Source: Crocinitomicaceae bacterium (GTDB lineage: Bacteria; Bacteroidota; Bacteroidia; Flavobacteriales_D; Crocinitomicaceae). From it: a stretch of 64,000 bases of DNA. The notes beneath the pieces were generated by a model. That model was not told the DNA's origin and searched no databases. It saw only the letters and a program-made list of their open reading frames with translations. The DNA lies in the NCBI GenBank assembly GCA_021325675.1, contig JAJTCM010000005.1, positions 62,001-126,000 of the forward strand. The letters are read 5' to 3'. Shown piece after piece: positions 1 to 64,000 of the stretch; the first letter of the stretch is position 1, and each line of letters begins with the position of its first letter. A program made the translations under genes and the position numbers.

Positions 1-2166
1 ACAGCCCAATCGCTTGAGATCCGGAACAATGCAGCACAAGCCATTTATTTTCAAAACGTAGGCAATAGCAGCTTAAGAAACCGGATGCTGATTGATGATG
101 CCTCCACCGGGCGAATAGGCCTGGGAAACAACCTATCTACCGGGTTCACACCCCAGGAACGTCTTCACCTGCACCACTCCAGCGTAGCAGGAAGTGAAGT
201 GTATCTCAGGTTTACAAACAATGATACGGACTCCTTATCAGAGGATGGTGCTAATGTAGGAATTACTCAAACAGAACTCCGTATCACTCAATACGAAGAC
301 GACTACATCTCATTTCAAACACCTAAAAACCTTGTCACAACCGGCCCAACAGTTCAAAACAGGTTAAGGCTTGCATCAAATGGGCAGTTTTTAGTTGGTA
401 CTGCTTCTATTACTGATGAAAATATTATCGATGAAGATGCAATAAGCAGCTTTACAAATGCCTATCGAAGTAGCCTGTTAAATGTCCGGGGCCCAATTCA
501 CAGCTGCTTTCCTTTAGTTGATACTCACTCAGTAATCTTATATGGTTATACCAACCCAAATACCCCAACCACAACAGGTGAAGGTGGCTTCAGAATGAAA
601 ATGAACTTTAATTACTTTGACAACAATGATGCATTAATATTTGAAAAAACGGATGGAAACGGCACAACTGTTGCCGGAGGTTTTGCCTTCACAACTTCTG
701 GAACGGATGGGGTAGAATTACCAGCCTTTTATATACGGGGAGGTGGGCGCACTTACGTTGGGCGTAATCTTATTACAAGTGAGTCTTCACTATTAAACCG
801 CTTTGTTATTGACAGTGAAGCAAGCGATGCTACGGAAAGCGGGTTACGTTTTGTAGACCTGACCGATTCAGACACTCCAATTACAAATACAGGGCCAGGT
901 GTTTTAGCAGTTGATGCAGATGGAAATGTTGTTTATGTAGAATCACATGGTTATGCTGACTGCGGGGATACGGAAAACGGTATTTTATCTGCCGATTCTA
1001 AAATTGATCTCAATGACAATAACTTTTATTTCACCAACCAGGGCGATATAGACGAAAACATGGTGATTGTTGGTTACGATTGTGGCGCTACACTAGCTTT
1101 TCCAGCCAAATTAACGGTTTACGAAAACATAGGCACTGACGTTGCCAAAGGAACAATTGCCGGATCATTTCTGAATAAAGATATTGCAGCTGAAGCCAGC
1201 AGAACTTTCAAAGGAGTGTATGGAGAAAGCTCAGGTACTCAGGACCAAAGCGGAACCATCAACATTGGCGGGGATTTTAAAGCATCCGGTGCGACTATTA
1301 ATTATGGTATTTTTGCGACCGCGACCATTGCAGGCACAAACCGCGCCGGATACTTCAGCGGTGACGTTAATTATACAGGAACATTGACCAACGTTTCCGA
1401 TAAAAAGTTCAAACAAAACATTGCTAAAGAAGAAAGCGCACTGCAATTGCTTGGCAGATTGAAACCTGTAACTTATGATTTAAAGGCAAAGGAATTCTCG
1501 CAATTTAATCTTTCCGATAAAAAACAGCACGGTTTTATCGCCCAGGAACTTGAAGCCGTGCTTCCTGAATTAGTTCACGAAACTTATCACCCGGAAACCC
1601 TGGATGAAAAAGGCAACGTTGTCAGCGAAGGGGTTTCTTACAAATCCGTCAACTACACCGGTCTCATTTCCATCAACACACAAGCGATCAACGAGCTCAA
1701 CCAAAAAGTAGAAGAAAAAGACGCTATTATTAAGGAACAGGAGAAAAAAATCGAGGATATGAACGCCCGTCTTTCCCAGTTGGAGAATTGTTTATCGGCT
1801 TTACTTCCGGCTTTATGCCAGATGAACCAATCGGCGATTGAGCAAAACACACCGGAATCACAGCAAGCTTTGAAACAGCAGCTGCAAACTATTTTGTCAG
1901 ACAGGAATTCAGTTGTACTGACTCAAAACGTACCGAATCCGTTTGCAGAAGCAACGGTAATTGAATACAATATCCCGGCTACAGTTGCCCAGGCGCAAAT
2001 TCATTTTTACGACGCACAGGGCAAGCTGATTCAGAGCGTAGATATCTCAACGCGCGGAAACGGTGAGCTGAAAGTGTTCGCAAACGACCTCAGCAAAGGA
2101 ACATATACGTATAACCTTGTAGCTGACGGAAAAATCGTTGCTACAAAGAAAATGATGAAAATGTAA
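1..2166 (+). CDS. T9SS-sorted protein with S74 intramolecular chaperone domain (5' partial)
   Basis: The reading frame is open from the first base, so the true start lies before the window and 721 residues are visible. Most of the visible part is beta-rich sequence like tail-fibre or adhesin shafts. A Peptidase_S74 domain, the intramolecular chaperone of phage tail spikes, starts near base 1400 with the motif SDKKFKQNI and includes the typical [16 protein letters not shown] stretch. A short coiled coil follows (about 1687-1810, [18 protein letters not shown]). The last 80 residues are a T9SS type A sorting domain beginning [16 protein letters not shown] and ending KKMMKM. The protein is probably displayed on the cell surface as an oligomer; this is inferred from the domains and the ligand is unknown. 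A strong intrinsic terminator follows the stop codon. Confidence 0.85.
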
Positions 2167-2201
2167 AAATTCGGTGATTCATCCGCTAACAGCAAAATGT
2201 C

Positions 2202-2237
2202 AAAAAGGCCATTCGTTTTTCAGCGGGTGGCTTTTTT
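2202..2237 (+). terminator. Intrinsic terminator after the S74/T9SS gene
   Basis: AAAAAGGCCA pairs with TGGCTTTTTT (10 bp with one G-U pair) around a 16-base loop, and the 3' arm doubles as the T-tract. It separates the T9SS gene from secA. Confidence 0.75.
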
Positions 2238-2328
2238 GTTCAGATAAACGACATTTTGTCATGCTTTCTCCTTTTGGAACAATTTGTGTCAAAATCAAAT
2301 CCATTAACATTCGCTTTCAAAATTATAT

Positions 2329-2336
2329 TAACTTTG
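2329..2336 (+). promoter_or_regulatory. Promoter -7 box (TAACTTTG) of secA
   Basis: TAACTTTG matches the Bacteroidota -7 consensus TAnnTTTG. It ends 23 nt before the secA ATG and so predicts a short leader. No clear TTG was found at -33. Confidence 0.55.
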
Positions 2337-2359
2337 GGGGTCAAAAAAATAACATAACC

Positions 2360-5300
2360 ATGATTGGAGGACTTTTAAAGAAGATTTTCGGAGATAAATC
2401 TTCACAGGACCAAAAACAATATCAACCTATTATTGAGCAGGCGAATGCTTTTTCTCAAAATATCCGTTCCCTGTCCGACGATCAGCTGAGGGCAAAAACC
2501 CAGGAGTTCAAAGGAAAAATCAAACAGGCTACTACAGCCCTCGATAACGAAATTGCCGAGCTCAAAACCAAAGCTAATTCCCCGGAAGTTTCCGTATTGG
2601 ATAAAGAAGACCTATTCGACAAAATTGACAGTCTTGCAAAAGATGTTGACCAGAAAATCGAAGAGGTACTGAAAGAAATCATGCCGGAAGCATTTGCAGT
2701 CGTGAAAGAAACGGCACGCAGATGGGCTGAAAACGGCCAGCTGGAAGTAACAGCACAGGATTTTGACCGCGAGCTTTCCCACCAAAAAGACGGGATCACG
2801 ATTACAGGCGATAAAGCGATCTGGCACAACGAATGGACTGCTGCAGGAACACCTGTAAAATGGACAATGGTCCACTACGATGTGCAGCTGATGGGTGGTG
2901 CCGTATTACATAAAGGAAATATTGCCGAGATGCAGACGGGTGAAGGTAAAACACTTGTTGCAACTTTGCCTGTTTATCTCAATGCCCTGGCAGGAAAAGG
3001 TGTTCACCTCGTAACTGTGAACGACTACCTCGCCAAGCGTGACTCCGAATGGATGGGGCCGCTTTACCAGTTCCACGGATTAAGCGTAGCTTGCCTGGAC
3101 AAAACACGTCCGAACTCACCGGAAAGACGCCAGGCTTACCTCGCCGACATCACTTTCGGAACGAACAACGAATTTGGTTTCGACTACCTGCGTGACAATA
3201 TGGCAAGCTCTACGGACGATCTCGTTCAGCAGAAACACCACTATGCAATTGTCGATGAGGTCGATTCAGTTTTGATCGATGACGCGCGTACACCACTGAT
3301 TATTTCCGGGCCAACGCCAAAGGGAGACGAGCACGAGTTCCACGAATTGAAACCACGTATCGAACGCGTAGTTGCTGCCCAAAAAGCTTACGTAACGCAG
3401 TGTCTCGTTGAAGCCAAAAAGAAACTAGAGGTGATCAGCTCGCCTTCCGACGATAAAAAGGATTCAAAAACCTTGCTCGAAGAAGGTGGGATAGCTTTGC
3501 TGCGTGCTTACCGCGGTTTACCGAAAAACAAAGCATTGATCAAGTTCCTGTCCGAGCCGGGGATCAAAGCGCATTTGCAGAAAACCGAAAACTATTACAT
3601 GGCGGAGCAAGGCAAGCACATGAAAAAAATTGATGCTGAGCTCTTCTTTGTTATTGACGAAAAAAACAACACGATCGACCTGACGGAAAAGGGAATTGAC
3701 CTCGTTTCCGGAAGCGAAGACCGTGATTTCTATATTATTCCTGACATTGGCTCTGCGATTGCTAAAATCCAGAAATCTGCAAGCAGCGAACAGGAGATCC
3801 AGGAACAAAAAGCGGCTGTAATCCGTGAATTCAGCGTTAAATCCGAGCGCATCCACTCCATCAACCAGTTATTGAAAGCCTACACCCTCTTTGAAAAAGA
3901 AGTGGAATACGTGATCATGGACGGGAAGATCAAGATCGTAGATGAGCAAACCGGCCGGATCATGGAAGGCCGCCGCTATTCGGACGGATTACACCAGGCG
4001 ATTGAAGCCAAGGAAAACGTACAGGTGGAAGCCGCTACGCAAACTTACGCTACAATTACCCTGCAAAATTACTTCCGTATGTACCACAAACTGGCCGGTA
4101 TGACCGGTACGGCGGAAACGGAAGCGAAAGAATTCTGGGACATCTACAAACTCGATGTAGTGGTGATCCCAACTAACAAGCCAATTTCCCGTAAAGACCA
4201 GAACGACCTCGTTTACCGTTCAGCACGTGAAAAATATTCCGCTGTCATCGACGAAGTTGAAAAGCTCGTTCAGCAGGGACGCCCGGTGCTCGTTGGTACA
4301 ACAACCGTTGAAATTTCCGAGTTCCTGAGCCGGATGCTGAAAATGCGCGGCATCAACCACCAGGTACTGAACGCCAAATACCACCAGAAAGAAGCTGAAA
4401 TCGTTGCTGAAGCCGGTAAAGCAGGAGCTGTAACCATCGCCACCAACATGGCCGGTCGTGGTACGGATATCAAGCTCGGTGCAGGTGTGAAAGAAGCCGG
4501 AGGTTTGGCCATTATCGGTACGGAACGCCACGATTCCCGCCGCGTTGACCGCCAGCTCCGCGGACGTGCAGGTCGCCAGGGTGACCCGGGATCTTCGCAG
4601 TTCTTCGTTTGTCTCGAGGATGACCTGATGCGTAAGTTCGGTTCCGAGCGGATCGCAAAAATCATGGACCGCCTCGGATTGAAAGAAGGTGAAGTGATTA
4701 CGCACAGCATGGTTTCCAAATCGATCGAACGCGCGCAGAAAAAAGTAGAAGAAAACAACTTCGGAATGCGTAAGCGCCTGCTCGAATACGATGATGTGAT
4801 GAACGCCCAGCGGAAAGCGATCTACAAAAAACGCCACAACGCCCTTTTCGGTGACCGCCTTGGATTAGACATCGCCAACATGTTCTACGATATTTCGGAA
4901 ACAATTGCTTTCAACTTCCCGAACGCAAGCCAATACCAGGATTTCACCTTCGAGATCTACCGCGTATTAGGAATTGAAAACCCGGTAAGCGAAACAGAAT
5001 TTGGAACATTGCCGAAAAATGAAATCGCCGATCGTTTGTATGACGCTTTACAGGCACACTACAACAGCAAAAATATGCGCATTGCCGACCGTGCTTTGCC
5101 CCAGGTGAAAATGGTTTACGAAAATCCGTCCAACCAGTTTGAAAACATTTCCTTCCCGCTCACTGACGGCATCAAGGAAATGCACCTGATCGTTCCGCTG
5201 AAAGACGCTTACGAATCCAATGGAAAGGCACTGACAACGGCTTATGAGCGCAATATCGTTCTTTCTTTGATCGATAATGAGTGGAAAGAGCACCTCCGTG

Positions 5301-5713
5301 AAATGGATGACCTGAGAACTTCGGTTCAGCAGGCCGTTTACGAGCAAAAAGACCCGCTTCTGATTTACAAGCTCGAATCTTTCGAATTGTTTAAATCCAT
5401 GGTCAGCCGCCTCAACCTGGAAACTGTTGAAACACTGGTTAAAATGGATATCCCGGCGCTCCAGGAGGAAATCAAATCCACCAACAAGCAGGTGACACAG
5501 CAAAATGCTTACGATAAAGCGCAGATCGGTATGAACACTTCTTCCACGCCAACTCCACAGTACAGCGGATCGGAAGGCTACCAGGAAGCGATCCAGAACT
5601 CATACAGCGAGCCTGTGAAAAAACAACCGGTTGTTGCTGATCCGAAAATCAACAGGAATGACCCTTGCCCTTGCGGAAGCGGTAAAAAATACAAGCAATG
5701 CCACGGAAAATAA
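2360..5713 (+). CDS. secA: Preprotein translocase ATPase SecA
   Basis: SecA drives export of unfolded preproteins through SecYEG at the inner membrane. The 1117-residue product has the Walker A motif MQTGEGKT (about residue 191), the Walker B region [19 protein letters not shown] (about 298), the helicase motif [12 protein letters not shown], and a C-terminal zinc motif [14 protein letters not shown]. About 100 to 150 extra residues lie in the preprotein-crosslinking region between Walker B and motif IV, which is usual for Bacteroidota SecA and explains the length compared with about 900 residues in E. coli. The ATG at [11 protein letters not shown] was chosen because it follows a TAnnTTTG promoter; an in-frame start 186 bases upstream would lie before that promoter and across the preceding terminator. 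A terminator follows. Confidence 0.97.
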
Positions 5714-5733
5714 TTCCGTAAAACGATAAACAG

Positions 5734-5766
5734 AAAGCTGTTCCGTAACCGGGGCAGCTTTTTTGC
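5734..5766 (+). terminator. Intrinsic terminator after secA
   Basis: AAAGCTG and CAGCTTT form a 7-bp stem around a 14-base loop, followed by a run of T. Confidence 0.65.
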
Positions 5767-5877
5767 TTTTTACACCTTCCTTCTCCCTGAATATTTTACG
5801 GAAAGCAAATTTATTTTTAAATTATTAGTGTTATTTTTACGACCGCGTAACAGCGACACAGTTAAAATTTAAACCAG

Positions 5878-7464
5878 ATGAAAAAAACATTACTTCTTTT
5901 ACTCAGCTCCCTTAGTTTTACAACTTTCACCCAAACTGCAAGCCAGGTGAAAACTTTCTCAGGACTGAACTCGGTCGATTACCTGATCAATTACAATAAC
6001 AAGCTTTATTTCGCCGCCAACGATGGCCAGAACGGGATGGAGCTCTGGACTTCCGACGGAACAACTCAAGGAACGACGCTCCTGAAGGATATCGTGAGCG
6101 GATCAACCTCCAGCTCACCAGAACAGCTCAAGGTATGCGGTGATAAATTTTATTTCATTGCAAAAGACCCGCAAAACACAAGCAGAAAAGCACTTTTTGT
6201 ATCAAACGGCACTTCAGCAGGAACGATCAAGCTCATTACTTTATCGGCCAATACCGCCGGCATTGCAGCATCCAATTATTTCCAGTATTACAGTGGGAAT
6301 GCGAAGGTTTTTTTCAAGCATGACGACGGAACCGGCTTTGAGCTTTGGTCAACTGACGGAACAGTAGCAGGAACCGCTTTGGTACGCAGTATTTTTCCAG
6401 GTGCGGGCAGCAGTAATCCTGATCACTTTTTCGAATTCGTTGGCAAGCTGTTCTTTAACGCAGAAGATGACCTTAACGGGAAAGAGCTTTGGTCAACTGA
6501 CGGGACTAGCGGCGGCACAATGCTGGTAAACCCGGGGAATGTGAACTCCACCCAATTCGGACCACGTTATTTTACAGAATACGAGGGGCGCTTCTATTAT
6601 GAATATGATGGTGAGCTTTGGCGTTCAAACGGAGGAAACGCAGCTTTGTTTGTTCAAATCAACCCTGATTTTAAAAGTGAGCCTAAAAACTTCCTTGTTT
6701 ATGGTGACAAATTATATTTTGCAGCTAAAAGAAATGGTCTCGCCCATGAGCTTTTTGTAACAGACGGCACGCAGGCTGGAACAGTACCTGTCTTATCGGG
6801 CATGAATGGTTACTACACCAGCTCGTTAACACCTGCTTTTGGAAAAATCTTTTTCAGCGGGAATTCAGACCTGGAAGGACAAGAATTGTGGTCTTCAGAC
6901 GGAACACCCGACAATACGAATCTTTATTACAACCTGGCAGGGGACAACCCGAATGTGAGCAGTGGGCTCATCGTTGACAATACCATGCTGGTGGTAAACG
7001 ACACCTTATATGTAAGCGGCAGCCAGACAAGCAACGTACAGGAGCTTTTCTACACAACAGGAGCGGACAACACCCTGACAAACATTGACTTCGCGGGGGC
7101 TTCAAGCCAGGATGCGGATCCGTCCGATTTTGTAAACCTGAACAACCAGCTCTATTTTATTGCAAAGTATACCGCTAACCAGGGATTATATAAAGTTGGA
7201 AGCTCACAGCAGGCAGGATTGGGACAAGCTCAAAAAGAATCAATCCAGGTTTACCCGAACCCGGTATCCACCACACTTAACATTCATTCCCCGAACAAAC
7301 CATCCGCTGTTGATGTTCAGTCAGTTGATGGACGTTCAGCTGTTATCCAGTGGGATGCGGAGCAGAAAAGCATAGACATGGAAAAGCTTGCCCCGGGAAG
7401 CTATACAGTTCACATCACTTTCGACGACAACACAAATTTCACTTATAAAGTGATTAAATTGTAA
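5878..7464 (+). CDS. ELWxxDGT-repeat T9SS-sorted secreted protein
   Basis: This 528-residue exported protein has an N-terminal signal peptide (MKKTLLLLLSSLSFTTFTQT) and at least five copies of the ELWxxDGT repeat: MELWTSDGT, FELWSTDGT, KELWSTDGT, HELFVTDGT and QELWSSDGT. Such repeats form beta-propeller-like blades in Bacteroidota surface proteins of unknown function. The C-terminus is a T9SS type A sorting domain starting VYPNPVSTTLNIHSPN and ending YKVIKL, so the protein should cross the outer membrane through the T9SS and be anchored or released there. A near-match -7 box TATTTTTA lies about 40 bases upstream. It has its own strong terminator and appears monocistronic. The ligand or enzymatic role cannot be told from the sequence. 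Confidence 0.9.
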   Translation: MKKTLLLLLSSLSFTTFTQTASQVKTFSGLNSVDYLINYNNKLYFAANDGQNGMELWTSDGTTQGTTLLKDIVSGSTSSSPEQLKVCGDKFYFIAKDPQNTSRKALFVSNGTSAGTIKLITLSANTAGIAASNYFQYYSGNAKVFFKHDDGTGFELWSTDGTVAGTALVRSIFPGAGSSNPDHFFEFVGKLFFNAEDDLNGKELWSTDGTSGGTMLVNPGNVNSTQFGPRYFTEYEGRFYYEYDGELWRSNGGNAALFVQINPDFKSEPKNFLVYGDKLYFAAKRNGLAHELFVTDGTQAGTVPVLSGMNGYYTSSLTPAFGKIFFSGNSDLEGQELWSSDGTPDNTNLYYNLAGDNPNVSSGLIVDNTMLVVNDTLYVSGSQTSNVQELFYTTGADNTLTNIDFAGASSQDADPSDFVNLNNQLYFIAKYTANQGLYKVGSSQQAGLGQAQKESIQVYPNPVSTTLNIHSPNKPSAVDVQSVDGRSAVIQWDAEQKSIDMEKLAPGSYTVHITFDDNTNFTYKVIKL

Positions 7465-7485
7465 GATTACATTCTCATTTTATTC

Positions 7486-7515
7486 AAAGGCTGCATAAAA
7501 AATGCAGCCTTTTTT
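7486..7515 (+). terminator. Strong intrinsic terminator
   Basis: A perfect 11-bp stem (AAAGGCTGCAT / ATGCAGCCTTT) with an AAAAA loop is followed by a T run; it ends the ELWxxDGT gene. Confidence 0.9.
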
Positions 7516-7665
7516 GTTAAAAAACAAGCTTATTTTCCTTACATTATAAAATAATCAAAATAATTTTTAACATTATAAGCTTTTAAAATCAAGTGTTTTT
7601 AAAAAATTTAACATGAATTGAATAAAATTGTTAATATATTTTTAGATAATTTGTTAATTTTTCAT

Positions 7666-7673
7666 TAAATTTG
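7666..7673 (+). promoter_or_regulatory. Promoter -7 box (TAAATTTG) of the first small-protein/T9SS unit
   Basis: TAAATTTG lies 23 nt before the ATG of the small secreted protein, in an AT-rich spacer of about 180 bases. No well-placed -33 TTG is visible. Confidence 0.55.
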
Positions 7674-7696
7674 TCTTGAACTTCATCTTAAAACAT

Positions 7697-8158
7697 ATGA
7701 AAAAACAGTATTTGCTCTCTTACTGCTTTTTCGCTTTTTCATTCGGTGTTTTTTCACAAAAGGAACAAAGCGATCAGTTAGCATCATGGATTGATGAGCA
7801 CCCCGACGTTATTTTCATTGAGGAAACCAACCTTAAAAACTTCAGCGATGAAGAATTGGCTAAGTTTTCCGGAAAATACATCGTTTTCAATAATGAAATC
7901 GGTCTCCACGACATTTACAAGTATGATCCGTCTTTCCAGGAGAAAGCTGATTACAAGAATGATTCTGAAACCCCTGAAATCAAGCAGGCTAATACGATTA
8001 AAGACTGGATGGGCAAGCACCAGCATGTAAAAGTGGTGACCCGTTCTGAATTTAACGCCCAGCCTATTGAGGTCCAGCGTGAGTATGCGGAAAAAAAATG
8101 CCTGATTTTAAACGGGGAAAAGATCACCGTTGAGGATATTAACAACTACCAATACTAA
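7697..8158 (+). CDS. Small exported protein with two tandem ~55-residue repeats
   Basis: I do not recognise a family. The 153-residue product begins with a Sec signal peptide (MKKQYLLSYCFFAFSFGVFSQ). The mature part is two related units, QLASWIDEHPDVIFIEE..., ending ...YIVFNNEIGLHDIYKY, and TIKDWMGKHQHVKVVTR..., ending ...CLILNGEKITVEDINNYQY. Each reads as helix, strand, helix, strand and then a closing aromatic pair. The start was set at the ATG downstream of the TAAATTTG promoter; a TTG 21 bases earlier sits next to the promoter box. The next gene starts 7 bases after the stop, so the two are probably cotranscribed. The product may be a periplasmic or surface accessory of that T9SS protein, which is inference only. 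Confidence 0.8.
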   Translation: MKKQYLLSYCFFAFSFGVFSQKEQSDQLASWIDEHPDVIFIEETNLKNFSDEELAKFSGKYIVFNNEIGLHDIYKYDPSFQEKADYKNDSETPEIKQANTIKDWMGKHQHVKVVTRSEFNAQPIEVQREYAEKKCLILNGEKITVEDINNYQY

Positions 8159-8165
8159 AATCCTT

Positions 8166-10439
8166 ATGAAAAATCTTTTACTCATCAGTTTTGTTTTTAT
8201 TTGTAGCCTCGCATTTGCGGGTGGCGGTGCCCCGGCTAATGACAATTGTGCCGGTGCGGTAGCTTTTCCTGCGATACCTACCAATGGAACAACTGCCTGT
8301 TTGACCAACCGGACAACAAACAACGCTACCAACTCCAATGTTACACCAACCGGCTCTTGTACTTCAAATACAGGAACACCGGATGATGATATTTGGTTTA
8401 CTTTCGTTGCCACAACTACTACGCATATCCTTGAAGCTACTTACGACAGCGGAAGCAGCTCGGATATTTACTGGCAGGTTTTTTCAGGTGCCTGCGGCGC
8501 TTCCATGACCTCAATCTTATGTACGGACAATAACGCCGGTGGAACAATAAGCGGACTGACTGTCGGGAATACTTACCGTATCAGGATGTATACTTATTTC
8601 AATGGTGATGATACCCAATATGACATTTGTATGTCAAGCCCGCCAGCAGCGCCAGGAAACGATAATTGTACCGGGGCAACTGCTTTCCCGGCAATTCCTA
8701 CAAACGGGAGCACAGCATGCCTGAGCAATCAATCCAGTGCCGGCGCTACAAATTCCAACGTAACACCAAGCGGATCCTGTACCTCCAATTCAGGAACCCC
8801 GAATGATGATGTATGGTTCAGGTTTACCGCCACTACAACGGCCCTGGAATTGAGCACCTCATACGACTCCGGTGAATCGGATGTTTACTGGCAGGTCTTT
8901 TCAGGAGGATGCGGCGCAACTATGACATCTATTCTGTGTACGGACAACAACAGCGGAGGAACCTTCAGCGGTCTCACCATCGGTAACACGTATTACGTAA
9001 GAATGTACGCCTATTATTCAGGAGACAATACCCAATATGATATATGCCTGAGTGCACCACCACCACCACCGGCGAATGATGAATGCACCGGGGCAGCCAA
9101 CCTGACTGCTTCATCAACAACAAGCTGCACTTCTTCTTTAAACGGAACCGTTGAGGACGCTCTTGGGTCTTCCCAGGCAAACTCATGCTGGGGTACCCCT
9201 GATGATGATGTCTGGTACAGGTTTACTGCCACCAGCACAAGCCACACGGTAACATTATCCAATGTTTCCGGTTCAACAACAGATATGTACCATTCAGTTT
9301 TCGGCGGTACATGCGCTTCTATCGGCGCCTCTCTGATTTGTAATGACAGTGACGCAAGTACAGTCTCAGGACTTACAATCGGTAACGTATATTATGTTCG
9401 TGTTTTTACTTACACCTCGACCAGCGGTCAGACAAGTGACTTTACGATTTGTGTAACCACTCCCCCTCCTCCACCGGCAAATGCCAATTGTGCAACACCG
9501 GCACAGTTCTGTCCTACAAGCCCTGTAACAATTGCAGCAGTTACAAATACAACTGCTCAAACAGGGAATAATTATGGATGCCTGGGGTCACAGCCAAACC
9601 CGTACTGGTATTATTTTACGATGAGCCAAAACGGAAGCATCAACCTCGATTTGAATGCACCTTCGGATGTGGATTTCGCCCTTTGGGGACCATACAATAC
9701 ACTTACTGCTGCTCAAAATGACTGCGGAAGCATGCCTGCGCCGATTGATTGCAGCTATTCCACTGCCGGACTTGAAAGCATTGATGTTGCCAGCGGGAAT
9801 GCCGGCAGGGTATATGTTTTACTTATTACCAATTACGCCAACACCTCACAAAATATTTCCCTGTCTTTTGATGATCCGAACTCATCCGGAAACTGTGCCT
9901 GCACGCCTTTACCTGTTGAGCTGATTAATTTCCATGTGTCCTTATTCGGGCAGAAGAATATTGTAAAATGGACCACCAAATCAGAAAAAAACAATGATTA
10001 TTTCCTTGTTCAGCGTTCCAAAGACGGTATTGCCTGGGAAACTTTAAAAATGATCAACGGACACGGTAACTCTACCAGTGAAATTTCTTACCAGTACAAC
10101 GATGAGAGACCGCTTGCAGGAATTTCTTACTACCGCCTGAAACAAGTTGACCACGACGGGAACTTTAAATATTCCGAGATCCAGATCATTGACCGCAAAA
10201 CAACGAACGGCTACAGGCTTTATCCTCAACCCGCAACTGACGAGCTCAAAATCACAAGTGAGATCGGTGAAATTTCCTCTCTGGAGATTATCGACCTGCT
10301 TGGCAAAAAATCAGATGTGGGCTACAAAGTTATAAACGGCGAATACATTGTTGATATGTCAATGTTCAATAACGGGATCTACATCCTGAATATTTACAAC
10401 GGACAAGAAGTTATTTCTGAAAAAATTATCAAAAACTAA
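8166..10439 (+). CDS. T9SS-sorted protein with four PPC-like repeats
   Basis: This 757-residue secreted protein has a signal peptide (MKNLLLISFVFICSLAFA) and then four beta-rich modules of about 135-140 residues beginning NDNC, NDNC, NDEC and NANC (coding positions 8238, 8658, 9075 and 9480). Modules 1 to 3 share PDDD(I/V)W(F/Y)xFxA and the ending GNTYxxRM/VxxY, the pattern of pre-peptidase C-terminal (PPC-like) domains. Proline-rich linkers (APPPPPPAN) separate the later modules. The segment LPVELINFHV...VKWTT with YYRLKQVDHDG follows, a common fibronectin-like region just before T9SS sorting domains, and the C-terminus is a type A CTD (RLYPQPATDELKI...EKIIKN). It is probably a surface adhesin or binding protein; no catalytic domain is visible. 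Confidence 0.9.
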   Translation: MKNLLLISFVFICSLAFAGGGAPANDNCAGAVAFPAIPTNGTTACLTNRTTNNATNSNVTPTGSCTSNTGTPDDDIWFTFVATTTTHILEATYDSGSSSDIYWQVFSGACGASMTSILCTDNNAGGTISGLTVGNTYRIRMYTYFNGDDTQYDICMSSPPAAPGNDNCTGATAFPAIPTNGSTACLSNQSSAGATNSNVTPSGSCTSNSGTPNDDVWFRFTATTTALELSTSYDSGESDVYWQVFSGGCGATMTSILCTDNNSGGTFSGLTIGNTYYVRMYAYYSGDNTQYDICLSAPPPPPANDECTGAANLTASSTTSCTSSLNGTVEDALGSSQANSCWGTPDDDVWYRFTATSTSHTVTLSNVSGSTTDMYHSVFGGTCASIGASLICNDSDASTVSGLTIGNVYYVRVFTYTSTSGQTSDFTICVTTPPPPPANANCATPAQFCPTSPVTIAAVTNTTAQTGNNYGCLGSQPNPYWYYFTMSQNGSINLDLNAPSDVDFALWGPYNTLTAAQNDCGSMPAPIDCSYSTAGLESIDVASGNAGRVYVLLITNYANTSQNISLSFDDPNSSGNCACTPLPVELINFHVSLFGQKNIVKWTTKSEKNNDYFLVQRSKDGIAWETLKMINGHGNSTSEISYQYNDERPLAGISYYRLKQVDHDGNFKYSEIQIIDRKTTNGYRLYPQPATDELKITSEIGEISSLEIIDLLGKKSDVGYKVINGEYIVDMSMFNNGIYILNIYNGQEVISEKIIKN

Positions 10440-10468
10440 ACATAGTTTAAATAAACACCATTTTAAAG

Positions 10469-10497
10469 CGGGCCGATCTGAAATCGGCCCGTTTTTT
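10469..10497 (+). terminator. Strong intrinsic terminator
   Basis: A perfect 9-bp GC-rich stem (CGGGCCGAT / ATCGGCCCG) with the loop CTGAA is followed by six T. It ends the first small-protein/T9SS unit. Confidence 0.92.
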
Positions 10498-10768
10498 GTT
10501 TATAACTTGTTGACAACGTCAATCTTCATAAAATTGTAAATAATCCATTAGCAAAAAAACGACTTTTATCGAACTAAACCGTTTTTTAGTCTATAAATTA
10601 AGTGAATTACAATAAATATTCGATGATCTATTACAAAATATTCATCAAAAGATATGGTTTGTTCGTTCAGAAATAACATATATATAATGACTTCATTACA
10701 TTTTGTTAAATTTTTATTGCAAATAAGTTAATTTTTTACATTTGTCGAAACTTCATTCATTTTAAACC
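10498..10768. other. AT-rich intergenic region between the two small-protein/T9SS units
   Basis: The gap from the preceding stop codon is 329 bases including the terminator. The remaining 271 bases are very AT-rich and contain no open frame of note. Only a promoter at the right end was recognised. Confidence 0.6.
10717..10744 (+). promoter_or_regulatory. Promoter of the second small-protein/T9SS unit (TTG-N17-TACATTTG)
   Basis: A -33 TTG (10717-10719) and a -7 TACATTTG (10737-10744) are 17 bases apart, a good fit to the Bacteroidota promoter. The box ends 24 nt before the ATG. Confidence 0.7.
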
Positions 10769-11146
10769 ATGAGAAAAAAGCTGACAACATTAGCAATCCT
10801 GGTAAGCGCTTTCACTTTGAATAGCTTTGCTGGTAACCAATTGCCCGACCTTCCTTTTACAATGTCTGCTCTTTCAACAGAAAACCCAACTGAGCTTATT
10901 GTGACTTTTGAAAACCTCACAATGAAACAGTATGAAGACCTCGATAATGCGCTGGCAGATATCCAGGGTGTAAAAATGGTCGGTTATTGTCAGAAGCAAA
11001 ATTGCTACTACTTTAATTATGACAGAACAATTTATAAAACAGGTGATGAAGCATTTGAAGCGCTTGCCATTAAAACAAAATTGTATCATCCGCTCATGAA
11101 GACAGGGGTTACCATCGCCCTGATTCAGACACTTTGTCAACAATAA
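10769..11146 (+). CDS. Small exported protein of unknown function
   Basis: The 125-residue product has a Sec signal peptide (MRKKLTTLAILVSAFTLNSFAG). The mature part includes ELIVTFENLTMKQYEDLDNALADI and then a cysteine-containing strand (MVGYCQKQNCYYFNY), which could be a beta-alpha-beta, ferredoxin-like fold. Three cysteines remain in the mature protein (two in CQKQNC and one near the end). I do not recognise a family. A good promoter sits directly upstream and the large T9SS gene starts 41 bases downstream with no promoter of its own, so they look like one transcript. This repeats the organisation of the preceding unit, although the two small proteins are not obviously similar in sequence. 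Confidence 0.75.
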   Translation: MRKKLTTLAILVSAFTLNSFAGNQLPDLPFTMSALSTENPTELIVTFENLTMKQYEDLDNALADIQGVKMVGYCQKQNCYYFNYDRTIYKTGDEAFEALAIKTKLYHPLMKTGVTIALIQTLCQQ

Positions 11147-11187
11147 ATAAACCAATTGGATTTAAAAACGCCATTTAATTCATAAAT

Positions 11188-14100
11188 ATGAAAAAAGTTT
11201 ACTTAATTCTTTTATTATTACTCACTGCATTTGGTTCTTCGGAGCTTTTTGCCGGTGCCACTAATTACCCTTTTACGTCCAATAGCGTAACCCCGGGTGA
11301 TGTTACAGGCTGTGCCGTTACGAATTATACATTCACTCAAACAACAGGAAACAACAACAACGCTAAAATTGCTGCCGGGGTAACGGTAACAATTGTCTTT
11401 CCTGCAGGTGTCAACCTTACAACGGCAACAATGCTTGGAAGTACCTTTAGAGGAAGCGCGATTCTTCTTGGCTGGAACATCACCGGTCAGACATTGACGT
11501 TCACAACACCAACCACTGTTGGTAAAAACGTTTCTTTCAATATTGTCATTGCCAATGTTACCAATGGAAATACTACTGCGGCCAACGCCAGTGTTTCGAT
11601 CCCCAATATGAGTGGTGGTACAGACAGTGAAACCAATTACGCAATTTCAACTACAGCTTGTCCGGTCGTCCCGACAAATGACGGCTGCGGCGCCCCTACC
11701 GTATTAACCCCAGCTGCTGCCGGGTCATCCGCCTGTACCACAACGAGCGGAACAACTTTCGGTGCTACAGCGTCTACAACTGCAGTCTGTACAGGTCAGG
11801 CAGACGATGATGTCTGGTACCGTTTTACGGCTAACAGCACTTATCACCAGGTAACAGTTGACGGTGTAGCTAACTTTAATGCTGTTGTACAGGTATTATC
11901 CGGAACATGTGCCGGAACATATACTTCCATGGCTTGTGTCAATGCTACAGCAAGTGACGGTATCGAAACGGCAAACCTGACAGGATTAACAGTCGGTACA
12001 CAATATTTTATCCGTATCTATCACAATGGTGTAGGTGCGGGTGTTTTGGCAGCCAACTCATTTACAGTATGTGTTACAAGTGCGCCACCGGCAGCCGGTT
12101 GTGCCGGTATCGGAGCAGGAAACTTAACTGCAGCTTCTTTACCGTACACATCAGGTGCACAAACAACTTGTGGCGCCGGTAATGAAATCACATCTACGAA
12201 CTCCGCTGTTTGCGGCTCAACATTATACTATGGAGGTGAAGACAAAGTAATCAGCTTTACTCCTTCAACAACAGGTAGTATTTCAGTAAACTTAACATCA
12301 ACAGGTTCATACGTTGGTATGATGCTCTACCAGGGTTGTCCTGTATCAGGAGGTACCTGTGTGGCTAATGCCCAAAGCTACTCCGGTAACCAGTCTATCG
12401 GTTGTGCGCCGGTTACAGCAGGACAAACTTACTACCTGGTAGTAGACTCCTGGCCAACGCCGACATGTAACCCGTTCAACGTAACGATCAGTGCACCGAC
12501 TGCAGGTATTCCTCCGGGAACAACTTGCGCCAACCCGGTTAACATGACTTTGCCTTATACTGCAAACAACGAATCAACGCTTTGCTTTGGTGACGATTAT
12601 ACAAACGCAACAGCCGGTGTTGGAACGACTTCTTACATGTCCGGTGAAGATAAAGTATATAAATTTGTTACTACCGGTCCTGACTGTATCAGTGTTTCCA
12701 TCACTAACGCCAATACAGGCTATGTTGGTTTCCACGTATTCTCGGGATGTCCGGGTGCAGGCGGAACTTTAGTTGGAAGAGGTGAATACGCTACCAGCGG
12801 CGCCCTTTCCGGGTCTGTGACGCTTCCGGCGGCTGGTACATATTACCTCATCGTGGATACGTATGCTGCGCCAAGCACCGTAAACTATAACATCAGCGTT
12901 ACATCACTTGGCTCAGGCCCTGCAAACGACGCTATTTGTTCGGCTACCGCGCTGAGCTTAGGCACAGCTGCAGGTGGAGACAATAACTGTACAGGAAGTA
13001 CAGGTGAGCCGGCAAGCCCTGCGTGCTGGTCAACAGGTACAATGAATACTGTTTGGTATTCCGTTGTTGTTCCGGCATCCGGGAAACTGAGAGTCCGTGC
13101 AACAGCAGGTTCATTGACAAATCCACAAATTGCACTTTATACAGGAACATGCGCTTCTCCGGTTTACAATGCTTGTAACGACAACGTATCTTCCTGCTCC
13201 GGTTTCTACAGCAATGATGCTGAGATCCTCGTTACTTCAGGACTTGCAGCGGGCTCTACAGTTTTTATCCGCGTTGACGGCTATGCATCAGCAACCGGTA
13301 CTTTCTCAATCCTCGCTATTGACGGTAACAATACGATTACCCCGGTACCAGGACAGGATTGCGGCGACCCTAACCCGGTTTGCCAAACAGTTATGTCTGT
13401 ATCCAACCCTGGTTACTCCGGTTTCGGAAACATCTGTGACTTACCAACATCATACTGTTTGGCTTCAGGTGAAAGAAACGTAGTTTGGTACCGTGTTCCG
13501 GTTTCCGCAGCAGGTACATTAAACTTCGATGTTGTGCCGAATGACTTTGTTCACACTTCTGAAAGCGAAACGGATTATGACTTTGGTATCTGGGAAATCA
13601 CGGATGCAGGAGCAGTTGTTGCTACCTGCGCACAAATTGCTGCAGGAACAGCTCCACCGGATGCTTGTAACTACTCTTTCCTTGGTGTAACAGGTATCGG
13701 CGCCGGAGGTAACCCGCCAACCAGCTTACCGACTACAGTATGTCCTTCGTGTCCGGCAGGATATAATCCTTCCACTACTTACGCAGGAGCTTACGAGCCA
13801 ACAATGAATGCGGATGCAGGTGACGTTTACCTGATTGCAGTAAGTAACTTTATTTCCAGTACGGCAGGTTTCCGTATCCGTTTCTCCGGTACAGCAACCA
13901 TCGACTTCGCATCATCCCTTTCAAGTGCAGGTGGTGTAACCTGGTCTGGCGGTGACGTTAGCGGACCGACTACATGGACAGATGTTGACAACTGGGGAGG
14001 CTGTGCTGCTCCGGATTGTACAAGAGATGCTTATGTAGCTCCATTTAACAACCAGCCAATTCTTGTTACAGGAAATACTTATAACGTAAAAGATATTACG

Positions 14101-15762
14101 ATCCAGGCGGGTGCAACATTAACACTTCAGGCGAATTCAACACTGCAGGTTTGCGGTAACTTCTACAACTACGGTACATTGATTGCCGATCCGACGTCTA
14201 CCATTGTATTTATCGGAACGGCTGCCGCAGGACAGATTATTGCAGGAAACCTGACAGGTACAAGTAAATTCGGTAACCTTACCGTAACGAAAAACTCAGG
14301 AACAGGAACAGTTACCCTGAACAACGATATTGAAGTTGGCGGTAACCTGACAACATCCAATGCGAACAGTATCCTGAACTCTAACGGAAAATACGTTACT
14401 TTGGGCAAAAACTTCGCCAACTACGGTGGACACACTACCTTCACTAACATTGGCGCTACCGGTACCCTTGAATTCAACGGTACAGGAGTTCAGAACTACG
14501 ATGAAAGCACAGGAACTACAGATACGCTGGCACTGAACTTTGTGATTGCCAATAACACGGCAGCAGCAGGAAGCGGTATTACCCTTATAAACTGCAACAT
14601 GTCGATTAAGGCAACAACAGGTACCCTTACGCTTACTGCCGGAACAATTACAACCAGCGCCAGCTACCAGGTACGTGTATTCAACAAAACTGCAGCTTGC
14701 GTAAGCACAGGAGTAACAGCGAGCTTTGTTGACGGTAACCTGAGAAGGTACCTGAATGCATCCGGTGATTACAACTGGCCGGTTGGTAATGTGGCAAAAG
14801 GTTTCCAGCGTGCAAAAACGAATTTCTCTGCGAACACTATCAATTATATTGATTCCAGGTTTGATGTATGGCCTTCAACGCCATATACACAGGCAGCAGC
14901 AGAATGTACGTATACTTTTGACCAGGCATCCGAAGATAACGGTTACTGGACCCTGAAATCATATACAGGTACCGGTGTTCTCGGAGGAACAGCTACGTAT
15001 GACTGTACGCTTTACCCGCTGAATGCGACCAATACTGCCGGTATGTCAGCATGGACGATTATCAAGCGCCCTTCTACAACTGCAATTGACGGTACAGGAT
15101 GGGTATTGAACGGAACTTGTTCAGGTGCAGGAACTGCAACCCAGGTTACAAGAACAGGAATGACTAACTTCTCCTTCTTCGCTGTTGACCAGGCTTTGGC
15201 TACCCTGCCGGTTGAGCTGCTTTCCTTTACGGGTCAGAATGAAGGTGCACGCAACCTCTTGAAATGGTCAACTGCTTCCGAAAGGGAAAATGACTTCTTT
15301 ACCCTGGAGAGATCCCAGAACGGGTATGATTTCAGCTTCCTGGCTGAAGTTGATGGTGCAGGAAACAGCAATGCAATCCTGAACTATCATTCTTACGATT
15401 TCAATCCTTACGCAGGAATTACTTACTACAGGCTGAAACAAACTAACTTCAACGGACAATCCAGCTATTCAAACATCGTTGCACTGACAAACGAGCTGGA
15501 TCAAATTACCGTGACGGAAGCTTACCCGAACCCAACCGATGGTGACGTAAGTGTTGATTTCTTCAGTCCTGTAAACGGTAACCTGAACATCAAGATGTAT
15601 GACAAGACAGGAAGATTGATCCTTGAGGAAAGCAAAACAATTAACAGTGGTAACAACCTGGTTAACCTTGCTATTGAAAACCTCGCGAAAGGAGTTTACA
15701 CACTTGAACTTGAGTTTGATAAAGCAAACTTTAAAAATATCCAAAAACTGATCAGAAACTAA
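11188..15762 (+). CDS. Large multidomain T9SS-sorted protein with PPC-like modules
   Basis: This 1524-residue secreted protein has a signal peptide (MKKVYLILLLLLTAFGSSELFA). After an N-terminal beta-rich domain (about residues 22-160) come several PPC-like modules recognisable by DDDVWYRFTAN, GEDKVISFTPS, GEDKVYKFVTT, NTVWYSVVVP and NVVWYRVPVS. Near residues 925-1150 is a different repetitive beta region (GATLTLQANSTLQVCGNFYNYGTL and relatives) resembling right-handed beta-helix or autotransporter-like sequence. The LPVELLSFTGQ...LLKWSTASE segment precedes a type A T9SS CTD (AYPNPTDGDVSVDF...IQKLIRN). It is probably an extracellular adhesin or matrix protein. It shares its domain plan with the T9SS protein two genes upstream, and its terminator overlaps the next gene's promoter. 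Confidence 0.9.
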   Translation: MKKVYLILLLLLTAFGSSELFAGATNYPFTSNSVTPGDVTGCAVTNYTFTQTTGNNNNAKIAAGVTVTIVFPAGVNLTTATMLGSTFRGSAILLGWNITGQTLTFTTPTTVGKNVSFNIVIANVTNGNTTAANASVSIPNMSGGTDSETNYAISTTACPVVPTNDGCGAPTVLTPAAAGSSACTTTSGTTFGATASTTAVCTGQADDDVWYRFTANSTYHQVTVDGVANFNAVVQVLSGTCAGTYTSMACVNATASDGIETANLTGLTVGTQYFIRIYHNGVGAGVLAANSFTVCVTSAPPAAGCAGIGAGNLTAASLPYTSGAQTTCGAGNEITSTNSAVCGSTLYYGGEDKVISFTPSTTGSISVNLTSTGSYVGMMLYQGCPVSGGTCVANAQSYSGNQSIGCAPVTAGQTYYLVVDSWPTPTCNPFNVTISAPTAGIPPGTTCANPVNMTLPYTANNESTLCFGDDYTNATAGVGTTSYMSGEDKVYKFVTTGPDCISVSITNANTGYVGFHVFSGCPGAGGTLVGRGEYATSGALSGSVTLPAAGTYYLIVDTYAAPSTVNYNISVTSLGSGPANDAICSATALSLGTAAGGDNNCTGSTGEPASPACWSTGTMNTVWYSVVVPASGKLRVRATAGSLTNPQIALYTGTCASPVYNACNDNVSSCSGFYSNDAEILVTSGLAAGSTVFIRVDGYASATGTFSILAIDGNNTITPVPGQDCGDPNPVCQTVMSVSNPGYSGFGNICDLPTSYCLASGERNVVWYRVPVSAAGTLNFDVVPNDFVHTSESETDYDFGIWEITDAGAVVATCAQIAAGTAPPDACNYSFLGVTGIGAGGNPPTSLPTTVCPSCPAGYNPSTTYAGAYEPTMNADAGDVYLIAVSNFISSTAGFRIRFSGTATIDFASSLSSAGGVTWSGGDVSGPTTWTDVDNWGGCAAPDCTRDAYVAPFNNQPILVTGNTYNVKDITIQAGATLTLQANSTLQVCGNFYNYGTLIADPTSTIVFIGTAAAGQIIAGNLTGTSKFGNLTVTKNSGTGTVTLNNDIEVGGNLTTSNANSILNSNGKYVTLGKNFANYGGHTTFTNIGATGTLEFNGTGVQNYDESTGTTDTLALNFVIANNTAAAGSGITLINCNMSIKATTGTLTLTAGTITTSASYQVRVFNKTAACVSTGVTASFVDGNLRRYLNASGDYNWPVGNVAKGFQRAKTNFSANTINYIDSRFDVWPSTPYTQAAAECTYTFDQASEDNGYWTLKSYTGTGVLGGTATYDCTLYPLNATNTAGMSAWTIIKRPSTTAIDGTGWVLNGTCSGAGTATQVTRTGMTNFSFFAVDQALATLPVELLSFTGQNEGARNLLKWSTASERENDFFTLERSQNGYDFSFLAEVDGAGNSNAILNYHSYDFNPYAGITYYRLKQTNFNGQSSYSNIVALTNELDQITVTEAYPNPTDGDVSVDFFSPVNGNLNIKMYDKTGRLILEESKTINSGNNLVNLAIENLAKGVYTLELEFDKANFKNIQKLIRN

Positions 15763-15781
15763 TCGGTTTAAAATTAACAGG

Positions 15782-15811
15782 AAAGGTTGTCAGAAATGGC
15801 AACCTTTTTTT
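15782..15811 (+). terminator. Intrinsic terminator overlapping the next promoter
   Basis: An 8-bp stem (AAAGGTTG / CAACCTTT) with a 10-base loop runs into seven T. The T-tract ends where the next gene's TATTTTTG box begins. Confidence 0.8.
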
Positions 15812-15818
15812 ATTTTTG
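15787..15818 (+). promoter_or_regulatory. Promoter (TTG-N21-TATTTTTG) inside the terminator, 4 nt before a GTG start
   Basis: The -33 TTG (15787-15789) lies in the ascending arm of the terminator and the -7 TATTTTTG (15811-15818) directly follows its T-tract. Four bases later comes GTG, so transcription should begin at about the start codon. Confidence 0.65.
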
Positions 15819-15822
15819 TATT

Positions 15823-16581
15823 GTGAATGAAATTACGCTGATAGGATCCGGAAACGTGGCCTGGCATTTATGTCCTGCTTTTTTAAGCCTGGGGTTCAGC
15901 GTAAGCCTTTTTTCCCGAAATACTGCCGCTTCTAAGGAATTTCAAGATAAATTTGACGTACAGCTCATCCCTGGTATCGAAAGCGTCCGGGACCAGTTGG
16001 TAATCCTTTGTGTAACCGATTCGGAAATTGCAGCTGTTTTAAATCTCCTGGACAGCAGTAACCGTGTTGCCTATACTTCCGGAACGACAGAGCTGAATTC
16101 TCTCCCCCACCGGGAAAACCTGGGTGTTTTTTATCCTTTGCAAACTTTTTCCAAAGCACGCCGGCTTGATTTGTTTGAAGTCCCGTTTTTTATTGAAGCG
16201 ACAAACACCTATTTTGCACAGGAGCTTTTCGACCTGGCCTGGAAATTATCGCACAAGGTGGAATTTGCGGATTCCGGGACAAGAAAGGAATTGCACCTGG
16301 CTGCCGTTATCAGTAACAATTTTACCAATTTCCTGCTGACGCTGGCGAAAGAATACCTGGAAGCCCGCAATTTATCCTGGGGCCACCTCGGGCCTCTTGT
16401 ACGTGAAACCGTTGAGAAAGCCCTGGAGATCGGACCGGAAAAGGCGCAAACAGGCCCCGCAACACGCGATGACAAAAACACCATTCGAAAACATCAGGAA
16501 ATGCTCAGCCCTCCCCTAAAAGAAATTTATCACTTACTGAGCAATGCCATTCTAGAACACAGCAAACATGAAAAGCTATAA
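15823..16581 (+). CDS. Rossmann-like and DUF2520 domain protein
   Basis: The product (252 residues from GTG) starts with a Rossmann nucleotide-binding strand and loop (EITLIGSGNVAWHL), followed by a ProC/F420-oxidoreductase-like helical C-terminal DUF2520 domain containing LHLAAVISNNFTNFLL and GPATRDDKNTIRKHQEML. Proteins of this family look like NAD(P)-dependent dehydrogenases, but the substrate is not established. The GTG was chosen because it follows a TATTTTTG box by 4 nt; an upstream in-frame ATG would lie inside the preceding terminator stem. The gene overlaps kdsC by 14 bases, implying coupled translation. Confidence 0.85.
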   Translation: MNEITLIGSGNVAWHLCPAFLSLGFSVSLFSRNTAASKEFQDKFDVQLIPGIESVRDQLVILCVTDSEIAAVLNLLDSSNRVAYTSGTTELNSLPHRENLGVFYPLQTFSKARRLDLFEVPFFIEATNTYFAQELFDLAWKLSHKVEFADSGTRKELHLAAVISNNFTNFLLTLAKEYLEARNLSWGHLGPLVRETVEKALEIGPEKAQTGPATRDDKNTIRKHQEMLSPPLKEIYHLLSNAILEHSKHEKL

Positions 16582-17086
16582 AGAAATCCTTCCTTCAATC
16601 ACAACTTTTATCCTGGATGTTGACGGTGTCCTGACTGACGGCGAAGTACTGCTGATTGACGGCCAGGTATGCCGAAAGCTCCATTCAAAAGACGGTTATG
16701 CGCTGCAGTATGCCTCCAAAATGGATTACAACATTTTCATTATTACAGGCGGAAGCTCCGAAGACGTCAAAACACGATTGATAAATCTTGGGGTAAAGGA
16801 AGTTTTTCTGAAATCCAGTCACAAGCTCCCGGTTTACGAAGAGCTGAAACAAAAATACGGCTTGAAGGACGAAGAAATTCTCTATATGGGTGATGATATC
16901 CCTGACTACGACGTGATGAAAAAGGTAGCCCTGGCCGCATGTCCGCAGGATGCCTGTCCTGAAATTAAAGCTATTTCTCATTATCAATCACCGATTAACG
17001 GCGGAAAGGGCTGCGTGCGGGACGTGATCGAGCAAACGCTCAAAGTACAGGAACAATGGATGAAAGACAAGGCTTTTACCTGGTAA
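16568..17086 (+). CDS. kdsC: HAD-family KDO-8-phosphate phosphatase, KdsC-like
   Basis: KdsC hydrolyses 3-deoxy-D-manno-octulosonate 8-phosphate to KDO for the lipopolysaccharide core. The 172-residue protein has the HAD motif I LDVDGVLTDG with nucleophile Asp17 and Asp19, the motif II threonine in IITGGSSEDV, a lysine in FLKSSHK, and motif IV MGDDIPDYDV. It has no cap domain, as expected for the C0-type KdsC/YrbI group, and its length matches the family. It overlaps the DUF2520 gene and ends 1 base before the convergent rluA-like gene. Other YrbI phosphatases with similar motifs act on N-acylneuraminate 9-phosphate, but KdsC is the more likely role. Confidence 0.88.
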   Translation: MKSYKEILPSITTFILDVDGVLTDGEVLLIDGQVCRKLHSKDGYALQYASKMDYNIFIITGGSSEDVKTRLINLGVKEVFLKSSHKLPVYEELKQKYGLKDEEILYMGDDIPDYDVMKKVALAACPQDACPEIKAISHYQSPINGGKGCVRDVIEQTLKVQEQWMKDKAFTW

Positions 17087-17087
17087 T

Positions 17088-17801
17088 TCAGGCGAGCTCT
17101 TTTTCAAACCAAAGCCACAAAGAATCTGCGGGAACAGGCGCTGTAACAGAAATCCGCTCTTTAGAAGTCGGATGCTCAAACTCAAGCCTGCGTGCATGAA
17201 GGCAAATCGAACCGTCAGGATTGCTGCGTTTCGCACCGTATTTTACATCTCCTTTGATATGACAGCCAATCGTAGCTAGCTGCGACCGGATCTGGTGATG
17301 CCGGCCCGTTTCGAGCCCCACTTCAAGCAAACTGTAATTATCTGATTTTTTTAGCAGGCGATAAGACAAAACCGCTTTTTTAGACCCGGGGCTTTCGTTT
17401 TCAGAAGCGTAGGATTTGTTCTGCTTTTCGTTTTTCTTTAAAAAATGGACCAACTTTCCGCTGCTTTTGGCCGGATCGCCTTCCACTATCGCCCAATAGC
17501 ATTTGGAAGTGGTTTTCTCCTGGAACTGCTTGTTTAAACGCTCCAGGGCCTTGCTGGTGCGTGCAAAAACCAAAGCCCCGCTGGTAGGTCGGTCCAAACG
17601 GTGAACCACACCGCAGAACACATTTCCGGGCTTAACATATTTTTCTTTTAAATAAGCTTTGATCTTATCCGGGAGCGTTTCATCCCCCGTCCGGTCGCCC
17701 TGCGAAATATCGGATGATTTTTTATTGATCACCAAAACATGGTTATCCTCAAAAAGGATTTCAAGACCGTATTTTTGCGCGAAATCGTTTCCTGCGGCCA
17801 C
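17088..17801 (-). CDS. RluA-family RNA pseudouridine synthase
   Basis: The 237-residue enzyme has the RluA signature HRLDRPTSGALVFARTS with the catalytic Asp, and GLETGRHHQIRSQLATIGCHIKGDVKYGA near the C-terminus. Such enzymes convert specific uridines in rRNA or tRNA to pseudouridine in the cytoplasm; the target cannot be decided here. There is no S4 domain, so it resembles the short RluA/TruC type. The start codon is GTG, 4 bases after the panB stop, so the two are probably cotranscribed. Its stop lies 1 base from the convergent kdsC stop, and no terminator was seen between them. Confidence 0.9.
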   Translation of the reverse strand: MAAGNDFAQKYGLEILFEDNHVLVINKKSSDISQGDRTGDETLPDKIKAYLKEKYVKPGNVFCGVVHRLDRPTSGALVFARTSKALERLNKQFQEKTTSKCYWAIVEGDPAKSSGKLVHFLKKNEKQNKSYASENESPGSKKAVLSYRLLKKSDNYSLLEVGLETGRHHQIRSQLATIGCHIKGDVKYGAKRSNPDGSICLHARRLEFEHPTSKERISVTAPVPADSLWLWFEKELA

Positions 17802-17805
17802 TTGT

Positions 17806-18621
17806 TTAATATTGCTCGGATTCGTTCGGGAAATCGCCGCTTCTTACGTCGGAAATATATTTTTCGAAAGCCGTCATCATCTGTTCGTACAAATTGTCGT
17901 ATTTGCGGAGAAAACGCGGGCTGAATTCGTTGTTAATACCAAGCATATCGTGTACAACGAGCACCTGGCCGTCCACTCCCCCGCCTGCACCGATTCCTAT
18001 GATCGGAATGGAAACGGCACCGGCAACTTTTTCTGCCAGGCTCGCCGGGATTTTCTCCAGGACAATGGCAAAGCATCCGGCTTCTTCCAGCGCTTTGGCG
18101 TCTTCAAGCAAACGGGCAGCTTCATCTTCTTCCCTCGCCCGCACAACGTAAGTACCGAACTTATAGATCGATTGCGGCGTGAGTCCCAAATGCCCCATCA
18201 CCGGGATTCCAGCTGTTAAAATACGTTTGATAGACTCGATGATTTCCTGGCCGCCTTCCAGTTTTACTGCATGTGCACCGGATTCCTTCATGATCCGGAT
18301 CGCATTGGAAAGCGCCTCTTTGGAATTTCCCTGGTAGGAGCCAAAAGGCATATCTACAACGATCAGCGCACGGTTAACAGCACGCACAACCGACGAAGCA
18401 TGATAAATCATCTGGTCCAGCGTAATCGGGAGGGTTGTTTCATGTCCCGCCATTACATTCGACGCGGAATCGCCAACGAGAATAACGTCCATTCCGGCTT
18501 CATCGATAATTTTCGCCATCGAAAAATCGTAGCCTGTCAGCATGGAAATTTTCTCTCCCCGCTGCTTCATTTCCTGTAGTACGTTGGTTGTGACGCGTTT
18601 AATGTTTTTATGAACTGACAT
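17806..18621 (-). CDS. panB: 3-methyl-2-oxobutanoate hydroxymethyltransferase (ketopantoate hydroxymethyltransferase)
   Basis: PanB makes ketopantoate from 2-oxoisovalerate and methylenetetrahydrofolate, the first committed step of pantothenate and coenzyme A synthesis. The 271-residue protein has the hallmarks [38 protein letters not shown] (metal and substrate site), [20 protein letters not shown] and [19 protein letters not shown]. The length is normal for the family. A weak TATTTTTA box lies about 15 bases upstream of the ATG. It leads a two-gene transcript with the rluA-like gene. Confidence 0.97.
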
Positions 18622-18747
18622 GTCGCTTTTTTTGGTAAAAATATGAAAAAAGGGAGGAACCGCTGTAGCTAAACGTATTTTATTTCAGTTTTAGGGCCTT
18701 TTCAAATATTTTATACGGGTGGTAAAGGCATTTCAGCAAACAAAGCT

Positions 18748-18755
18748 TATTTTTG
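18748..18755 (+). promoter_or_regulatory. Promoter -7 box (TATTTTTG) of the M1 peptidase gene
   Basis: TATTTTTG ends 14 nt before the ATG and lies downstream of an alternative in-frame start, which supports the shorter protein. Confidence 0.6.
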
Positions 18756-18769
18756 TTCAAACATTACGT

Positions 18770-21700
18770 ATGAAACTTATTCTTGCCTCCTCATTTTTAC
18801 TGCTTTCCACCCTGCTTTTTTCTCAGTCTTACTGGCAGCAGGAAGTAAATTATACCATCCAGGTGAAGCTGAACGACCGCGATCACAGCTTATCTGCTTT
18901 TGAAAGCTTCGAATACATCAACCATTCTCCTAATACGCTGGATTTCATCTACATTCACCTGTGGCCGAACGCTTATAAAAACGGGAATACGGCTTTGGGA
19001 AAACAATTGTATGCTGACAAAGAAAAAGAACTCACTTTCGGACATGATTCTATACGCGGCTGGATTGATTCACTCGATTTTAAAATTAACGGGCAGGCAG
19101 CTAAATGGGAATATGATCCGGAACACATTGATATCTGCAAGCTTTACCTCAGCGCACCGCTCCGATCAGGAGAAAGAATTACGGTTTCAACTCCTTTTAA
19201 AGTCAAAATCCCAAGCGGTGAAATTTCCCGTCTCGGCCATATCAATCAGTCTTACCAGATCACGCAATGGTATCCCAAACCGGCCGTATACGACAAAAAC
19301 GGCTGGAACCAGATGCCTTACCTCAACCAGGGCGAATTTTATTCGGAATACGGATCTTTTGATGTGAGCATTACCTTGCCGCAAAATTATGTTGTGGGCG
19401 CAACCGGCGATTTGCAAACCGCATCTGAGCTGAACTTTTTAAATGAGCGTTTTGAACAGACGAAAACCCGGATCCCGAAATTTGAGGAAAAAGCCAAAAA
19501 ACCCGGACCGGACTTTGGTTTCCCGGTATCATCCCAGCAATGGAAAACAATTCGTTACACTCAAAAAAATGTACACGATTTTGCCTGGTTTGCCGACAAA
19601 CGCTTCGAAGTGCTCAGAGGCGAAGTAGAATTGCCGCATTCCAAACGCAAGGTAACGAGCTGGGCTATGTTTACGCCACAAAACATGAACGTATGGCGCG
19701 ATGCCATCGAATATATCAACGACGGAACGTATTATTATTCTTTGTGGAACGGTGATTATCCCTACAACCAGGTTACGGCCATTGACGGTACCATTTCTGC
19801 GGGCGGCGGAATGGAATATCCGAATGTTACTGTAATTGGCAACACGAATTCCAAAATGGACCTGGAAATTGTAATCGTCCATGAAGTCGGCCACAACTGG
19901 TTTTATGGGATCCTGGGCTCGAATGAGCGCGTTCACGGATGGATGGATGAAGGCTTGAATACGTTGAACGAAATGCGCTACGTGGAAACAAAATACCCCG
20001 GAAATAAATATCTTTCAGACAGGGTATTCGGCGGAATGTTCCATTTGAACGACCTCGACCACCACGATTCCGGCGATATCGGTTTCCGTTTTATTTCTAT
20101 TCTCGGTGAAGATCAGCCGCTGGAAACGCATTCAGCAGATTTTACTTCACTTAATTATGGCCTGATCATGTACCAGAAAACAGGTCTTGTGTTCCATTAT
20201 CTCAAATCGTACCTGGGAGACGAGCTTTTCAATAAAACCATGCAGGCGTATTTCAACGAATGGAAATTCAAACATCCGCAACCCGAAGACCTGCAGGCCA
20301 GCCTTGAAAAATACAGCGGAAAAAAACTGGATTGGCTCTTTGAAGACCTCATTAAAACGACCAATCACATTGATTATAAAATTAAAGGACTTAAATCCGG
20401 GGAAAACCAATCCGTAGTTACGCTGAAAAACAAAGGCCAGGTTAATGGCCCGATTCCCGTTACGGTATATCACAAGGGTGAAAAAACAACAAGTTGGGTT
20501 GAAACGCCCGGAAAAGGCAAATCACAGCTCACTTTCAATTTTGAGATTGATTCGGCACAGATCGATCCCGACAGGCAAATCCCGGAGCTGAACCGTTCCA
20601 ACAACAACTGGAACCGGAGCTGGCTTTTCAATAAAAAAGAGCCACTGAAACTGGAATTCCTGAACGGAGATATGGAAGCAAAACGTTCCAATAACTTCTG
20701 GCTCCCTGTAATTGCAGGGAATTCACAGGATAAGCTGATGCTCGGCCTGGGGATTCACAACCTCGGTATTCCGTTCAAAAAATACCAATACCTGCTTGCT
20801 CCGCTTTATTCTTTCGGCAGAAAAAACATTTCGGGGATTGGTGAATTCAGCCTGACTTCACTTCCGAAACGTAATTTCAAGCTGATCAGGACCGGGGTTT
20901 CCATCAAAAGCTTCAGTAACAATGATATCAGGCCTGAAGACAATTATTATGCAAGTGTTTCGCCTTATATCTTTATGAAATTAGGCCAGCGTAAAAATGC
21001 CACACCATTCTTCAATACGCTTTTATTGCAAGCCATTTACCGCTATGACCAGGTTACAGCGTCTAAAGTTGAACAGGCAGGTGCAATTCTCAAATACAAC
21101 TTGTATTATGATAAGCCTGATTTTGGTTTCAAGCTGGAATTACGCACAGATTATATGAACAACCTGCAGAATGCTAATGAAATGAACCGTCTGATGGGCG
21201 AAACCAGCTTCAAATACAAATACATCCGCAACAAACACAATTGCTGGATGGAGCTCAGGCTTTTCGCCGGAACTTTCCTGGGACGCAAGCTTGATCCCGT
21301 TATTTCAGGTACTTCAGCACCATATTACAATGAAGTGGAATACTTTGGCTATACGCTCGCGCTGAACGGTATGAGCGGCGCTGGTGATATCTTTACCGAA
21401 GATTACTATTTCTCGCGTACAGGCAGCAATTTTGGCGCTAACCAACGCGCTGAAAACATGGGTAACGTAAAAGTAAACGGCAATTTCGGCCTGACACAAA
21501 AATGGCTTTTTGCAGCGAATTATTACCAGGAATTGCCAATCAAACCAAAAGTCCTGGGAATTTTTGCAGATTATGGTGTTTTCCACAATGGTACAGAAGC
21601 TGAACCTGTTTTCAATACAGGGATCGGGATCAGGCTGGGAACCGTCTGTGGATTTTATTTCCCCGTATGGATGAGCAAAAACCTGGAGAATAGCTTTGGT

Positions 21701-21781
21701 AAAAATTATTACGATAAAATCAGGTTTAGTCTTAAAATGAACCTGGTAAACCAGCCAATCAGAATCGCGGCCTTATTTTAA
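18770..21781 (+). CDS. M1-family zinc metallopeptidase with C-terminal beta-barrel-like domain
   Basis: The 1003-residue protein has a signal peptide (MKLILASSFLLLSTLLFSQ), an aminopeptidase-N-like N-terminal beta domain, and an M1 catalytic domain with the substrate motif GGMEYPN and the zinc site HEVGH followed 18 residues later by the glutamate of WMDEGLN (about residues 371-394). Residues from about 633 to the end do not look like the usual M1 C-terminus. They consist of alternating amphipathic strands (FWLPVIAGNSQDKLMLGLGI..., KFKLELRTDYM-like) and finish with a terminal Phe (PIRIAALF), as in outer-membrane barrels. I infer a peptidase tethered to the outer membrane. There is no T9SS sorting domain. 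The side of the membrane on which it acts is unknown. Confidence 0.88.
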   Translation: MKLILASSFLLLSTLLFSQSYWQQEVNYTIQVKLNDRDHSLSAFESFEYINHSPNTLDFIYIHLWPNAYKNGNTALGKQLYADKEKELTFGHDSIRGWIDSLDFKINGQAAKWEYDPEHIDICKLYLSAPLRSGERITVSTPFKVKIPSGEISRLGHINQSYQITQWYPKPAVYDKNGWNQMPYLNQGEFYSEYGSFDVSITLPQNYVVGATGDLQTASELNFLNERFEQTKTRIPKFEEKAKKPGPDFGFPVSSQQWKTIRYTQKNVHDFAWFADKRFEVLRGEVELPHSKRKVTSWAMFTPQNMNVWRDAIEYINDGTYYYSLWNGDYPYNQVTAIDGTISAGGGMEYPNVTVIGNTNSKMDLEIVIVHEVGHNWFYGILGSNERVHGWMDEGLNTLNEMRYVETKYPGNKYLSDRVFGGMFHLNDLDHHDSGDIGFRFISILGEDQPLETHSADFTSLNYGLIMYQKTGLVFHYLKSYLGDELFNKTMQAYFNEWKFKHPQPEDLQASLEKYSGKKLDWLFEDLIKTTNHIDYKIKGLKSGENQSVVTLKNKGQVNGPIPVTVYHKGEKTTSWVETPGKGKSQLTFNFEIDSAQIDPDRQIPELNRSNNNWNRSWLFNKKEPLKLEFLNGDMEAKRSNNFWLPVIAGNSQDKLMLGLGIHNLGIPFKKYQYLLAPLYSFGRKNISGIGEFSLTSLPKRNFKLIRTGVSIKSFSNNDIRPEDNYYASVSPYIFMKLGQRKNATPFFNTLLLQAIYRYDQVTASKVEQAGAILKYNLYYDKPDFGFKLELRTDYMNNLQNANEMNRLMGETSFKYKYIRNKHNCWMELRLFAGTFLGRKLDPVISGTSAPYYNEVEYFGYTLALNGMSGAGDIFTEDYYFSRTGSNFGANQRAENMGNVKVNGNFGLTQKWLFAANYYQELPIKPKVLGIFADYGVFHNGTEAEPVFNTGIGIRLGTVCGFYFPVWMSKNLENSFGKNYYDKIRFSLKMNLVNQPIRIAALF

Positions 21782-21783
21782 AA

Positions 21784-21809
21784 AATAGCAGGCCCGAAAG
21801 CCTGCTATT
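21784..21809 (-). terminator. Hairpin terminator of the HTH-Fic gene
   Basis: A perfect 10-bp stem (AATAGCAGGC / GCCTGCTATT) with a 6-base loop contains the Fic stop codon in one arm. A T run follows only in the minus-strand direction, so it serves the Fic gene and perhaps partly blocks the convergent M1 transcript. Confidence 0.75.
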
Positions 21810-22848
21810 GCAATATGGAAAGATAACGTTTAATGCACTCAAGCTCGGTTAAGGCAATGAGCTCAATAAAATCATCTTTATTTTCATTCACTTGTGCTTC
21901 CTCAAGCGCGTTGTAATAATTCATTCTTGCTTCGTAATCGCCTTTGAGATTGGCAATTACATAACCGTTTTTGAGAAGAACAAGGTTCATCAGCAAGCGG
22001 GAAGTCCTTCCGTTTCCGTCAATGAAAGGATGAATAGTAACCAAACGCTCATGCAGCTCAGCAGCAAGCACGACCGGATGAATATCTTTGTATTTTTCAT
22101 ACCAGGAAAAGAACAGGTCCATTTCGTTACGAAGCTCCAGGTAAGACGGTGGTGTATGCTTACTACCCTGGATCATAACGTTAGCATTACGGTATTTACC
22201 GGCTTCAGCCGAATTAATCCCCCGCAGGATCAGGTTATGAATTGATAAAACCTCGCGTTCGGTAATAAAAGCATTTTTATCAATCAAAAAATGAATGTAA
22301 GTAATCGCTTCCTTATGATTGATGGCTTCCAGGTGCTCCTGCATGGATTTACCTGAAATTGTTAAGCCTTTATTGACAACCAGGTCAGTTTCCCTGAGTG
22401 TTAAAGTATTTCCTTCAATGCGGTTGCTGTCATATATGTACTCTAGCTCCAAGGCTTCCTTAATCCGGTAGCTGTCATATTTACGCTTATTGTCAAGCTG
22501 GGCCTTGCAGCTATCTATTTCATCCAGAATTAACCGGATGCGTTTTGAAATAATTCGTTTTTTGGCTACATTATACTTTGCCATTTCTTCCTGTACCATA
22601 GATATAACATCCATAGCAACCGGGTATGGTTTAAGCTCACTTATAACACGTTCCTTAAGCCAGGCAACCAGCAGGTCATTGATTGGAAGATCAAGATATT
22701 TTGCAAGCAAATGAAGCTGGGCCTCCGTTGGGATTCGTTTGCCGGATTCGAAACGACTAATCATGGATTGATCTACCTGCAAAAGCGCGGCAAGCTCCTT
22801 TACTTTGAGGGCTTTTTCAAGACGGGCTTTTTTTAGTAAATTTTTCAT
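21805..22848 (-). CDS. HTH (XRE) - Fic domain protein
   Basis: The 347-residue protein joins an N-terminal XRE-type helix-turn-helix (residues 1-58, KVKELAALLQVDQSMISRFE) to a Fic domain. The Fic active-site motif is intact, HPFIDGNGRTSR at 273-284, and an inhibitory-helix motif SNRIEGN lies at 141-147, as in class II Fic proteins that self-inhibit with an N-terminal helix. Fic enzymes usually transfer AMP to a hydroxyl on a target protein; the target is unknown. The XRE domain suggests that it binds its own promoter, and repeats overlapping the start codon fit that. No separate antitoxin gene lies beside it. The gene is flanked by terminators on both sides. Confidence 0.92.
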   Translation of the reverse strand: MKNLLKKARLEKALKVKELAALLQVDQSMISRFESGKRIPTEAQLHLLAKYLDLPINDLLVAWLKERVISELKPYPVAMDVISMVQEEMAKYNVAKKRIISKRIRLILDEIDSCKAQLDNKRKYDSYRIKEALELEYIYDSNRIEGNTLTLRETDLVVNKGLTISGKSMQEHLEAINHKEAITYIHFLIDKNAFITEREVLSIHNLILRGINSAEAGKYRNANVMIQGSKHTPPSYLELRNEMDLFFSWYEKYKDIHPVVLAAELHERLVTIHPFIDGNGRTSRLLMNLVLLKNGYVIANLKGDYEARMNYYNALEEAQVNENKDDFIELIALTELECIKRYLSILQ

Positions 22849-22878
22849 GACTCAAATATTCATGACAAAATTAGTCAT
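22844..22878. promoter_or_regulatory. Promoter and operator-like repeats of the HTH-Fic gene
   Basis: On the minus strand TAATTTTG (22866-22873) ends 17 nt before the ATG. TTCATGAC occurs at 22844-22851 and again at 22859-22866, 15 bp apart, and an inverted AGTCAT lies at 22873-22878. The left repeat contains the start codon. The arrangement suits autorepression by the encoded XRE domain. Confidence 0.55.
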
Positions 22879-22890
22879 TTTTTATCGAAT

Positions 22891-22923
22891 AAAAAAGGGG
22901 AAAAACAATTTTCCCCTTTTTTT
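22891..22923 (-). terminator. Intrinsic terminator, nearly symmetrical
   Basis: A perfect 14-bp stem (AAAAAAGGGGAAAA / TTTTCCCCTTTTTT) with an ACAA loop begins at the stop codon of the minus-strand gene to its right. It insulates that gene from the HTH-Fic promoter. Confidence 0.88.
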
Positions 22924-23656
22924 AATTTACAATGGCATCATATCTGGCCTTAAAATCCTCATCATCTTCAAACCATTGGGCTACTTTTCCTAAAAGCGCT
23001 TTGGCTTTGTCCACCTGTTTCATGGAAATATAAGCCTCAGCCGTTTCAAAAACTCCGAGTTTGAATAATTTTTTATCCTCTTCCCTGTAATTTGCAACTT
23101 CAGCAGCAAAAGTAGGTGCAGCGAGCATTTTTTCAGCTTCTTTCCAAAGGGCGTTTGCACCTCCTTTATCCTGTACTCGGAACTTACAAGCACCTTCCAG
23201 GTATTTCGCACCTACATCGTTCGGGTTCAGTTTATATGCCTTAGTTACCCAGCCAGAAGCCTTCCGGTAATCTTTTGCATCAATATCATTTTGAATCGTT
23301 TCAACAAGTGTTTTCTTGACATCAGAGAAAAAATCGCGGTATTCTGCGTAAATTTTTCCTGATTTATCTTTTTTGATACACTTTCCGGCTGCTGTAAAGC
23401 AATCCTTGAACGCATTTTTATACTCTTCATCCCTGTCTGCCTGGAAGGAAATTTTATAATATCCTTTTGCCATCCAATAGTAGATGATTGCGTCATTTTT
23501 TGATTCGTCTTTTTCCGAATATTTGATCGTTTCCCTGATTAATTTGGCATAGTTCCCATCAGCATACAAAATCAGCAAATCATCATAAAGAGGCGGCTGA
23601 GCATTTAATTTAAGGGCTCCAAGAATAAAACAAAGGAGGAAAAGAAGTTTTTTCAT
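22922..23656 (-). CDS. Exported TPR-like protein of unknown function
   Basis: This 244-residue protein has a signal peptide (MKKLLFLLCFILGALKLNAQ) and is otherwise helical with TPR-like pairs (DYRKASGWVTKAYKLNPNDVGAKYLEGAC and QVDKAKALLGKVAQWFEDDEDF). It probably resides in the periplasm as a scaffold. No family name could be assigned. It lies between the HTH-Fic gene and a DUF6089-like barrel gene, all on the minus strand, and is followed immediately by a strong terminator. No clear TAnnTTTG box was found upstream of its ATG. Confidence 0.8.
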   Translation of the reverse strand: MKKLLFLLCFILGALKLNAQPPLYDDLLILYADGNYAKLIRETIKYSEKDESKNDAIIYYWMAKGYYKISFQADRDEEYKNAFKDCFTAAGKCIKKDKSGKIYAEYRDFFSDVKKTLVETIQNDIDAKDYRKASGWVTKAYKLNPNDVGAKYLEGACKFRVQDKGGANALWKEAEKMLAAPTFAAEVANYREEDKKLFKLGVFETAEAYISMKQVDKAKALLGKVAQWFEDDEDFKARYDAIVN

Positions 23657-23758
23657 AACTAAATTTTTACTGTTTGAGTATTAAGATTTCAATAATCATG
23701 CCGAATGTATAAATAATTTTTTATCCGGCAATGAAGAAATAAAAATAATGCTATTTTC

Positions 23759-24580
23759 TTAATGATTGAAGCACTTATCCGGCGGGCCCAGGCGATAGGT
23801 CAGCATTCCGCCAAAAACAAAATACCAGTCTTTGGTTGCCGGGTTACCTCTTCTTCCGTATGGTGATTGATCCAAACTCCTGTTAGAAAGATCAGCCACA
23901 AGCGGACCGTTGATTTCACTCAGGGATTCCCGGTCAATGTAACGGCTGCTATGAACATCATCAATATAATCGGTAAAAGTTTTCCGGACTCCAAATTCGA
24001 TGTTAATCGCGAGGTTCCTGGCTATAGAAACTTTTAAGCCCAGGCCTGCGGGAACGCAAAGCTGAGTCCTGGAATAAAATCCTTCTTTGCTTAAATCTGT
24101 TCCCTGGCCTTCCGTGCCTAAGGGCTGTAGCTCGTACCATTCCCCGTTGTATTCCGTTTTGGGGTTGATCCTGAAAAGGCCTAATTCTACGAAAACATAA
24201 GGCGAAATCCTGTGGCGGGAATGCCCTGTCTGATAAGGCAGGTAATTGAACTCAACGCCGGCGCCAAACTCATAAAAATCGGTTTTAAACGATAAATTGC
24301 GGTTCGCCATTACCGGATTGGTAGCGTCCTGGTCGCTGGCTTCGAGGTTACCGTAAGAGAAATTGGCCCTTAACGACATGCGTGAATGCACATTGAAGCG
24401 AAAAATTCCGCCGTAAGCCAGGTTGGTATTCTGAAAATGGTTCAGCTCGTTTAAATCCCCGATATAATAAGCGCCGCCAACAAAAGCCCCGAGCTCAGAT
24501 TTTGAACGGGCATTCTGCCTTTGCGAAAAGGAGACGCTGCAGGTAAGAATAGACGATATGAACACCAAAAAAAACTTCAT
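23759..24580 (-). CDS. Outer-membrane beta-barrel protein, DUF6089-like
   Basis: The 273-residue product has a signal peptide (MKFFLVFISSILTCSVSFSQ) and the sequence pattern of small outer-membrane barrels: ELGAFVGGAYYIGDLN, YGGIFRFNVHSRMSLRANFSYG, YEFGAGVEFNYLPY, SPYVFVELGLFRINPK and LGLKVSIARNLAINIEFGVRKTFTDYIDDV. This is the DUF6089 pattern, a family that includes PorG-like proteins linked to the T9SS in some Bacteroidota. Whether this copy has that role cannot be decided here, because such barrels are present in several copies per genome. It is divergent from the lipoprotein gene to the right, and a TAAATTTG box lies 14 nt before its ATG. Confidence 0.82.
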   Translation of the reverse strand: MKFFLVFISSILTCSVSFSQRQNARSKSELGAFVGGAYYIGDLNELNHFQNTNLAYGGIFRFNVHSRMSLRANFSYGNLEASDQDATNPVMANRNLSFKTDFYEFGAGVEFNYLPYQTGHSRHRISPYVFVELGLFRINPKTEYNGEWYELQPLGTEGQGTDLSKEGFYSRTQLCVPAGLGLKVSIARNLAINIEFGVRKTFTDYIDDVHSSRYIDRESLSEINGPLVADLSNRSLDQSPYGRRGNPATKDWYFVFGGMLTYRLGPPDKCFNH

Positions 24581-24594
24581 TATTTCTCAAAACG

Positions 24595-24602
24595 CAAATT
24601 TA
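24595..24602 (-). promoter_or_regulatory. Promoter -7 box (TAAATTTG) of the DUF6089-like gene
   Basis: Read on the minus strand, TAAATTTG ends 14 nt before the ATG. Confidence 0.55.
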
Positions 24603-24668
24603 TTTTTTTTGTTGCTCAAAATCCATTTTTATCGTTTTTTTTATACATTTACCCTAAATTTAAAAATA

Positions 24669-26288
24669 ATGGGCTCTTTTTATCCAAAAGCTACTATCGC
24701 TGCTGTCATTCTCCTGCTTGGGATCACCTCCTGTAAAAAATTCGAAGACTTAAAAATAGCTAAAACAGCATGGAACCCCAACCTGGCAGTTCCCATCGGA
24801 TCTGCGGATTTTGGCGTATATGACATTCTGGCATCGCAAGACAGCAACGACCTGATTATCATCGACCCGGTTTCCGGTGAAATTGCATTGAGCTACAGCA
24901 GTGAAATTGCTTCATTTGATGCAGCCAGCATTGTTGAAATCGGCAATTTTTCCCAGAATTATTCAATTACTCTGGCTGACTTGAGTATCCCGGTTTCAGC
25001 GGCATACAACGGCAACGCAAACGCATTTAAAAATGATGTCCTTCCGCTGACAATGCAAAACGGTGAGGAAATCAATACAATTCTTTTCGATTCCGGGATT
25101 CTGAACGTCCACATCGAAACTGAGCTGAAACACAACCTGAACATCACGGTAACTTTCCCTGATTTCATCGTTAATTCAGCGCCTGTAACGGAAAACCTTT
25201 CGATGAACTATGCCGGAACTGTTCCCCAGGAAGCTGACTTCCAGGTTGACCTGAACGAAGTATTGGGAGATTTCACCAACAACGGGACCACGGTCAATGA
25301 AACCCGGGTGCAAATACAGTTAAGCGTTATGGGAACCGGGGAAGAAGTTACCGGAACAGAGAATTTCTCCGTAGAATTAAGCTCTTCCAATCTTGATTTT
25401 CATCACATAACAGGTTACATCGGCCAGCAAAACATTGTACAGGAAGCTGATTCCGTTTTACTGCGTATCTTCCAAAATTCCGTAGACGGAACATTTGAGC
25501 TTACCAACCCTAAAGTTGTTTTCACAATCGACAACTCTTTTGGTGTGCCGATCGCCCTTAATTTAAGCGAGCTGAAAACAATAAACGTAGCTACCGGTGT
25601 AGAAACGGACCTGCTCAACTACCCAACCACGATTGATGTGGAAGCCCCAACAGTAATGGGACAGACAGAAACTACGGAATTGGAGCTGAATAATAGCAAT
25701 ACGACCAACCTGTCGAGCGTTATTTCCCCTACCCCAAAATATTTTTATTACGAAATTAACGGCCAGGCAAATCCTGACGGACAAACCGCAACTCCGAACT
25801 TTGTGATGAAAGAGAGCCGCTGCACGATTAAAACCGAGGTAGACATGCCGCTTGAAGGCTATGCTTACGGTTTCAGCATCACAGACACGGTTGAGTTCAC
25901 GCAGTTTGAAAACCAGAATGCGGATTTGATCGAGTTTGTCATGTTCCGCCTGATTGTGGACAACGGTTTCCCGGTGTTGCTTGGCACACAGATTACTGCG
26001 ATTGACGAGAACGGTAACCATCTTTTCTCCATTTTCAACCAACCGGAAAACATCATTGAACCGGCGCCGGTAGATGCAACGGGAAGAGTTACCGAACAGC
26101 GCAGGAAAATCAACGACATTACTTTAACTGCTGAGCAAATTGCCATGCTTGCCGACGTGGAAAAGCTGATTATTTATGGTGAAGCATCTACAACTGACGC
26201 GGACATGAATAAAGTTGTCAAGTTTTACGACGATTACAAAATCAACCTGAAGCTTGCCCTTCAGATCCAGGCACAAACTCAATTCTAA
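24669..26288 (+). CDS. Large lipoprotein of unknown function
   Basis: The 539-residue protein has a lipoprotein signal (MGSFYPKATIAAVILLLGITSC, lipobox GITSC) and is otherwise beta-rich without a recognised family. The start was placed at the ATG giving a compact signal peptide; a longer in-frame start would overlap the divergent gene and its promoter. It is followed 18 bases later by the DUF5723 outer-membrane gene, so the two are likely coexpressed. The lipoprotein may be a partner of the outer-membrane protein, which is inference from position only. It reads as a multi-domain beta-sandwich protein with acidic loops. Confidence 0.8.
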   Translation: MGSFYPKATIAAVILLLGITSCKKFEDLKIAKTAWNPNLAVPIGSADFGVYDILASQDSNDLIIIDPVSGEIALSYSSEIASFDAASIVEIGNFSQNYSITLADLSIPVSAAYNGNANAFKNDVLPLTMQNGEEINTILFDSGILNVHIETELKHNLNITVTFPDFIVNSAPVTENLSMNYAGTVPQEADFQVDLNEVLGDFTNNGTTVNETRVQIQLSVMGTGEEVTGTENFSVELSSSNLDFHHITGYIGQQNIVQEADSVLLRIFQNSVDGTFELTNPKVVFTIDNSFGVPIALNLSELKTINVATGVETDLLNYPTTIDVEAPTVMGQTETTELELNNSNTTNLSSVISPTPKYFYYEINGQANPDGQTATPNFVMKESRCTIKTEVDMPLEGYAYGFSITDTVEFTQFENQNADLIEFVMFRLIVDNGFPVLLGTQITAIDENGNHLFSIFNQPENIIEPAPVDATGRVTEQRRKINDITLTAEQIAMLADVEKLIIYGEASTTDADMNKVVKFYDDYKINLKLALQIQAQTQF

Positions 26289-26306
26289 GACTCCATTGAT
26301 ATACTT

Positions 26307-27737
26307 ATGAAAGCAAAATATATAATCGTATTACTTGGTATTTTTTCCGGAAGCCTCCTTTTCGGACAGAAAAACTTTTCTTTGTATCATTTAAAAGGGA
26401 TACCCCAGGCAGTTTACGTTAACCCCTCCTTTGTGCCCAAATCCAAAATTTACCTGAGCCTGCCCCTGGGAATGATGAATTTCGGAGTTTCCAACAGCGG
26501 GTTTTCATTCAATGACCTGTTTACCAAACGCAGTGATGACTCACTCGTTATCAATACCCAGAAAGTGCTCGAGGAAATGGATGACCTGAACTATTTCAAC
26601 GTAGAGAACAGCATTGAGCTTTTTGGCCTTGGGCTGAAGCTGAAAGATATGTACATCAATTTCAATGTCAGCAGCAAGGTCCAGGCGAATTTCATTTATC
26701 CGAAAGGCTTGTTCCAGTTTGCTCTTGAAGGCAATGGTAAAAACTTCATTGGTCAGCGCGCTTCACTGGACGGAATCGGGATTAATCTTAATGCCTATAC
26801 GGAAATCGGTTTTGGGATCAGCAAGGAAATCAGTGACAAGCTGAGTGTTGGCGGACGCGTAAAGCTCCTTTCCGGGATTGCAAACATTACGACACGCGAA
26901 ACGAGACTGGGAATTTACACTGATCCAACGACTTATGCGCTCACAATTGACGGTTTTGCGGACATCAGCTCCTCCAACATCAGCCAGTTTTATGATGATA
27001 CCATTTCTTCATCACAAACCAAAATGAAAAACCTCCAGTCGTCTATCCTGAATTTTGCCAACAAAGGCTTCGGATTGGACCTGGGAGCAACTTACAAAGT
27101 GTCCGACAAGCTTTCTGTAAATGCCAGCCTTGTTGATCTGGGCTCTATTCGCTGGAGCAACAATGTGACTTCTTACAAAACGAATGAATTCGAATTCACG
27201 TTCGAAGGCGTTGACCTCAACGAATACTTTTCGGAACAGGAAAATGACAGCTCCGGCAACAGGATGCTTGATGATCTGAAGGACAGCATTCCGAAAATGT
27301 TCAATTACGAAGAAAACAACGAAGCATATTCTACTTCACTTTATACCAAGTTTTACATTGGCGCGAATTATGAAATTACGAAAGCTTTCAACGTTGGCGG
27401 GGTAATCATCAACGAGTTTGTGAAAGGCAAATACCGCCCGGGAGTTTCCTTAGCTGCCAATGTTTCCCTGAAAAGCTGGCTGAGCGCAACACTGAATTAC
27501 AGCATTTATAACAAAACCTACTCCAATATCGGCGTCGGGCTAAGCTTGCGGGGAGGCCCCATCCAGTTTTATCTCATGACTGACAATGTGCTGGCTTTCA
27601 CCAATACCCTCAACGCTAAAAACGTTAATTTAACGGGGGGCATGAGCATCTTCATCAAGGAGCGCGACAAAAAGAAAAAGGAAAAAACAGAAGTTGAGGG
27701 CGGCGGAACAAACAACAATACGCCTGACAAAAAATAA
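26307..27737 (+). CDS. DUF5723-family outer-membrane protein
   Basis: The 476-residue product has a signal peptide (MKAKYIIVLLGIFSGSLLFGQ) and then the DUF5723 beginning NFSLYHLKGIPQAVYVNPSFVP with SLPLGMMNFGVSNSGFSFNDLF. The remainder has alternating barrel strands (GIGINLNAYTEIGFGISKEISDKLSVGGRVKLL; KGFGLDLGATYKVSDKLSVNASLVDLG). The C-terminal tail is hydrophilic (KKKEKTEVEGGG...), not a membrane-insertion signal, as occurs in PorV/FadL-like families. The function of DUF5723 is not known. It follows the lipoprotein gene closely and precedes a bestrophin gene by 8 bases. Confidence 0.85.
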   Translation: MKAKYIIVLLGIFSGSLLFGQKNFSLYHLKGIPQAVYVNPSFVPKSKIYLSLPLGMMNFGVSNSGFSFNDLFTKRSDDSLVINTQKVLEEMDDLNYFNVENSIELFGLGLKLKDMYINFNVSSKVQANFIYPKGLFQFALEGNGKNFIGQRASLDGIGINLNAYTEIGFGISKEISDKLSVGGRVKLLSGIANITTRETRLGIYTDPTTYALTIDGFADISSSNISQFYDDTISSSQTKMKNLQSSILNFANKGFGLDLGATYKVSDKLSVNASLVDLGSIRWSNNVTSYKTNEFEFTFEGVDLNEYFSEQENDSSGNRMLDDLKDSIPKMFNYEENNEAYSTSLYTKFYIGANYEITKAFNVGGVIINEFVKGKYRPGVSLAANVSLKSWLSATLNYSIYNKTYSNIGVGLSLRGGPIQFYLMTDNVLAFTNTLNAKNVNLTGGMSIFIKERDKKKKEKTEVEGGGTNNNTPDKK

Positions 27738-27745
27738 ACAGAAAT

Positions 27746-28627
27746 ATGGTTAATTATAATCCAAAAAGTTGGATTGCCTTAATATTTACAATACATAAAA
27801 GCGATACTTTGCGTATGCTGTGGAAAGAGCTCATCTTCATGGGACTTTTCACTTTGCTCATCACTTTTATTGAAATTCACTATTTCCCGGAGATCGAAAA
27901 TCTCGATAAATTGATCCAGGTTTATTCCCTGGTTGGTTTTGTAATTTCCCTACTGCTCGTTTTCCGCACCAATACGGCTTATGACCGCTGGTGGGAAGGA
28001 CGCCGCAAATGGGGAGAGCTGGTTAACGATTCCCGCAACCTTTCCATCAAAATGAATTCCATTCTTACGGAGAGAAAAGACAAGGAGTATTTCACGCGCA
28101 TGGTCCCGAATTTTGTTTTTTCCATGAAAGAGCACCTTCGTAAAGGAATTATTTGGGAAGAACTGGATTTAACTGCTGAAGAACGCGTTTACCTGGAAAA
28201 GAAAAACCACGTTCCCCTGGGGATTTGCAGCCTGATGTACCGCCGGATCAAAGAACTTAAACAGGCAGGAACGATTTCTGATGTTGAATTCCTTGCCCTC
28301 GACAAAAACCTGAATTCCTTTATGGATGCCTGCGGTGCCTGCGAACGGATCAAAAATACGCCAATCCCTTACTCCTACTCGATTTTCCTGAAGAAATTCA
28401 TCTTTATTTACGTCGTTACCATGCCCTTGGCTTTCGTAACAACCTTTGGCTATTTTTCGGCACTTATCGCGACCTTTGTGTTTTACATCCTTGTCAGCAT
28501 GGAGGTTTTGGCTGAAGAAATCGAAGATCCTTTCGGAGCAGACGACAACGATCTCCCAACCGATGACCTGAGCCAGCGCATCAAGCTGAATGTGGACGAT
28601 TGCTTCGATAAAGAAAGCCTTTCCTAA
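27746..28627 (+). CDS. Bestrophin-family (UPF0187) ion channel
   Basis: The 293-residue membrane protein matches bacterial bestrophins: the N-terminal MVNYNPKSWIALIFTIHKSDTLRMLW, the membrane segment VYSLVGFVISLLLVFRTNTAYDRWWEGRRKWGELVNDSRN, and the late segments FIYVVTMPLAFVTTFGYFSALIATFVFYILVSMEVLAEEIEDPFG. The acidic EEIEDPFG motif is characteristic. Homologues form pentameric inner-membrane channels for anions or cations; selectivity cannot be read here. It starts 8 bases after the DUF5723 stop and is probably the last gene of that transcript. Confidence 0.92.
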   Translation: MVNYNPKSWIALIFTIHKSDTLRMLWKELIFMGLFTLLITFIEIHYFPEIENLDKLIQVYSLVGFVISLLLVFRTNTAYDRWWEGRRKWGELVNDSRNLSIKMNSILTERKDKEYFTRMVPNFVFSMKEHLRKGIIWEELDLTAEERVYLEKKNHVPLGICSLMYRRIKELKQAGTISDVEFLALDKNLNSFMDACGACERIKNTPIPYSYSIFLKKFIFIYVVTMPLAFVTTFGYFSALIATFVFYILVSMEVLAEEIEDPFGADDNDLPTDDLSQRIKLNVDDCFDKESLS

Positions 28628-28700
28628 GCGTTAAAAAAGTGAATTCCCCGGAATTCCTGTGCTCTCCCGGCTTTTTGTTGTATATACTAACTTTTTAGCT

Positions 28701-28708
28701 TATTTTTG
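28701..28708 (+). promoter_or_regulatory. Promoter -7 box (TATTTTTG) of lepA
   Basis: TATTTTTG lies 56 nt before the lepA ATG, giving the longest predicted leader among the promoters found here. The leader contains CCCTTAAAGGG and a T run. Confidence 0.5.
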
Positions 28709-28764
28709 CAGTCCCTTAAAGGGCTTTTTTACCCAGATCAAAATTCTGAAAAACATATTAATGC

Positions 28765-30561
28765 ATGAAAAATATACGTAATTTTTGTATCATCGCACAC
28801 ATCGACCATGGAAAAAGTACGCTGGCTGACCGCTTGCTGCAGACTACCGGTACCATTTCAGACCGTGAAATGCAAAACCAGGCCCTGGACGACATGGACC
28901 TCGAACGTGAGCGTGGGATTACGATTAAAAGTCATGCCATCCAAATGAATTACAAGCATGAAGGACAGGATTATGTCCTGAACCTGATTGATACCCCGGG
29001 ACACGTGGATTTCTCCTACGAAGTTTCCCGTTCCATTGCCGCTTGCGAAGGTGCTTTGCTGATTGTAGACGCCTCACAGGGAATTGAAGCCCAGACCATT
29101 TCCAACTTATACCTGGCGATGGAGCACGATTTGGAAATTATCCCGATCTTAAATAAAATGGACTTGCCTGGCGCCATGCCGGAAGAAGTTTCAGACCAGA
29201 TTATCGACCTCATCGGCTGCGACCTGGAAGATATTATCCAGGCTTCAGGGAAAACCGGGCTAGGTGTTGACAAAATCCTCGACGCGGTAATTAACCGGAT
29301 CCCGGCACCGAAAGGCGATGAAACAGCCCCGCTTCAGGCGATGATCTTTGATTCTGTATTTAATTCCTTCCGTGGTATTATTGCTTATTACAGAATCCGC
29401 AACGGCGTGATCAAAAAAGGCGACAAAGTGAAATTCTTCAATACCGGCAAGACTTACAATGCTGACGAAGTGGGAATCCTCAAAATGGACCTTTCACCGA
29501 AAAGCGAAGTCAGGGCCGGTGATGTAGGCTATATCATTTCCGGGATCAAACAGGCAAACGAAGTCAAAGTCGGCGATACGATTACGCTCGCAGCCAATCC
29601 GTGTGAAACTGCCATCAAAGGTTTCGAAGATGTGAAGCCGATGGTATTTGCCGGAATTTACCCGGTTGAAACAGACGAATACGAAGAATTACGCTATTCG
29701 ATGGAAAAGCTTCAGCTGAATGACTCTTCCCTCGTTTTCGAGCCGGAATCCTCGGCTGCTTTGGGCTTTGGTTTCCGCTGCGGCTTCCTCGGAATGCTCC
29801 ACATGGAAATCATCCAGGAACGTCTCGAGCGTGAATTCAATATGACGGTAATCACCACTGTGCCAAACGTATCGTATTATTGTTACATGCGCAAGGACCC
29901 GGAAAAGGCGATAATCGTCAACAATCCTTCCGAATTGCCCGATCCGTCCGGAATTGAACGCATTGAAGAACCATATATCAAGGCCCAGGTAATCACGAAA
30001 GCCGAATATGTCGGACAAATAATGAGCTTATGCATCGAAAAACGCGGCGAATTAAAAAACCAGGTTTACTTAACCCAGGACCGCGTTGAAATTAGTTTTG
30101 AAATGCCTTTGGCTGAAATCGTATTTGATTTTTACGACCGCTTGAAATCTGTTTCACGAGGGTATGCTTCTTTTGATTATCACCCGATTGGCTATAAGCC
30201 TTCTGATCTCATTCGCATGGACATGTTGTTGAATGGCGAGCAGCTCGATGCACTTTCTGCTTTGGTACACAGAAGCAACGCCTATGAGCTGGGCAAAAAA
30301 ATATGCAGCAAATTGAAAGAGCTGATCCCACGCCAGCAATTTGAAATTCCTATCCAGGCAGCCATCGGAGCTAAAATCATAGCGAGAGAAACGATCAAAG
30401 CACTCAGAAAAGATGTTACCGCAAAATGTTATGGTGGAGATATCAGCCGGAAACGTAAATTGCTGGAAAAACAGAAAGAAGGTAAAAAACGGATGCGCCA
30501 GATTGGCCGTGTAGAAGTTCCGCAGGAAGCTTTCATGGCTGTTTTGAAACTGAACGATTAA
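28765..30561 (+). CDS. lepA: Elongation factor 4 (LepA), ribosomal GTPase
   Basis: LepA binds ribosomes and hydrolyses GTP; it is implicated in initiation or assembly and back-translocation. The 598-residue protein shows G1 AHIDHGKST, the G2 region [11 protein letters not shown]3 DTPGH, G4 NKMDLP, and the LepA-specific C-terminal domain with [25 protein letters not shown]. The length is typical. A TATTTTTG promoter lies upstream. The phosphatase gene starts 15 bases after its stop. Confidence 0.98.
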
Positions 30562-30576
30562 ATCCCGGTTAGTCTT

Positions 30577-31131
30577 ATGAAGGCTGATTTAAAAAACTTC
30601 ACAGCTGGCAGTATTTTTTCTGCGCTTGCTTTCCTTGGCTTTTCCCAAAAAATCGAATCCGTTCCGAACGGAAAAACTGATTTCGCAAACCTGTATAAAA
30701 TCAACGATTCCATTTACCGGGGCGAACAGCCAACTTCTGCTGGAATGCAGGGATTACAGCAGCTCGGGATAAAATCCGTTCTGAACCTGCGCTTTTTTTC
30801 CAGCGACCGTTCAGAAGTCAAAAACAGTAGTATCAAGGCTTACAAAGAAGGCGTCAACGCCTGGGTCATGTCCGAAAGTGAGCTTATTGAAGCCCTGGAA
30901 TTATTAATCAAAAGCGAAAAACCGGTTTATGTTCACTGCAAACACGGCTCAGACCGGACAGGAACGATCATCGCTGCTTACCGCATTGTATTTGAAAACC
31001 GGAGCAAAGAAGATGCTATTGCCGAAATGCTCCGCGCTGAATACGGCTTTCACCCGTGTTTTCAAAACCTCATCCATTTGCTGGAACACCTCGATGTTGA
31101 CCGCGTCAAACGGGAGCTTGGACTGATTTAG
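30577..31131 (+). CDS. Dual-specificity/tyrosine phosphatase-like protein, probably exported
   Basis: The 184-residue protein has the cysteine phosphatase loop HCKHGSDRTG with nucleophile Cys121 and Arg127, preceded by LYKINDSIYRGEQPTSAGMQGLQQLGIKSVLNLR, which is typical of the DSP/Siw14-like group. The N-terminus (NFTAGSIFSALAFLGFSQ) looks like a signal peptide ending at SQ, unusual for a phosphatase and suggesting a periplasmic substrate, perhaps a phosphorylated lipid or inositol compound. It lies close behind lepA and may be cotranscribed with it. The substrate is unknown. Confidence 0.85.
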   Translation: MKADLKNFTAGSIFSALAFLGFSQKIESVPNGKTDFANLYKINDSIYRGEQPTSAGMQGLQQLGIKSVLNLRFFSSDRSEVKNSSIKAYKEGVNAWVMSESELIEALELLIKSEKPVYVHCKHGSDRTGTIIAAYRIVFENRSKEDAIAEMLRAEYGFHPCFQNLIHLLEHLDVDRVKRELGLI

Positions 31132-31196
31132 AAAATTCGAAGATTTGAAGATTCATCCGCTGCGCGGAATTCACTATTAAATTTGCACTTTTCGAA

Positions 31197-31234
31197 TCAA
31201 AAAAGGCCTGCCCCTAAGAGCAAGCCTTTTCCTT
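31197..31234. terminator. Bidirectional terminator between convergent genes
   Basis: AAAAGGC and GCCTTTT pair, extended by TGC/GCA across one mismatch, with T runs on both sides. The longer T run serves the minus-strand T9SS gene. Confidence 0.7.
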
Positions 31235-31252
31235 TTAGTATCCTGTCCTTGG

Positions 31253-34200
31253 TTACATTTTAACCAGTTCCAGGTTTGTATTCACCGATTCATTTTGAAT
31301 ATTGATCACATAAATTCCGCGGGCAAAACCAGATGTTTCTACCTGGTGTGCGCCTGAATCCTGTTGATTAGCTTTATAGACTTCTTTACCGGTATGATCG
31401 TAAATTGTTACCGTAACCCCTGTCAAAGTGCCCAGCTCAATTGTAACGAGATCAGAAGCCGGGTTCGGGTACAGGTTCAGCTGTCCTAAAGCTTCAAAAT
31501 CCACCGTTCCTGCATTGTTGACCGTCACGCAATCCGAAGTATCGGTGCAGTTGTTTTTCGTTACAATAACCGCATATTCCCCGTTGAATGTTGGTGTGAA
31601 GCTTTGGCTGGTAGCCCCGTTGATCTGCTCGTTGGAAGCACAATCCAGCCAGAGGTAAGTTCCACCTGTAACATCACAGGTAAGCGTCGTAAAGAACACG
31701 GAAACTGTTGCCGTAACGTTTTCAATTGTCAGGTCCAGGTGAACAATTGAATCACAGCCGCTTGCCGCCCCGTTCGGAATAGTAAATGTTGCCGTTGAGT
31801 TGCTTGATGTGTAGGTATTTCCATCAATCCAGGTAAAGGATTCACAAGCAGCCTGCACGTCTGTACCGTGTGAGGCCGGAATAATCGTTAAATCAAGCTC
31901 TACGATACTGTCACAGCCATTCGCAGCTCCACCCGGGATAACAAAAACCGCAGAGCTGTTGCTGGAAGTATAGGTGTTCCCGTCAATCCAGGTGAAAGGA
32001 CCGCAGTCCACGTGCGTATCCGTTCCGGTTGCCAGCGGCAGGATCGTCAGGTTCAATGTAATAATACTGTCACAGCCATTTGCTGCGCCACCTGCAATTG
32101 TATAAGTTGCCGTTGAGTTGCTTCCGAAATAAGTCACACCATTCATCCAGGTATACGAGCCGCACGCCGTTTGCACGTCTGTTGAAGTTCCGGGCTGGAT
32201 GATCGTCAGGTTCAAAGTTACGGTACTGTCGCAGCCGTTTATGTTTCCTCCAGCGATTGTGTGCGTTGCCGTATTATTAGATGCCGAGTACGTAACGCCG
32301 TTAATCCAGGTGTAAGAAACACATGCTGTGCGTGTATCAATTCCCGTTGTTGGCGAGTGAACCGTTAAATCCAACGTAACAATACTGTCACAGCCGCTCG
32401 CTGCACCGTTAGGGATCAGGAAAGTTGCCGTGTTATTGCTGGAAGCGTAGGTATTGCCATCGATCCAGGTGTAAGCACCGCAGGATGAGCGTACATCTGT
32501 TCCCATCGGGATCGGCAAAACAGTCAGGTTGATGATTACCGTCGAATCACAGCCATGTTCATATCCTGCACCAGGGAAAATTTCCGTAGCCCCAACAACC
32601 GTGTTTTTGTAGCTTGTTCCGTTTACAACAATACTGTCACCCTGGCAAATGGTTTGGTTGATTACCCCGGTAACCGGCGGGTAAACATTGAGCGTGAGCT
32701 TGATCACGCTGTCGCAGCCATACATATTCGGCACCGTATCCAGGTAAATACCCGCTGTGCTCACGTTTTGGCCGTTGAAAGTATAACTGTCACCGTTACA
32801 AATTGTCTGTACTATGAACTTATTCGAGCTGTTTACGGACAAATCCAACGTGACGATACTGTCGCAGTTGGCAGCATTGGTCAGTATTTCCGTATAAACA
32901 CCCGTTTCTGTCAGCATTTCACCAAAGAAATTGTAGCTGTCGCCTTCACAAATCCGGACGGCCATCATACTGTCCGTATTGCACAATTGCGCCTGGCAAG
33001 CCGAATTGTGCAAAGTCAGGTTTGAAAAGTCATCCAGTGGTAAAGGATCAAAATAAAATGAAACAGAGTAGCTTGTGTTGCTTGTATGTCCCATCGTTTC
33101 ACTGAATTTACGTACCAGCGTCATCCCGGACATAGAAGCACCGCCATCTGACCAGGCAGTTCCCGGATCAACACCGATTTGTCCCATCTGGTCAATAATT
33201 TCACCGTTTTTAACAAGGGCAATGACGTCATTTCCTGTATAATTCAAAACAGCAGTCTGAATATCAGCTACACTCAGGATAGCTGCCGCCGCTGAGCTGT
33301 GGGAAATAATAAACGTGGAATCACTGAAAATCATACCGCTTAAAGGGATTGTACTGCTTGGCGTTTGAGAACCATTAATATACATACGCAGGGAATAAAC
33401 GCTCAGATCAATATCGTCAGATGTCGGGTTGTAGATTTCAATTGCTTTGTTAAAGGAAGTACCGCGCATATATTCTGATATATACAATTCATTACAGTTA
33501 GCAATTGTGCATCCCTGTAGCTTGTGGCGCAGGTTCAGGATTACGACGCTGTCACACAATCCGGCGCTGATCAGCGTATCCACATAAGTTCCTGCTTCGT
33601 AAATATTCATCCCGTTGAATGCATAGCTGCTGCCTTCACAAACAGTGTCATTCAGAATCACAACCTGGTTTGCACAGCCCGTTCCGAGGTTTTCCAGCCA
33701 GGAAACTTTCCCATGGAAACTTTCGGCAAAAATAATGTCATTTTTCCCGTCATTGTTGATATCGGCAACCTGTTCACCTACACTTCCGTCAAGCAGGTTC
33801 ATAATCAACTGTTTTGGCCCGAAAACGGCATTTCCACTATTCGGGTAGAAAATCATCTCCCTGTCATGCACAACGTAAATGTCAATCAAACCATCACCTG
33901 TCAGGTCAGCCAGCTGCAAATTTTTCGGTAAAACAAAGTTGTTGTCAATTACAACTTCCGGCTCAAACTGGTTGGAACCATTGTTTTCATGCCACACGAG
34001 CTTATTGTCCCACTTGGAAAGCGCTACAACATCTTTATCTCCGTCACCGTCCATATCTGCAACCTGTGCAGGCTGAACGCCGGAAATAGAAAAGTTGATC
34101 ATATTTGGCGTGGAAAACACGTCGTTGCCCAGGTTTTTGTACCACCATAACTGGTTAGTATATTCCATAGACGCCAAAACATCCATTTTACCATCCTGGT

Positions 34201-35893
34201 CCATGTCAACCACTTGTAATGCCGCCCCTAAACCAATTGTTGCCTGATCGAGGTCAATATCATAAGACCAGCTACCAAAATTAAAATTCCCGTTCCCGCC
34301 ATTTTTGTACCAAATGACCGTACTCTCATTGAATTCCTGTTTATTGATAACTACGTCGATATCCCCGTCAGCGTCCAAATCGCCAATATCAAAGGAATTG
34401 ATCTGGTCTGAAAACGAATTGATCGTATTCATGTCATCATAAGTAAAATTACCGTTTCCGTCATTTTCAAACCAGGTTAGCTGATCATTGTCAAAATAAG
34501 AAGAAAGGACCACTACATCGTTATCACCGTCATTATCTATATCTCCGGCCTTGATTTGTCCGGGGTCTTCCAGCACATCCTTGTAACAAATCACTTTGTG
34601 GCGGCTGTAGTTCCCGTTCCCCTCGTTTTCATACCAGACAACCCGTCTGTCATCGACCCGGTGGTTGCTCCCCACGGATTCGGTATTGCTTGCCAGCACA
34701 TCCAGGTCTCCATCGCCGTCAAGGTCGGAGTATTCCACATCGTTAATAATATCCTGCAGGTTGGACGAAACCGTAATCCATTGCGAAAACTGGTTACTCC
34801 CCTGGTTTTTAAACCAGTTAATACGATCATCCTGGGAGGAAGCCACCGCCAGGTCAACCAAACCGTCATTATCATAATCCACTGCGTTGACATCCACTAC
34901 CCAATCCCAGGTGCTGGCAGCATTCATCCATTGATAATCCCCGGTACCGTCATTCCTGAACCAGCCCAGCTCGTACATTGCTCCCGGTGATTCGGCAAAA
35001 GCAATATCCTGGTCACCGTCATTGTCCATATCGGCAGAAGCCAGGCCCGGAAAAGGATGATTGCTGTAAATCTCTGTGCCAAAACCGAAGTTCCCTGAAC
35101 CATCGTTTTTATATAATTTGAAATTAGTCGAATTTGAAACTGCAACATCCAGGTCACCGTCACCGTCTGCATCCGTAACAACGGTTTCGATCGTATTCGA
35201 GGAAGAAGAAGTAATTGAGCCCTGGGTGGTGAACGTTGAATTACCTTCATTTTTATACCAGCCAACTGCGTAATGATCTTCCCGGAACGTGAGGATATCC
35301 TGCAAACCATCGCCGTCAAAATCCGCCAGCTTGATATCACGCACAGCATTGCTTGCGAAAAGTGTTACTTTCGCGGAAAAATTGCCGTTGCCCAGGTTTC
35401 TGTACCAAACCACTTCATCGCCGATAATCGCTGCGGCTACAATATCCGGTTTTCCGTCATTATCCACATCCAATACTTCAACGGAGATTGCACCGTTCAA
35501 AGTAGCATCCACGATAAACTCAGAAGAAAAATAACCATTCCCAAGGTTTTCATACCAGGCGATTTTATCATCGGCCCATGAAGCAGACAAGGCTTCCAGG
35601 TCTCCGTCGCCATCCAAATCGGCAGCATGCACATCATAAGGGTCATTCGTATTCTTAGAAATGATCTTCTGGAGGGCAAACTGGCCACCTCCCAGGTTTT
35701 CATACCAAACTATTTTATCGTGCATATCCGTAGCAAGGATATCGATGTCCCCATCACCGTCAATGTCGGCCGAATAAAGGTCGTTGGGTGCATACGTGTC
35801 CCCGAATTCAATCTGATGTTCTGAGAAGTTTACCTGCCCGAACGAGGAATGAGCGGCGAAAAAAATGAGGATGAAGTAGCTGAGTTTTTTCAT
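31253..35893 (-). CDS. Giant T9SS-sorted protein with FG-GAP/VCBS repeats and lamin-tail domain
   Basis: This 1546-residue secreted protein has a signal peptide (MKKLSYFILIFFAAHSSFGQ), then about 700 residues of FG-GAP/VCBS-type repeats with calcium-binding-like DxDGDGDxD motifs (ADIDGDGDIDILAT, ADMDGDGDKDVVAL and others), each followed by WYENLG-type ends. A linker with CEGSSYAFNG leads to a lamin-tail domain (LYISEYMRGTSFNKAIEIYNPT). Then come CxGDSYxFNG units and five tandem 53-residue repeats of the type TDVQTACGSYTWIDGNTY ending GCDSIVTLDLTI. The end is a type A T9SS CTD (LNLYPNPASDLVTIELG...LELVKM). It is probably a calcium-stabilised surface adhesin. No catalytic site was seen. It stands alone between a terminator and the RES-Xre region. 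Confidence 0.92.
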   Translation of the reverse strand: MKKLSYFILIFFAAHSSFGQVNFSEHQIEFGDTYAPNDLYSADIDGDGDIDILATDMHDKIVWYENLGGGQFALQKIISKNTNDPYDVHAADLDGDGDLEALSASWADDKIAWYENLGNGYFSSEFIVDATLNGAISVEVLDVDNDGKPDIVAAAIIGDEVVWYRNLGNGNFSAKVTLFASNAVRDIKLADFDGDGLQDILTFREDHYAVGWYKNEGNSTFTTQGSITSSSSNTIETVVTDADGDGDLDVAVSNSTNFKLYKNDGSGNFGFGTEIYSNHPFPGLASADMDNDGDQDIAFAESPGAMYELGWFRNDGTGDYQWMNAASTWDWVVDVNAVDYDNDGLVDLAVASSQDDRINWFKNQGSNQFSQWITVSSNLQDIINDVEYSDLDGDGDLDVLASNTESVGSNHRVDDRRVVWYENEGNGNYSRHKVICYKDVLEDPGQIKAGDIDNDGDNDVVVLSSYFDNDQLTWFENDGNGNFTYDDMNTINSFSDQINSFDIGDLDADGDIDVVINKQEFNESTVIWYKNGGNGNFNFGSWSYDIDLDQATIGLGAALQVVDMDQDGKMDVLASMEYTNQLWWYKNLGNDVFSTPNMINFSISGVQPAQVADMDGDGDKDVVALSKWDNKLVWHENNGSNQFEPEVVIDNNFVLPKNLQLADLTGDGLIDIYVVHDREMIFYPNSGNAVFGPKQLIMNLLDGSVGEQVADINNDGKNDIIFAESFHGKVSWLENLGTGCANQVVILNDTVCEGSSYAFNGMNIYEAGTYVDTLISAGLCDSVVILNLRHKLQGCTIANCNELYISEYMRGTSFNKAIEIYNPTSDDIDLSVYSLRMYINGSQTPSSTIPLSGMIFSDSTFIISHSSAAAAILSVADIQTAVLNYTGNDVIALVKNGEIIDQMGQIGVDPGTAWSDGGASMSGMTLVRKFSETMGHTSNTSYSVSFYFDPLPLDDFSNLTLHNSACQAQLCNTDSMMAVRICEGDSYNFFGEMLTETGVYTEILTNAANCDSIVTLDLSVNSSNKFIVQTICNGDSYTFNGQNVSTAGIYLDTVPNMYGCDSVIKLTLNVYPPVTGVINQTICQGDSIVVNGTSYKNTVVGATEIFPGAGYEHGCDSTVIINLTVLPIPMGTDVRSSCGAYTWIDGNTYASSNNTATFLIPNGAASGCDSIVTLDLTVHSPTTGIDTRTACVSYTWINGVTYSASNNTATHTIAGGNINGCDSTVTLNLTIIQPGTSTDVQTACGSYTWMNGVTYFGSNSTATYTIAGGAANGCDSIITLNLTILPLATGTDTHVDCGPFTWIDGNTYTSSNSSAVFVIPGGAANGCDSIVELDLTIIPASHGTDVQAACESFTWIDGNTYTSSNSTATFTIPNGAASGCDSIVHLDLTIENVTATVSVFFTTLTCDVTGGTYLWLDCASNEQINGATSQSFTPTFNGEYAVIVTKNNCTDTSDCVTVNNAGTVDFEALGQLNLYPNPASDLVTIELGTLTGVTVTIYDHTGKEVYKANQQDSGAHQVETSGFARGIYVINIQNESVNTNLELVKM
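31755..32549 (-). repeat. Five tandem 159-bp in-frame repeats
   Basis: The landmark bases CAGCC of the GCDS codons recur at 31755, 31914, 32073, 32232, 32391 and 32550, exactly 159 bp apart, giving five 53-residue units. Two more distant relatives follow at 32715 and near 32865 with different spacing. Confidence 0.9.
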
Positions 35894-36007
35894 AAAGCCT
35901 TTGTTTATGGGTTAAAAATAATTAAATATTCCCTGATTTCCAGCATTATCCGGAGAGGAAAACCTGAACAAAAATAAAAAGGCTTTCCATTAGCGCGGGA
36001 CAAAATT

Positions 36008-36087
36008 TAAATTTGCACCCCTCGTCTTTAAATCGATACGGTATGGCTTTAAATTTGTTTTCCAGGATTTTTATTCGCAGTAAATGA
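36008..36087 (+). other. Promoter plus 14-codon orphan reading frame (possible gene remnant)
   Basis: TAAATTTG (36008-36015) is followed 27 nt later by ATG opening a 14-codon frame (MALNLFSRIFIRSK) that stops 1 base before the RES stop codon. A second TAAATTTG lies inside the frame at 36050-36057. It looks like the promoter and start of a gene whose body is gone; the protein family is not identifiable. Confidence 0.35.
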
Positions 36088-36088
36088 A

Positions 36089-36544
36089 TTACTTGAGAAA
36101 CAAACGCTGGTCAAAACTAAAAGGTTCACGCGATTTAACAGTAATTTTATGAAACTCCGGATGGGCTGGATTTAGCAGGTAATTGAATTCCCCCTGCACA
36201 ACGGCCGAAGGAACTTTCAGTACTGCCGACTTTCCTTTCAGGATAAAATCATCTCCGAGCTGGCGTGTATAAATCGAATGAGGAAAATACTGTAAATCTT
36301 CCGGAAGGGATTTGAGCTCTTTGACTTTAACGTCATCCGGAATATGAATGGTAATCAGCTCATAATCGAGCGGAAGGATCCCCAGGGGAGTGTGTACGGC
36401 AATTTCCGTCGTGCATAAAGCCCGCGACTGACCTGTGTAAAGCATCGCAACGCCTTTGCTGTTCCAGCGTCCGCCTGTTTGTTCAGCTCCTTTTCCCGAA
36501 AGATCGGAAGCATATTTCGCTTTTGAAAGACGATAGACAATCAT
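36089..36544 (-). CDS. RES-domain toxin (NAD+ phosphorylase family)
   Basis: The 151-residue protein matches the RES family: GGRWNSKG at residues 24-31, LYTGQS, the catalytic-type glutamate E47 in CTTEIAVH, and VPSAVVQGEFNYLLNPAHPEF near the end. RES toxins of RES-Xre modules degrade cellular NAD+, stopping growth until the antitoxin binds. The gene is downstream of the Xre/ParS antitoxin gene with a 4-base ATGA overlap, the usual order for this type. The key conserved residues look intact, so it is probably active. Confidence 0.93.
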   Translation of the reverse strand: MIVYRLSKAKYASDLSGKGAEQTGGRWNSKGVAMLYTGQSRALCTTEIAVHTPLGILPLDYELITIHIPDDVKVKELKSLPEDLQYFPHSIYTRQLGDDFILKGKSAVLKVPSAVVQGEFNYLLNPAHPEFHKITVKSREPFSFDQRLFLK

Positions 36545-36969
36545 GCCAGAACGCCGTGCTCAATGCGGATTAGCTCATCTTTGAGGAGGTTCAGGCCGAA
36601 AGAGCTGTCAAAGAATTTTTTGGGCTGGTTGTTCCCGAGGGCGATATTGTCGGTTTCGAGCCAGCGGTTGAAATAGTCTTCATTGCCGAACACTTCGATA
36701 CCTTTTTTATACAGGAGGGTAATTTCGATGATTTTTTCGGATTGAAGGGCATCAAAAGTTTTCTTTTCTTGTTTGTATCGTTGCATCGTTCGTTCGGAAA
36801 GATGCAAAAAACCGGACCATTCGCTGAGGGAAAACGGGCTTTTGGAAGCGAAAGCAAAAAATTGGGAAAACTGGATCCCTTGCCTGATTGTTTCTATCAG
36901 GGAAAGCACGCCCCGGTCATCAATGGAACTGAAGGGAACTTTGGAATCGAAGAGGTTTATTGCTTTCAT
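36541..36969 (-). CDS. Xre/MbcA/ParS-type antitoxin
   Basis: The 142-residue protein has an N-terminal helical DNA-binding region (FSLSEWSGFLHLSERTMQRY) and a C-terminal DUF2384 toxin-binding domain (GNEDYFNRWLETDNIALGNNQPKKFFDSSFGLNLLKDELIRIEHG). The C-terminal tail of these antitoxins plugs the RES active site. The start was set at MKAINLF because a minus-strand TATCTTTG box lies 17 nt upstream; a longer in-frame ATG would lie beyond the box. Direct repeats upstream suggest self-repression with the toxin. Confidence 0.93.
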   Translation of the reverse strand: MKAINLFDSKVPFSSIDDRGVLSLIETIRQGIQFSQFFAFASKSPFSLSEWSGFLHLSERTMQRYKQEKKTFDALQSEKIIEITLLYKKGIEVFGNEDYFNRWLETDNIALGNNQPKKFFDSSFGLNLLKDELIRIEHGVLA

Positions 36970-36986
36970 ATCAATCTGTCTTTCCA

Positions 36987-37025
36987 CAAAGATACACATT
37001 TGTCCTTAAAAAAACGACATTTGTC
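36987..37025 (-). promoter_or_regulatory. RES-Xre promoter with two direct repeats
   Basis: TATCTTTG (minus strand, 36987-36994) ends 17 nt before the antitoxin ATG. ACATTTGTC occurs at 36996-37004 and 37017-37025 (plus-strand reading), 21 bp apart or two helical turns, flanking where the -33 element would be. This is a candidate operator for the Xre antitoxin. Confidence 0.6.
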
Positions 37026-37075
37026 AAAATTTATTTTCCAACAATCATTTTTGTGTTTCGAAAATTGAATTTACT

Positions 37076-37083
37076 TACTTTTG
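37076..37083 (+). promoter_or_regulatory. Promoter -7 box (TACTTTTG) 6 nt before a start codon
   Basis: TACTTTTG precedes the hydroxyacid dehydrogenase ATG by 6 nt. A TTG at 37051-37053 is 22 bases upstream. A TTG codon within the box would extend the frame but is more likely promoter. Confidence 0.6.
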
Positions 37084-37089
37084 CAAGGC

Positions 37090-38037
37090 ATGAAAATCCT
37101 CTTTATCGATACAGTCCACGAAATTTTAGAGCACAGGCTTAAAGCCGCGGGTTTTGACTGTATAGACGGCACAAAGCTCAATATGGAGGAGTGTAAAGCG
37201 ATTTTACCGGAAATAGAAGGCATTATCATCCGGGCGCGGTTTACGATGGACGAAGACTTGCTACGCTTTGCCCCCAGGTTAAAATTTATAGCACGTTCCG
37301 GCGCAGGCATGGAAAACATCGACGAAGCCTATTGCAAAGAAAGAAAGATCAGGCTTTTCAATGCCCCGGAAGGAAACCGGAACGCTGTGGGCGAACAAGC
37401 CCTGGGAATGCTGCTTTCTCTCCTGAACAAAATCCACACAGCCAACCGGGATGTAAAGCTCGGAAAATGGGAACGCGAACATAACCGCGGACTCGAGCTT
37501 GACGGTAAAACTGTCGGCATAATCGGCTTTGGCAACAACGGCTCATCCTTCGCTAAAAAACTGCAAGGCTTTGACGTCCGGGTTCTCGCGTATGACAAAT
37601 ACAAAAGCGGTTTCACAAGCGGACAGGTGGAAGAAGCCCGTTTGGAAGACATTTTCAGGGAAGCTGATGTTGTTAGCTTCCATATTCCGCAAAACGAAGA
37701 GACGATTTACATGGCGAACAGCGCATTTTTTGACGCTTTCCAAAAACCCGTCTTCCTGCTGAACCTTTCCCGCGGGAAAATCGTGGAAACCGGCGCCTTG
37801 CTCCACGCTATCAAATCCGGCAAAGTATTGGGCGCAGGACTTGATGTACTTGAATACGAAAAATCAAGCTTCGAACATTTTTTTGACGGCAGCCTGCCTG
37901 ACGAATTTACAGAGCTCGTACAGCGCGAAGAAGTTTTACTGACCCCACATGTTGGTGGCTGGAGCACTGAAAGCTATTTTAAGCTGAGCGATGTGCTGGC
38001 AGACAAAATCCTGGCTGCTTACGCCACAACCAATTGA
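37090..38037 (+). CDS. D-2-hydroxyacid dehydrogenase (3-phosphoglycerate dehydrogenase-like)
   Basis: The 315-residue NAD-dependent enzyme belongs to the D-isomer hydroxyacid dehydrogenase family. It has the substrate-domain motif FIARSGAGMENID, the nucleotide-binding motif VGIIGFGNNGSSFAKKLQGF, the arginine region NLSRGKIVE, a glutamate region VLEYE, and the catalytic histidine in LTPHVGGWS. The length and lack of an ACT domain resemble short SerA or glyoxylate reductase forms, so the substrate is uncertain; serine synthesis from 3-phosphoglycerate is a reasonable guess. The surE ATG lies 2 bases after its stop, so they form an operon. Confidence 0.88.
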   Translation: MKILFIDTVHEILEHRLKAAGFDCIDGTKLNMEECKAILPEIEGIIIRARFTMDEDLLRFAPRLKFIARSGAGMENIDEAYCKERKIRLFNAPEGNRNAVGEQALGMLLSLLNKIHTANRDVKLGKWEREHNRGLELDGKTVGIIGFGNNGSSFAKKLQGFDVRVLAYDKYKSGFTSGQVEEARLEDIFREADVVSFHIPQNEETIYMANSAFFDAFQKPVFLLNLSRGKIVETGALLHAIKSGKVLGAGLDVLEYEKSSFEHFFDGSLPDEFTELVQREEVLLTPHVGGWSTESYFKLSDVLADKILAAYATTN

Positions 38038-38039
38038 TT

Positions 38040-38804
38040 ATGAAAAAACCATTGATATTTATTACCAACGATGACGGAATTTTCTCCAAAGGGATCCGGA
38101 CCTTGGTTGAGACTGTAAAACCTTACGGACGCGTAGTTGTCATTGCTCCCGACAAGCCTCAATCCGGGATGGGCCACGCGATCACTATCAACAATGTGCT
38201 CCGGATGGCAAAATCGGACATTTTTGACGATGTGGAAACGTATACCTGCACCGGAACGCCGGTTGACTGTGTAAAGCTCGGAATTTACGAATTGATGAAA
38301 CGCAAGCCGGATTTATTGCTTTCAGGTATTAACCACGGTGCGAACACAAGTACAAGTGTTTTATATTCCGGAACGATGTCGGCAGCTGTGGAAGGCGCCA
38401 TGGAAGGCATTCCATCGATTGGCTTTTCACTGGCGGACTACGATTCTGAAGCCGATTTTACAGCATCTAAGAAAGCGGTACAGATGACCCTGGATAAAAT
38501 CCTGCAAAACCCGATGCCGCATGGCGTTTGCCTGAATGTGAACGTTCCGAAAATTGCAAGCTCAGAATTCAAAGGCCTGAAAGTATGCCGCGCTGCCCAC
38601 GCCTATTGGGAAGACCGCTTTGACAAGCGCGAGGACCAGTATGGTAACCCGTATTATTGGCTCACAGGCGAATTTTCCAACGAAGACAAAGGCGAAGACA
38701 CCGATTTATTTGCTCTCGGCCAGGGATTTGCCAGTGTTGTCCCCGTACAGTTTGACCTCACGGCTTACCACGCCATGGCAGAATTGAACAGCTGGGGTTT
38801 TTAA
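38040..38804 (+). CDS. surE: 5'/3'-nucleotidase SurE
   Basis: SurE is a metal-dependent nucleotidase that removes phosphate from nucleoside monophosphates and short polyphosphates. The 254-residue protein has the metal-binding start FITNDDGIFSKG, then VVIAPDKPQSGMGHAIT, CTGTPVDCVKLG and LSGINHGANTSTSVLYSGTMSAAVEG, all classical SurE motifs. The ATG follows the dehydrogenase stop by 2 bases. The surE-lpxB neighbourhood is common in Bacteroidota. Confidence 0.97.
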   Translation: MKKPLIFITNDDGIFSKGIRTLVETVKPYGRVVVIAPDKPQSGMGHAITINNVLRMAKSDIFDDVETYTCTGTPVDCVKLGIYELMKRKPDLLLSGINHGANTSTSVLYSGTMSAAVEGAMEGIPSIGFSLADYDSEADFTASKKAVQMTLDKILQNPMPHGVCLNVNVPKIASSEFKGLKVCRAAHAYWEDRFDKREDQYGNPYYWLTGEFSNEDKGEDTDLFALGQGFASVVPVQFDLTAYHAMAELNSWGF

Positions 38805-38820
38805 ATTCCCGGAAAAAGAC

Positions 38821-38828
38821 TATTTTTG
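38821..38828 (+). promoter_or_regulatory. Promoter -7 box (TATTTTTG) ahead of the small membrane protein-lpxB pair
   Basis: TATTTTTG ends 17 nt before the ATG, giving the pair an independent promoter downstream of surE. Confidence 0.5.
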
Positions 38829-38845
38829 AAGCTTATACACGAAAA

Positions 38846-39154
38846 ATGAATTTAAGGAACTGGGGAAAATTTCACACGCTAGGATTGATTCTGGGCTTTT
38901 TAGGGCCTGTAATCTACATTCCGCTTACCATTTTCATCTTATCCAGGATACACAACACCTATTTTGATGTGTACATGAACATGTTTTTTTCCCTGAAATC
39001 AACACAGGGCAAATTCATTTCACTCTCCATAATCCCCAACCTGCTCTGGTTTTTCTTTTTCCTGAACCGGGAGAAATATAACACAGCCATGGGAATTATC
39101 GTCGGATCGGCGCTTTACCTGCCGTATATCATTTACATCAATTTTGTAAAATGA
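38846..39154 (+). CDS. Small membrane protein preceding lpxB
   Basis: The 102-residue protein has three predicted membrane segments (LGLILGFLGPVIYIPLTIFIL, FISLSIIPNLLWFFFFL and MGIIVGSALYLPYIIYI). I do not recognise its family. Its stop overlaps the lpxB start by 4 bases (ATGA), so translation of the two is coupled and it may have a role in lipid A assembly or envelope homeostasis, which is inference only. Confidence 0.82.
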   Translation: MNLRNWGKFHTLGLILGFLGPVIYIPLTIFILSRIHNTYFDVYMNMFFSLKSTQGKFISLSIIPNLLWFFFFLNREKYNTAMGIIVGSALYLPYIIYINFVK

Positions 39155-40284
39155 GCCCCGATACCCCGAAACGGATTTACATCATTGCCGGTGAAGCTTC
39201 AGGCGATTTACACGGTTCCAACCTGGTGAAAGCCCTGAAAGCAGAAAACCAAAAGCTCGAATTCCGTTTCTGGGGCGGTGACCTGATGCAGGAAGAGCTT
39301 GGAAAGCCTGTGAAACACATCAAAGAGCTGGCTTTCATGGGCTTTATCGAAGTATTGATGAACCTGCGCACGATCCTGAGCAATATTTCTTTCTGCAAGC
39401 AGGATATCCAGCAATTCAAGCCGGACGCCATTGTACTGATCGATTATCCCGGTTTCAACCTGCGGATCGCGGAATGGGCCAAAAGCCAGGGTATCAAAGT
39501 ATATTATTACATTTCCCCGCAGGTTTGGGCATGGAAACAAAGCCGTGTACATAAAATCAAGCGCTTTGTCGATCACATGTTCGTGATTCTGCCTTTTGAA
39601 AAAGCTTTTTACCAAAAATTTGATTTCGACGTTGAATTTGTAGGCCATCCCCTGCTCGACGCTATTGAACAATACAAAAACAAAACGCTGGACGAAGCTG
39701 CTTTCCGGGAAAATTACAAGCTTGGTGAAAAAGCGATTATTGCAGTACTTCCGGGAAGCCGTAAACAGGAAATCAGGGCTAAATTGCCGATCATGCTGGA
39801 AGCTGCCAAAGCGTTTCCTGAATATGAAATCGTTGTAGCGGGCGCCCCTTCACTGGATATTGACTTTTACATTCCATTTTTTGCCGGTTCAGATGTAAAG
39901 ATCATTCATGGGAAAACCTACGATATTCTTTCTCTTTCGGAAGCCGCAATCGTAACCTCAGGGACAGCAACACTCGAAACTGCGCTTTTCGAAGTTCCCG
40001 AAGTTGTATGCTACAAAGCTTCCTCTATTTCTTACGCAATAGCCAAACGCTTGGTGAAAATCAAATTTATTTCCCTGGTAAACCTCATCATGGACCGCGA
40101 AGTTGTCAAAGAGCTGATCCAGCACGAATGTAATGCCAAAGCAATCGAACAGGAGCTAAAACACTTGGTTAAAGGCGGTTCCAGGCGCGAAGAAGTCCTG
40201 AATTCCTACAAAATCCTGAAAGAAAAATTAGGTTCGGGCGGCGCAAGTCAAAAAGTTGCACAATCCTTGTTGAAAACTATTTAG
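39151..40284 (+). CDS. lpxB: Lipid-A-disaccharide synthase
   Basis: LpxB joins UDP-2,3-diacylglucosamine and lipid X to make the lipid A disaccharide at the inner membrane. The 377-residue GT19 glycosyltransferase has IIAGEASGDLHGSNLVKAL at the start, FWGGDLMQ, HIKELAFMGFIEVL, IDYPGFNLRIAEWAKSQGIKVYYYISPQVWAW, FVGHPLLD, VLPGSRKQEI and TSGTATLETALFEVPEVVCYK. The length is normal. Together with kdsC it shows that this organism makes lipid A/KDO. Confidence 0.97.
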   Translation: MSPDTPKRIYIIAGEASGDLHGSNLVKALKAENQKLEFRFWGGDLMQEELGKPVKHIKELAFMGFIEVLMNLRTILSNISFCKQDIQQFKPDAIVLIDYPGFNLRIAEWAKSQGIKVYYYISPQVWAWKQSRVHKIKRFVDHMFVILPFEKAFYQKFDFDVEFVGHPLLDAIEQYKNKTLDEAAFRENYKLGEKAIIAVLPGSRKQEIRAKLPIMLEAAKAFPEYEIVVAGAPSLDIDFYIPFFAGSDVKIIHGKTYDILSLSEAAIVTSGTATLETALFEVPEVVCYKASSISYAIAKRLVKIKFISLVNLIMDREVVKELIQHECNAKAIEQELKHLVKGGSRREEVLNSYKILKEKLGSGGASQKVAQSLLKTI

Positions 40285-40314
40285 ACTTGTTAAAAAAGCA
40301 AGTTTCTTAGCTTT

Positions 40315-40322
40315 TATTTTTG
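40315..40322 (+). promoter_or_regulatory. Promoter -7 box (TATTTTTG) 4 nt before a GTG start
   Basis: TATTTTTG is separated from the GTG start by only four bases, predicting a leaderless mRNA. The nearest TTG (40287-40289) is 25 bases upstream. Confidence 0.55.
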
Positions 40323-40326
40323 CGTT

Positions 40327-41508
40327 GTGAAATTTTTAATCTTCTCCATAGTTACTCTTTTTTGCACCCATTCTTTTGCACAGCAAATCCGGGTTGGCGT
40401 GCTGCGGGATTACGATGTGCAGCGGATTTTATTTTCATACAACGACGGCAGTTACCTGATTTTCGCTGATTCACTGGAATTCGGCGCCATCCTCCCGAAT
40501 GAATTTGTGGATATCGCTTACCTTTCAAATGATAAGGTTCAGCTCAAAAAAGGAGTCGAGCTTTTGGGGCAGTTCGACAAAATTTCACTGATTGAAACCT
40601 CACCTTCCAGCTCTATCACGCTGACTTCAAAATCCCCTGTAGTCAAAGAGCGGAAATACCAAAGCGATTTTGAGATCAGCGGTGGCGCGAAAGGCCTGAC
40701 GATTGTGAACCTCGCCGATATGAACAATTACCTTTCAGGCGTTGTTGAATCCGAGGGCGGCGGCGGAAAAGAACCGGAATATTACAAAGTCCAGGCGATC
40801 ATGTGCAGGACTTACGTGCTCAAAAACCTCACCCGCCACAAAGACGAAGGCTTTGCCGTTTGCGACCGCACACATTGCCAGGCTTACCATTCAATGCTGC
40901 GGTTCACACCAAAAATCCGGGAAGCCGTTGTTCAAACCGATGACCTGGTATTGCTCGACGATTTTTCAGACCTTGCAGGAACGTATTTTCATGCCAATTG
41001 CGGTGGGCAAACCAGCGAAGCAGCTTACGTCTGGAATAGCGACCTACCCTATCTCAAGACATTTAAAGACACGTTTTGTATTTACACCAAACAAGCCACC
41101 TGGGAAAAACGGATCCCGCAGCAAAAATGGGCTGATTTCCTCGTCAATAAGTACAATTATCCGCTTTACGACAGTGTTTACGGGCCGATGTTGTTTACCT
41201 TCAACCAGGCTGACCGGATGGCGTTTTATCACAGCCCGTCACTCGGGATCCCTTTACGCGACATTCGCCAGGAATTCCAGTTGAAGTCCACTTATTTCAG
41301 CTGTTACCCCGAAGGCCTGGAAGTTGTGATCCGCGGAAAAGGCGTTGGACACGGCGTTGGACTTTGCCAGGAAGGCGCAATGAAAATGGCAAAATACGGC
41401 TTTACCTATCAGCAGATTTCCCTGTATTATTTCCCGGGACTGAAGCTCGCTTCCTATAAAGAATATCTCTTTTTCAGGCAGAAGCAAGTGAAAATTGAAG
41501 AATTTTAA
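40327..41508 (+). CDS. SpoIID/LytB-domain protein
   Basis: The 393-residue protein begins with GTG and a signal peptide (KFLIFSIVTLFCTHSFAQ). The SpoIID/LytB domain is seen in NNYLSGVVESEGGGGKEPEYYKVQAIMCRTYVLKN, CDRTHCQAYHSM, YFHANCGGQTSEAAYVWNSDLPYL and the ending GKGVGHGVGLCQEGAMKMAKYGFTYQQISLYYFPG. SpoIID is a lytic transglycosylase acting on peptidoglycan without stem peptides; in non-sporulating Bacteroidota the physiological role is unclear. The GTG was chosen because a TATTTTTG box precedes it by 4 nt and no ATG gives a signal peptide. Confidence 0.9.
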   Translation: MKFLIFSIVTLFCTHSFAQQIRVGVLRDYDVQRILFSYNDGSYLIFADSLEFGAILPNEFVDIAYLSNDKVQLKKGVELLGQFDKISLIETSPSSSITLTSKSPVVKERKYQSDFEISGGAKGLTIVNLADMNNYLSGVVESEGGGGKEPEYYKVQAIMCRTYVLKNLTRHKDEGFAVCDRTHCQAYHSMLRFTPKIREAVVQTDDLVLLDDFSDLAGTYFHANCGGQTSEAAYVWNSDLPYLKTFKDTFCIYTKQATWEKRIPQQKWADFLVNKYNYPLYDSVYGPMLFTFNQADRMAFYHSPSLGIPLRDIRQEFQLKSTYFSCYPEGLEVVIRGKGVGHGVGLCQEGAMKMAKYGFTYQQISLYYFPGLKLASYKEYLFFRQKQVKIEEF

Positions 41509-41520
41509 TTTAATCCGATA

Positions 41521-41563
41521 ATATGCTAATTTGTTAATTAACTCATTCCAAATATTAGCATAT
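41521..41563. repeat. Inverted repeat ATATGCTAAT / ATTAGCATAT between convergent genes
   Basis: Two perfect 10-base arms at 41521-41530 and 41554-41563 are separated by 23 bases. The element lies between convergent stop codons and might act as a bidirectional terminator. A shorter relative lies at 50002-50023 in the same setting. Confidence 0.6.
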
Positions 41564-41570
41564 CAGTCAA

Positions 41571-41900
41571 TCACTCGTAACTGAGGATAAAAATATCCTC
41601 ATCGTCTTTTTTGAAGAGCTTTTCCTCGCGGGCATAGCGCTCCAGCTCAGAGCTGTATTGCAATTGACGCAAAGTATGCCGGGTTTCGCGTAGTTTTTGC
41701 TGCATCATTTCCTGGTCGGCTTCGATTTTGGATAATTTACGTTTTTGGGAAATCAGCGTGAAAATGTCGTTTTCATCCAGGAACAAAGCAAACACTATGA
41801 AAAGTGTTGTTGTAAAAATGTACTTGTTCCGGAAAAAACGGAGACGGTGTTTCCATATTTTGAACGTGCTTTGCTTTACTGTTTCCTGTACTTCGGCCAT
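41571..41900 (-). CDS. FtsB/DivIC-like septum formation initiator protein
   Basis: The 109-residue protein has a cytoplasmic N-terminus, one membrane segment (YIFTTTLFIVFALFLD) and a coiled coil (QKRKLSKIEADQEMMQQKLRETRHTLRQLQ) ending with the conserved region LERYAREEKLFKKDDEDIFIL. This is the topology of FtsB/DivIC, the bitopic division protein that bridges FtsL and FtsQ at the septum. The gene is single. A TATTTTTG box lies 4 nt from its ATG. Confidence 0.88.
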   Translation of the reverse strand: MAEVQETVKQSTFKIWKHRLRFFRNKYIFTTTLFIVFALFLDENDIFTLISQKRKLSKIEADQEMMQQKLRETRHTLRQLQYSSELERYAREEKLFKKDDEDIFILSYE

Positions 41901-41904
41901 GATA

Positions 41905-41912
41905 CAAAAATA
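41905..41912 (-). promoter_or_regulatory. Promoter -7 box (TATTTTTG, minus strand) 4 nt before ATG
   Basis: CAAAAATA on the plus strand reads as TATTTTTG toward the FtsB-like gene, with exactly four bases before its ATG. Confidence 0.6.
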
Positions 41913-41973
41913 AGCTGTCCGGCCTTTGCTTTTTTCTCTTTCCCGCAGAATTATAAAACCCGCTTTGTTGATA

Positions 41974-42005
41974 AAGCCGCTGATCTGAATTTATGTTTAT
42001 CTTTG
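41974..42005 (+). promoter_or_regulatory. Promoter (TTTG-N20-TATCTTTG) of the HD-domain gene
   Basis: TTTG (41974-41977) and TATCTTTG (41998-42005) are 20 bases apart, a close match to the full Bacteroidota promoter. Confidence 0.68.
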
Positions 42006-42027
42006 TTTTGAAATTCTTGTGAGCTCA

Positions 42028-43260
42028 ATGATAAACACGAATAATAAGAAGAAAATTTTCAACGATCCGGTTTACGGCTTTGTTTCCATTCCCGACGAAT
42101 TTATTTTTGACCTGATTGAGCATCCTTATTTTCAGCGTTTACGCCGGATTTCCCAGCTTGGTTTGACCCATTTGGTATATCCCGGGGCTTTGCATACGCG
42201 TTTTCATCATGTTTTGGGGGCGATGCATCTAATGACACTTGCCGTTGCTACCATTCGCAGGAAAGGCCATGAAATTACCCCGGAAGAAGAACGGGCGGTT
42301 TTATGTGCTATTTTACTTCATGACATTGGTCACGGGCCTTTCAGCCATGCTTTGGAACATGACATTGTGAACCACGTAAGCCACGAAGATATCTCTGCTT
42401 TTTTCATTGACCGGCTGAGCCATGAATTTGATGGAAAGCTGGATCTCACACTGAAAATTTTCCGCAACGAATACCACAAAAAACCTTTTTTATACCAGCT
42501 CGTTTCCAGTCAGCTAGACATGGACCGCATGGATTATCTGAACCGCGACAGCTTTTTTACAGGCGTTGCCGAAGGACAGATCGGCTCCGACCGGATCATC
42601 GAAATGCTGAATGTGCACAAAGGAAACCTCGTTATTGAGGAAAAAGGCATTTATTCCATTGAAAAATTCCTTGTGTCACGCCGCTTCATGTATTGGCAGG
42701 TGTATCTCCACAAAACCGTGGTGGCTGCCGAATTTATGCTGATTAACATTTTACGGAGGGCAAAAAAAATCGTTGCTGAAGGGAAAGAGCTCTTTGCCAG
42801 CCCGGCGTTGAAATTCTTCCTGGAAAATGATATTACGACAGAAGATTTTAAAAGCGATCCGAAAGTGTTGGAAACCTTTGCGAAACTGGACGATTTCGAT
42901 ATTACGTCGGCCGTTAAGGTTTGGCAGGACAGTGACGATAAAGTCCTGGGACTTTTATCCCGTAAGCTAATCAACCGCGAATTGCTGAAAGTGGAAGTTT
43001 CCAAAACCCCGATCGCAGATTCCTCGCTGAGCGCCAAACGCCACGTTGTTCGCAATAAATACAAGCTCACGGAAGATGAAGCCGCCTATTTTGTGTATTC
43101 GGAAGTACTCACCAACAACGCTTACAACCAGAATAAGCAAAACATCAACCTATTGCTTAAAAACGGTGAAATCCTTGAGGTTTCGCAGGCTTCGGACAAC
43201 CTGAACATCTCGGCGCTCGCCACTCCGGTTGAAAAATACTGTTTTTGTTACCCCGCTTAA
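42028..43260 (+). CDS. HD-domain phosphohydrolase (dGTPase/SAMHD1-like)
   Basis: The 410-residue protein has N-terminal KKKIFNDPVYGFVSIPDEFIFDLIEHPYFQRLRRISQLG, then the HD metal site: the histidine of TRFHHVLGAMHL, LLHDIGHGPFSHALEH and the later aspartate of SSQLDMDRMDYLNRDS. This is the family related to dNTP triphosphohydrolases and SAMHD1; the substrate here is not proven. A GTG 9 bases upstream is also a possible start (giving three extra residues), and both lie just downstream of the promoter. A 53-codon gene follows after 1 base. Confidence 0.92.
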   Translation: MINTNNKKKIFNDPVYGFVSIPDEFIFDLIEHPYFQRLRRISQLGLTHLVYPGALHTRFHHVLGAMHLMTLAVATIRRKGHEITPEEERAVLCAILLHDIGHGPFSHALEHDIVNHVSHEDISAFFIDRLSHEFDGKLDLTLKIFRNEYHKKPFLYQLVSSQLDMDRMDYLNRDSFFTGVAEGQIGSDRIIEMLNVHKGNLVIEEKGIYSIEKFLVSRRFMYWQVYLHKTVVAAEFMLINILRRAKKIVAEGKELFASPALKFFLENDITTEDFKSDPKVLETFAKLDDFDITSAVKVWQDSDDKVLGLLSRKLINRELLKVEVSKTPIADSSLSAKRHVVRNKYKLTEDEAAYFVYSEVLTNNAYNQNKQNINLLLKNGEILEVSQASDNLNISALATPVEKYCFCYPA

Positions 43261-43261
43261 C

Positions 43262-43423
43262 ATGTTTTTGCTTTACGCCTTTATCGCAGCGCTGATTGCC
43301 GGTCTTCTGAACGGTTACTACTGGACCCGCCAGGGCTATCCCGGACTTCAGGTTTATGTGCTTGGCATAATCGGATTTTTCGGGCTTTTTTCCATGATCC
43401 TGAAATTTATCGGACGGCCATAG
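43262..43423 (+). CDS. Very small membrane protein
   Basis: The 53-residue product is mainly two hydrophobic segments (MFLLYAFIAALIAGLLNGYYW and YVLGIIGFFGLFSMILKFI) joined by a short basic turn. It begins 1 base after the HD gene stop, so it is likely translated from the same mRNA. No family was recognised. A longer in-frame start lies inside the upstream gene and is less likely. Confidence 0.6.
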   Translation: MFLLYAFIAALIAGLLNGYYWTRQGYPGLQVYVLGIIGFFGLFSMILKFIGRP

Positions 43424-43451
43424 GCAGCACCGTAGGTAATGAAATAATGTT

Positions 43452-43459
43452 TATCTTCG
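43452..43459 (+). promoter_or_regulatory. Possible promoter -7 box (TATCTTCG)
   Basis: TATCTTCG differs from TAnnTTTG at one base and ends 10 nt before the EI24 gene ATG. Confidence 0.4.
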
Positions 43460-43469
43460 CACAATTCTC

Positions 43470-44222
43470 ATGAAAGCCATTAACGATCATATTTACGCCA
43501 TTAATGTTACCTTCCGTGAATTAGGGAAAGGAAAATTCTGGCTCTACCTCATCCCTTCCCTCGCGGTTGGTTTGCTGTTTTTTATCTTCGCAGAATTCGT
43601 TTCAGGCATGTTCAGCTTCGTGGATAAGGCCGCCGAAGTGCCTTTAGTTGGTTCTTACCTCAACACGGGCGTGGAAGCAAGCAAAGGCTTTTTCTCTTAC
43701 ATCGGCGATTTCTTCTACCAGTTTGTGATCCTCACGATTCTTTCGCCGGTTTACTGTCTTCTTTCTGAAAAAGTTGACAACGAGCTGAGCGGGGCTAATT
43801 TCAGCGGTGGTATTGTACGTATCCTGACCGATTTACTGCGCATGATTTTCATCGTTATCATTTCGACCTTGCTCTATTTTACGGTGATGGGAGCCTGGTG
43901 GATTATCAGTTGGTTTATCGGGATTGAACTGCTCGATGAAATTATGAGCCTTCTGATCGGAGCTTTTTTCCTGGGGTTCTCCTTCTACGATTATTCGCTG
44001 GAGCGCTACCAGATCGGAACCTGGAAAAGCTGGATGTTCAGTTTTGAAAACATGGGCCACATGCTTCTCACCGGACTGATCTTCAACTTACTATTTCACA
44101 TACCGCTTATCGGCGTGATTATTTCCCCTTTTCTCGCTACAATTATCAGTACAGCAGTTTTTCTTAAAATGCACAATAAGATTTCCATTGACCCAAATCG
44201 TGTAAAAAATGAAACTATTTGA
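43470..44222 (+). CDS. EI24-domain (CysZ-like) inner-membrane protein
   Basis: The 250-residue membrane protein shows the EI24/CysZ pattern: an N-terminal region with FWLYLIPSLAVGLLFFIFAEF, then QFVILTILSPVYCLLSEKVDNELSG, the pair MIFIVIISTLLYFTVMGAWWIISWF, and LERYQIGTWKSWMFSFENMGHMLLTGLIFNLLFHIPLIGVIISPFLATIISTAVFL. CysZ relatives transport sulfate, but Bacteroidota members are uncharacterised. Its end overlaps the methylmalonyl-CoA mutase small-subunit start by 14 bases, so the genes are translationally coupled, which is unexpected by function. Confidence 0.87.
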   Translation: MKAINDHIYAINVTFRELGKGKFWLYLIPSLAVGLLFFIFAEFVSGMFSFVDKAAEVPLVGSYLNTGVEASKGFFSYIGDFFYQFVILTILSPVYCLLSEKVDNELSGANFSGGIVRILTDLLRMIFIVIISTLLYFTVMGAWWIISWFIGIELLDEIMSLLIGAFFLGFSFYDYSLERYQIGTWKSWMFSFENMGHMLLTGLIFNLLFHIPLIGVIISPFLATIISTAVFLKMHNKISIDPNRVKNETI

Positions 44223-45552
44223 ACAATTTCCTAAATCCGGTAAACAGGAATGGGTCGACTTACTGACCAAAGAGCTCAAGGGCGCCGATTTTGAAAGTGC
44301 GCTCATCAAAACCGACCCGATCGAGGAATTAAGCTATCCAAGCTTTTTTCATAACGATGATGTTGCTGTTCCGGCAGAAGTTCCCGGCAAATTTCCTTAC
44401 AGGCGTGGTTTTTTCAATAAGCTCAATGATTGGTCCGTTGCAGGCGAAGTTGTTGTAGAAAACGAAAAAACAGCTAATGCCAAAGCGCTTGATATCCTGA
44501 TGAAAGGCAGCACAGCTTTGCTTTTCGACCTGGAAAAAACTCAAAAGCCCAACCTTGAAATTTTATTCAAAGACATTGAGCTTCAATACATCACGGTGTA
44601 TTTCAAAACACGCAACAGGGAAACAATTGCCGCTTTAAACGCTTATTTTGAAACGCATCCTGCCGGTGAAATTTTGCTGGCATTTAATCCGCTTGCCCAA
44701 AGCAGTAAATTGGAACAAAACGACCTGTTCACCAACGCGAAAGCTGTATTTCGCAACTTTGAAGTAGACGCTTATTCCATTCAGCAAAGCGGCGCCAATT
44801 GTGCACAGGAAATTGCTTTTGCACTTAGTTTAGGCCACGAATATCTTGCCCAACAGCTCGAAAACGGGCGCAATAGTGATGATGCCCTTTTGAATATTCA
44901 TTTTACTTTCGGAATCGGCTCAGCTTACCTCTTTGAAATCGCTAAACTGCGCGCCTTCAGAATGTTGTGGGCCAAAATAGCACGCTCTTACAAACCGGAG
45001 CACAGCTGCAACGAAACCGCTTCCATTACTTCCAAAACCGGCTTTCTGAACAAATCTTTGCAGGATCCGCATACCAATTTACTGCGTCAGACAACGGAGG
45101 TGATGTCGGCCGTACTGGGCGGTGCCAACCACATAATTAATCAGCCTTACGATAAATTGTCCATGGACGGCCCAAGCGAAAATGCCGAGCGCATGGCAAC
45201 CAACATTTCTCTTATCCTGAAAGAGGAATCTTACCTGGAACAAGTGCTCGATGCCTGCGGCGGAAGCTACGCCATCGAAAGCCTGACCGAATCCCTGGCG
45301 GATAAAGCCTGGGACCTTTTCCGGGAAATAGAAAAACACGGCGGGCTTTTCAATTCGGATTTATTTCAGCAAATCAGGAAAACCGCCGAAAAACGCATCG
45401 CAGCATACCAAAACAAGCAAAAAACCTTGATCGGAGTGAACAAATTCCCGAACCCGGATACTTCCGGTTTGCAGTGGAAGGAAACGCAGGAAATGTATTT
45501 CGGCTTGCCGGCAAAAATCCTCGAACAAGAGCTCACCCTGGTAAAAAACTAG
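44209..45552 (+). CDS. mutA: Methylmalonyl-CoA mutase small subunit
   Basis: The 447-residue protein is the non-catalytic partner of MutB. It has the N-terminal LFEQFPKSGKQEWVDLLTKELKGADFE, and mutase-barrel motifs such as HFTFGIGSAYLFEIAKLRAFRMLWAKI and LRQTTEVMSAVLGGANHIINQPYD. It stops after the barrel domain and has no C-terminal cobalamin-binding domain, being shorter than the roughly 600-residue subunits of other phyla; the subunit does not bind B12 anyway. Its stop is 3 bases before the MutB start. It overlaps the EI24 gene at its 5' end. Confidence 0.93.
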   Translation: MKLFEQFPKSGKQEWVDLLTKELKGADFESALIKTDPIEELSYPSFFHNDDVAVPAEVPGKFPYRRGFFNKLNDWSVAGEVVVENEKTANAKALDILMKGSTALLFDLEKTQKPNLEILFKDIELQYITVYFKTRNRETIAALNAYFETHPAGEILLAFNPLAQSSKLEQNDLFTNAKAVFRNFEVDAYSIQQSGANCAQEIAFALSLGHEYLAQQLENGRNSDDALLNIHFTFGIGSAYLFEIAKLRAFRMLWAKIARSYKPEHSCNETASITSKTGFLNKSLQDPHTNLLRQTTEVMSAVLGGANHIINQPYDKLSMDGPSENAERMATNISLILKEESYLEQVLDACGGSYAIESLTESLADKAWDLFREIEKHGGLFNSDLFQQIRKTAEKRIAAYQNKQKTLIGVNKFPNPDTSGLQWKETQEMYFGLPAKILEQELTLVKN

Positions 45553-45555
45553 CAG

Positions 45556-47691
45556 ATGAAAAGAATCAATTTCGCTGACACCAACTGGAAAGAAAGCCAG
45601 TCAGACGCAACAGGCACGAGTGTAGACACCTACGAAACTGCTGAGAAAATCGTCCTGAAAAGCTTTTACCAGAAAGAAGAAATCCAAAACACGGAGCATA
45701 TCGGTTATGTTTCCGGGATCGCACCATATTTGCGTGGTCCGTACGGTTCCATGTACGCCATTCGTCCGTGGACGATCCGCCAGTATGCCGGTTTTTCGAC
45801 AGCCGAAGAATCCAATGCGTTCTACCGCAGGAACCTCGCTGCCGGCCAAAAAGGGCTTTCCGTAGCATTTGACCTCGCTACCCATCGCGGTTACGATTCC
45901 GATCACGAACGCGTTGTGGGCGACGTTGGGAAAGCCGGTGTGGCTATCGATTCCGTGCTCGACATGAAGCTTTTATTCGACTCCATTCCGCTTAATGAAA
46001 TGTCGGTTTCGATGACCATGAACGGCGCTGTCATCCCGATTATGGCGTTTTACATCGTAGCGGCAGAAGAACAGGGCGTAAAGCAGGAAGAGCTTTCCGG
46101 AACGATCCAAAACGATATCCTGAAGGAATTTATGGTGCGCAACACCTACATTTATCCTCCTGCGCCATCGATGAAAATCATTGCCGATATTTTCGAATAT
46201 ACGGCCAAAAATATGCCGCGCTTCAACTCGATTTCCATTTCGGGCTATCACATGCAGGAAGCGGGCGCAACAGCTGCCATTGAGCTCGCTTACACACTCG
46301 CCGACGGTTTGGAATATCTCCGTGCCGGGATCGGGGCAGGAATGGCAGTGGACGAATTTGCACCTCGCCTGAGCTTTTTCTGGGCAATCGGAATGAACCA
46401 TTTTATGGAAATCGCCAAAATGCGCGCCGGACGTTTACTCTGGAGCAAATTAGTGAGCCAGTTTGAACCGAAATCGACTAAATCACTGGCTTTACGGACG
46501 CATTGCCAGACTTCCGGCTGGAGCTTAACCGAGCAGGACCCGTTCAACAACGTAGCGCGTACCTGTATCGAAGCCATGGCTGCTGCTTTAGGCGGAACAC
46601 AATCCCTGCACACCAACGCTTTGGATGAAGCGATCGCCCTTCCGACGGATTTTTCCGCCCGGATTGCACGCAACACGCAAATCTATATCCAGGAAGAAAC
46701 CGGGATCACAAATATCATCGATCCGATGGGTGGGAGCTATTATGTCGAAAAACTGACGGAAGAGCTCGTAAACGAAGCCTGGAAGCTGATCGAAGAAGTA
46801 GAAGAGCTTGGCGGTATGGCAAAAGCAATCGAAACCGGGATCCCGAAAATGCGCATTGAAGAAGCCGCTGCACGCAAGCAGGCCCGCATTGATTCCGGTA
46901 AAGACATCATTGTTGGCGTTAACCGCTACCAGCGTGATAAAGAAGACAAGCTTGACATTTTGGATGTCGATAATACCAAAGTGCGCGAATCGCAGATTGC
47001 CCGCATCAACAAAATGAAAGCCGAACGTGATCCCCAAGCGGTAGAAACAGCTTTATTACGCCTGGAAGCCGTAGCCAAAAGCGGGAAAGGCAACCTGCTT
47101 GAAGCCGCAGTTGACTGTGCACGGAACCGTGCCACTTTAGGTGAGATTTCGGCTGCCATGGAAAAAACATTCGGCCGCTACCAGGCAACGATCCGCTCGA
47201 TCAGCGGGGTTTATTCATCCGAATCTATGCAAGACAAAGAATTTGAACGTGCCCGCGAGCTTGCTGATAAATTCGCGGAGCTGGAAGGCAGACGGCCACG
47301 CATCATGGTCGCAAAAATGGGCCAGGATGGCCACGACCGCGGGGCAAAAGTAATCGCAACTTCCTTCGCGGATATCGGCTTTGATGTTGACATTGGGCCC
47401 TTGTTCCAAACCCCGGCGGAAGCCGCCAAGCAGGCGATTGAAAACGATGTGCATATCTTAGGCGTTTCATCTCTTGCCGCAGGACATAAAACCCTTGTTC
47501 CGCAAGTAATCGAAGAACTGAAGAAATATGGTCGTGAAGACATTATGGTTGTTGCAGGCGGCGTGATTCCGCAGCAAGATTATGATTTCTTGTATGATGC
47601 CGGTGTATTTGGCGTTTTCGGCCCGGGAACGAAAATTTCCAGGGCAGCGATTTCTATTTTGGAACTGTTGATTAAAAGTACGGAGGAGTAG
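45556..47691 (+). CDS. scpA: Methylmalonyl-CoA mutase large (catalytic) subunit
   Basis: This adenosylcobalamin-dependent enzyme interconverts methylmalonyl-CoA and succinyl-CoA in propionate and branched-chain amino acid breakdown. The 711-residue protein has the substrate-barrel motifs [23 protein letters not shown] and [34 protein letters not shown], and the C-terminal B12 domain with the axial-ligand motif [21 protein letters not shown] and later [16 protein letters not shown]. The length is typical. No cobalamin riboswitch was seen upstream. It ends the EI24-mutA-mutB transcript. Confidence 0.97.
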
Positions 47692-47775
47692 CTTTCAACT
47701 TTTTTTTTTGCGCTGGAGTGGAAATATTTTAAAATTATTTATTAATTTAGAGTATAACCTATCATCTACATTCAC

Positions 47776-48591
47776 ATGAGTAAAAGCAAAAAAATAACTG
47801 TTCTTGGTAAAGAAATTGAAATCATACATAAGAACAAAGCGGAGTTCATTTCACTGACCGATATGATCAAAGCAAAAGATGGCGATTTTTTCATATCAGA
47901 CTGGTTAAGAAACCGAAATACTATTGAATTTTTAGGAATATGGGAATCGGTTTATAACTCTGATTTTAATTATGGCGAATTCGCCACAATTAAAAGTCAG
48001 GCAGGTTTAAACAGCTACAAACTCAGCGTTAAAGAGTGGCAGCAAAAAACTAATTCCATTGGATTAATCGCCACACCCGGCAGATATGGCGGAACATATG
48101 CACATCCTGATATCGCGTTTGAATTTGGAATGTGGATTAGTCCCGAATTCAAAATTTACCTCATCAAAGAATTCCAGCGTCTGAAGGAAGAAGAAAGCAG
48201 TCGTGAAAAATTGAATTGGGATTTACAGCGAACAATTTCCAAAATAAATTATCGTATTCATACGGATGCGATTAAAGACTCCCTAATTCCACAGGAAATT
48301 TCGAAATCACAAGCCAAAATGATTTATGCCAACGAAGCAGATTTACTGAACATTGCTTTATTTGGTAGAACGGCAAAAGAATGGATGCAACAAAATCCAG
48401 ATTTAACTGGAAATATGAGAGATTTTGCTACTTTGGAACAATTGGTGGTTCTTTCTAACCTCGAAAGTATTAATGCCTTGTTAATTTCTCAGGAACTTTC
48501 ACAGGAAGAGCGATTGCTCCAATTAAACCGGGTCGCTATTTCTCAAATGAAATCGCTGTTAAACAGCATTCATTTTACAAAACTAAATTAA
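47776..48591 (+). CDS. KilA-N domain protein
   Basis: The 271-residue protein has a KilA-N DNA-binding domain (about residues 8-125) with FISLTDMIKAKDGDFFISDWLRNRNTIEFLGIWE, GRYGGTYAHPDIAFEFGMWISPEFKIYLIKEF and a helical C-terminal part (QRTISKINYRIHTDAIKD...). KilA-N proteins occur in phages and as chromosomal regulators of unknown role. The gene is AT-richer than its neighbours, and a lipoprotein gene overlaps its stop by 1 base, so the pair may be an acquired unit. It has no recognised promoter box within 60 bases. Confidence 0.92.
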   Translation: MSKSKKITVLGKEIEIIHKNKAEFISLTDMIKAKDGDFFISDWLRNRNTIEFLGIWESVYNSDFNYGEFATIKSQAGLNSYKLSVKEWQQKTNSIGLIATPGRYGGTYAHPDIAFEFGMWISPEFKIYLIKEFQRLKEEESSREKLNWDLQRTISKINYRIHTDAIKDSLIPQEISKSQAKMIYANEADLLNIALFGRTAKEWMQQNPDLTGNMRDFATLEQLVVLSNLESINALLISQELSQEERLLQLNRVAISQMKSLLNSIHFTKLN

Positions 48592-49091
48592 TGCGATTCA
48601 GAATAAATTTTTATTATCCGGCAATATCCATAGTCATTATGGGCTTCATTTTGATTTCTTGCCAAGAGAAAAAGACTAAGCCAAAAATTAAGTTTTGGTA
48701 CTCATATAATAAAGACAATGGTAAACATTTCACATCGGATACGTTTGAAATAGGCAAAATCAAGCAAGCTGTCGGGAATAATAGTTTCATAGCAAATAAA
48801 GCTTTTACATACAAGGACAAGAGCTATGGAATTTCTATGTATACGAATGAACCGGGTGCCCCAATTGACGGAGGAGTCGTTTATTATGAATTAAACCATT
48901 TGGGAATCATTTATTCACGAAGCACAGCCTGGATTTCATATGGTGTATTAAAAAGTAACAATGACAGTATAAATGATTTGATTAATGTTGCGATACAAAA
49001 CATATTGTTGCATGAAGGTTTAAGATGTTTTGATGTTAGTTCGTTGTATAAATACAAAAAAGACGTAAACTTTACACCTCCTTCCAATTGA
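48591..49091 (+). CDS. Lipoprotein of unknown function, coupled to the KilA-N gene
   Basis: The 166-residue product has a lipoprotein signal (YYPAISIVIMGFILISC). The mature part begins QEKKTKPKIKFWYSYNK and shows no known motif. Its ATG shares a base with the KilA-N stop (TAATG), so it is translated by coupling. It is AT-rich like its partner and unlike the flanking genes. A link between a cytoplasmic DNA-binding protein and a lipoprotein is unusual. Confidence 0.78.
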   Translation: MRFRINFYYPAISIVIMGFILISCQEKKTKPKIKFWYSYNKDNGKHFTSDTFEIGKIKQAVGNNSFIANKAFTYKDKSYGISMYTNEPGAPIDGGVVYYELNHLGIIYSRSTAWISYGVLKSNNDSINDLINVAIQNILLHEGLRCFDVSSLYKYKKDVNFTPPSN

Positions 49092-49105
49092 TTATGAATT
49101 AACTC

Positions 49106-49999
49106 ATGAAATTAATCTCATTTTTTTTTCTGCTCATTTCTTACTCTTCCTGCTGTGCACAGGACAAAACCGACACGCTTCAACTTAAAGCAGAAAAAAA
49201 ACACGACTCCATTCCTCCACTCCATCTTTCCTGGCGCAACATCGTTCCCGGGCTGGAGTTTTGTGAAACAAATGCACCCCGGAAATCCGACGTCAACGAC
49301 TCGAAAATCAGCATATTGAAACTTGACCCGAAGTATTTTGATTTTCAGCTTCTGATGGCAACGGAACAGTACAAAAAACCGCTCGACGCCAAAGCCTGGG
49401 CCGATTCCTTCGATCTGGACATTGTTATAAATGCCGGTATGTATGACCTGAGCCGGAAAATGTACAGCAAAGGTTTTCTGAAAGGCGAAAAACATACCAA
49501 TCAAAGCGCAATTCATCCGAATTACAAAACGATGATCGCGTTCAACCCGAAAGACACACTGGAAAAACGCTTTACGGTCGTCGACCTCGAATGCGATTCC
49601 TTTGAGCTTATCAAAAAAAGATACCATTGCCTGGCACAAGGCTTGCGGATGCTCGATTGCAATGCCGGACCGATCGGCTGGAACAAACGCAAACAATATT
49701 GCAGCCAGCTGATCACAACCATTGACGACCTGGGAAGCATTTACCTCATCTTTGTGCGCTCACCTTACCTCCACAATGAAATGATCGCTTACATGCAGCA
49801 GATGAAGCTCAACCTGCACAACGCGATCTATATGGAAGGCGGCCCGCAAACGAGCTTGTACGTCCACATCGAAAAAGAAGGAAAGGAGCTCTTCCACCTC
49901 GAAAAAATCGGCAGCTACGTTTCAGAAACTTACGCCCATGACAAAAACGACCATTTCTGGAAATTGCCGAACGTGATTGGAATGAAATTAATACGGTAA
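49106..49999 (+). CDS. Phosphodiester glycosidase (NAGPA/DUF2233) family protein
   Basis: The 297-residue exported protein has a signal peptide (MKLISFFFLLISYSSCCAQ) and the phosphodiester glycosidase pattern: VINAGMYDL, the central QGLRMLDC, QLITTIDDLGSIYLIFVRSPY, and NAIYMEGGPQTSLYV in place of the usual LDGGGS. Members include the human uncovering enzyme NAGPA and bacterial proteins linked to exopolysaccharide; the substrate is unknown. The Cys-Cys near position 16-17 leaves open a lipoprotein form. It is convergent with the nnr gene, with a short inverted repeat between. Confidence 0.85.
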   Translation: MKLISFFFLLISYSSCCAQDKTDTLQLKAEKKHDSIPPLHLSWRNIVPGLEFCETNAPRKSDVNDSKISILKLDPKYFDFQLLMATEQYKKPLDAKAWADSFDLDIVINAGMYDLSRKMYSKGFLKGEKHTNQSAIHPNYKTMIAFNPKDTLEKRFTVVDLECDSFELIKKRYHCLAQGLRMLDCNAGPIGWNKRKQYCSQLITTIDDLGSIYLIFVRSPYLHNEMIAYMQQMKLNLHNAIYMEGGPQTSLYVHIEKEGKELFHLEKIGSYVSETYAHDKNDHFWKLPNVIGMKLIR

Positions 50000-50001
50000 T
50001 A

Positions 50002-50023
50002 TGCTAATATGGACACATTAGCA
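50002..50023. repeat. Inverted repeat TGCTAAT / ATTAGCA between convergent genes
   Basis: Arms at 50002-50008 and 50017-50023 flank an 8-base loop and overlap the end of the nnr gene. The longer 10-base version at 41521-41563 is related. Confidence 0.55.
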
Positions 50024-51502
50024 CATTCTCAAAAACTCCACTACATCCCCCGCCAGCAAAGCCTTTTCAGAAATCTCTTTCACTGCCAGGTCGGCTGCTT
50101 TTCCATGATGGTATACCGCTGCAATCGCTGCATCCAATGGTGCGATTCCCTGCGCGAGATAAGCCGTAATAATCCCGGTCAGCACATCGCCGCTGCCGCC
50201 TTTCGCCAAGCCCGGGTTACCCGTTGAATTATAAAAAACACGTCCGTCCGGCGAAAAAATGAGCGTATGCGGCGCTTTCAGGATAAGCACACATTTATAT
50301 TCCTCAACAAATGAACGGGCGCTTGTTATCCGCTCTGTCCAGTTTTCATGGGTTTTCGTCAGCCGGTCAAATTCACGCTGATGTGGCGTAAGTACCGTTT
50401 TTTGATCTAAATAGTGTTTCCATCCGGGATTTTCCGCCAGGATATTCAAGGCGTCGGCATCGAAGATCTTTGGTAAATCGGCTTGCAGGGCTTTGAGCAC
50501 CAATTCCGCTGTTTCGGCCTCTTTTCCGATCCCCGGGCCAACCCCCAAAGCCGTTTTATAGCTCAAATCCGGAAAATCAACTAGGATTTTGTCGTGGCTG
50601 TCCAGGCTTAGCATAGCTTCAGGCGCACTGATATTGAAAGCCGTTTTCCCCGAAGTTGGAATATGAACGGTCGTTAATCCTGCACCGCTTCGTAAACAAG
50701 CTTTCGTTGCGAGAACCGCAGCCCCCATTTTTTCTTCGCTCCCTGCAATCAGCAAAGCATGCCCAAAATCATGTTTGGAGCCGGATGGATGCCGTTTAGG
50801 CAGGATCTCACAAATATCTGCGGCTTGCAGGTAAAAAAAGCCTGTTGTTTGTTTTCGTAAAAATTCTTGGTCCAGGCCGATTTCCAGGATTTCCAGCTTA
50901 CCGGTACAAAAAGCATAATCCGGGTTCAGCAAGTTCACTTTCGGTACCTGGAAAGTCAATGTGTAATCCGCCTTGAAAACCGTTTCAGGATCAGTTCCTG
51001 CATTATCTGTAAATAAACCGCCCGGCACATCTACGGCAATTTTCACCGCTTCCAGCTTATTTACGTACCGGATCAGGGACAGGAAAGCACCTTCCGGCGG
51101 GCGTTTGATGCCGTTTCCTAACAAAGCTTCGACGATGATCGCTTTTTTTGCGCATGAAAAAGCTTCTTCTTTCCAGGTAAATACTTCGACAGAGGTTTCA
51201 CCGCGCAAGCGTTCGAGTTGATGTGCATTTTCAGCAGGGCGCTTTCCGTTTTCATTTACCAGAACAACCCGGACTTTTTTTCGGACACGGTGCAGCAAAC
51301 GCGCCAATACCAAGCCATCGCCGCCATTGTTGCCATTCCCGCATAAAATAATGAATTCATCACAGCCAGGAAAAAGCTCCGTGATTTTATGAAAGATTTC
51401 CCGCGCAGCCCGTTCCATCAGCTCAACGGAAGTGATGCCTTGCCTTTCGATGGTAAACTGATCGGCTTGCCGGATTTGGTCAGAAGTAAGTATTGGTAGC
51501 AT
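50018..51502 (-). CDS. nnr: Bifunctional NAD(P)H-hydrate epimerase / ADP-dependent NAD(P)H-hydrate dehydratase
   Basis: The 494-residue protein repairs damaged NAD(P)H. The N-terminal YjeF_N domain (1 to about 215) has GITSVELMERAAREIF and CGNGNNGGDGLVLARLLH (epimerase); the C-terminal YjeF_C kinase-like dehydratase domain has KHDFGHALLIAGSEEKMGAAVLATKACLRSGAGLTTVH, LGVGPGIGKE, LTPHQREFDRL and NPGLAKGGSGDVLTGIITAYLAQG. The length and order match the fused form. The stop lies close to a convergent glycosidase gene. Confidence 0.96.
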   Translation of the reverse strand: MLPILTSDQIRQADQFTIERQGITSVELMERAAREIFHKITELFPGCDEFIILCGNGNNGGDGLVLARLLHRVRKKVRVVLVNENGKRPAENAHQLERLRGETSVEVFTWKEEAFSCAKKAIIVEALLGNGIKRPPEGAFLSLIRYVNKLEAVKIAVDVPGGLFTDNAGTDPETVFKADYTLTFQVPKVNLLNPDYAFCTGKLEILEIGLDQEFLRKQTTGFFYLQAADICEILPKRHPSGSKHDFGHALLIAGSEEKMGAAVLATKACLRSGAGLTTVHIPTSGKTAFNISAPEAMLSLDSHDKILVDFPDLSYKTALGVGPGIGKEAETAELVLKALQADLPKIFDADALNILAENPGWKHYLDQKTVLTPHQREFDRLTKTHENWTERITSARSFVEEYKCVLILKAPHTLIFSPDGRVFYNSTGNPGLAKGGSGDVLTGIITAYLAQGIAPLDAAIAAVYHHGKAADLAVKEISEKALLAGDVVEFLRMC

Positions 51503-51613
51503 AACGGCTGGATTTTAAGTAAATATATTGAATTTTCAACTTATTTCAAGAAGACTAACACAAAAATGCACGAATAAAACCACCGTTCCAAATATAGAAT
51601 TTGGTTTTTTAAT

Positions 51614-51621
51614 TACTTTTG
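51614..51621 (+). promoter_or_regulatory. Promoter -7 box (TACTTTTG)
   Basis: TACTTTTG ends 17 nt before the ATG of the exported unknown and lies inside a longer possible reading frame, supporting the shorter start. Confidence 0.5.
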
Positions 51622-51638
51622 CCGAAAATTTAACTACA

Positions 51639-53255
51639 ATGTCACGCATAATTTCACTATCACTGGCGCTATTCTTTGGCGTTCTTTCCTTTGGTCAGAA
51701 AAAAGACAAAATGCAATTAGGCCGCCTGCTGACAGAAAACATTGGTCAGATTGGTAACCGTTTTTACTATTCAACGGAAAAATATCCTTCCGGCAGTAAG
51801 CTCATCGAGTACAAAAAAGACATCAGTATAGCCGTATACACGAAAGCCGGTTTTACTTTTTTTACCGAAGAAGATGAAATCAAAAATTTCCCAAAAGGTT
51901 ATGTCGTTTCCAAAAACTTCATTTACAAAAAAAAGGTGTATGCCATTATTGGAGATGTTAACAAAAAGGAACAAAAAACCGATTTCAGGATCATTGAAAT
52001 GGATTCGAACCTGAATATTATAAACGATGACTTTTTCCGTTTTACATTTGGACTGAAAGATGTGTTCGGACTCAAAATAAAACTGGATTCCAACCTGCTG
52101 GCCGTAACGTCGAAGTCTATGCTCGTGTCCAGTAAAAAAGAGAAATTCGTTGAAACTCTCGGCCTGGATCTGGAAACAAAAGCTTCCAAATATTCAAAAT
52201 TGGTCTATCACACGGAAAACGACCTGTTATTTTCGGATATGACCATAAACGACAAGCTGATCGTTCACCTGGCTTATTCTTCCCACCAGCTTGATGTAAA
52301 TGTTGAAAGGAGCAAATTCAAAATTTTAAGAAAGGTTGAATGCCTGTTTGCCCGTATGGATGAGCAAAATTCATCCTTGTCCAGTTATGATCCTCATTTA
52401 AATGCTGATTTTATACCGAAAAACTATAAATTCCTCAAAATAAACAACAATGAGCTCTATGTTGCTTCCATTGCCATACCAACCCACGGAACACAAATGG
52501 GCTATTTTGTATCTAAAACCAACTTTGAAAACACGGTAGACTTCAAGAACCACCAGGTAATTTTCCCTAAAGGTTTTACAGAACCGGGATTTTGGAGAAA
52601 AAAAGCAAAAAGGAGGCTTGCGGGCGGTAAATGCCCTGCAAAGTATTTCAACCAGAACCTCGAAGAAGTTTTTATACATGACAAACAACTGTACTTCATC
52701 ACACTGGAATACAATACTTACCTGAAAAACCGGGGATACGGCAGTTCGACGGAAATCGATCACCAGGTTTATCATACCGATGCATCCGGTGCAAGCTACA
52801 CCACCTCCACTTCTTCAGCCATATCCGAAAATCGCTTACATGAAGGTAATTTCAGCTTTTCCGTATTTGATACTGCTGGCTTTGTTCCCCAGGCCTTTTT
52901 TAAGACCATCAGGAAATCCAGCTACGAGGAACATTACAAATACAAATTTGTCGACGATGCCCTGGTAGTTTTCTTTCCAATCCACGGCTATTCGAAGGAA
53001 TATGGCATCAAGAAAAAAGGCGGCCCCATGCGGCGGTATCCGTACATGATCAAACTGGAATACCAGCTCAAAGCCAAAAAATTCGAATACCAGGGCTACA
53101 GGTTCAAAAAAAATATTTATTTCGAGCCTTTGTGGAAGGGACATATTGTAGGCAATGACTTGTATGTTCTCCATTCTAAAAACATCACGTACAATACCGA
53201 AAAGAAAAAATTCAAAAATTATAAGTTCAAAAAGGAAAAGAAAATAAATCCCTGA
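51639..53255 (+). CDS. Large exported protein of unknown function
   Basis: The 538-residue product has a signal peptide (MSRIISLSLALFFGVLSFGQ). The rest is strand-rich with many lysines and aromatics; I found no known motif, no lipobox and no T9SS sorting domain. It may be a beta-propeller-like protein judging by repeated short strands. The start was selected because the promoter-like TACTTTTG lies just upstream and the signal peptide starts at this ATG. It precedes glyQS, which has its own promoter. Confidence 0.75.
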   Translation: MSRIISLSLALFFGVLSFGQKKDKMQLGRLLTENIGQIGNRFYYSTEKYPSGSKLIEYKKDISIAVYTKAGFTFFTEEDEIKNFPKGYVVSKNFIYKKKVYAIIGDVNKKEQKTDFRIIEMDSNLNIINDDFFRFTFGLKDVFGLKIKLDSNLLAVTSKSMLVSSKKEKFVETLGLDLETKASKYSKLVYHTENDLLFSDMTINDKLIVHLAYSSHQLDVNVERSKFKILRKVECLFARMDEQNSSLSSYDPHLNADFIPKNYKFLKINNNELYVASIAIPTHGTQMGYFVSKTNFENTVDFKNHQVIFPKGFTEPGFWRKKAKRRLAGGKCPAKYFNQNLEEVFIHDKQLYFITLEYNTYLKNRGYGSSTEIDHQVYHTDASGASYTTSTSSAISENRLHEGNFSFSVFDTAGFVPQAFFKTIRKSSYEEHYKYKFVDDALVVFFPIHGYSKEYGIKKKGGPMRRYPYMIKLEYQLKAKKFEYQGYRFKKNIYFEPLWKGHIVGNDLYVLHSKNITYNTEKKKFKNYKFKKEKKINP

Positions 53256-53286
53256 TTACCGAACTGCCACATTAACAGATAATCAT

Positions 53287-53294
53287 TAAATTTG
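53287..53294 (+). promoter_or_regulatory. Promoter -7 box (TAAATTTG) 5 nt before the glyQS ATG
   Basis: TAAATTTG is separated from the ATG by five bases, so the mRNA is predicted to be leaderless or nearly so. Confidence 0.55.
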
Positions 53295-53299
53295 CGGTC

Positions 53300-54850
53300 A
53301 TGGAACAAAAAGAAGACAAGCTCAGGGAAGTAATTTCCCACGCAAAAGAATACGGTTACATTTTCCCGTCCTCCGAGATTTATGACGGTTTGGCAGCAAC
53401 TTACGATTACGGTCAACTGGGCTCTGAGCTCAAAAACAACATCAAATCATATTGGTGGAAAGCCATGGTACAGATGCACGAAAACATTGTTGGAATTGAC
53501 GCCTCAATCTTCATGCACCCGACCACCTGGAAAGCTTCCGGGCACGTAGATGCCTTCAACGATCCATTGATTGACAACAAAGATTCCAAAAAAAGATACC
53601 GCGCCGATGTCCTGATCGAAGAGCACATCGAGAAGATCCGCCAAAAAATCGACAAAGAAGTTGAAAAAGGCAAAAAACGCTTCCCGGACAATTTCGACGA
53701 GGCACAATTCCGCGCTACAAATCCAAACGTGCTCCGCAATGCCGAAAAGATCACCGAGATCGAAGACCGCATGCGTACCACACTTGAAAACAATGATTTA
53801 CAAGGCGTTCACCAGCTGATCACTGACCTGGAAATCGTTTGTCCTGTTTCCGGTACAAAAAACTGGACGGATGTGCGCCAGTTCAACCTGATGTTCTCCA
53901 CTGAGCTTGGTTCCGTTGCAGGTGATGCCGCTACGATTTATCTGCGTCCTGAAACAGCGCAGGGAATTTTCGTAAACTTCCTGAACGTGCAAAAATCCGG
54001 GCGCATGAAAATTCCTTTTGGAATTGCACAAATCGGTAAAGCCTTTAGAAATGAGATCATTGCCCGCCAGTTCATTTTCCGCATGCGCGAATTCGAACAA
54101 ATGGAAATGCAGTTTTTCGTGCGTCCGGGCGAAGAAATGAAATGGTATGAATACTGGAAAGACGCCCGGATCAAATGGCACAAAGCGCTTGGTTTAGGCG
54201 AATCCAATTACCGTTTTCACGATCATATCAAACTGGCGCATTATGCCAATGCTGCTGCCGATATCGAATTTAATTTCCCGATGGGCTTCAAAGAGCTGGA
54301 AGGGGTTCATTCCCGCACTGATTTCGATTTGAAACAGCACGAACAGTTCTCCGGTAAAAAGCTCCAGTATTTCGATCCTGAGCTCAATGAAAGTTACGTT
54401 CCATACGTCGTTGAAACTTCTGTTGGCCTCGACCGCATGTTCCTCGCGGTGATGAGCGCTTCCCTTCAAAACGAAACGCTGGAAGACGGTTCCGAGCGCG
54501 TTGTACTGAAAGTTCCCGCTCCTTTAGCGCCATACAAAGTCGCGATCATGCCTTTGACCAAAAAAGACGGCCTGTCGGAAAAAGCGCGCGAAATCATGGA
54601 CGAGCTGAAATTTGATTTCCTCTGCCAATATGACGAAAAAGATTCCATCGGAAAGCGTTACCGCCGCCAGGATGCTATCGGAACACCGTTCTCTGTTACG
54701 GTCGACCACCAGACCCTGGAAGATAATACGGTAACTATCCGTGACCGCGACACGATGCAACAGGACCGCATTGCGATTTCTGAGCTGCACGCACGTATTG
54801 CTTCCAAAGTGGATTTCAAAACCTTACTGCTGGAAAAACAGGAAGCTTAA
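53300..54850 (+). CDS. glyQS: Glycine-tRNA ligase (single-chain type)
   Basis: The enzyme charges tRNA-Gly with glycine in the cytoplasm. The 516-residue class II synthetase has FPSSEIYDGLAATYDYGQLGSELKNNIKSYWW at the N-terminus, motif 2 FRNEIIARQFIFRMREFEQMEMQFFVRPGEE, the glycine-binding region EGVHSRTDFDLKQHEQFSGK, motif 3 VETSVGLDRMFLAVM and an anticodon-binding domain (KVAIMPLTKK...SIGKRYRRQDAIGTPF). It is of the dimeric single-chain type, not GlyQ/GlyS. The stop overlaps the convergent lipoprotein stop through TTAA. Confidence 0.97.
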   Translation: MEQKEDKLREVISHAKEYGYIFPSSEIYDGLAATYDYGQLGSELKNNIKSYWWKAMVQMHENIVGIDASIFMHPTTWKASGHVDAFNDPLIDNKDSKKRYRADVLIEEHIEKIRQKIDKEVEKGKKRFPDNFDEAQFRATNPNVLRNAEKITEIEDRMRTTLENNDLQGVHQLITDLEIVCPVSGTKNWTDVRQFNLMFSTELGSVAGDAATIYLRPETAQGIFVNFLNVQKSGRMKIPFGIAQIGKAFRNEIIARQFIFRMREFEQMEMQFFVRPGEEMKWYEYWKDARIKWHKALGLGESNYRFHDHIKLAHYANAAADIEFNFPMGFKELEGVHSRTDFDLKQHEQFSGKKLQYFDPELNESYVPYVVETSVGLDRMFLAVMSASLQNETLEDGSERVVLKVPAPLAPYKVAIMPLTKKDGLSEKAREIMDELKFDFLCQYDEKDSIGKRYRRQDAIGTPFSVTVDHQTLEDNTVTIRDRDTMQQDRIAISELHARIASKVDFKTLLLEKQEA

Positions 54851-55239
54851 TATCCTTCGATTGTTACGCTGAATTTTTCTTCAAAATACGTCAGCGAAAC
54901 GGTGGAAGTTCCCGGCTTCAGCACTTTGAAGTGAAAGCTGTTATTCTGGTATCCGCCATCACAGTCTTCACAGCTGCGCCCGGAATAGGTATTGGATACA
55001 AATGCGATTTTTTCATCGTCCGCTTTCGCTATTTGCCACACTTCCGCGCAGCCAACGCATTCACCCAGGGTGATTTCAAAGCCTTCACCGCTTTTGATGC
55101 GGATGGTTTTCCCGGAATCGGATTTCACCAGGTGGGTTTCTTTGTTAAACTGGCTGATAACCGGTTTCCCGCTGCTGGAACATTGCACGAGCAAAGCCAG
55201 GCAAGCCATAGAAGATAATAAGAGAGACCTGAAACGCAT
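54847..55239 (-). CDS. Chagasin-like (I42) lipoprotein with four extra cysteines
   Basis: The 130-residue lipoprotein (lipobox LVQC) has features of a chagasin/I42 peptidase-inhibitor fold: GEGFEITLGECVGCAEVWQIAK in the place of the canonical NPTTGYxW loop, and SFHFKVLKPGTSTVSLTYFEE like the GxxxFxxxxxGxxxIxLxYxR strand. Four cysteines in the mature part (CVGC and CEDC) might form disulfides or bind metal. The inhibitor assignment is an inference from pattern, so protease inhibition is unproven. It is convergent with glyQS and shares the TTAA stop palindrome with it. Confidence 0.7.
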   Translation of the reverse strand: MRFRSLLLSSMACLALLVQCSSSGKPVISQFNKETHLVKSDSGKTIRIKSGEGFEITLGECVGCAEVWQIAKADDEKIAFVSNTYSGRSCEDCDGGYQNNSFHFKVLKPGTSTVSLTYFEEKFSVTIEGY

Positions 55240-55271
55240 AATTAAGGTTTTGTTTTTAAAAATAATAAAAA

Positions 55272-55325
55272 TCCGGCTTTAACAGTCCGAAGTGAACAAA
55301 AAAAAGCTCGGACTTTTCAGCCGGA
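55272..55325. repeat. Two-tier nested inverted repeat upstream of cvpA
   Basis: TCCGGCT (55272-55278) pairs with AGCCGGA (55319-55325), and nested inside AGTCCGA (55284-55290) pairs with TCGGACT (55308-55314). It lies between divergent genes, just upstream of the cvpA promoter. It could be a double operator or a cruciform; as RNA it would form a stem with an interior loop. Confidence 0.65.
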
Positions 55326-55337
55326 CAATTTGCCGTG

Positions 55338-55345
55338 TATCTTTG
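55338..55345 (+). promoter_or_regulatory. Promoter -7 box (TATCTTTG) 4 nt before a GTG start
   Basis: TATCTTTG is followed by four bases and GTG, which predicts a leaderless mRNA. Confidence 0.6.
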
Positions 55346-55349
55346 TTCT

Positions 55350-55979
55350 GTGAATTTCCTGGATATTATCATTCTTATTCCCCTGGCCTACGCTGCCTGG
55401 GTTGGCTTCAAAAAAGGCTTTATCATTGAAGTATTTACCCTGATGGCCCTCTTTTTGGGTTTATACGCGGGGATTCATTTTTCAGAATTCGCCTCCAACG
55501 GGATTCAAAAGCTGACGGGATGGAATTCAAGTTACCTGCCGGCTGTTTCTTTTACCCTCACTTTCCTGGCTGTGGGCGCAATGGTATACTTTGCAGGCAA
55601 AGCTCTGGAAAAAATTGTGAAACTAACTCTACTTTCTCCGTTAAACAAAATAGGCGGCGTGATTTTTGCACTGTTAAAAGGCAGCTACATCGTCAGCGTG
55701 GTACTTTTGCTGCTCAGCTCCTATGATAAAAACAACAAATTCATTCCGCTGGAGAGCAAAAATAATTCCCTGCTGTACCACCCGATGGTGAAATTGTCGT
55801 CAAGTACGATCCCGGGATTCCGGAACAGCTCGTTTTTCCAGGAGCAGGACAGCAGCCAGGTGAACCTCACTGTTGACCAGGTCATCCGGGCGAAAGAAAT
55901 TGCGGACAGTCTCGGGATTGACGCACAGGACGTTGTTGAATTGAATGAAATTTACCAGGAATATGAAATGCAGAACTAA
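55350..55979 (+). CDS. cvpA: CvpA-family membrane protein
   Basis: The 209-residue product has four membrane segments: NFLDIIILIPLAYAAWVGFKKGF, IIEVFTLMALFLGLYAGIHF, YLPAVSFTLTFLAVGAMVYFAGKALEKIV and KIGGVIFALLKGSYIVSVVLLLLSS. This matches CvpA proteins, named for colicin V production but of broader envelope function. The GTG at VNFLDI is chosen since it follows the promoter by 4 nt; an in-frame GTG 15 bases earlier lies before the promoter box. The gene overlaps the next one by 17 bases. Confidence 0.88.
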   Translation: MNFLDIIILIPLAYAAWVGFKKGFIIEVFTLMALFLGLYAGIHFSEFASNGIQKLTGWNSSYLPAVSFTLTFLAVGAMVYFAGKALEKIVKLTLLSPLNKIGGVIFALLKGSYIVSVVLLLLSSYDKNNKFIPLESKNNSLLYHPMVKLSSSTIPGFRNSSFFQEQDSSQVNLTVDQVIRAKEIADSLGIDAQDVVELNEIYQEYEMQN

Positions 55980-56484
55980 CTTCATCGCCTTTTTTACCGC
56001 AGCCTTGCTTCTGTGCACTTGCAGCACGGTTTTCGGTCAGCGGAAGGACAAAATTAAAATCCCGACCGTTAGCACGAAAAAAGCCGGGCCTTATATCGGT
56101 TTTCAGAAAGGAAAATACAACGCCATCGAGTTCGGCGGTGAATTCCAGTACAAAAAAATAAAGCTTATGCACCCGAGCACCCACGGTTTCCGTTTTGGTA
56201 CAAACTATGATTTCCAGGAAAATGTACTTGGTTTTGACGCCGCATACTGGCACCAGCGTGCACGTTTGGGGCTCACGTACGGCGCTATACTTTCCCACCG
56301 CACCGATTTTGAAGAATCACGTCTCGGGGTTTCACCGGCAATGGGCTTTCGCCTGCTGCAGTTCCATTTGCAAACCGGCTATACTTTTTACACCCGCGCC
56401 ACTTATTTTGACAACTACAATACCTTTTGGATCGCCCTGAAATTTACGCTCATCAACCAGCGTGATATCAAGGTAAGGAAATAA
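55963..56484 (+). CDS. Small outer-membrane-like protein coupled to cvpA
   Basis: The 173-residue product has a signal sequence (MKCRTNFIAFFTAALLLCTCSTVFGQ) with the sequence LLCTC, so it may be a lipoprotein or a Sec-cleaved protein. The mature part has strands GPYIGFQKGKYNAIEFGGEFQYKKIKL and GFRFGTNYDFQENVLGFDAAYWHQRARLGLTYGAIL typical of short outer-membrane barrels. I do not recognise the family. Its start lies inside the cvpA end, so it is translated with it. Confidence 0.75.
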   Translation: MKCRTNFIAFFTAALLLCTCSTVFGQRKDKIKIPTVSTKKAGPYIGFQKGKYNAIEFGGEFQYKKIKLMHPSTHGFRFGTNYDFQENVLGFDAAYWHQRARLGLTYGAILSHRTDFEESRLGVSPAMGFRLLQFHLQTGYTFYTRATYFDNYNTFWIALKFTLINQRDIKVRK

Positions 56485-56559
56485 TCTTCCCGAACAATTT
56501 AATAGCTGCTTGTCAGCGGTGCCGAAGGCAATTTCCCGGGAATGCAACTTGGCCTTTTG

Positions 56560-56585
56560 CTTCTTTTGGCTTGACCCAAAAGAAG
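56560..56585. repeat. Perfect 10-bp inverted repeat in the spacer before sprE
   Basis: CTTCTTTTGG and CCAAAAGAAG flank a 6-base loop. No T run follows. It lies in a 197-base gap that otherwise holds the sprE promoter. Confidence 0.6.
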
Positions 56586-56641
56586 AGGTCAAAAAAGAAG
56601 AGATAAAAGTTACAAACCCTTTTTTTTTCAGTTTTTTACAA

Positions 56642-56649
56642 TAAATTTG
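56642..56649 (+). promoter_or_regulatory. Promoter -7 box (TAAATTTG) of sprE/porW
   Basis: TAAATTTG ends 32 nt before the ATG. A GTG codon at its last base would extend the frame but cannot be used if this is the promoter. Confidence 0.55.
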
Positions 56650-56681
56650 TGCTTTTGGAGTTATCTCCTCAAGTTAAAATC

Positions 56682-59348
56682 ATGAAGTTACTTGCATTTC
56701 TAGTTATATCCCTTGTATTCATTGCCGCGTGCTCAACTGAGAAGAACACCCTCATGAGCCGGACCTATCATGGTACGACAGCGCATTACAATGGTTATTT
56801 CAATGCAAATGAGCTTATTAAGCAGTCCATGACGGCTTACATTGATTCGCGGAAAGAAGATTATTATTCGTTGCTGCCGCTCAATCCCGTACCGAACGAC
56901 GAAGAAGTAAAAGGCATGTACCCTGCTATCGACACAGCTATCGCCAAATCCACGGAGGTGATCGCCAAGCACAGTATGCCAACCGCTTCCGAACCGTCTA
57001 AAAAACGCTCGGAGCACAACGCCTGGATCGACGAAAACTGGCTCACTATCGGGATTGCGAATTATTACCGCCGGGATTACGAAACCGCACAGAAAAACTT
57101 CAGGTACATCAATAAGTTTTTTGCCAACGACCCGAGCAATTACACGGCGGCAATCTGGATGGCGAAAACCCATATTCAGACACGTAATTTTTCAGACGCC
57201 AACCTGATCCTGATGGAGCTCGACAAAAAAATCGCCGAGCAGGAAGCAGCAAAAGATTCAGGCGACAACACAGACAATAAAAAGTCGAAAACCAAAAAGA
57301 AGAAGAAGAAGAAGAAAAAATCGAAATACGCCAAAAAGGAAGAAGAAGAGGAAAAAGCAGAATTCCCAAAGAAAAGCCGCTACCTGTTCGAAACCACGAA
57401 AGCAGAACTCGCAATTCTCCAGGACGATAAAGACAAAGCGATCGAATACCTCGAAAAAGCATTGGAATACGCTAAAAAGTCACCTCAGAAGGCACGTATT
57501 CATTACATTCTTGCCCAACTGAATGCCCAAAAGCTGCAAAACGACAAGGCAAAATACCATTACGGCAAGGTGCTCCGTTACAATGCCCCTTTTGAAATGG
57601 CTTTCAATGCCCGCATCAACCGCGCGCTGATGGGCGGTGACGCCAAAATCAAAAAAGAGCTCCAAAAAATGCTCCGGGATGAGAAAAACCTGGAATTCAA
57701 AGACCAGATCTATTTTGCGCTGGCCGATATCGCTTTCAAAGAAGGAGACCGGGCAAAAGGTCTTGAATACCTGCACCAATCCGTTATCTTCTCTACGTCA
57801 AACAACCGTCAGAAAGCGCTTTCCTACGAAAAACTGGGAGACTTGAGCTTCACCGGCCGTGACTATGTGAAAGCACAGAAATACTACGACAGCTGCGCGA
57901 AGATACTCCCGGAAAACTACCCGAATGCTGATGGGATCCGCAACAAAGCGACCAAGCTGAAAGACCTCGTTGTAGCCGTTGAAACAGCTGCTTACGAAGA
58001 CAGCGTTCAGCGCATTGCCTCCATGTCGGAAGAAGACCGCTATAAATTTGCCCAAAACGTCATCCGGAAGATGAAGGAGGACGAAAAACGCCGCAAGGAA
58101 GAAGAAGCGATCCGCCTGAAAGAGCTGCAAAACCAGCAAGCTGTCAATAATGAAAATACTTCCGGGAACAAATTTTTCTGGAACAGTCCAAAGCTCAAAA
58201 ATGAAGGACTCGAGAGTTTCCGGAAACTTTGGGGCTCACGTGAAAACGAAGATGACTGGCGCCGCAGCGATAAAATTGTCATCGCTTCTTTTACAGACCC
58301 GGAGCTCGATTCAGCAGACGTAAGCAACGAAACAGAAGTTAAGGATTCCATCACACCGGAAAGCCTGCTTGCCAACCTCCCTGTGAATGATTCCCTGATT
58401 TCCCTTTCCAACGAGCGCATGCTCAATGCCTATTACGATGCGGGAATCATTTACAAAGACCAGCTGAACGAAACCCAAATGGCCATCAAGCAGTTCCAGG
58501 CGATCCTTGACCGCAAGATCGTCAGCGACTTCAATTTGCTGGCGCTTTACCAGATGTATAAAATTTACGAAGTTCCGGACCCGCCGCTTGCTTATTCGTA
58601 TAAAAACGAAATCCTGATCAATTATCCCGATTCGGATTACGCCAATTACCTGCGCGACCCGGATTTCTTCATGAAACGGAAAGACCTGGAAAAAATCGCG
58701 GAAGATGATTACCTCAAAACGATGGACCGCTACAAACGCGGGCTTTACTCCTTCGTAATCTCTGCTGCCGATGACGTGATCGACAATCAAAAAACGAACA
58801 GCTACCGCTCCAAATACATGTTGCTGAAAGCGCTTTCCATTGCCCAAACCACCGAAAACAAAGAAGAAATGATCCCGGTTTTAAAACAGCTAATCGCTGA
58901 ATATCCCGGAACATTGGAAGAACAAAAAGCCAAAGAGCTGATCGAAATCCAGCAAAAAGGCTACTCGGCTTATGCACAGGCTAATTTCGAGAACAAATCG
59001 ATCTATACTTACGTGGACGACCAGGAACAGTGGATTATCATCATCCCGGACAAAAAAGTGAACCTGAACACAGCAAAATCACGGATAACCGATTTCAACC
59101 GGGAGTTCTACGGCAAAGAAAAATTCACCGTAGTAACGAAAGTGCTCGGAACAGACCAGAACGTGATTTTAGTCAAAGAAATGAGCGAAGCAAAAGGCCG
59201 CGATTACATCCGCACTTACAAGAAAACTAAAAAGCTCATGGAAGTGCAGGAAGCTAAAATCATGATGATCACGGCGGATAACATCAAAATCCTGTTCGAC
59301 GCTCAAAACACCACCGAATACGAAAGCTTTTACACTGAATTCTATTAA
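56682..59348 (+). CDS. sprE: T9SS lipoprotein SprE/PorW, with tetratricopeptide repeats
   Basis: SprE in Flavobacterium and PorW in Porphyromonas are outer-membrane-attached lipoproteins needed for T9SS secretion. The 888-residue product has the lipobox FIAAC, the signature start MSRTYHGTTAHYNGYFNANELIKQSMTAYIDSRKEDYYSLLPL, many TPR helices (for example NYYRRDYETAQKNFRYINKFF, DKAIEYLEKALEYAKKSP, KALSYEKLGDLSFTGRDYVKAQKYYD), and a C-terminal domain (FENKSIYTYVDDQEQWIIIIP). A lysine-then-glutamate tract (about residues 203-230) interrupts the TPR region. The AtpZ-like gene follows after 3 bases. It is the only T9SS machinery gene I could identify confidently in the window. Confidence 0.93.
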   Translation: MKLLAFLVISLVFIAACSTEKNTLMSRTYHGTTAHYNGYFNANELIKQSMTAYIDSRKEDYYSLLPLNPVPNDEEVKGMYPAIDTAIAKSTEVIAKHSMPTASEPSKKRSEHNAWIDENWLTIGIANYYRRDYETAQKNFRYINKFFANDPSNYTAAIWMAKTHIQTRNFSDANLILMELDKKIAEQEAAKDSGDNTDNKKSKTKKKKKKKKKSKYAKKEEEEEKAEFPKKSRYLFETTKAELAILQDDKDKAIEYLEKALEYAKKSPQKARIHYILAQLNAQKLQNDKAKYHYGKVLRYNAPFEMAFNARINRALMGGDAKIKKELQKMLRDEKNLEFKDQIYFALADIAFKEGDRAKGLEYLHQSVIFSTSNNRQKALSYEKLGDLSFTGRDYVKAQKYYDSCAKILPENYPNADGIRNKATKLKDLVVAVETAAYEDSVQRIASMSEEDRYKFAQNVIRKMKEDEKRRKEEEAIRLKELQNQQAVNNENTSGNKFFWNSPKLKNEGLESFRKLWGSRENEDDWRRSDKIVIASFTDPELDSADVSNETEVKDSITPESLLANLPVNDSLISLSNERMLNAYYDAGIIYKDQLNETQMAIKQFQAILDRKIVSDFNLLALYQMYKIYEVPDPPLAYSYKNEILINYPDSDYANYLRDPDFFMKRKDLEKIAEDDYLKTMDRYKRGLYSFVISAADDVIDNQKTNSYRSKYMLLKALSIAQTTENKEEMIPVLKQLIAEYPGTLEEQKAKELIEIQQKGYSAYAQANFENKSIYTYVDDQEQWIIIIPDKKVNLNTAKSRITDFNREFYGKEKFTVVTKVLGTDQNVILVKEMSEAKGRDYIRTYKKTKKLMEVQEAKIMMITADNIKILFDAQNTTEYESFYTEFY

Positions 59349-59351
59349 ATC

Positions 59352-59585
59352 GTGGAAAAAAAGCCTGAAAAAAAATTGAACATTTACCTGCGGCTGAGCA
59401 GTGTTGCCATTCAAATGGGTGTCATAATCGGCGGCTTTTCCTGGCTGGGAACTTACCTCGACGGACGCCAGAAAAATGAACAGCCGATCTGGACGATTAT
59501 TCTTGCCTTAAGCGGCGTGATGATCTCGATGTACCTCGTTTTCAAAGAAGTCAAAAATATTAACCGGGATGATAAAAATAATTAG
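59352..59585 (+). CDS. atpZ: AtpZ/AtpI-family ATP-synthase accessory protein
   Basis: The 77-residue protein has two membrane segments (YLRLSSVAIQMGVIIGGFSWLGTYLDG and WTIILALSGVMISMYLVFKEV), the layout of the AtpZ/AtpI family encoded ahead of F1Fo ATP synthase genes and linked to c-ring assembly or magnesium. The start is GTG. The family has low sequence identity, so it rests on topology and context. It overlaps the next gene by 17 bases. Confidence 0.8.
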   Translation: MEKKPEKKLNIYLRLSSVAIQMGVIIGGFSWLGTYLDGRQKNEQPIWTIILALSGVMISMYLVFKEVKNINRDDKNN

Positions 59586-59931
59586 CCTTTACCTGGCTGT
59601 TTTAACAACACACTTACTTTTAGTTTATTTCGGGACACTTCCGGGTGAATTTAAGGTCGTCGGATATGTCGATCTTTTCCTGGCAGTTTTATTCTGCGGC
59701 GGACTTTTACTTGCTGCGCCGGGAATAAAAAAAGGCGCTGAAAACTTCAGCCTGCGCTTTATGGCCATGACAACCGCACAAATGCTTCTGATGCTCGGTT
59801 TGATCCTGGTGTTTGTATTTGCAAAAATAGGCGGGAGCCCGAAAACGATGGGTTTCACGGCAATTATTCTTTTTGTGATTTTGCTTGTGATCCAATCCGT
59901 TTACCTGATCCGGAAGGTCAATCAAAAGTAG
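59569..59931 (+). CDS. Membrane protein that usually precedes ATP synthase subunit a
   Basis: The 120-residue product has four membrane segments (ISLYLAVLTTHLLLVYFG, VGYVDLFLAVLFCGGLLLA, MAMTTAQMLLMLGLILVFVFA and FTAIILFVILLVIQSVYLI). In related Bacteroidota an unnamed membrane protein of this size lies between atpZ and atpB. No family name is assigned. Here atpB does not follow, and the cluster ends after this gene. Confidence 0.72.
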   Translation: MIKIISLYLAVLTTHLLLVYFGTLPGEFKVVGYVDLFLAVLFCGGLLLAAPGIKKGAENFSLRFMAMTTAQMLLMLGLILVFVFAKIGGSPKTMGFTAIILFVILLVIQSVYLIRKVNQK

Positions 59932-60143
59932 GCTGACCGGTTTAACAGGGATTGCAGGGAACAAAATTGGGATTGCAAAGTTGGCTAAGTTAAGCGCAAA
60001 GCCCGCAAAGGGAAAATAAAAGTTACAATTGAAAAAGTTTAGGAAAGTATAGAAGAAGAATTGACCACTTGTCTCTTGCGCCCTAAAAAAAAACTTTGTA
60101 TACTTTGCCCGGCCTTAAGCGGCCTTTACGACACAAAAACCCC
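59932..60143. other. Gene-free gap after the atpZ cluster, with degenerate intergenic sequence
   Basis: No coding frame with support was seen in this 212-base gap. It includes a stretch reading GCGCAAAGCCCGCAAAGGG, like the Bacteroidota intergenic elements made of CGCAAAG units. A GGCC-rich palindrome lies near 60111-60124. It separates the atpZ cluster from the convergent cutC gene. Confidence 0.4.
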
Positions 60144-60845
60144 TTACAAATTCTTGATTTTTTCCAGTAAAGCGCTGATCTTCTCTTCATTTACCTGCAT
60201 CAAATCCACATTAAACATGGAATCTCCGTCCGGTTTGCGTAGTTCCGTGCCCGAAAAATGAATAGCGTCCGGCTTGATTACCCACAGGACCTGGTCAATA
60301 TTTCCAGGCTTCACACCTCCGCCGGCCATGATTTCAATCCTTCCCGAAGCTTTGGCAAGTAAGCTTTTCAATTGTTCAGCCCCTTGCAAAACATCGCTTT
60401 TCCCTCCGGATGTCAGGATACGCTTCACACCTAACTGAATCAAAGTTTCCATGGTCTCAAACTGGTCAGGGCTATCGTCAAATGCCCGGTGAAAGGTGAG
60501 CTCCAGCCCCGGGTGGTTTTTCTTCACTATATTGACAAAATCAGTATCGATCGTTTTATCTGCAAGCAAAGACCCGATCACAACGCCGTGAACGCCTAAA
60601 GCTGCACTATCCGCAATCTCTTCCAGCATTTGTTTCTTTTCCGTTTCCGTATACGTGAAATTACCCGCACGGCAGCGGATCAGTACATGAACTTCCACCC
60701 CGGATCGTAAAGCCATGCGTTGCAAAGCCAAAGAAGGTGTAAGCCCACCGCATTCGAGCGCCTGGCAAAGCTCCATCCTGTCAAAACCATACTTTTGCGA
60801 CAAATCAATCGCAGCGGCTTCAGCCACGCACAGCTCAATTTTCAT
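60144..60845 (-). CDS. cutC: CutC-family protein
   Basis: The 233-residue TIM-barrel protein has IELCVAEAAAIDLSQKYGFDRMELCQALECGGLTPS at the start, EVHVLIRCRAGNFTYTE, GVVIGSLLADKTIDTDF, ELTFHRAFDDSPD, ILTSGGKSDVLQGAEQL and IMAGGGVKPGNIDQVL. CutC was named for copper tolerance in E. coli, but its catalytic role is unclear. The start MKIELCV is supported by the family; a GTG/ATG 6 bases before is possible. It overlaps the O-antigen ligase-like gene end by 11 bases. Confidence 0.93.
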   Translation of the reverse strand: MKIELCVAEAAAIDLSQKYGFDRMELCQALECGGLTPSLALQRMALRSGVEVHVLIRCRAGNFTYTETEKKQMLEEIADSAALGVHGVVIGSLLADKTIDTDFVNIVKKNHPGLELTFHRAFDDSPDQFETMETLIQLGVKRILTSGGKSDVLQGAEQLKSLLAKASGRIEIMAGGGVKPGNIDQVLWVIKPDAIHFSGTELRKPDGDSMFNVDLMQVNEEKISALLEKIKNL

Positions 60846-62394
60846 GGGCAATTAAAAATTTGTTTCCCCGGCTGATGAACAAACCGAAGAAAAGTGCAAA
60901 AAATGTAGCTCCCATTTGGGTTTCCAGCGTATCTTCACTGAAAAAGGAGAAAACAGCAATCGCCAGGAACAAAAAGCCGATCGGTAACCTTTTCCTGTAG
61001 AAATAAACAAAAGACGAAATGAGCAGGAGCACAAAAATTGTCCCGCCAATAATCCCAAAACTGATGTAATATGTAAAAACCTGGTTATGGGTCCGCAATT
61101 GGTTTTCCGGGTGCAACCGTGTTTTTGACACTTGATATTCCTGCGCAAAAGCATCCGGCAAATCTCCAGAACCAACACCCAGAAGCCAGTTTTTCTTAAA
61201 AATCCGCATCCCCGTTTTCAGAAACTCAACGCGCTGCAATACGGTTTTGCCATTAGGATCGTCGTCCGTAAACTCATCGATCAGGGAATGAAAACGGTTC
61301 ATAAAACCTACTTCAGCTTCAGAGCTGAGATGATGTCCTTCCTCAATCCGGCGAATGTCCGCTGACGTAAGCTTACTGAAACCTTCAGCATCCTTTTTCA
61401 GGCCTTTCGAAGTCATGTACTGGACCAGGATGTAATAATGCTCGTAGCCAAAGCGGTTGGTGTCACGCAAGGTGTAATCGGAATGCTTTTCCCATTCCCG
61501 GTCCAGCTCAGGCGCGCAAATGTAGGAATAAACATGGTGTCCGTTGATGAAGGCATTACTCGAAAGATCGTGCAAATAGTAAAAGCCTTCCTTCGTTTTT
61601 TCGGGCAAATCTTCAGCTTTCGGTTTGATATGCTGCTGCTTGAATGAAATAACGGTGTACACGACAAAAAACAGCGTTCCGCCCAGCAAGGCCAGGAAGC
61701 TGAAATTCATCAAACGGCGGTAGCGTCCGCGCTGGATAGCGAACAGCAGGCCAATTAAAGCAACTCCAAAAAGAATCGCGTAGGAGCTGAAAACTTCCGA
61801 AAAATAAGTATAGACCAAAAACCAGGCGATCAGCACAAAAGCCAGCCATTTGTATTTCAATTCACGCCGGATAATCCAGAACAGGCAAAGCACAATGCTC
61901 AAAACGATCATCAGCCCGAAACGGATGTGGGAAATGAACTGCGACATACCCCGCGTATCGCTGAATTCATCTTTATTCCAGGCAAAGTAAGCCATGAAAT
62001 TCCAGGCAGAAAAGAAAGCTACGGAAGCAAGGAAAATGCCAAAAATCAAGAGATAGTGCCGCTTGCTTTCGAGCGGCTTGAGCACCAGGACGAGCGGAAT
62101 GACATAAAAAGGAAGCTTGGCGTTGAGATCAAAGAAAAAGTACGTGAAGTTTGCCGTCCACAAGGCGCTGAGCAAATGAAAGCCCAGGAAAAAAAGCAGC
62201 AGCTGAACCGGCAGGTTTTCCCTGATCCGTTCCGCGTAGGCCTTCCGGTCGAAATCGAGCAATACGAGCAGCGCGGAAAGCAGCGTCGCCAGTGAAAGGA
62301 CCACCTTATTGAAAGGAAGCCCGAAAGCCAGCGCTGCGTAACACAGCAGAAAGATGAAATAGACCCGTTTTTGACCCAATAAACCGGAAAGCAT
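60835..62394 (-). CDS. O-antigen ligase / Wzy_C-family membrane protein
   Basis: The 519-residue polytopic membrane protein has many hydrophobic segments and the Wzy_C region with a large periplasmic loop and GVGSGDLPDAFAQEY...RTHNQVFTYYISFGIIGGTIFVLLLI, like WaaL and Wzy proteins. Such enzymes transfer or polymerise undecaprenyl-linked glycans; some attach glycan to protein. Which one it is cannot be decided. It may be relevant to A-LPS, to which T9SS cargo is attached. The S41 protease gene ends 24 bases upstream. Confidence 0.85.
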   Translation of the reverse strand: MLSGLLGQKRVYFIFLLCYAALAFGLPFNKVVLSLATLLSALLVLLDFDRKAYAERIRENLPVQLLLFFLGFHLLSALWTANFTYFFFDLNAKLPFYVIPLVLVLKPLESKRHYLLIFGIFLASVAFFSAWNFMAYFAWNKDEFSDTRGMSQFISHIRFGLMIVLSIVLCLFWIIRRELKYKWLAFVLIAWFLVYTYFSEVFSSYAILFGVALIGLLFAIQRGRYRRLMNFSFLALLGGTLFFVVYTVISFKQQHIKPKAEDLPEKTKEGFYYLHDLSSNAFINGHHVYSYICAPELDREWEKHSDYTLRDTNRFGYEHYYILVQYMTSKGLKKDAEGFSKLTSADIRRIEEGHHLSSEAEVGFMNRFHSLIDEFTDDDPNGKTVLQRVEFLKTGMRIFKKNWLLGVGSGDLPDAFAQEYQVSKTRLHPENQLRTHNQVFTYYISFGIIGGTIFVLLLISSFVYFYRKRLPIGFLFLAIAVFSFFSEDTLETQMGATFFALFFGLFISRGNKFLIAHEN

Positions 62395-62418
62395 AAGTAG
62401 TTTTTAGGATGAAAACGC

Positions 62419-64000
62419 TTATTTCTTCAAAATCGTATTATAGCTTTTCAAATTACCTAAAACTTCTTTGGATTTGAAAATGTACTCATCGTTCCGGAAA
62501 GCGTCTTCTGCCCTTCCCTTCTGATAATAATAGCGGGAAACGATTTCATTTTCAAGTACTTCTTTGATTTCAGGCTTAAATTTTTCGAGATCACGCTCTT
62601 TCGACGGTGTTACTTTGCTGAGCAAAATATCATACTCCGCTTTCATGTCCGTATAGTACCCTTCGTCTTCGGCTGTTTTTTTCATTTTCAGGAGCATTTC
62701 CTCCGAAGCCGTCGTATAGTTAAACGTATCTCTCAGCGCCATCGCCTTAAATTCGGCATAATCGGCATCACTCAACGTAAATTGTCCGGCCGGTGCAGGA
62801 AGGGTCGGGTGCTTGAAATAATAATCCGTTGCGTAGTTAAACACGAGGTTTTTAGCGAAGAGCATTACTGTCAAGCGGCTGAACTCACGCTCATCCACCT
62901 TGATATCCGGCTCAATCCCGCGCCCGTCAATTACGTCACGGCCATTTTGCGTCTTGAAGATCTTAATCAGTGAATCCGGAATTTCTTTCGGGCGCTCATC
63001 CTCTGGTTTTTCGTAGTATTCCAGCTTTTGAACACAGCGACCGGATGGCGTGTAGTATTTCGCAATCGTGATCTTCAGCTTCGAGCCGTACTTCAAATCG
63101 TAGGTGCGCTGTACAAGGCCTTTCCCAAAGGAAGTATTCCCGACAATAACTGCACGGTCGAGATCCTGCAAGCTCCCTGCAACGATCTCACTTGCAGAAG
63201 CAGAGCCATCGTCAATCAGGACAACCAGTGGGATTTCCAGGTCTACCGGCTCGTCCATCGTTTTGTATACGCGGTTTTCTTCTTTTACGCGGGCTTTCGT
63301 TGTTACGACAAGCTGTCCCTTTTTCACAAAGAGGTTTACAATCCGTACGGCTTCAATAAGCAAGCCCCCGCCGTTTCCGCGCAGGTCAAGCACCATTTCC
63401 TGGGCGCCTTTTTCTTTCAGCTCCAGCAAAGCCTTGCGCACGTCAGCCGAAGCTGTTTGCGTAAAACTGTTCAGCTTAATGTAGCCGACGCGGCTGTCGA
63501 GCATCCCGGAATACGGAACATCCGGCAATTTAATTTCGTCGCGTGCTACAGGGATCGTCAGCGTTTCCTTTTCATTCCGCAATACTTTGATTTCAATGCT
63601 GGAACCTTTCGGGCCTTTGAGGGAAGAAGAAACTTCATCGCTTGGCTTGTTCCTCATATCTTTTCCGTCGATAGACAAAATCTTGTCACCGGCGAGCAGG
63701 CCCGCTTTCTGGGCAGGGTTTCCTTCGTAAGGCTCGGCGATATAGGTATACTCGCCCATTTTGCGGATCAAAGCCCCGATTCCTCCGTATTCACCGGTGG
63801 TCATCAGCTTATAGTCCTCCATATTGGATTCGTGGTAGTATACAGTATACGGATCCAGCCCGCGGAGCATGGCATCAATCGCGTCCTTCGACATTTTTCC
63901 CGGCTTGATCTCATCCACGAAATACATTTCAAGGTTCTGATAGATCATATCCATCAGCTCCATGCTTTTTACCAGCTCAAAACCATTGGATTGCGCCCTG
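62419..64000 (-). CDS. S41 C-terminal processing peptidase (5' partial)
   Basis: The frame runs to the window edge, so the N-terminus is missing; 526 residues are visible. The order is a helical NLEMYFVDEIKPGKMSKDAIDAMLRGLDPYT segment, a PDZ domain (GIGALIRKMGEYTYIAEPYEGNPAQKAGLLAGDKILSIDGKDM), and the S41 protease core with nucleophile serine in DDGSASASEIVAG and the lysine in SFGKGLVQ. A C-terminal extension of about 150 residues follows (LVFNYATDYYFKHP...), as in Bacteroidota Prc/CtpA proteins. It acts in the periplasm. It heads a three-gene run with the O-antigen ligase and cutC. Confidence 0.95.
   Translation of the reverse strand, partial: RAQSNGFELVKSMELMDMIYQNLEMYFVDEIKPGKMSKDAIDAMLRGLDPYTVYYHESNMEDYKLMTTGEYGGIGALIRKMGEYTYIAEPYEGNPAQKAGLLAGDKILSIDGKDMRNKPSDEVSSSLKGPKGSSIEIKVLRNEKETLTIPVARDEIKLPDVPYSGMLDSRVGYIKLNSFTQTASADVRKALLELKEKGAQEMVLDLRGNGGGLLIEAVRIVNLFVKKGQLVVTTKARVKEENRVYKTMDEPVDLEIPLVVLIDDGSASASEIVAGSLQDLDRAVIVGNTSFGKGLVQRTYDLKYGSKLKITIAKYYTPSGRCVQKLEYYEKPEDERPKEIPDSLIKIFKTQNGRDVIDGRGIEPDIKVDEREFSRLTVMLFAKNLVFNYATDYYFKHPTLPAPAGQFTLSDADYAEFKAMALRDTFNYTTASEEMLLKMKKTAEDEGYYTDMKAEYDILLSKVTPSKERDLEKFKPEIKEVLENEIVSRYYYQKGRAEDAFRNDEYIFKSKEVLGNLKSYNTILKK

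Follow-up and report, generated by a model that had tools for sequence, protein, structure and literature searches.

Large T9SS cargo proteins with a conserved M domain are usually encoded behind unrelated families of small, predicted exported proteins

Introduction

Why should two neighboring T9SS cargo genes of a Crocinitomicaceae bacterium each stand directly behind a small gene for a predicted exported protein, when the two small proteins do not resemble each other? The question arose in a 64,000-nucleotide stretch of contig JAJTCM010000005.1 (assembly GCA_021325675.1, positions 62,001 to 126,000), hereafter called the window. The available text of one account holds the T9SS CTD to be necessary and sufficient, such that any periplasm-targeted protein fused to it could be secreted (PMC10202324); type B cargo additionally has a shuttle, according to the available part of another (PMC12618676). 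The T9SS partners named in the accessible portions of four papers are PorV, PorP/SprF-like shuttles, and the translocon parts SkpA and PorD (PMC12618676, PMC9143113, PMC10202324, PMC10994853), and those portions make no mention of a small exported protein encoded upstream of a cargo. Among the titles and abstract openings covered by our literature search, which took in few subscription papers, we found none describing T9SS cargo genes preceded by a small exported gene. If one large cargo class did have dedicated exported partners, the T9SS pathway would gain an extra step and many small hypothetical proteins would acquire testable functions, with the cargo domain described below, termed M, serving as a handle for finding such pairs.

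Results

Two adjacent small–large gene units

The original prediction placed two consecutive units in the window, each consisting of a small gene and a large T9SS gene. Its coordinates, protein lengths (153 and 125 aa for the small proteins), promoter-like sites, LPVEL segments, and CTDs all check out, as do the gaps of 7 bases between small A and large A and 41 bases between small B and large B. The description of the small proteins as unalike also stands, small A and small B having no detectable sequence similarity. The features of both units are as follows, with the LPVEL segments read from the sequence.

7486..7512 (+), terminator-like hairpin preceding unit A
7666..7673 (+), TAnnTTTG promoter-like site of unit A, 23 bases 5' of the ATG
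7697..8158 (+), small A, 153 aa, signal-peptide-like start, internal tandem repeat of ~55 residues
8166..10439 (+), large A, 757-aa T9SS cargo with GBD modules, M domain, LPVEL, and type A CTD
9072..9449 (+), best GBD_T9SS_assoc stretch of large A, residues 303-428
9471..9899 (+), M domain of large A
9909..9923 (+), LPVEL segment of large A
10218..10430 (+), Por_Secre_tail CTD of large A, residues 685-755
10465..10495 (+), terminator-like hairpin separating unit A from unit B
10737..10744 (+), TAnnTTTG promoter-like site of unit B, 24 bases 5' of the ATG
10769..11146 (+), small B, 125 aa, signal-peptide-like start, predicted ferredoxin-like (HMA-like) fold without CxxC
11188..15762 (+), large B, 1524-aa T9SS cargo with GBD, divergent M domain, LPVEL, and type A CTD
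11674..12060 (+), GBD_T9SS_assoc of large B, residues 163-291
13354..13680 (+), divergent M domain of large B, residues 723-831
15205..15219 (+), LPVEL segment of large B
15523..15732 (+), Por_Secre_tail CTD of large B, residues 1446-1515
15779..15810 (+), terminator-like hairpin past unit B

Given a TAnnTTTG site 23 to 24 bases before each small gene and hairpins before, between, and after the units, units A and B are probably two separate transcripts. The TAnnTTTG motif by itself is weak evidence, as it occurs 69 times in the window against 56.2 expected. Terminator-like sites in the region number 10 against 8.4 expected, and the longest stems belong to the three hairpins flanking the two units. 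The gene 3' of unit B encodes a DUF2520/F420_oxidored protein. On the other side, between secA and unit A, positions 5878-7464 of the window encode a T9SS protein with ELWxxDGT repeats (TIGR04534, seven stretches).

Domains of the large proteins

Both large proteins match the T9SS CTD model TIGR04183 (38.0 bits for large A and 32.1 bits for large B; cut-off 23) and, by a crude hydropathy script, possess an N-terminal signal peptide. The modules that the original prediction called PPC-like are better described otherwise. A Pfam scan returned no match to PF04151 (PPC) at E ≤ 1 in either protein, and the label was rejected on that ground; PF23759 (GBD_T9SS_assoc) matches instead, with whole-protein scores of 91 bits for large A and 38.7 bits for large B (cut-off 27) and three copies above cut-off in large A. 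In relatives, PPC matches stay below cut-off.

Across the large proteins, the front modules vary, with GBD in most and CUB at locus L044. The constant part is a domain of ~148 residues with conserved Cys, which we term M; it is recognizable by NPSWYYLEI-like and DvDFaIWGPF-like stretches and in many loci stands directly after the signal peptide. Where M is found alone behind a signal peptide (L232), neither Pfam (E ≤ 0.1) nor NCBIfam returned a row for it; the copy in L044 has only sub-threshold PPC similarity, and no match to PDB sequences was obtained at E ≤ 1. M is a domain without a Pfam or NCBIfam name. It occurs in at least 79 of 150 genomes of the bacterium's own family (E ≤ 1e-12), in 94 of 249 genomes across the order (E ≤ 1e-15), and in 9 of 395 genomes of a phylum sample that includes the own genome. 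The scanned large proteins of A and B units carry type A CTDs, except at the broken locus L061, whereas most full-length units with partners of families C, D, and E (defined below) end in segments that, judged by eye, resemble gliding-motility (type B) CTDs. Hence the pairing does not track CTD type.

The small proteins

No Pfam or NCBIfam family reaches its cut-off in small A or small B. The Skp family in particular gave no row from either database at E ≤ 1 for these two proteins, and the small proteins scanned showed no CTD by Pfam or NCBIfam. The two halves of small A match each other at a level reached in only 14 of 1,000 shuffles, indicative of a tandem repeat; within the A family, the repeat is detected at p ≤ 0.01 in 12 of 17 members, the other five missing that level. 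The structural model of small A (mean pLDDT 83.9, pTM 0.44) consists of two similar alpha/beta halves. It has no Foldseek match under E 3 and a Z of only 2.3 on a repeat look, and this missing PDB match does not show that the fold is new. For small B (mean pLDDT 74.3), HMA chains top the Foldseek list, with a probability of 1.00, a TM to target of up to 0.73, and a best E of only 6.3e-3. HMA metal-binding domains hold a CxxC metal site. The predicted fold of small B is nearest to HMA domains of the MerP-like kind, but no CxxC is present in the five aligned sequences of its family.

Small genes are followed by large exported genes

The consistent pairing described for the window is real and wider than two units. 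Within the 150 own-family genomes, small A was matched in 19 and small B in 5 (own genome included in both counts); the candidate at L062 was dropped from the A homologues since it represented a signal-peptide-only match to a 370-aa protein. All 18 A loci outside the own genome, two of them in genome G070, sit 5' of a large exported gene. Both genes are visible at 16 of the 18, with gaps of -17 to 126 bases and four overlaps (the gap at L058 is counted from its ATG; the script value was -35). The contig ends after the first 66 codons of the large gene at L050, the small gene of L054 contains stops, and at L061, one of the 16, both genes look broken. Among the matches listed, M is present in 17 of the 18 large genes, the last being cut by the contig. 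By eye, the A units occupy at least nine different neighborhoods, of which a recurring one is beside secA or the DUF2520 gene that here follows unit B.

Small B has four other copies. Three precede a large gene of 1513-1519 aa by 14-15 bases, and the contig ends at the fourth, leaving 3/3 copies with a visible neighbor before a large exported gene. A reciprocal test was made with family C, the most populous of the partner families: 41 of 43 homologues (≥36 bits, 150 genomes) lie upstream of an M gene. One exception ends its contig (G135:C79), and the other (G003:C85) is followed after 2 bases by an exported GBD-like gene that is itself contig-cut. The search with family C returned 71 rows, 28 of them under 30 bits; one of these 28 (G064:C22) precedes an M gene, and the 27 that do not precede any M gene on our lists were taken as chance. 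The original prediction had allowed that the small genes might have unrelated neighbors elsewhere; for families A, B, and C, this is not what we found.

M genes are usually preceded by small exported genes

The association also holds when read from the large gene. Where small A is absent, M genes are preceded by another small exported gene at 47 of 53 loci (45 by script, and two by eye whose small proteins fall into the same families), these 53 being 40 loci fetched of 58 rows with at least 100 bits plus 13 others, out of at least 112 M rows tabulated. The six partnerless genes are those at L250 (which has a 74-aa exported ORF), L264 (a 53-aa ORF), L251, L255, L256, and L272. At further, mostly lower-scoring M loci, a partner was found at 23 of 28 (one by eye). 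This second set derives from 24 genomes chosen for mainly weaker M matches and covers 28 of 47 rows; 17 rows were without a locus, and L371 and L372 were omitted as already counted. Its five misses are L398, L385, and L400, plus L393 and L394, which are without visible 5' context or a clear start. The partnerless M genes at L398, L385, and L400 have a similar upstream gene (~190-210 aa), and they may be a set in which the partner was lost. The partnerless M proteins of L251 and L272 are short (~430 aa), and the 53- and 28-locus counts leave out most M genes of ~400-460 aa; a partnerless subclass of short M proteins is therefore possible.

These counts depend on a crude script that accepts 80-210 aa with a hydrophobic N-terminus and is not a dedicated signal-peptide predictor. 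The small genes at L265, L269, and L391 were accepted by eye, and those of the own genome at C8:380919 and C4:295605 by inspection. Elsewhere in the order (families f3, f8, and f11), a partner is present at all nine of the best-scoring M loci, matches from f6, f9, and f10 being left out; two of the nine are odd, in that the partner is short and 80 bases off (L288) or has a foreign N-terminus (L296). Three more own-family genomes likewise have a partner (L286, L290, and L294). In f17, a more distant family, a partner was counted at 2 of 12 M loci, two of the 12 being cut on the 5' side; this count excludes L312 and L318, where a 198-210-aa exported gene lies 73-74 bases upstream.

The original prediction raised the prospect that homologues of the large genes are usually unaccompanied. 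That is so for the GBD module alone, and mostly not so for M proteins within the order. GBD proteins without a partner are found in the own genome (L067 7375-13443 and L068 6143-9469) and elsewhere (L203-L205), and GBD was accordingly rejected as a marker of the pairing.

Comparison with other T9SS genes

The own genome bears a heavy T9SS load, with 142 CTD matches above the TIGR04183 cut-off in 3.57 Mb. Searched over 398 own-genome proteins, an M profile that included large A retrieved large A (6e-51), C8:380919 (1.9e-17), large B (6.4e-5), and C4:333436 (7.5e-4), the next E being 0.19; the limit for M-like proteins was fixed after these results had been seen. A fifth M gene, C4:295605, was retrieved by the family-wide and phylum-wide M searches; it encodes GBD modules and has no Pfam CTD match. 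All five M or M-like genes have a small exported neighbor (two accepted by inspection), compared with 4 of 124 other T9SS genes of the same genome by script (p 4.6e-7). Read leniently, the latter count becomes 7/124 (p 2.9e-6) because of three more genes, C1:787121, C4:175723, and C6:80715, where by eye a small, possibly exported gene stands 4-22 bases upstream.

The own-genome survey began from 148 CTD rows, of which 14 were omitted (nine for lying at contig ends or in short frames, five for scoring under the cut-off) and two were without a locus; 132 T9SS genes were examined, and 128 passed the filters. A small exported gene within 60 bases upstream was found for 7 of these 128, compared with 0 of 96 other genes (p 0.021). 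Against exported-only controls (0/47), the difference is not significant (p 0.19); given an operon-like neighbor, the T9SS excess has p 0.003. In other genomes, one strict script applied to all genes scored 16 of 21 M genes as paired; among genes without M, it did so for 0 of 37 that are exported and 1 of 69 others. The M genes that failed it are those of L048 and L051, whose start was unscored as a signal peptide, L059, with a gap of 96, and L054 and L061, with a broken small gene.

Partner families, inheritance, and selection

Comparison with phmmer sorts 109 partners into eight families of more than one member (A, 17 members; B, 5; C, 44; D, 7; E, 5; F, 4; G, 6; H, 13) plus eight singletons, the latter including three of the five own-genome partners. 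Profile comparisons of B with L218, A with C, H with B, H with L218, G with C, G with H, H with A, and H with C gave alignments that were weak or confined to the signal peptide and do not show that the partner families share an origin; A2 and A5 likewise had no similarity to each other. The small proteins of L224, L225, L226, and L228 carry, behind their family-C part, a C-terminal segment (...SIEEFAELSSTKQQAL...IIEQ) that resembles the family-A repeat (hhalign probability 70%).

Partner type and M phylogeny agree. Mapped onto a tree of 68 M domains, with L271 added to label E by eye, the partner labels change 13 times, where the least possible is 6 and the mean after shuffling is 32.3; none of 200 shuffles was as low. 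Paralogues within one genome keep different partners, as in G070 (A, A, and C) and G140 (A, C, and C). The small genes are under purifying selection, dN/dS being 0.10-0.50 in five of eight comparisons and dS saturated in the other three. Their replacement changes exceed those of M two- to fivefold in five of six comparisons and equal them in the sixth. In a test of 12 A-family pairs, made without a species-tree control, small-protein distances seem to track the fn3-like part of the large protein (rho 0.58) and the CTD (0.43) more closely than M (0.23, p 0.08).

Discussion

The pairing of M-domain large proteins with unrelated small exported families suggests a dedicated helper or partner of an undescribed kind. 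At these loci we observe gene order, closeness, association in both directions, joint inheritance, and selection on the small gene. Two-way association and shared inheritance are most simply accounted for if the small protein binds its own large protein in the periplasm, whether as an escort or as a subunit. The wider small/large pairing within the order also lends support to the earlier idea that the small protein is an accessory factor.

Our leading reading, held tentatively and with a little less than even confidence, is that each unit is a two-gene operon for the cargo-dedicated, exported escort of a T9SS protein. The first gene would yield a small, soluble, Sec-exported protein without a T9SS signal, its export suggested by the signal-peptide-like start; the second, presumably on the same transcript, would yield a large surface protein of several domains, M and a T9SS CTD among them. 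In the periplasm, the small protein would meet its own large protein and, by binding it directly, might keep it soluble, correctly folded, or inactive until the CTD brings it to the translocon. The 5' position of the small gene would suit a protein required ahead of its partner.

Several observations sit poorly with an escort. The predicted folds of the partners differ, and the partners for the most part evolve faster than M, which is odd for a chaperone acting on a conserved domain. Some M genes have no partner (6/53 and 5/28), f17 has one at only 2/12 loci, and the second pairs at L360 and L354 have a large protein without a detectable M. Given that small A distances seem to track the fn3-like part and CTD better than M, binding to M is not supported; together with the diversity of partners under a conserved M, this suggests that M may identify the class and yet not be where the partner binds.

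The unlike folds and rapid change would fit a variable surface subunit, and the same pairing evidence serves a reading in which the small protein is a lasting part of a surface structure. Such a subunit could ride through the T9SS without a CTD of its own, consistent with the Pfam and NCBIfam scans of the small proteins, or could join the large protein at the surface. However, a surface location of the small protein is conjectural, and no case of T9SS co-secretion or hitchhiking was found in the literature among the matches listed (titles and abstract starts). We consider this explanation rather unlikely.

Shared regulation alone, where the small exported proteins serve the same surface process independently and share only a transcript with the large ones, would be in keeping with some other T9SS genes that follow unrelated small exported genes. 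In the own genome, four non-M T9SS genes stand behind a small exported gene (C1:771979+, C1:234947-, C12:21121-, and C2:60227-), and at two of these sites the small gene looks, by eye, TonB_C-like and thioredoxin-like, respectively. Yet the M pairing is a two-way association across different genomic settings, and partner family is tied to M clade rather than to species, which would be hard to explain without a physical link; regulation alone is accordingly improbable. An immunity or inhibitor role, in which the small protein would block a harmful activity of the large one inside the cell, is very improbable: cognate pairs with many unlike partners do resemble toxin-immunity sets, and small B has a Tox-HDC match (E 0.048), but that match is below cut-off and on the small rather than the large protein, and the idea lacks support because no toxin domain turned up in the large proteins scanned with Pfam (no toxin family row at E ≤ 1 in large A or large B, nor at E ≤ 0.1 in seven relatives), which carry GBD, CUB, SprB-repeat, glycine-rich, and CTD matches and no toxin or enzyme family above its cut-off.

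The escort reading has a counterpart in another secretion pathway. Type III secretion uses dedicated chaperone and cargo pairs, and its chaperones act in the cytoplasm. The units described here are alike in that a small protein is encoded beside its cargo, with one partner per cargo, but differ in that the partners have signal-peptide-like starts. Within the T9SS, SprB and SprF (a type B CTD cargo and a PorP/SprF-like shuttle) are similar in that, according to the available text, the cargo gene adjoins the gene of its cognate partner and the pairs are specific (PMC12618676, PMC9143113). In the accessible part of the former source, PorP/SprF-like shuttle genes commonly lie directly downstream and the shuttle recognizes the CTD (PMC12618676), whereas the partner here is small, exported, and encoded upstream, and the cargo ends are type A or type-B-like. 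SkpA and PorD of the T9SS extended translocon resemble the proposed escorts as periplasmic T9SS translocon proteins; as far as the available text goes, however, they are parts of a common translocon (PMC10994853), whereas the partners here belong to many families, each tied to a cargo gene.

More broadly, and here we would speak of a possibility that is somewhat doubtful, partnered cargo may be a general, undescribed layer of the T9SS, with an M-marked class that, irrespective of CTD type, needs an upstream-encoded exported partner and with partners that have been repeatedly replaced. The replacements would then be unrelated folds (a tandem alpha/beta repeat, a ferredoxin-like fold, and others) under a cargo domain that stayed, and some partners may travel through the outer membrane attached to their cargo. 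If true, the repeated replacement of a partner under a conserved cargo domain would make a good case of protein pairs changing partners.

Small–large pairs also occur beyond those counted above. At L360 (2755-5152) and L354 (7806-10764), a second small-large exported pair lies just behind the first, as in the window; no M domain was detected in the second large proteins. In the own genome, a small exported gene of 135 aa (L067 15855-16262) stands 6 bases before a gene (16269-19634) for a 1121-aa secreted protein with, by eye, a type-B-like end.
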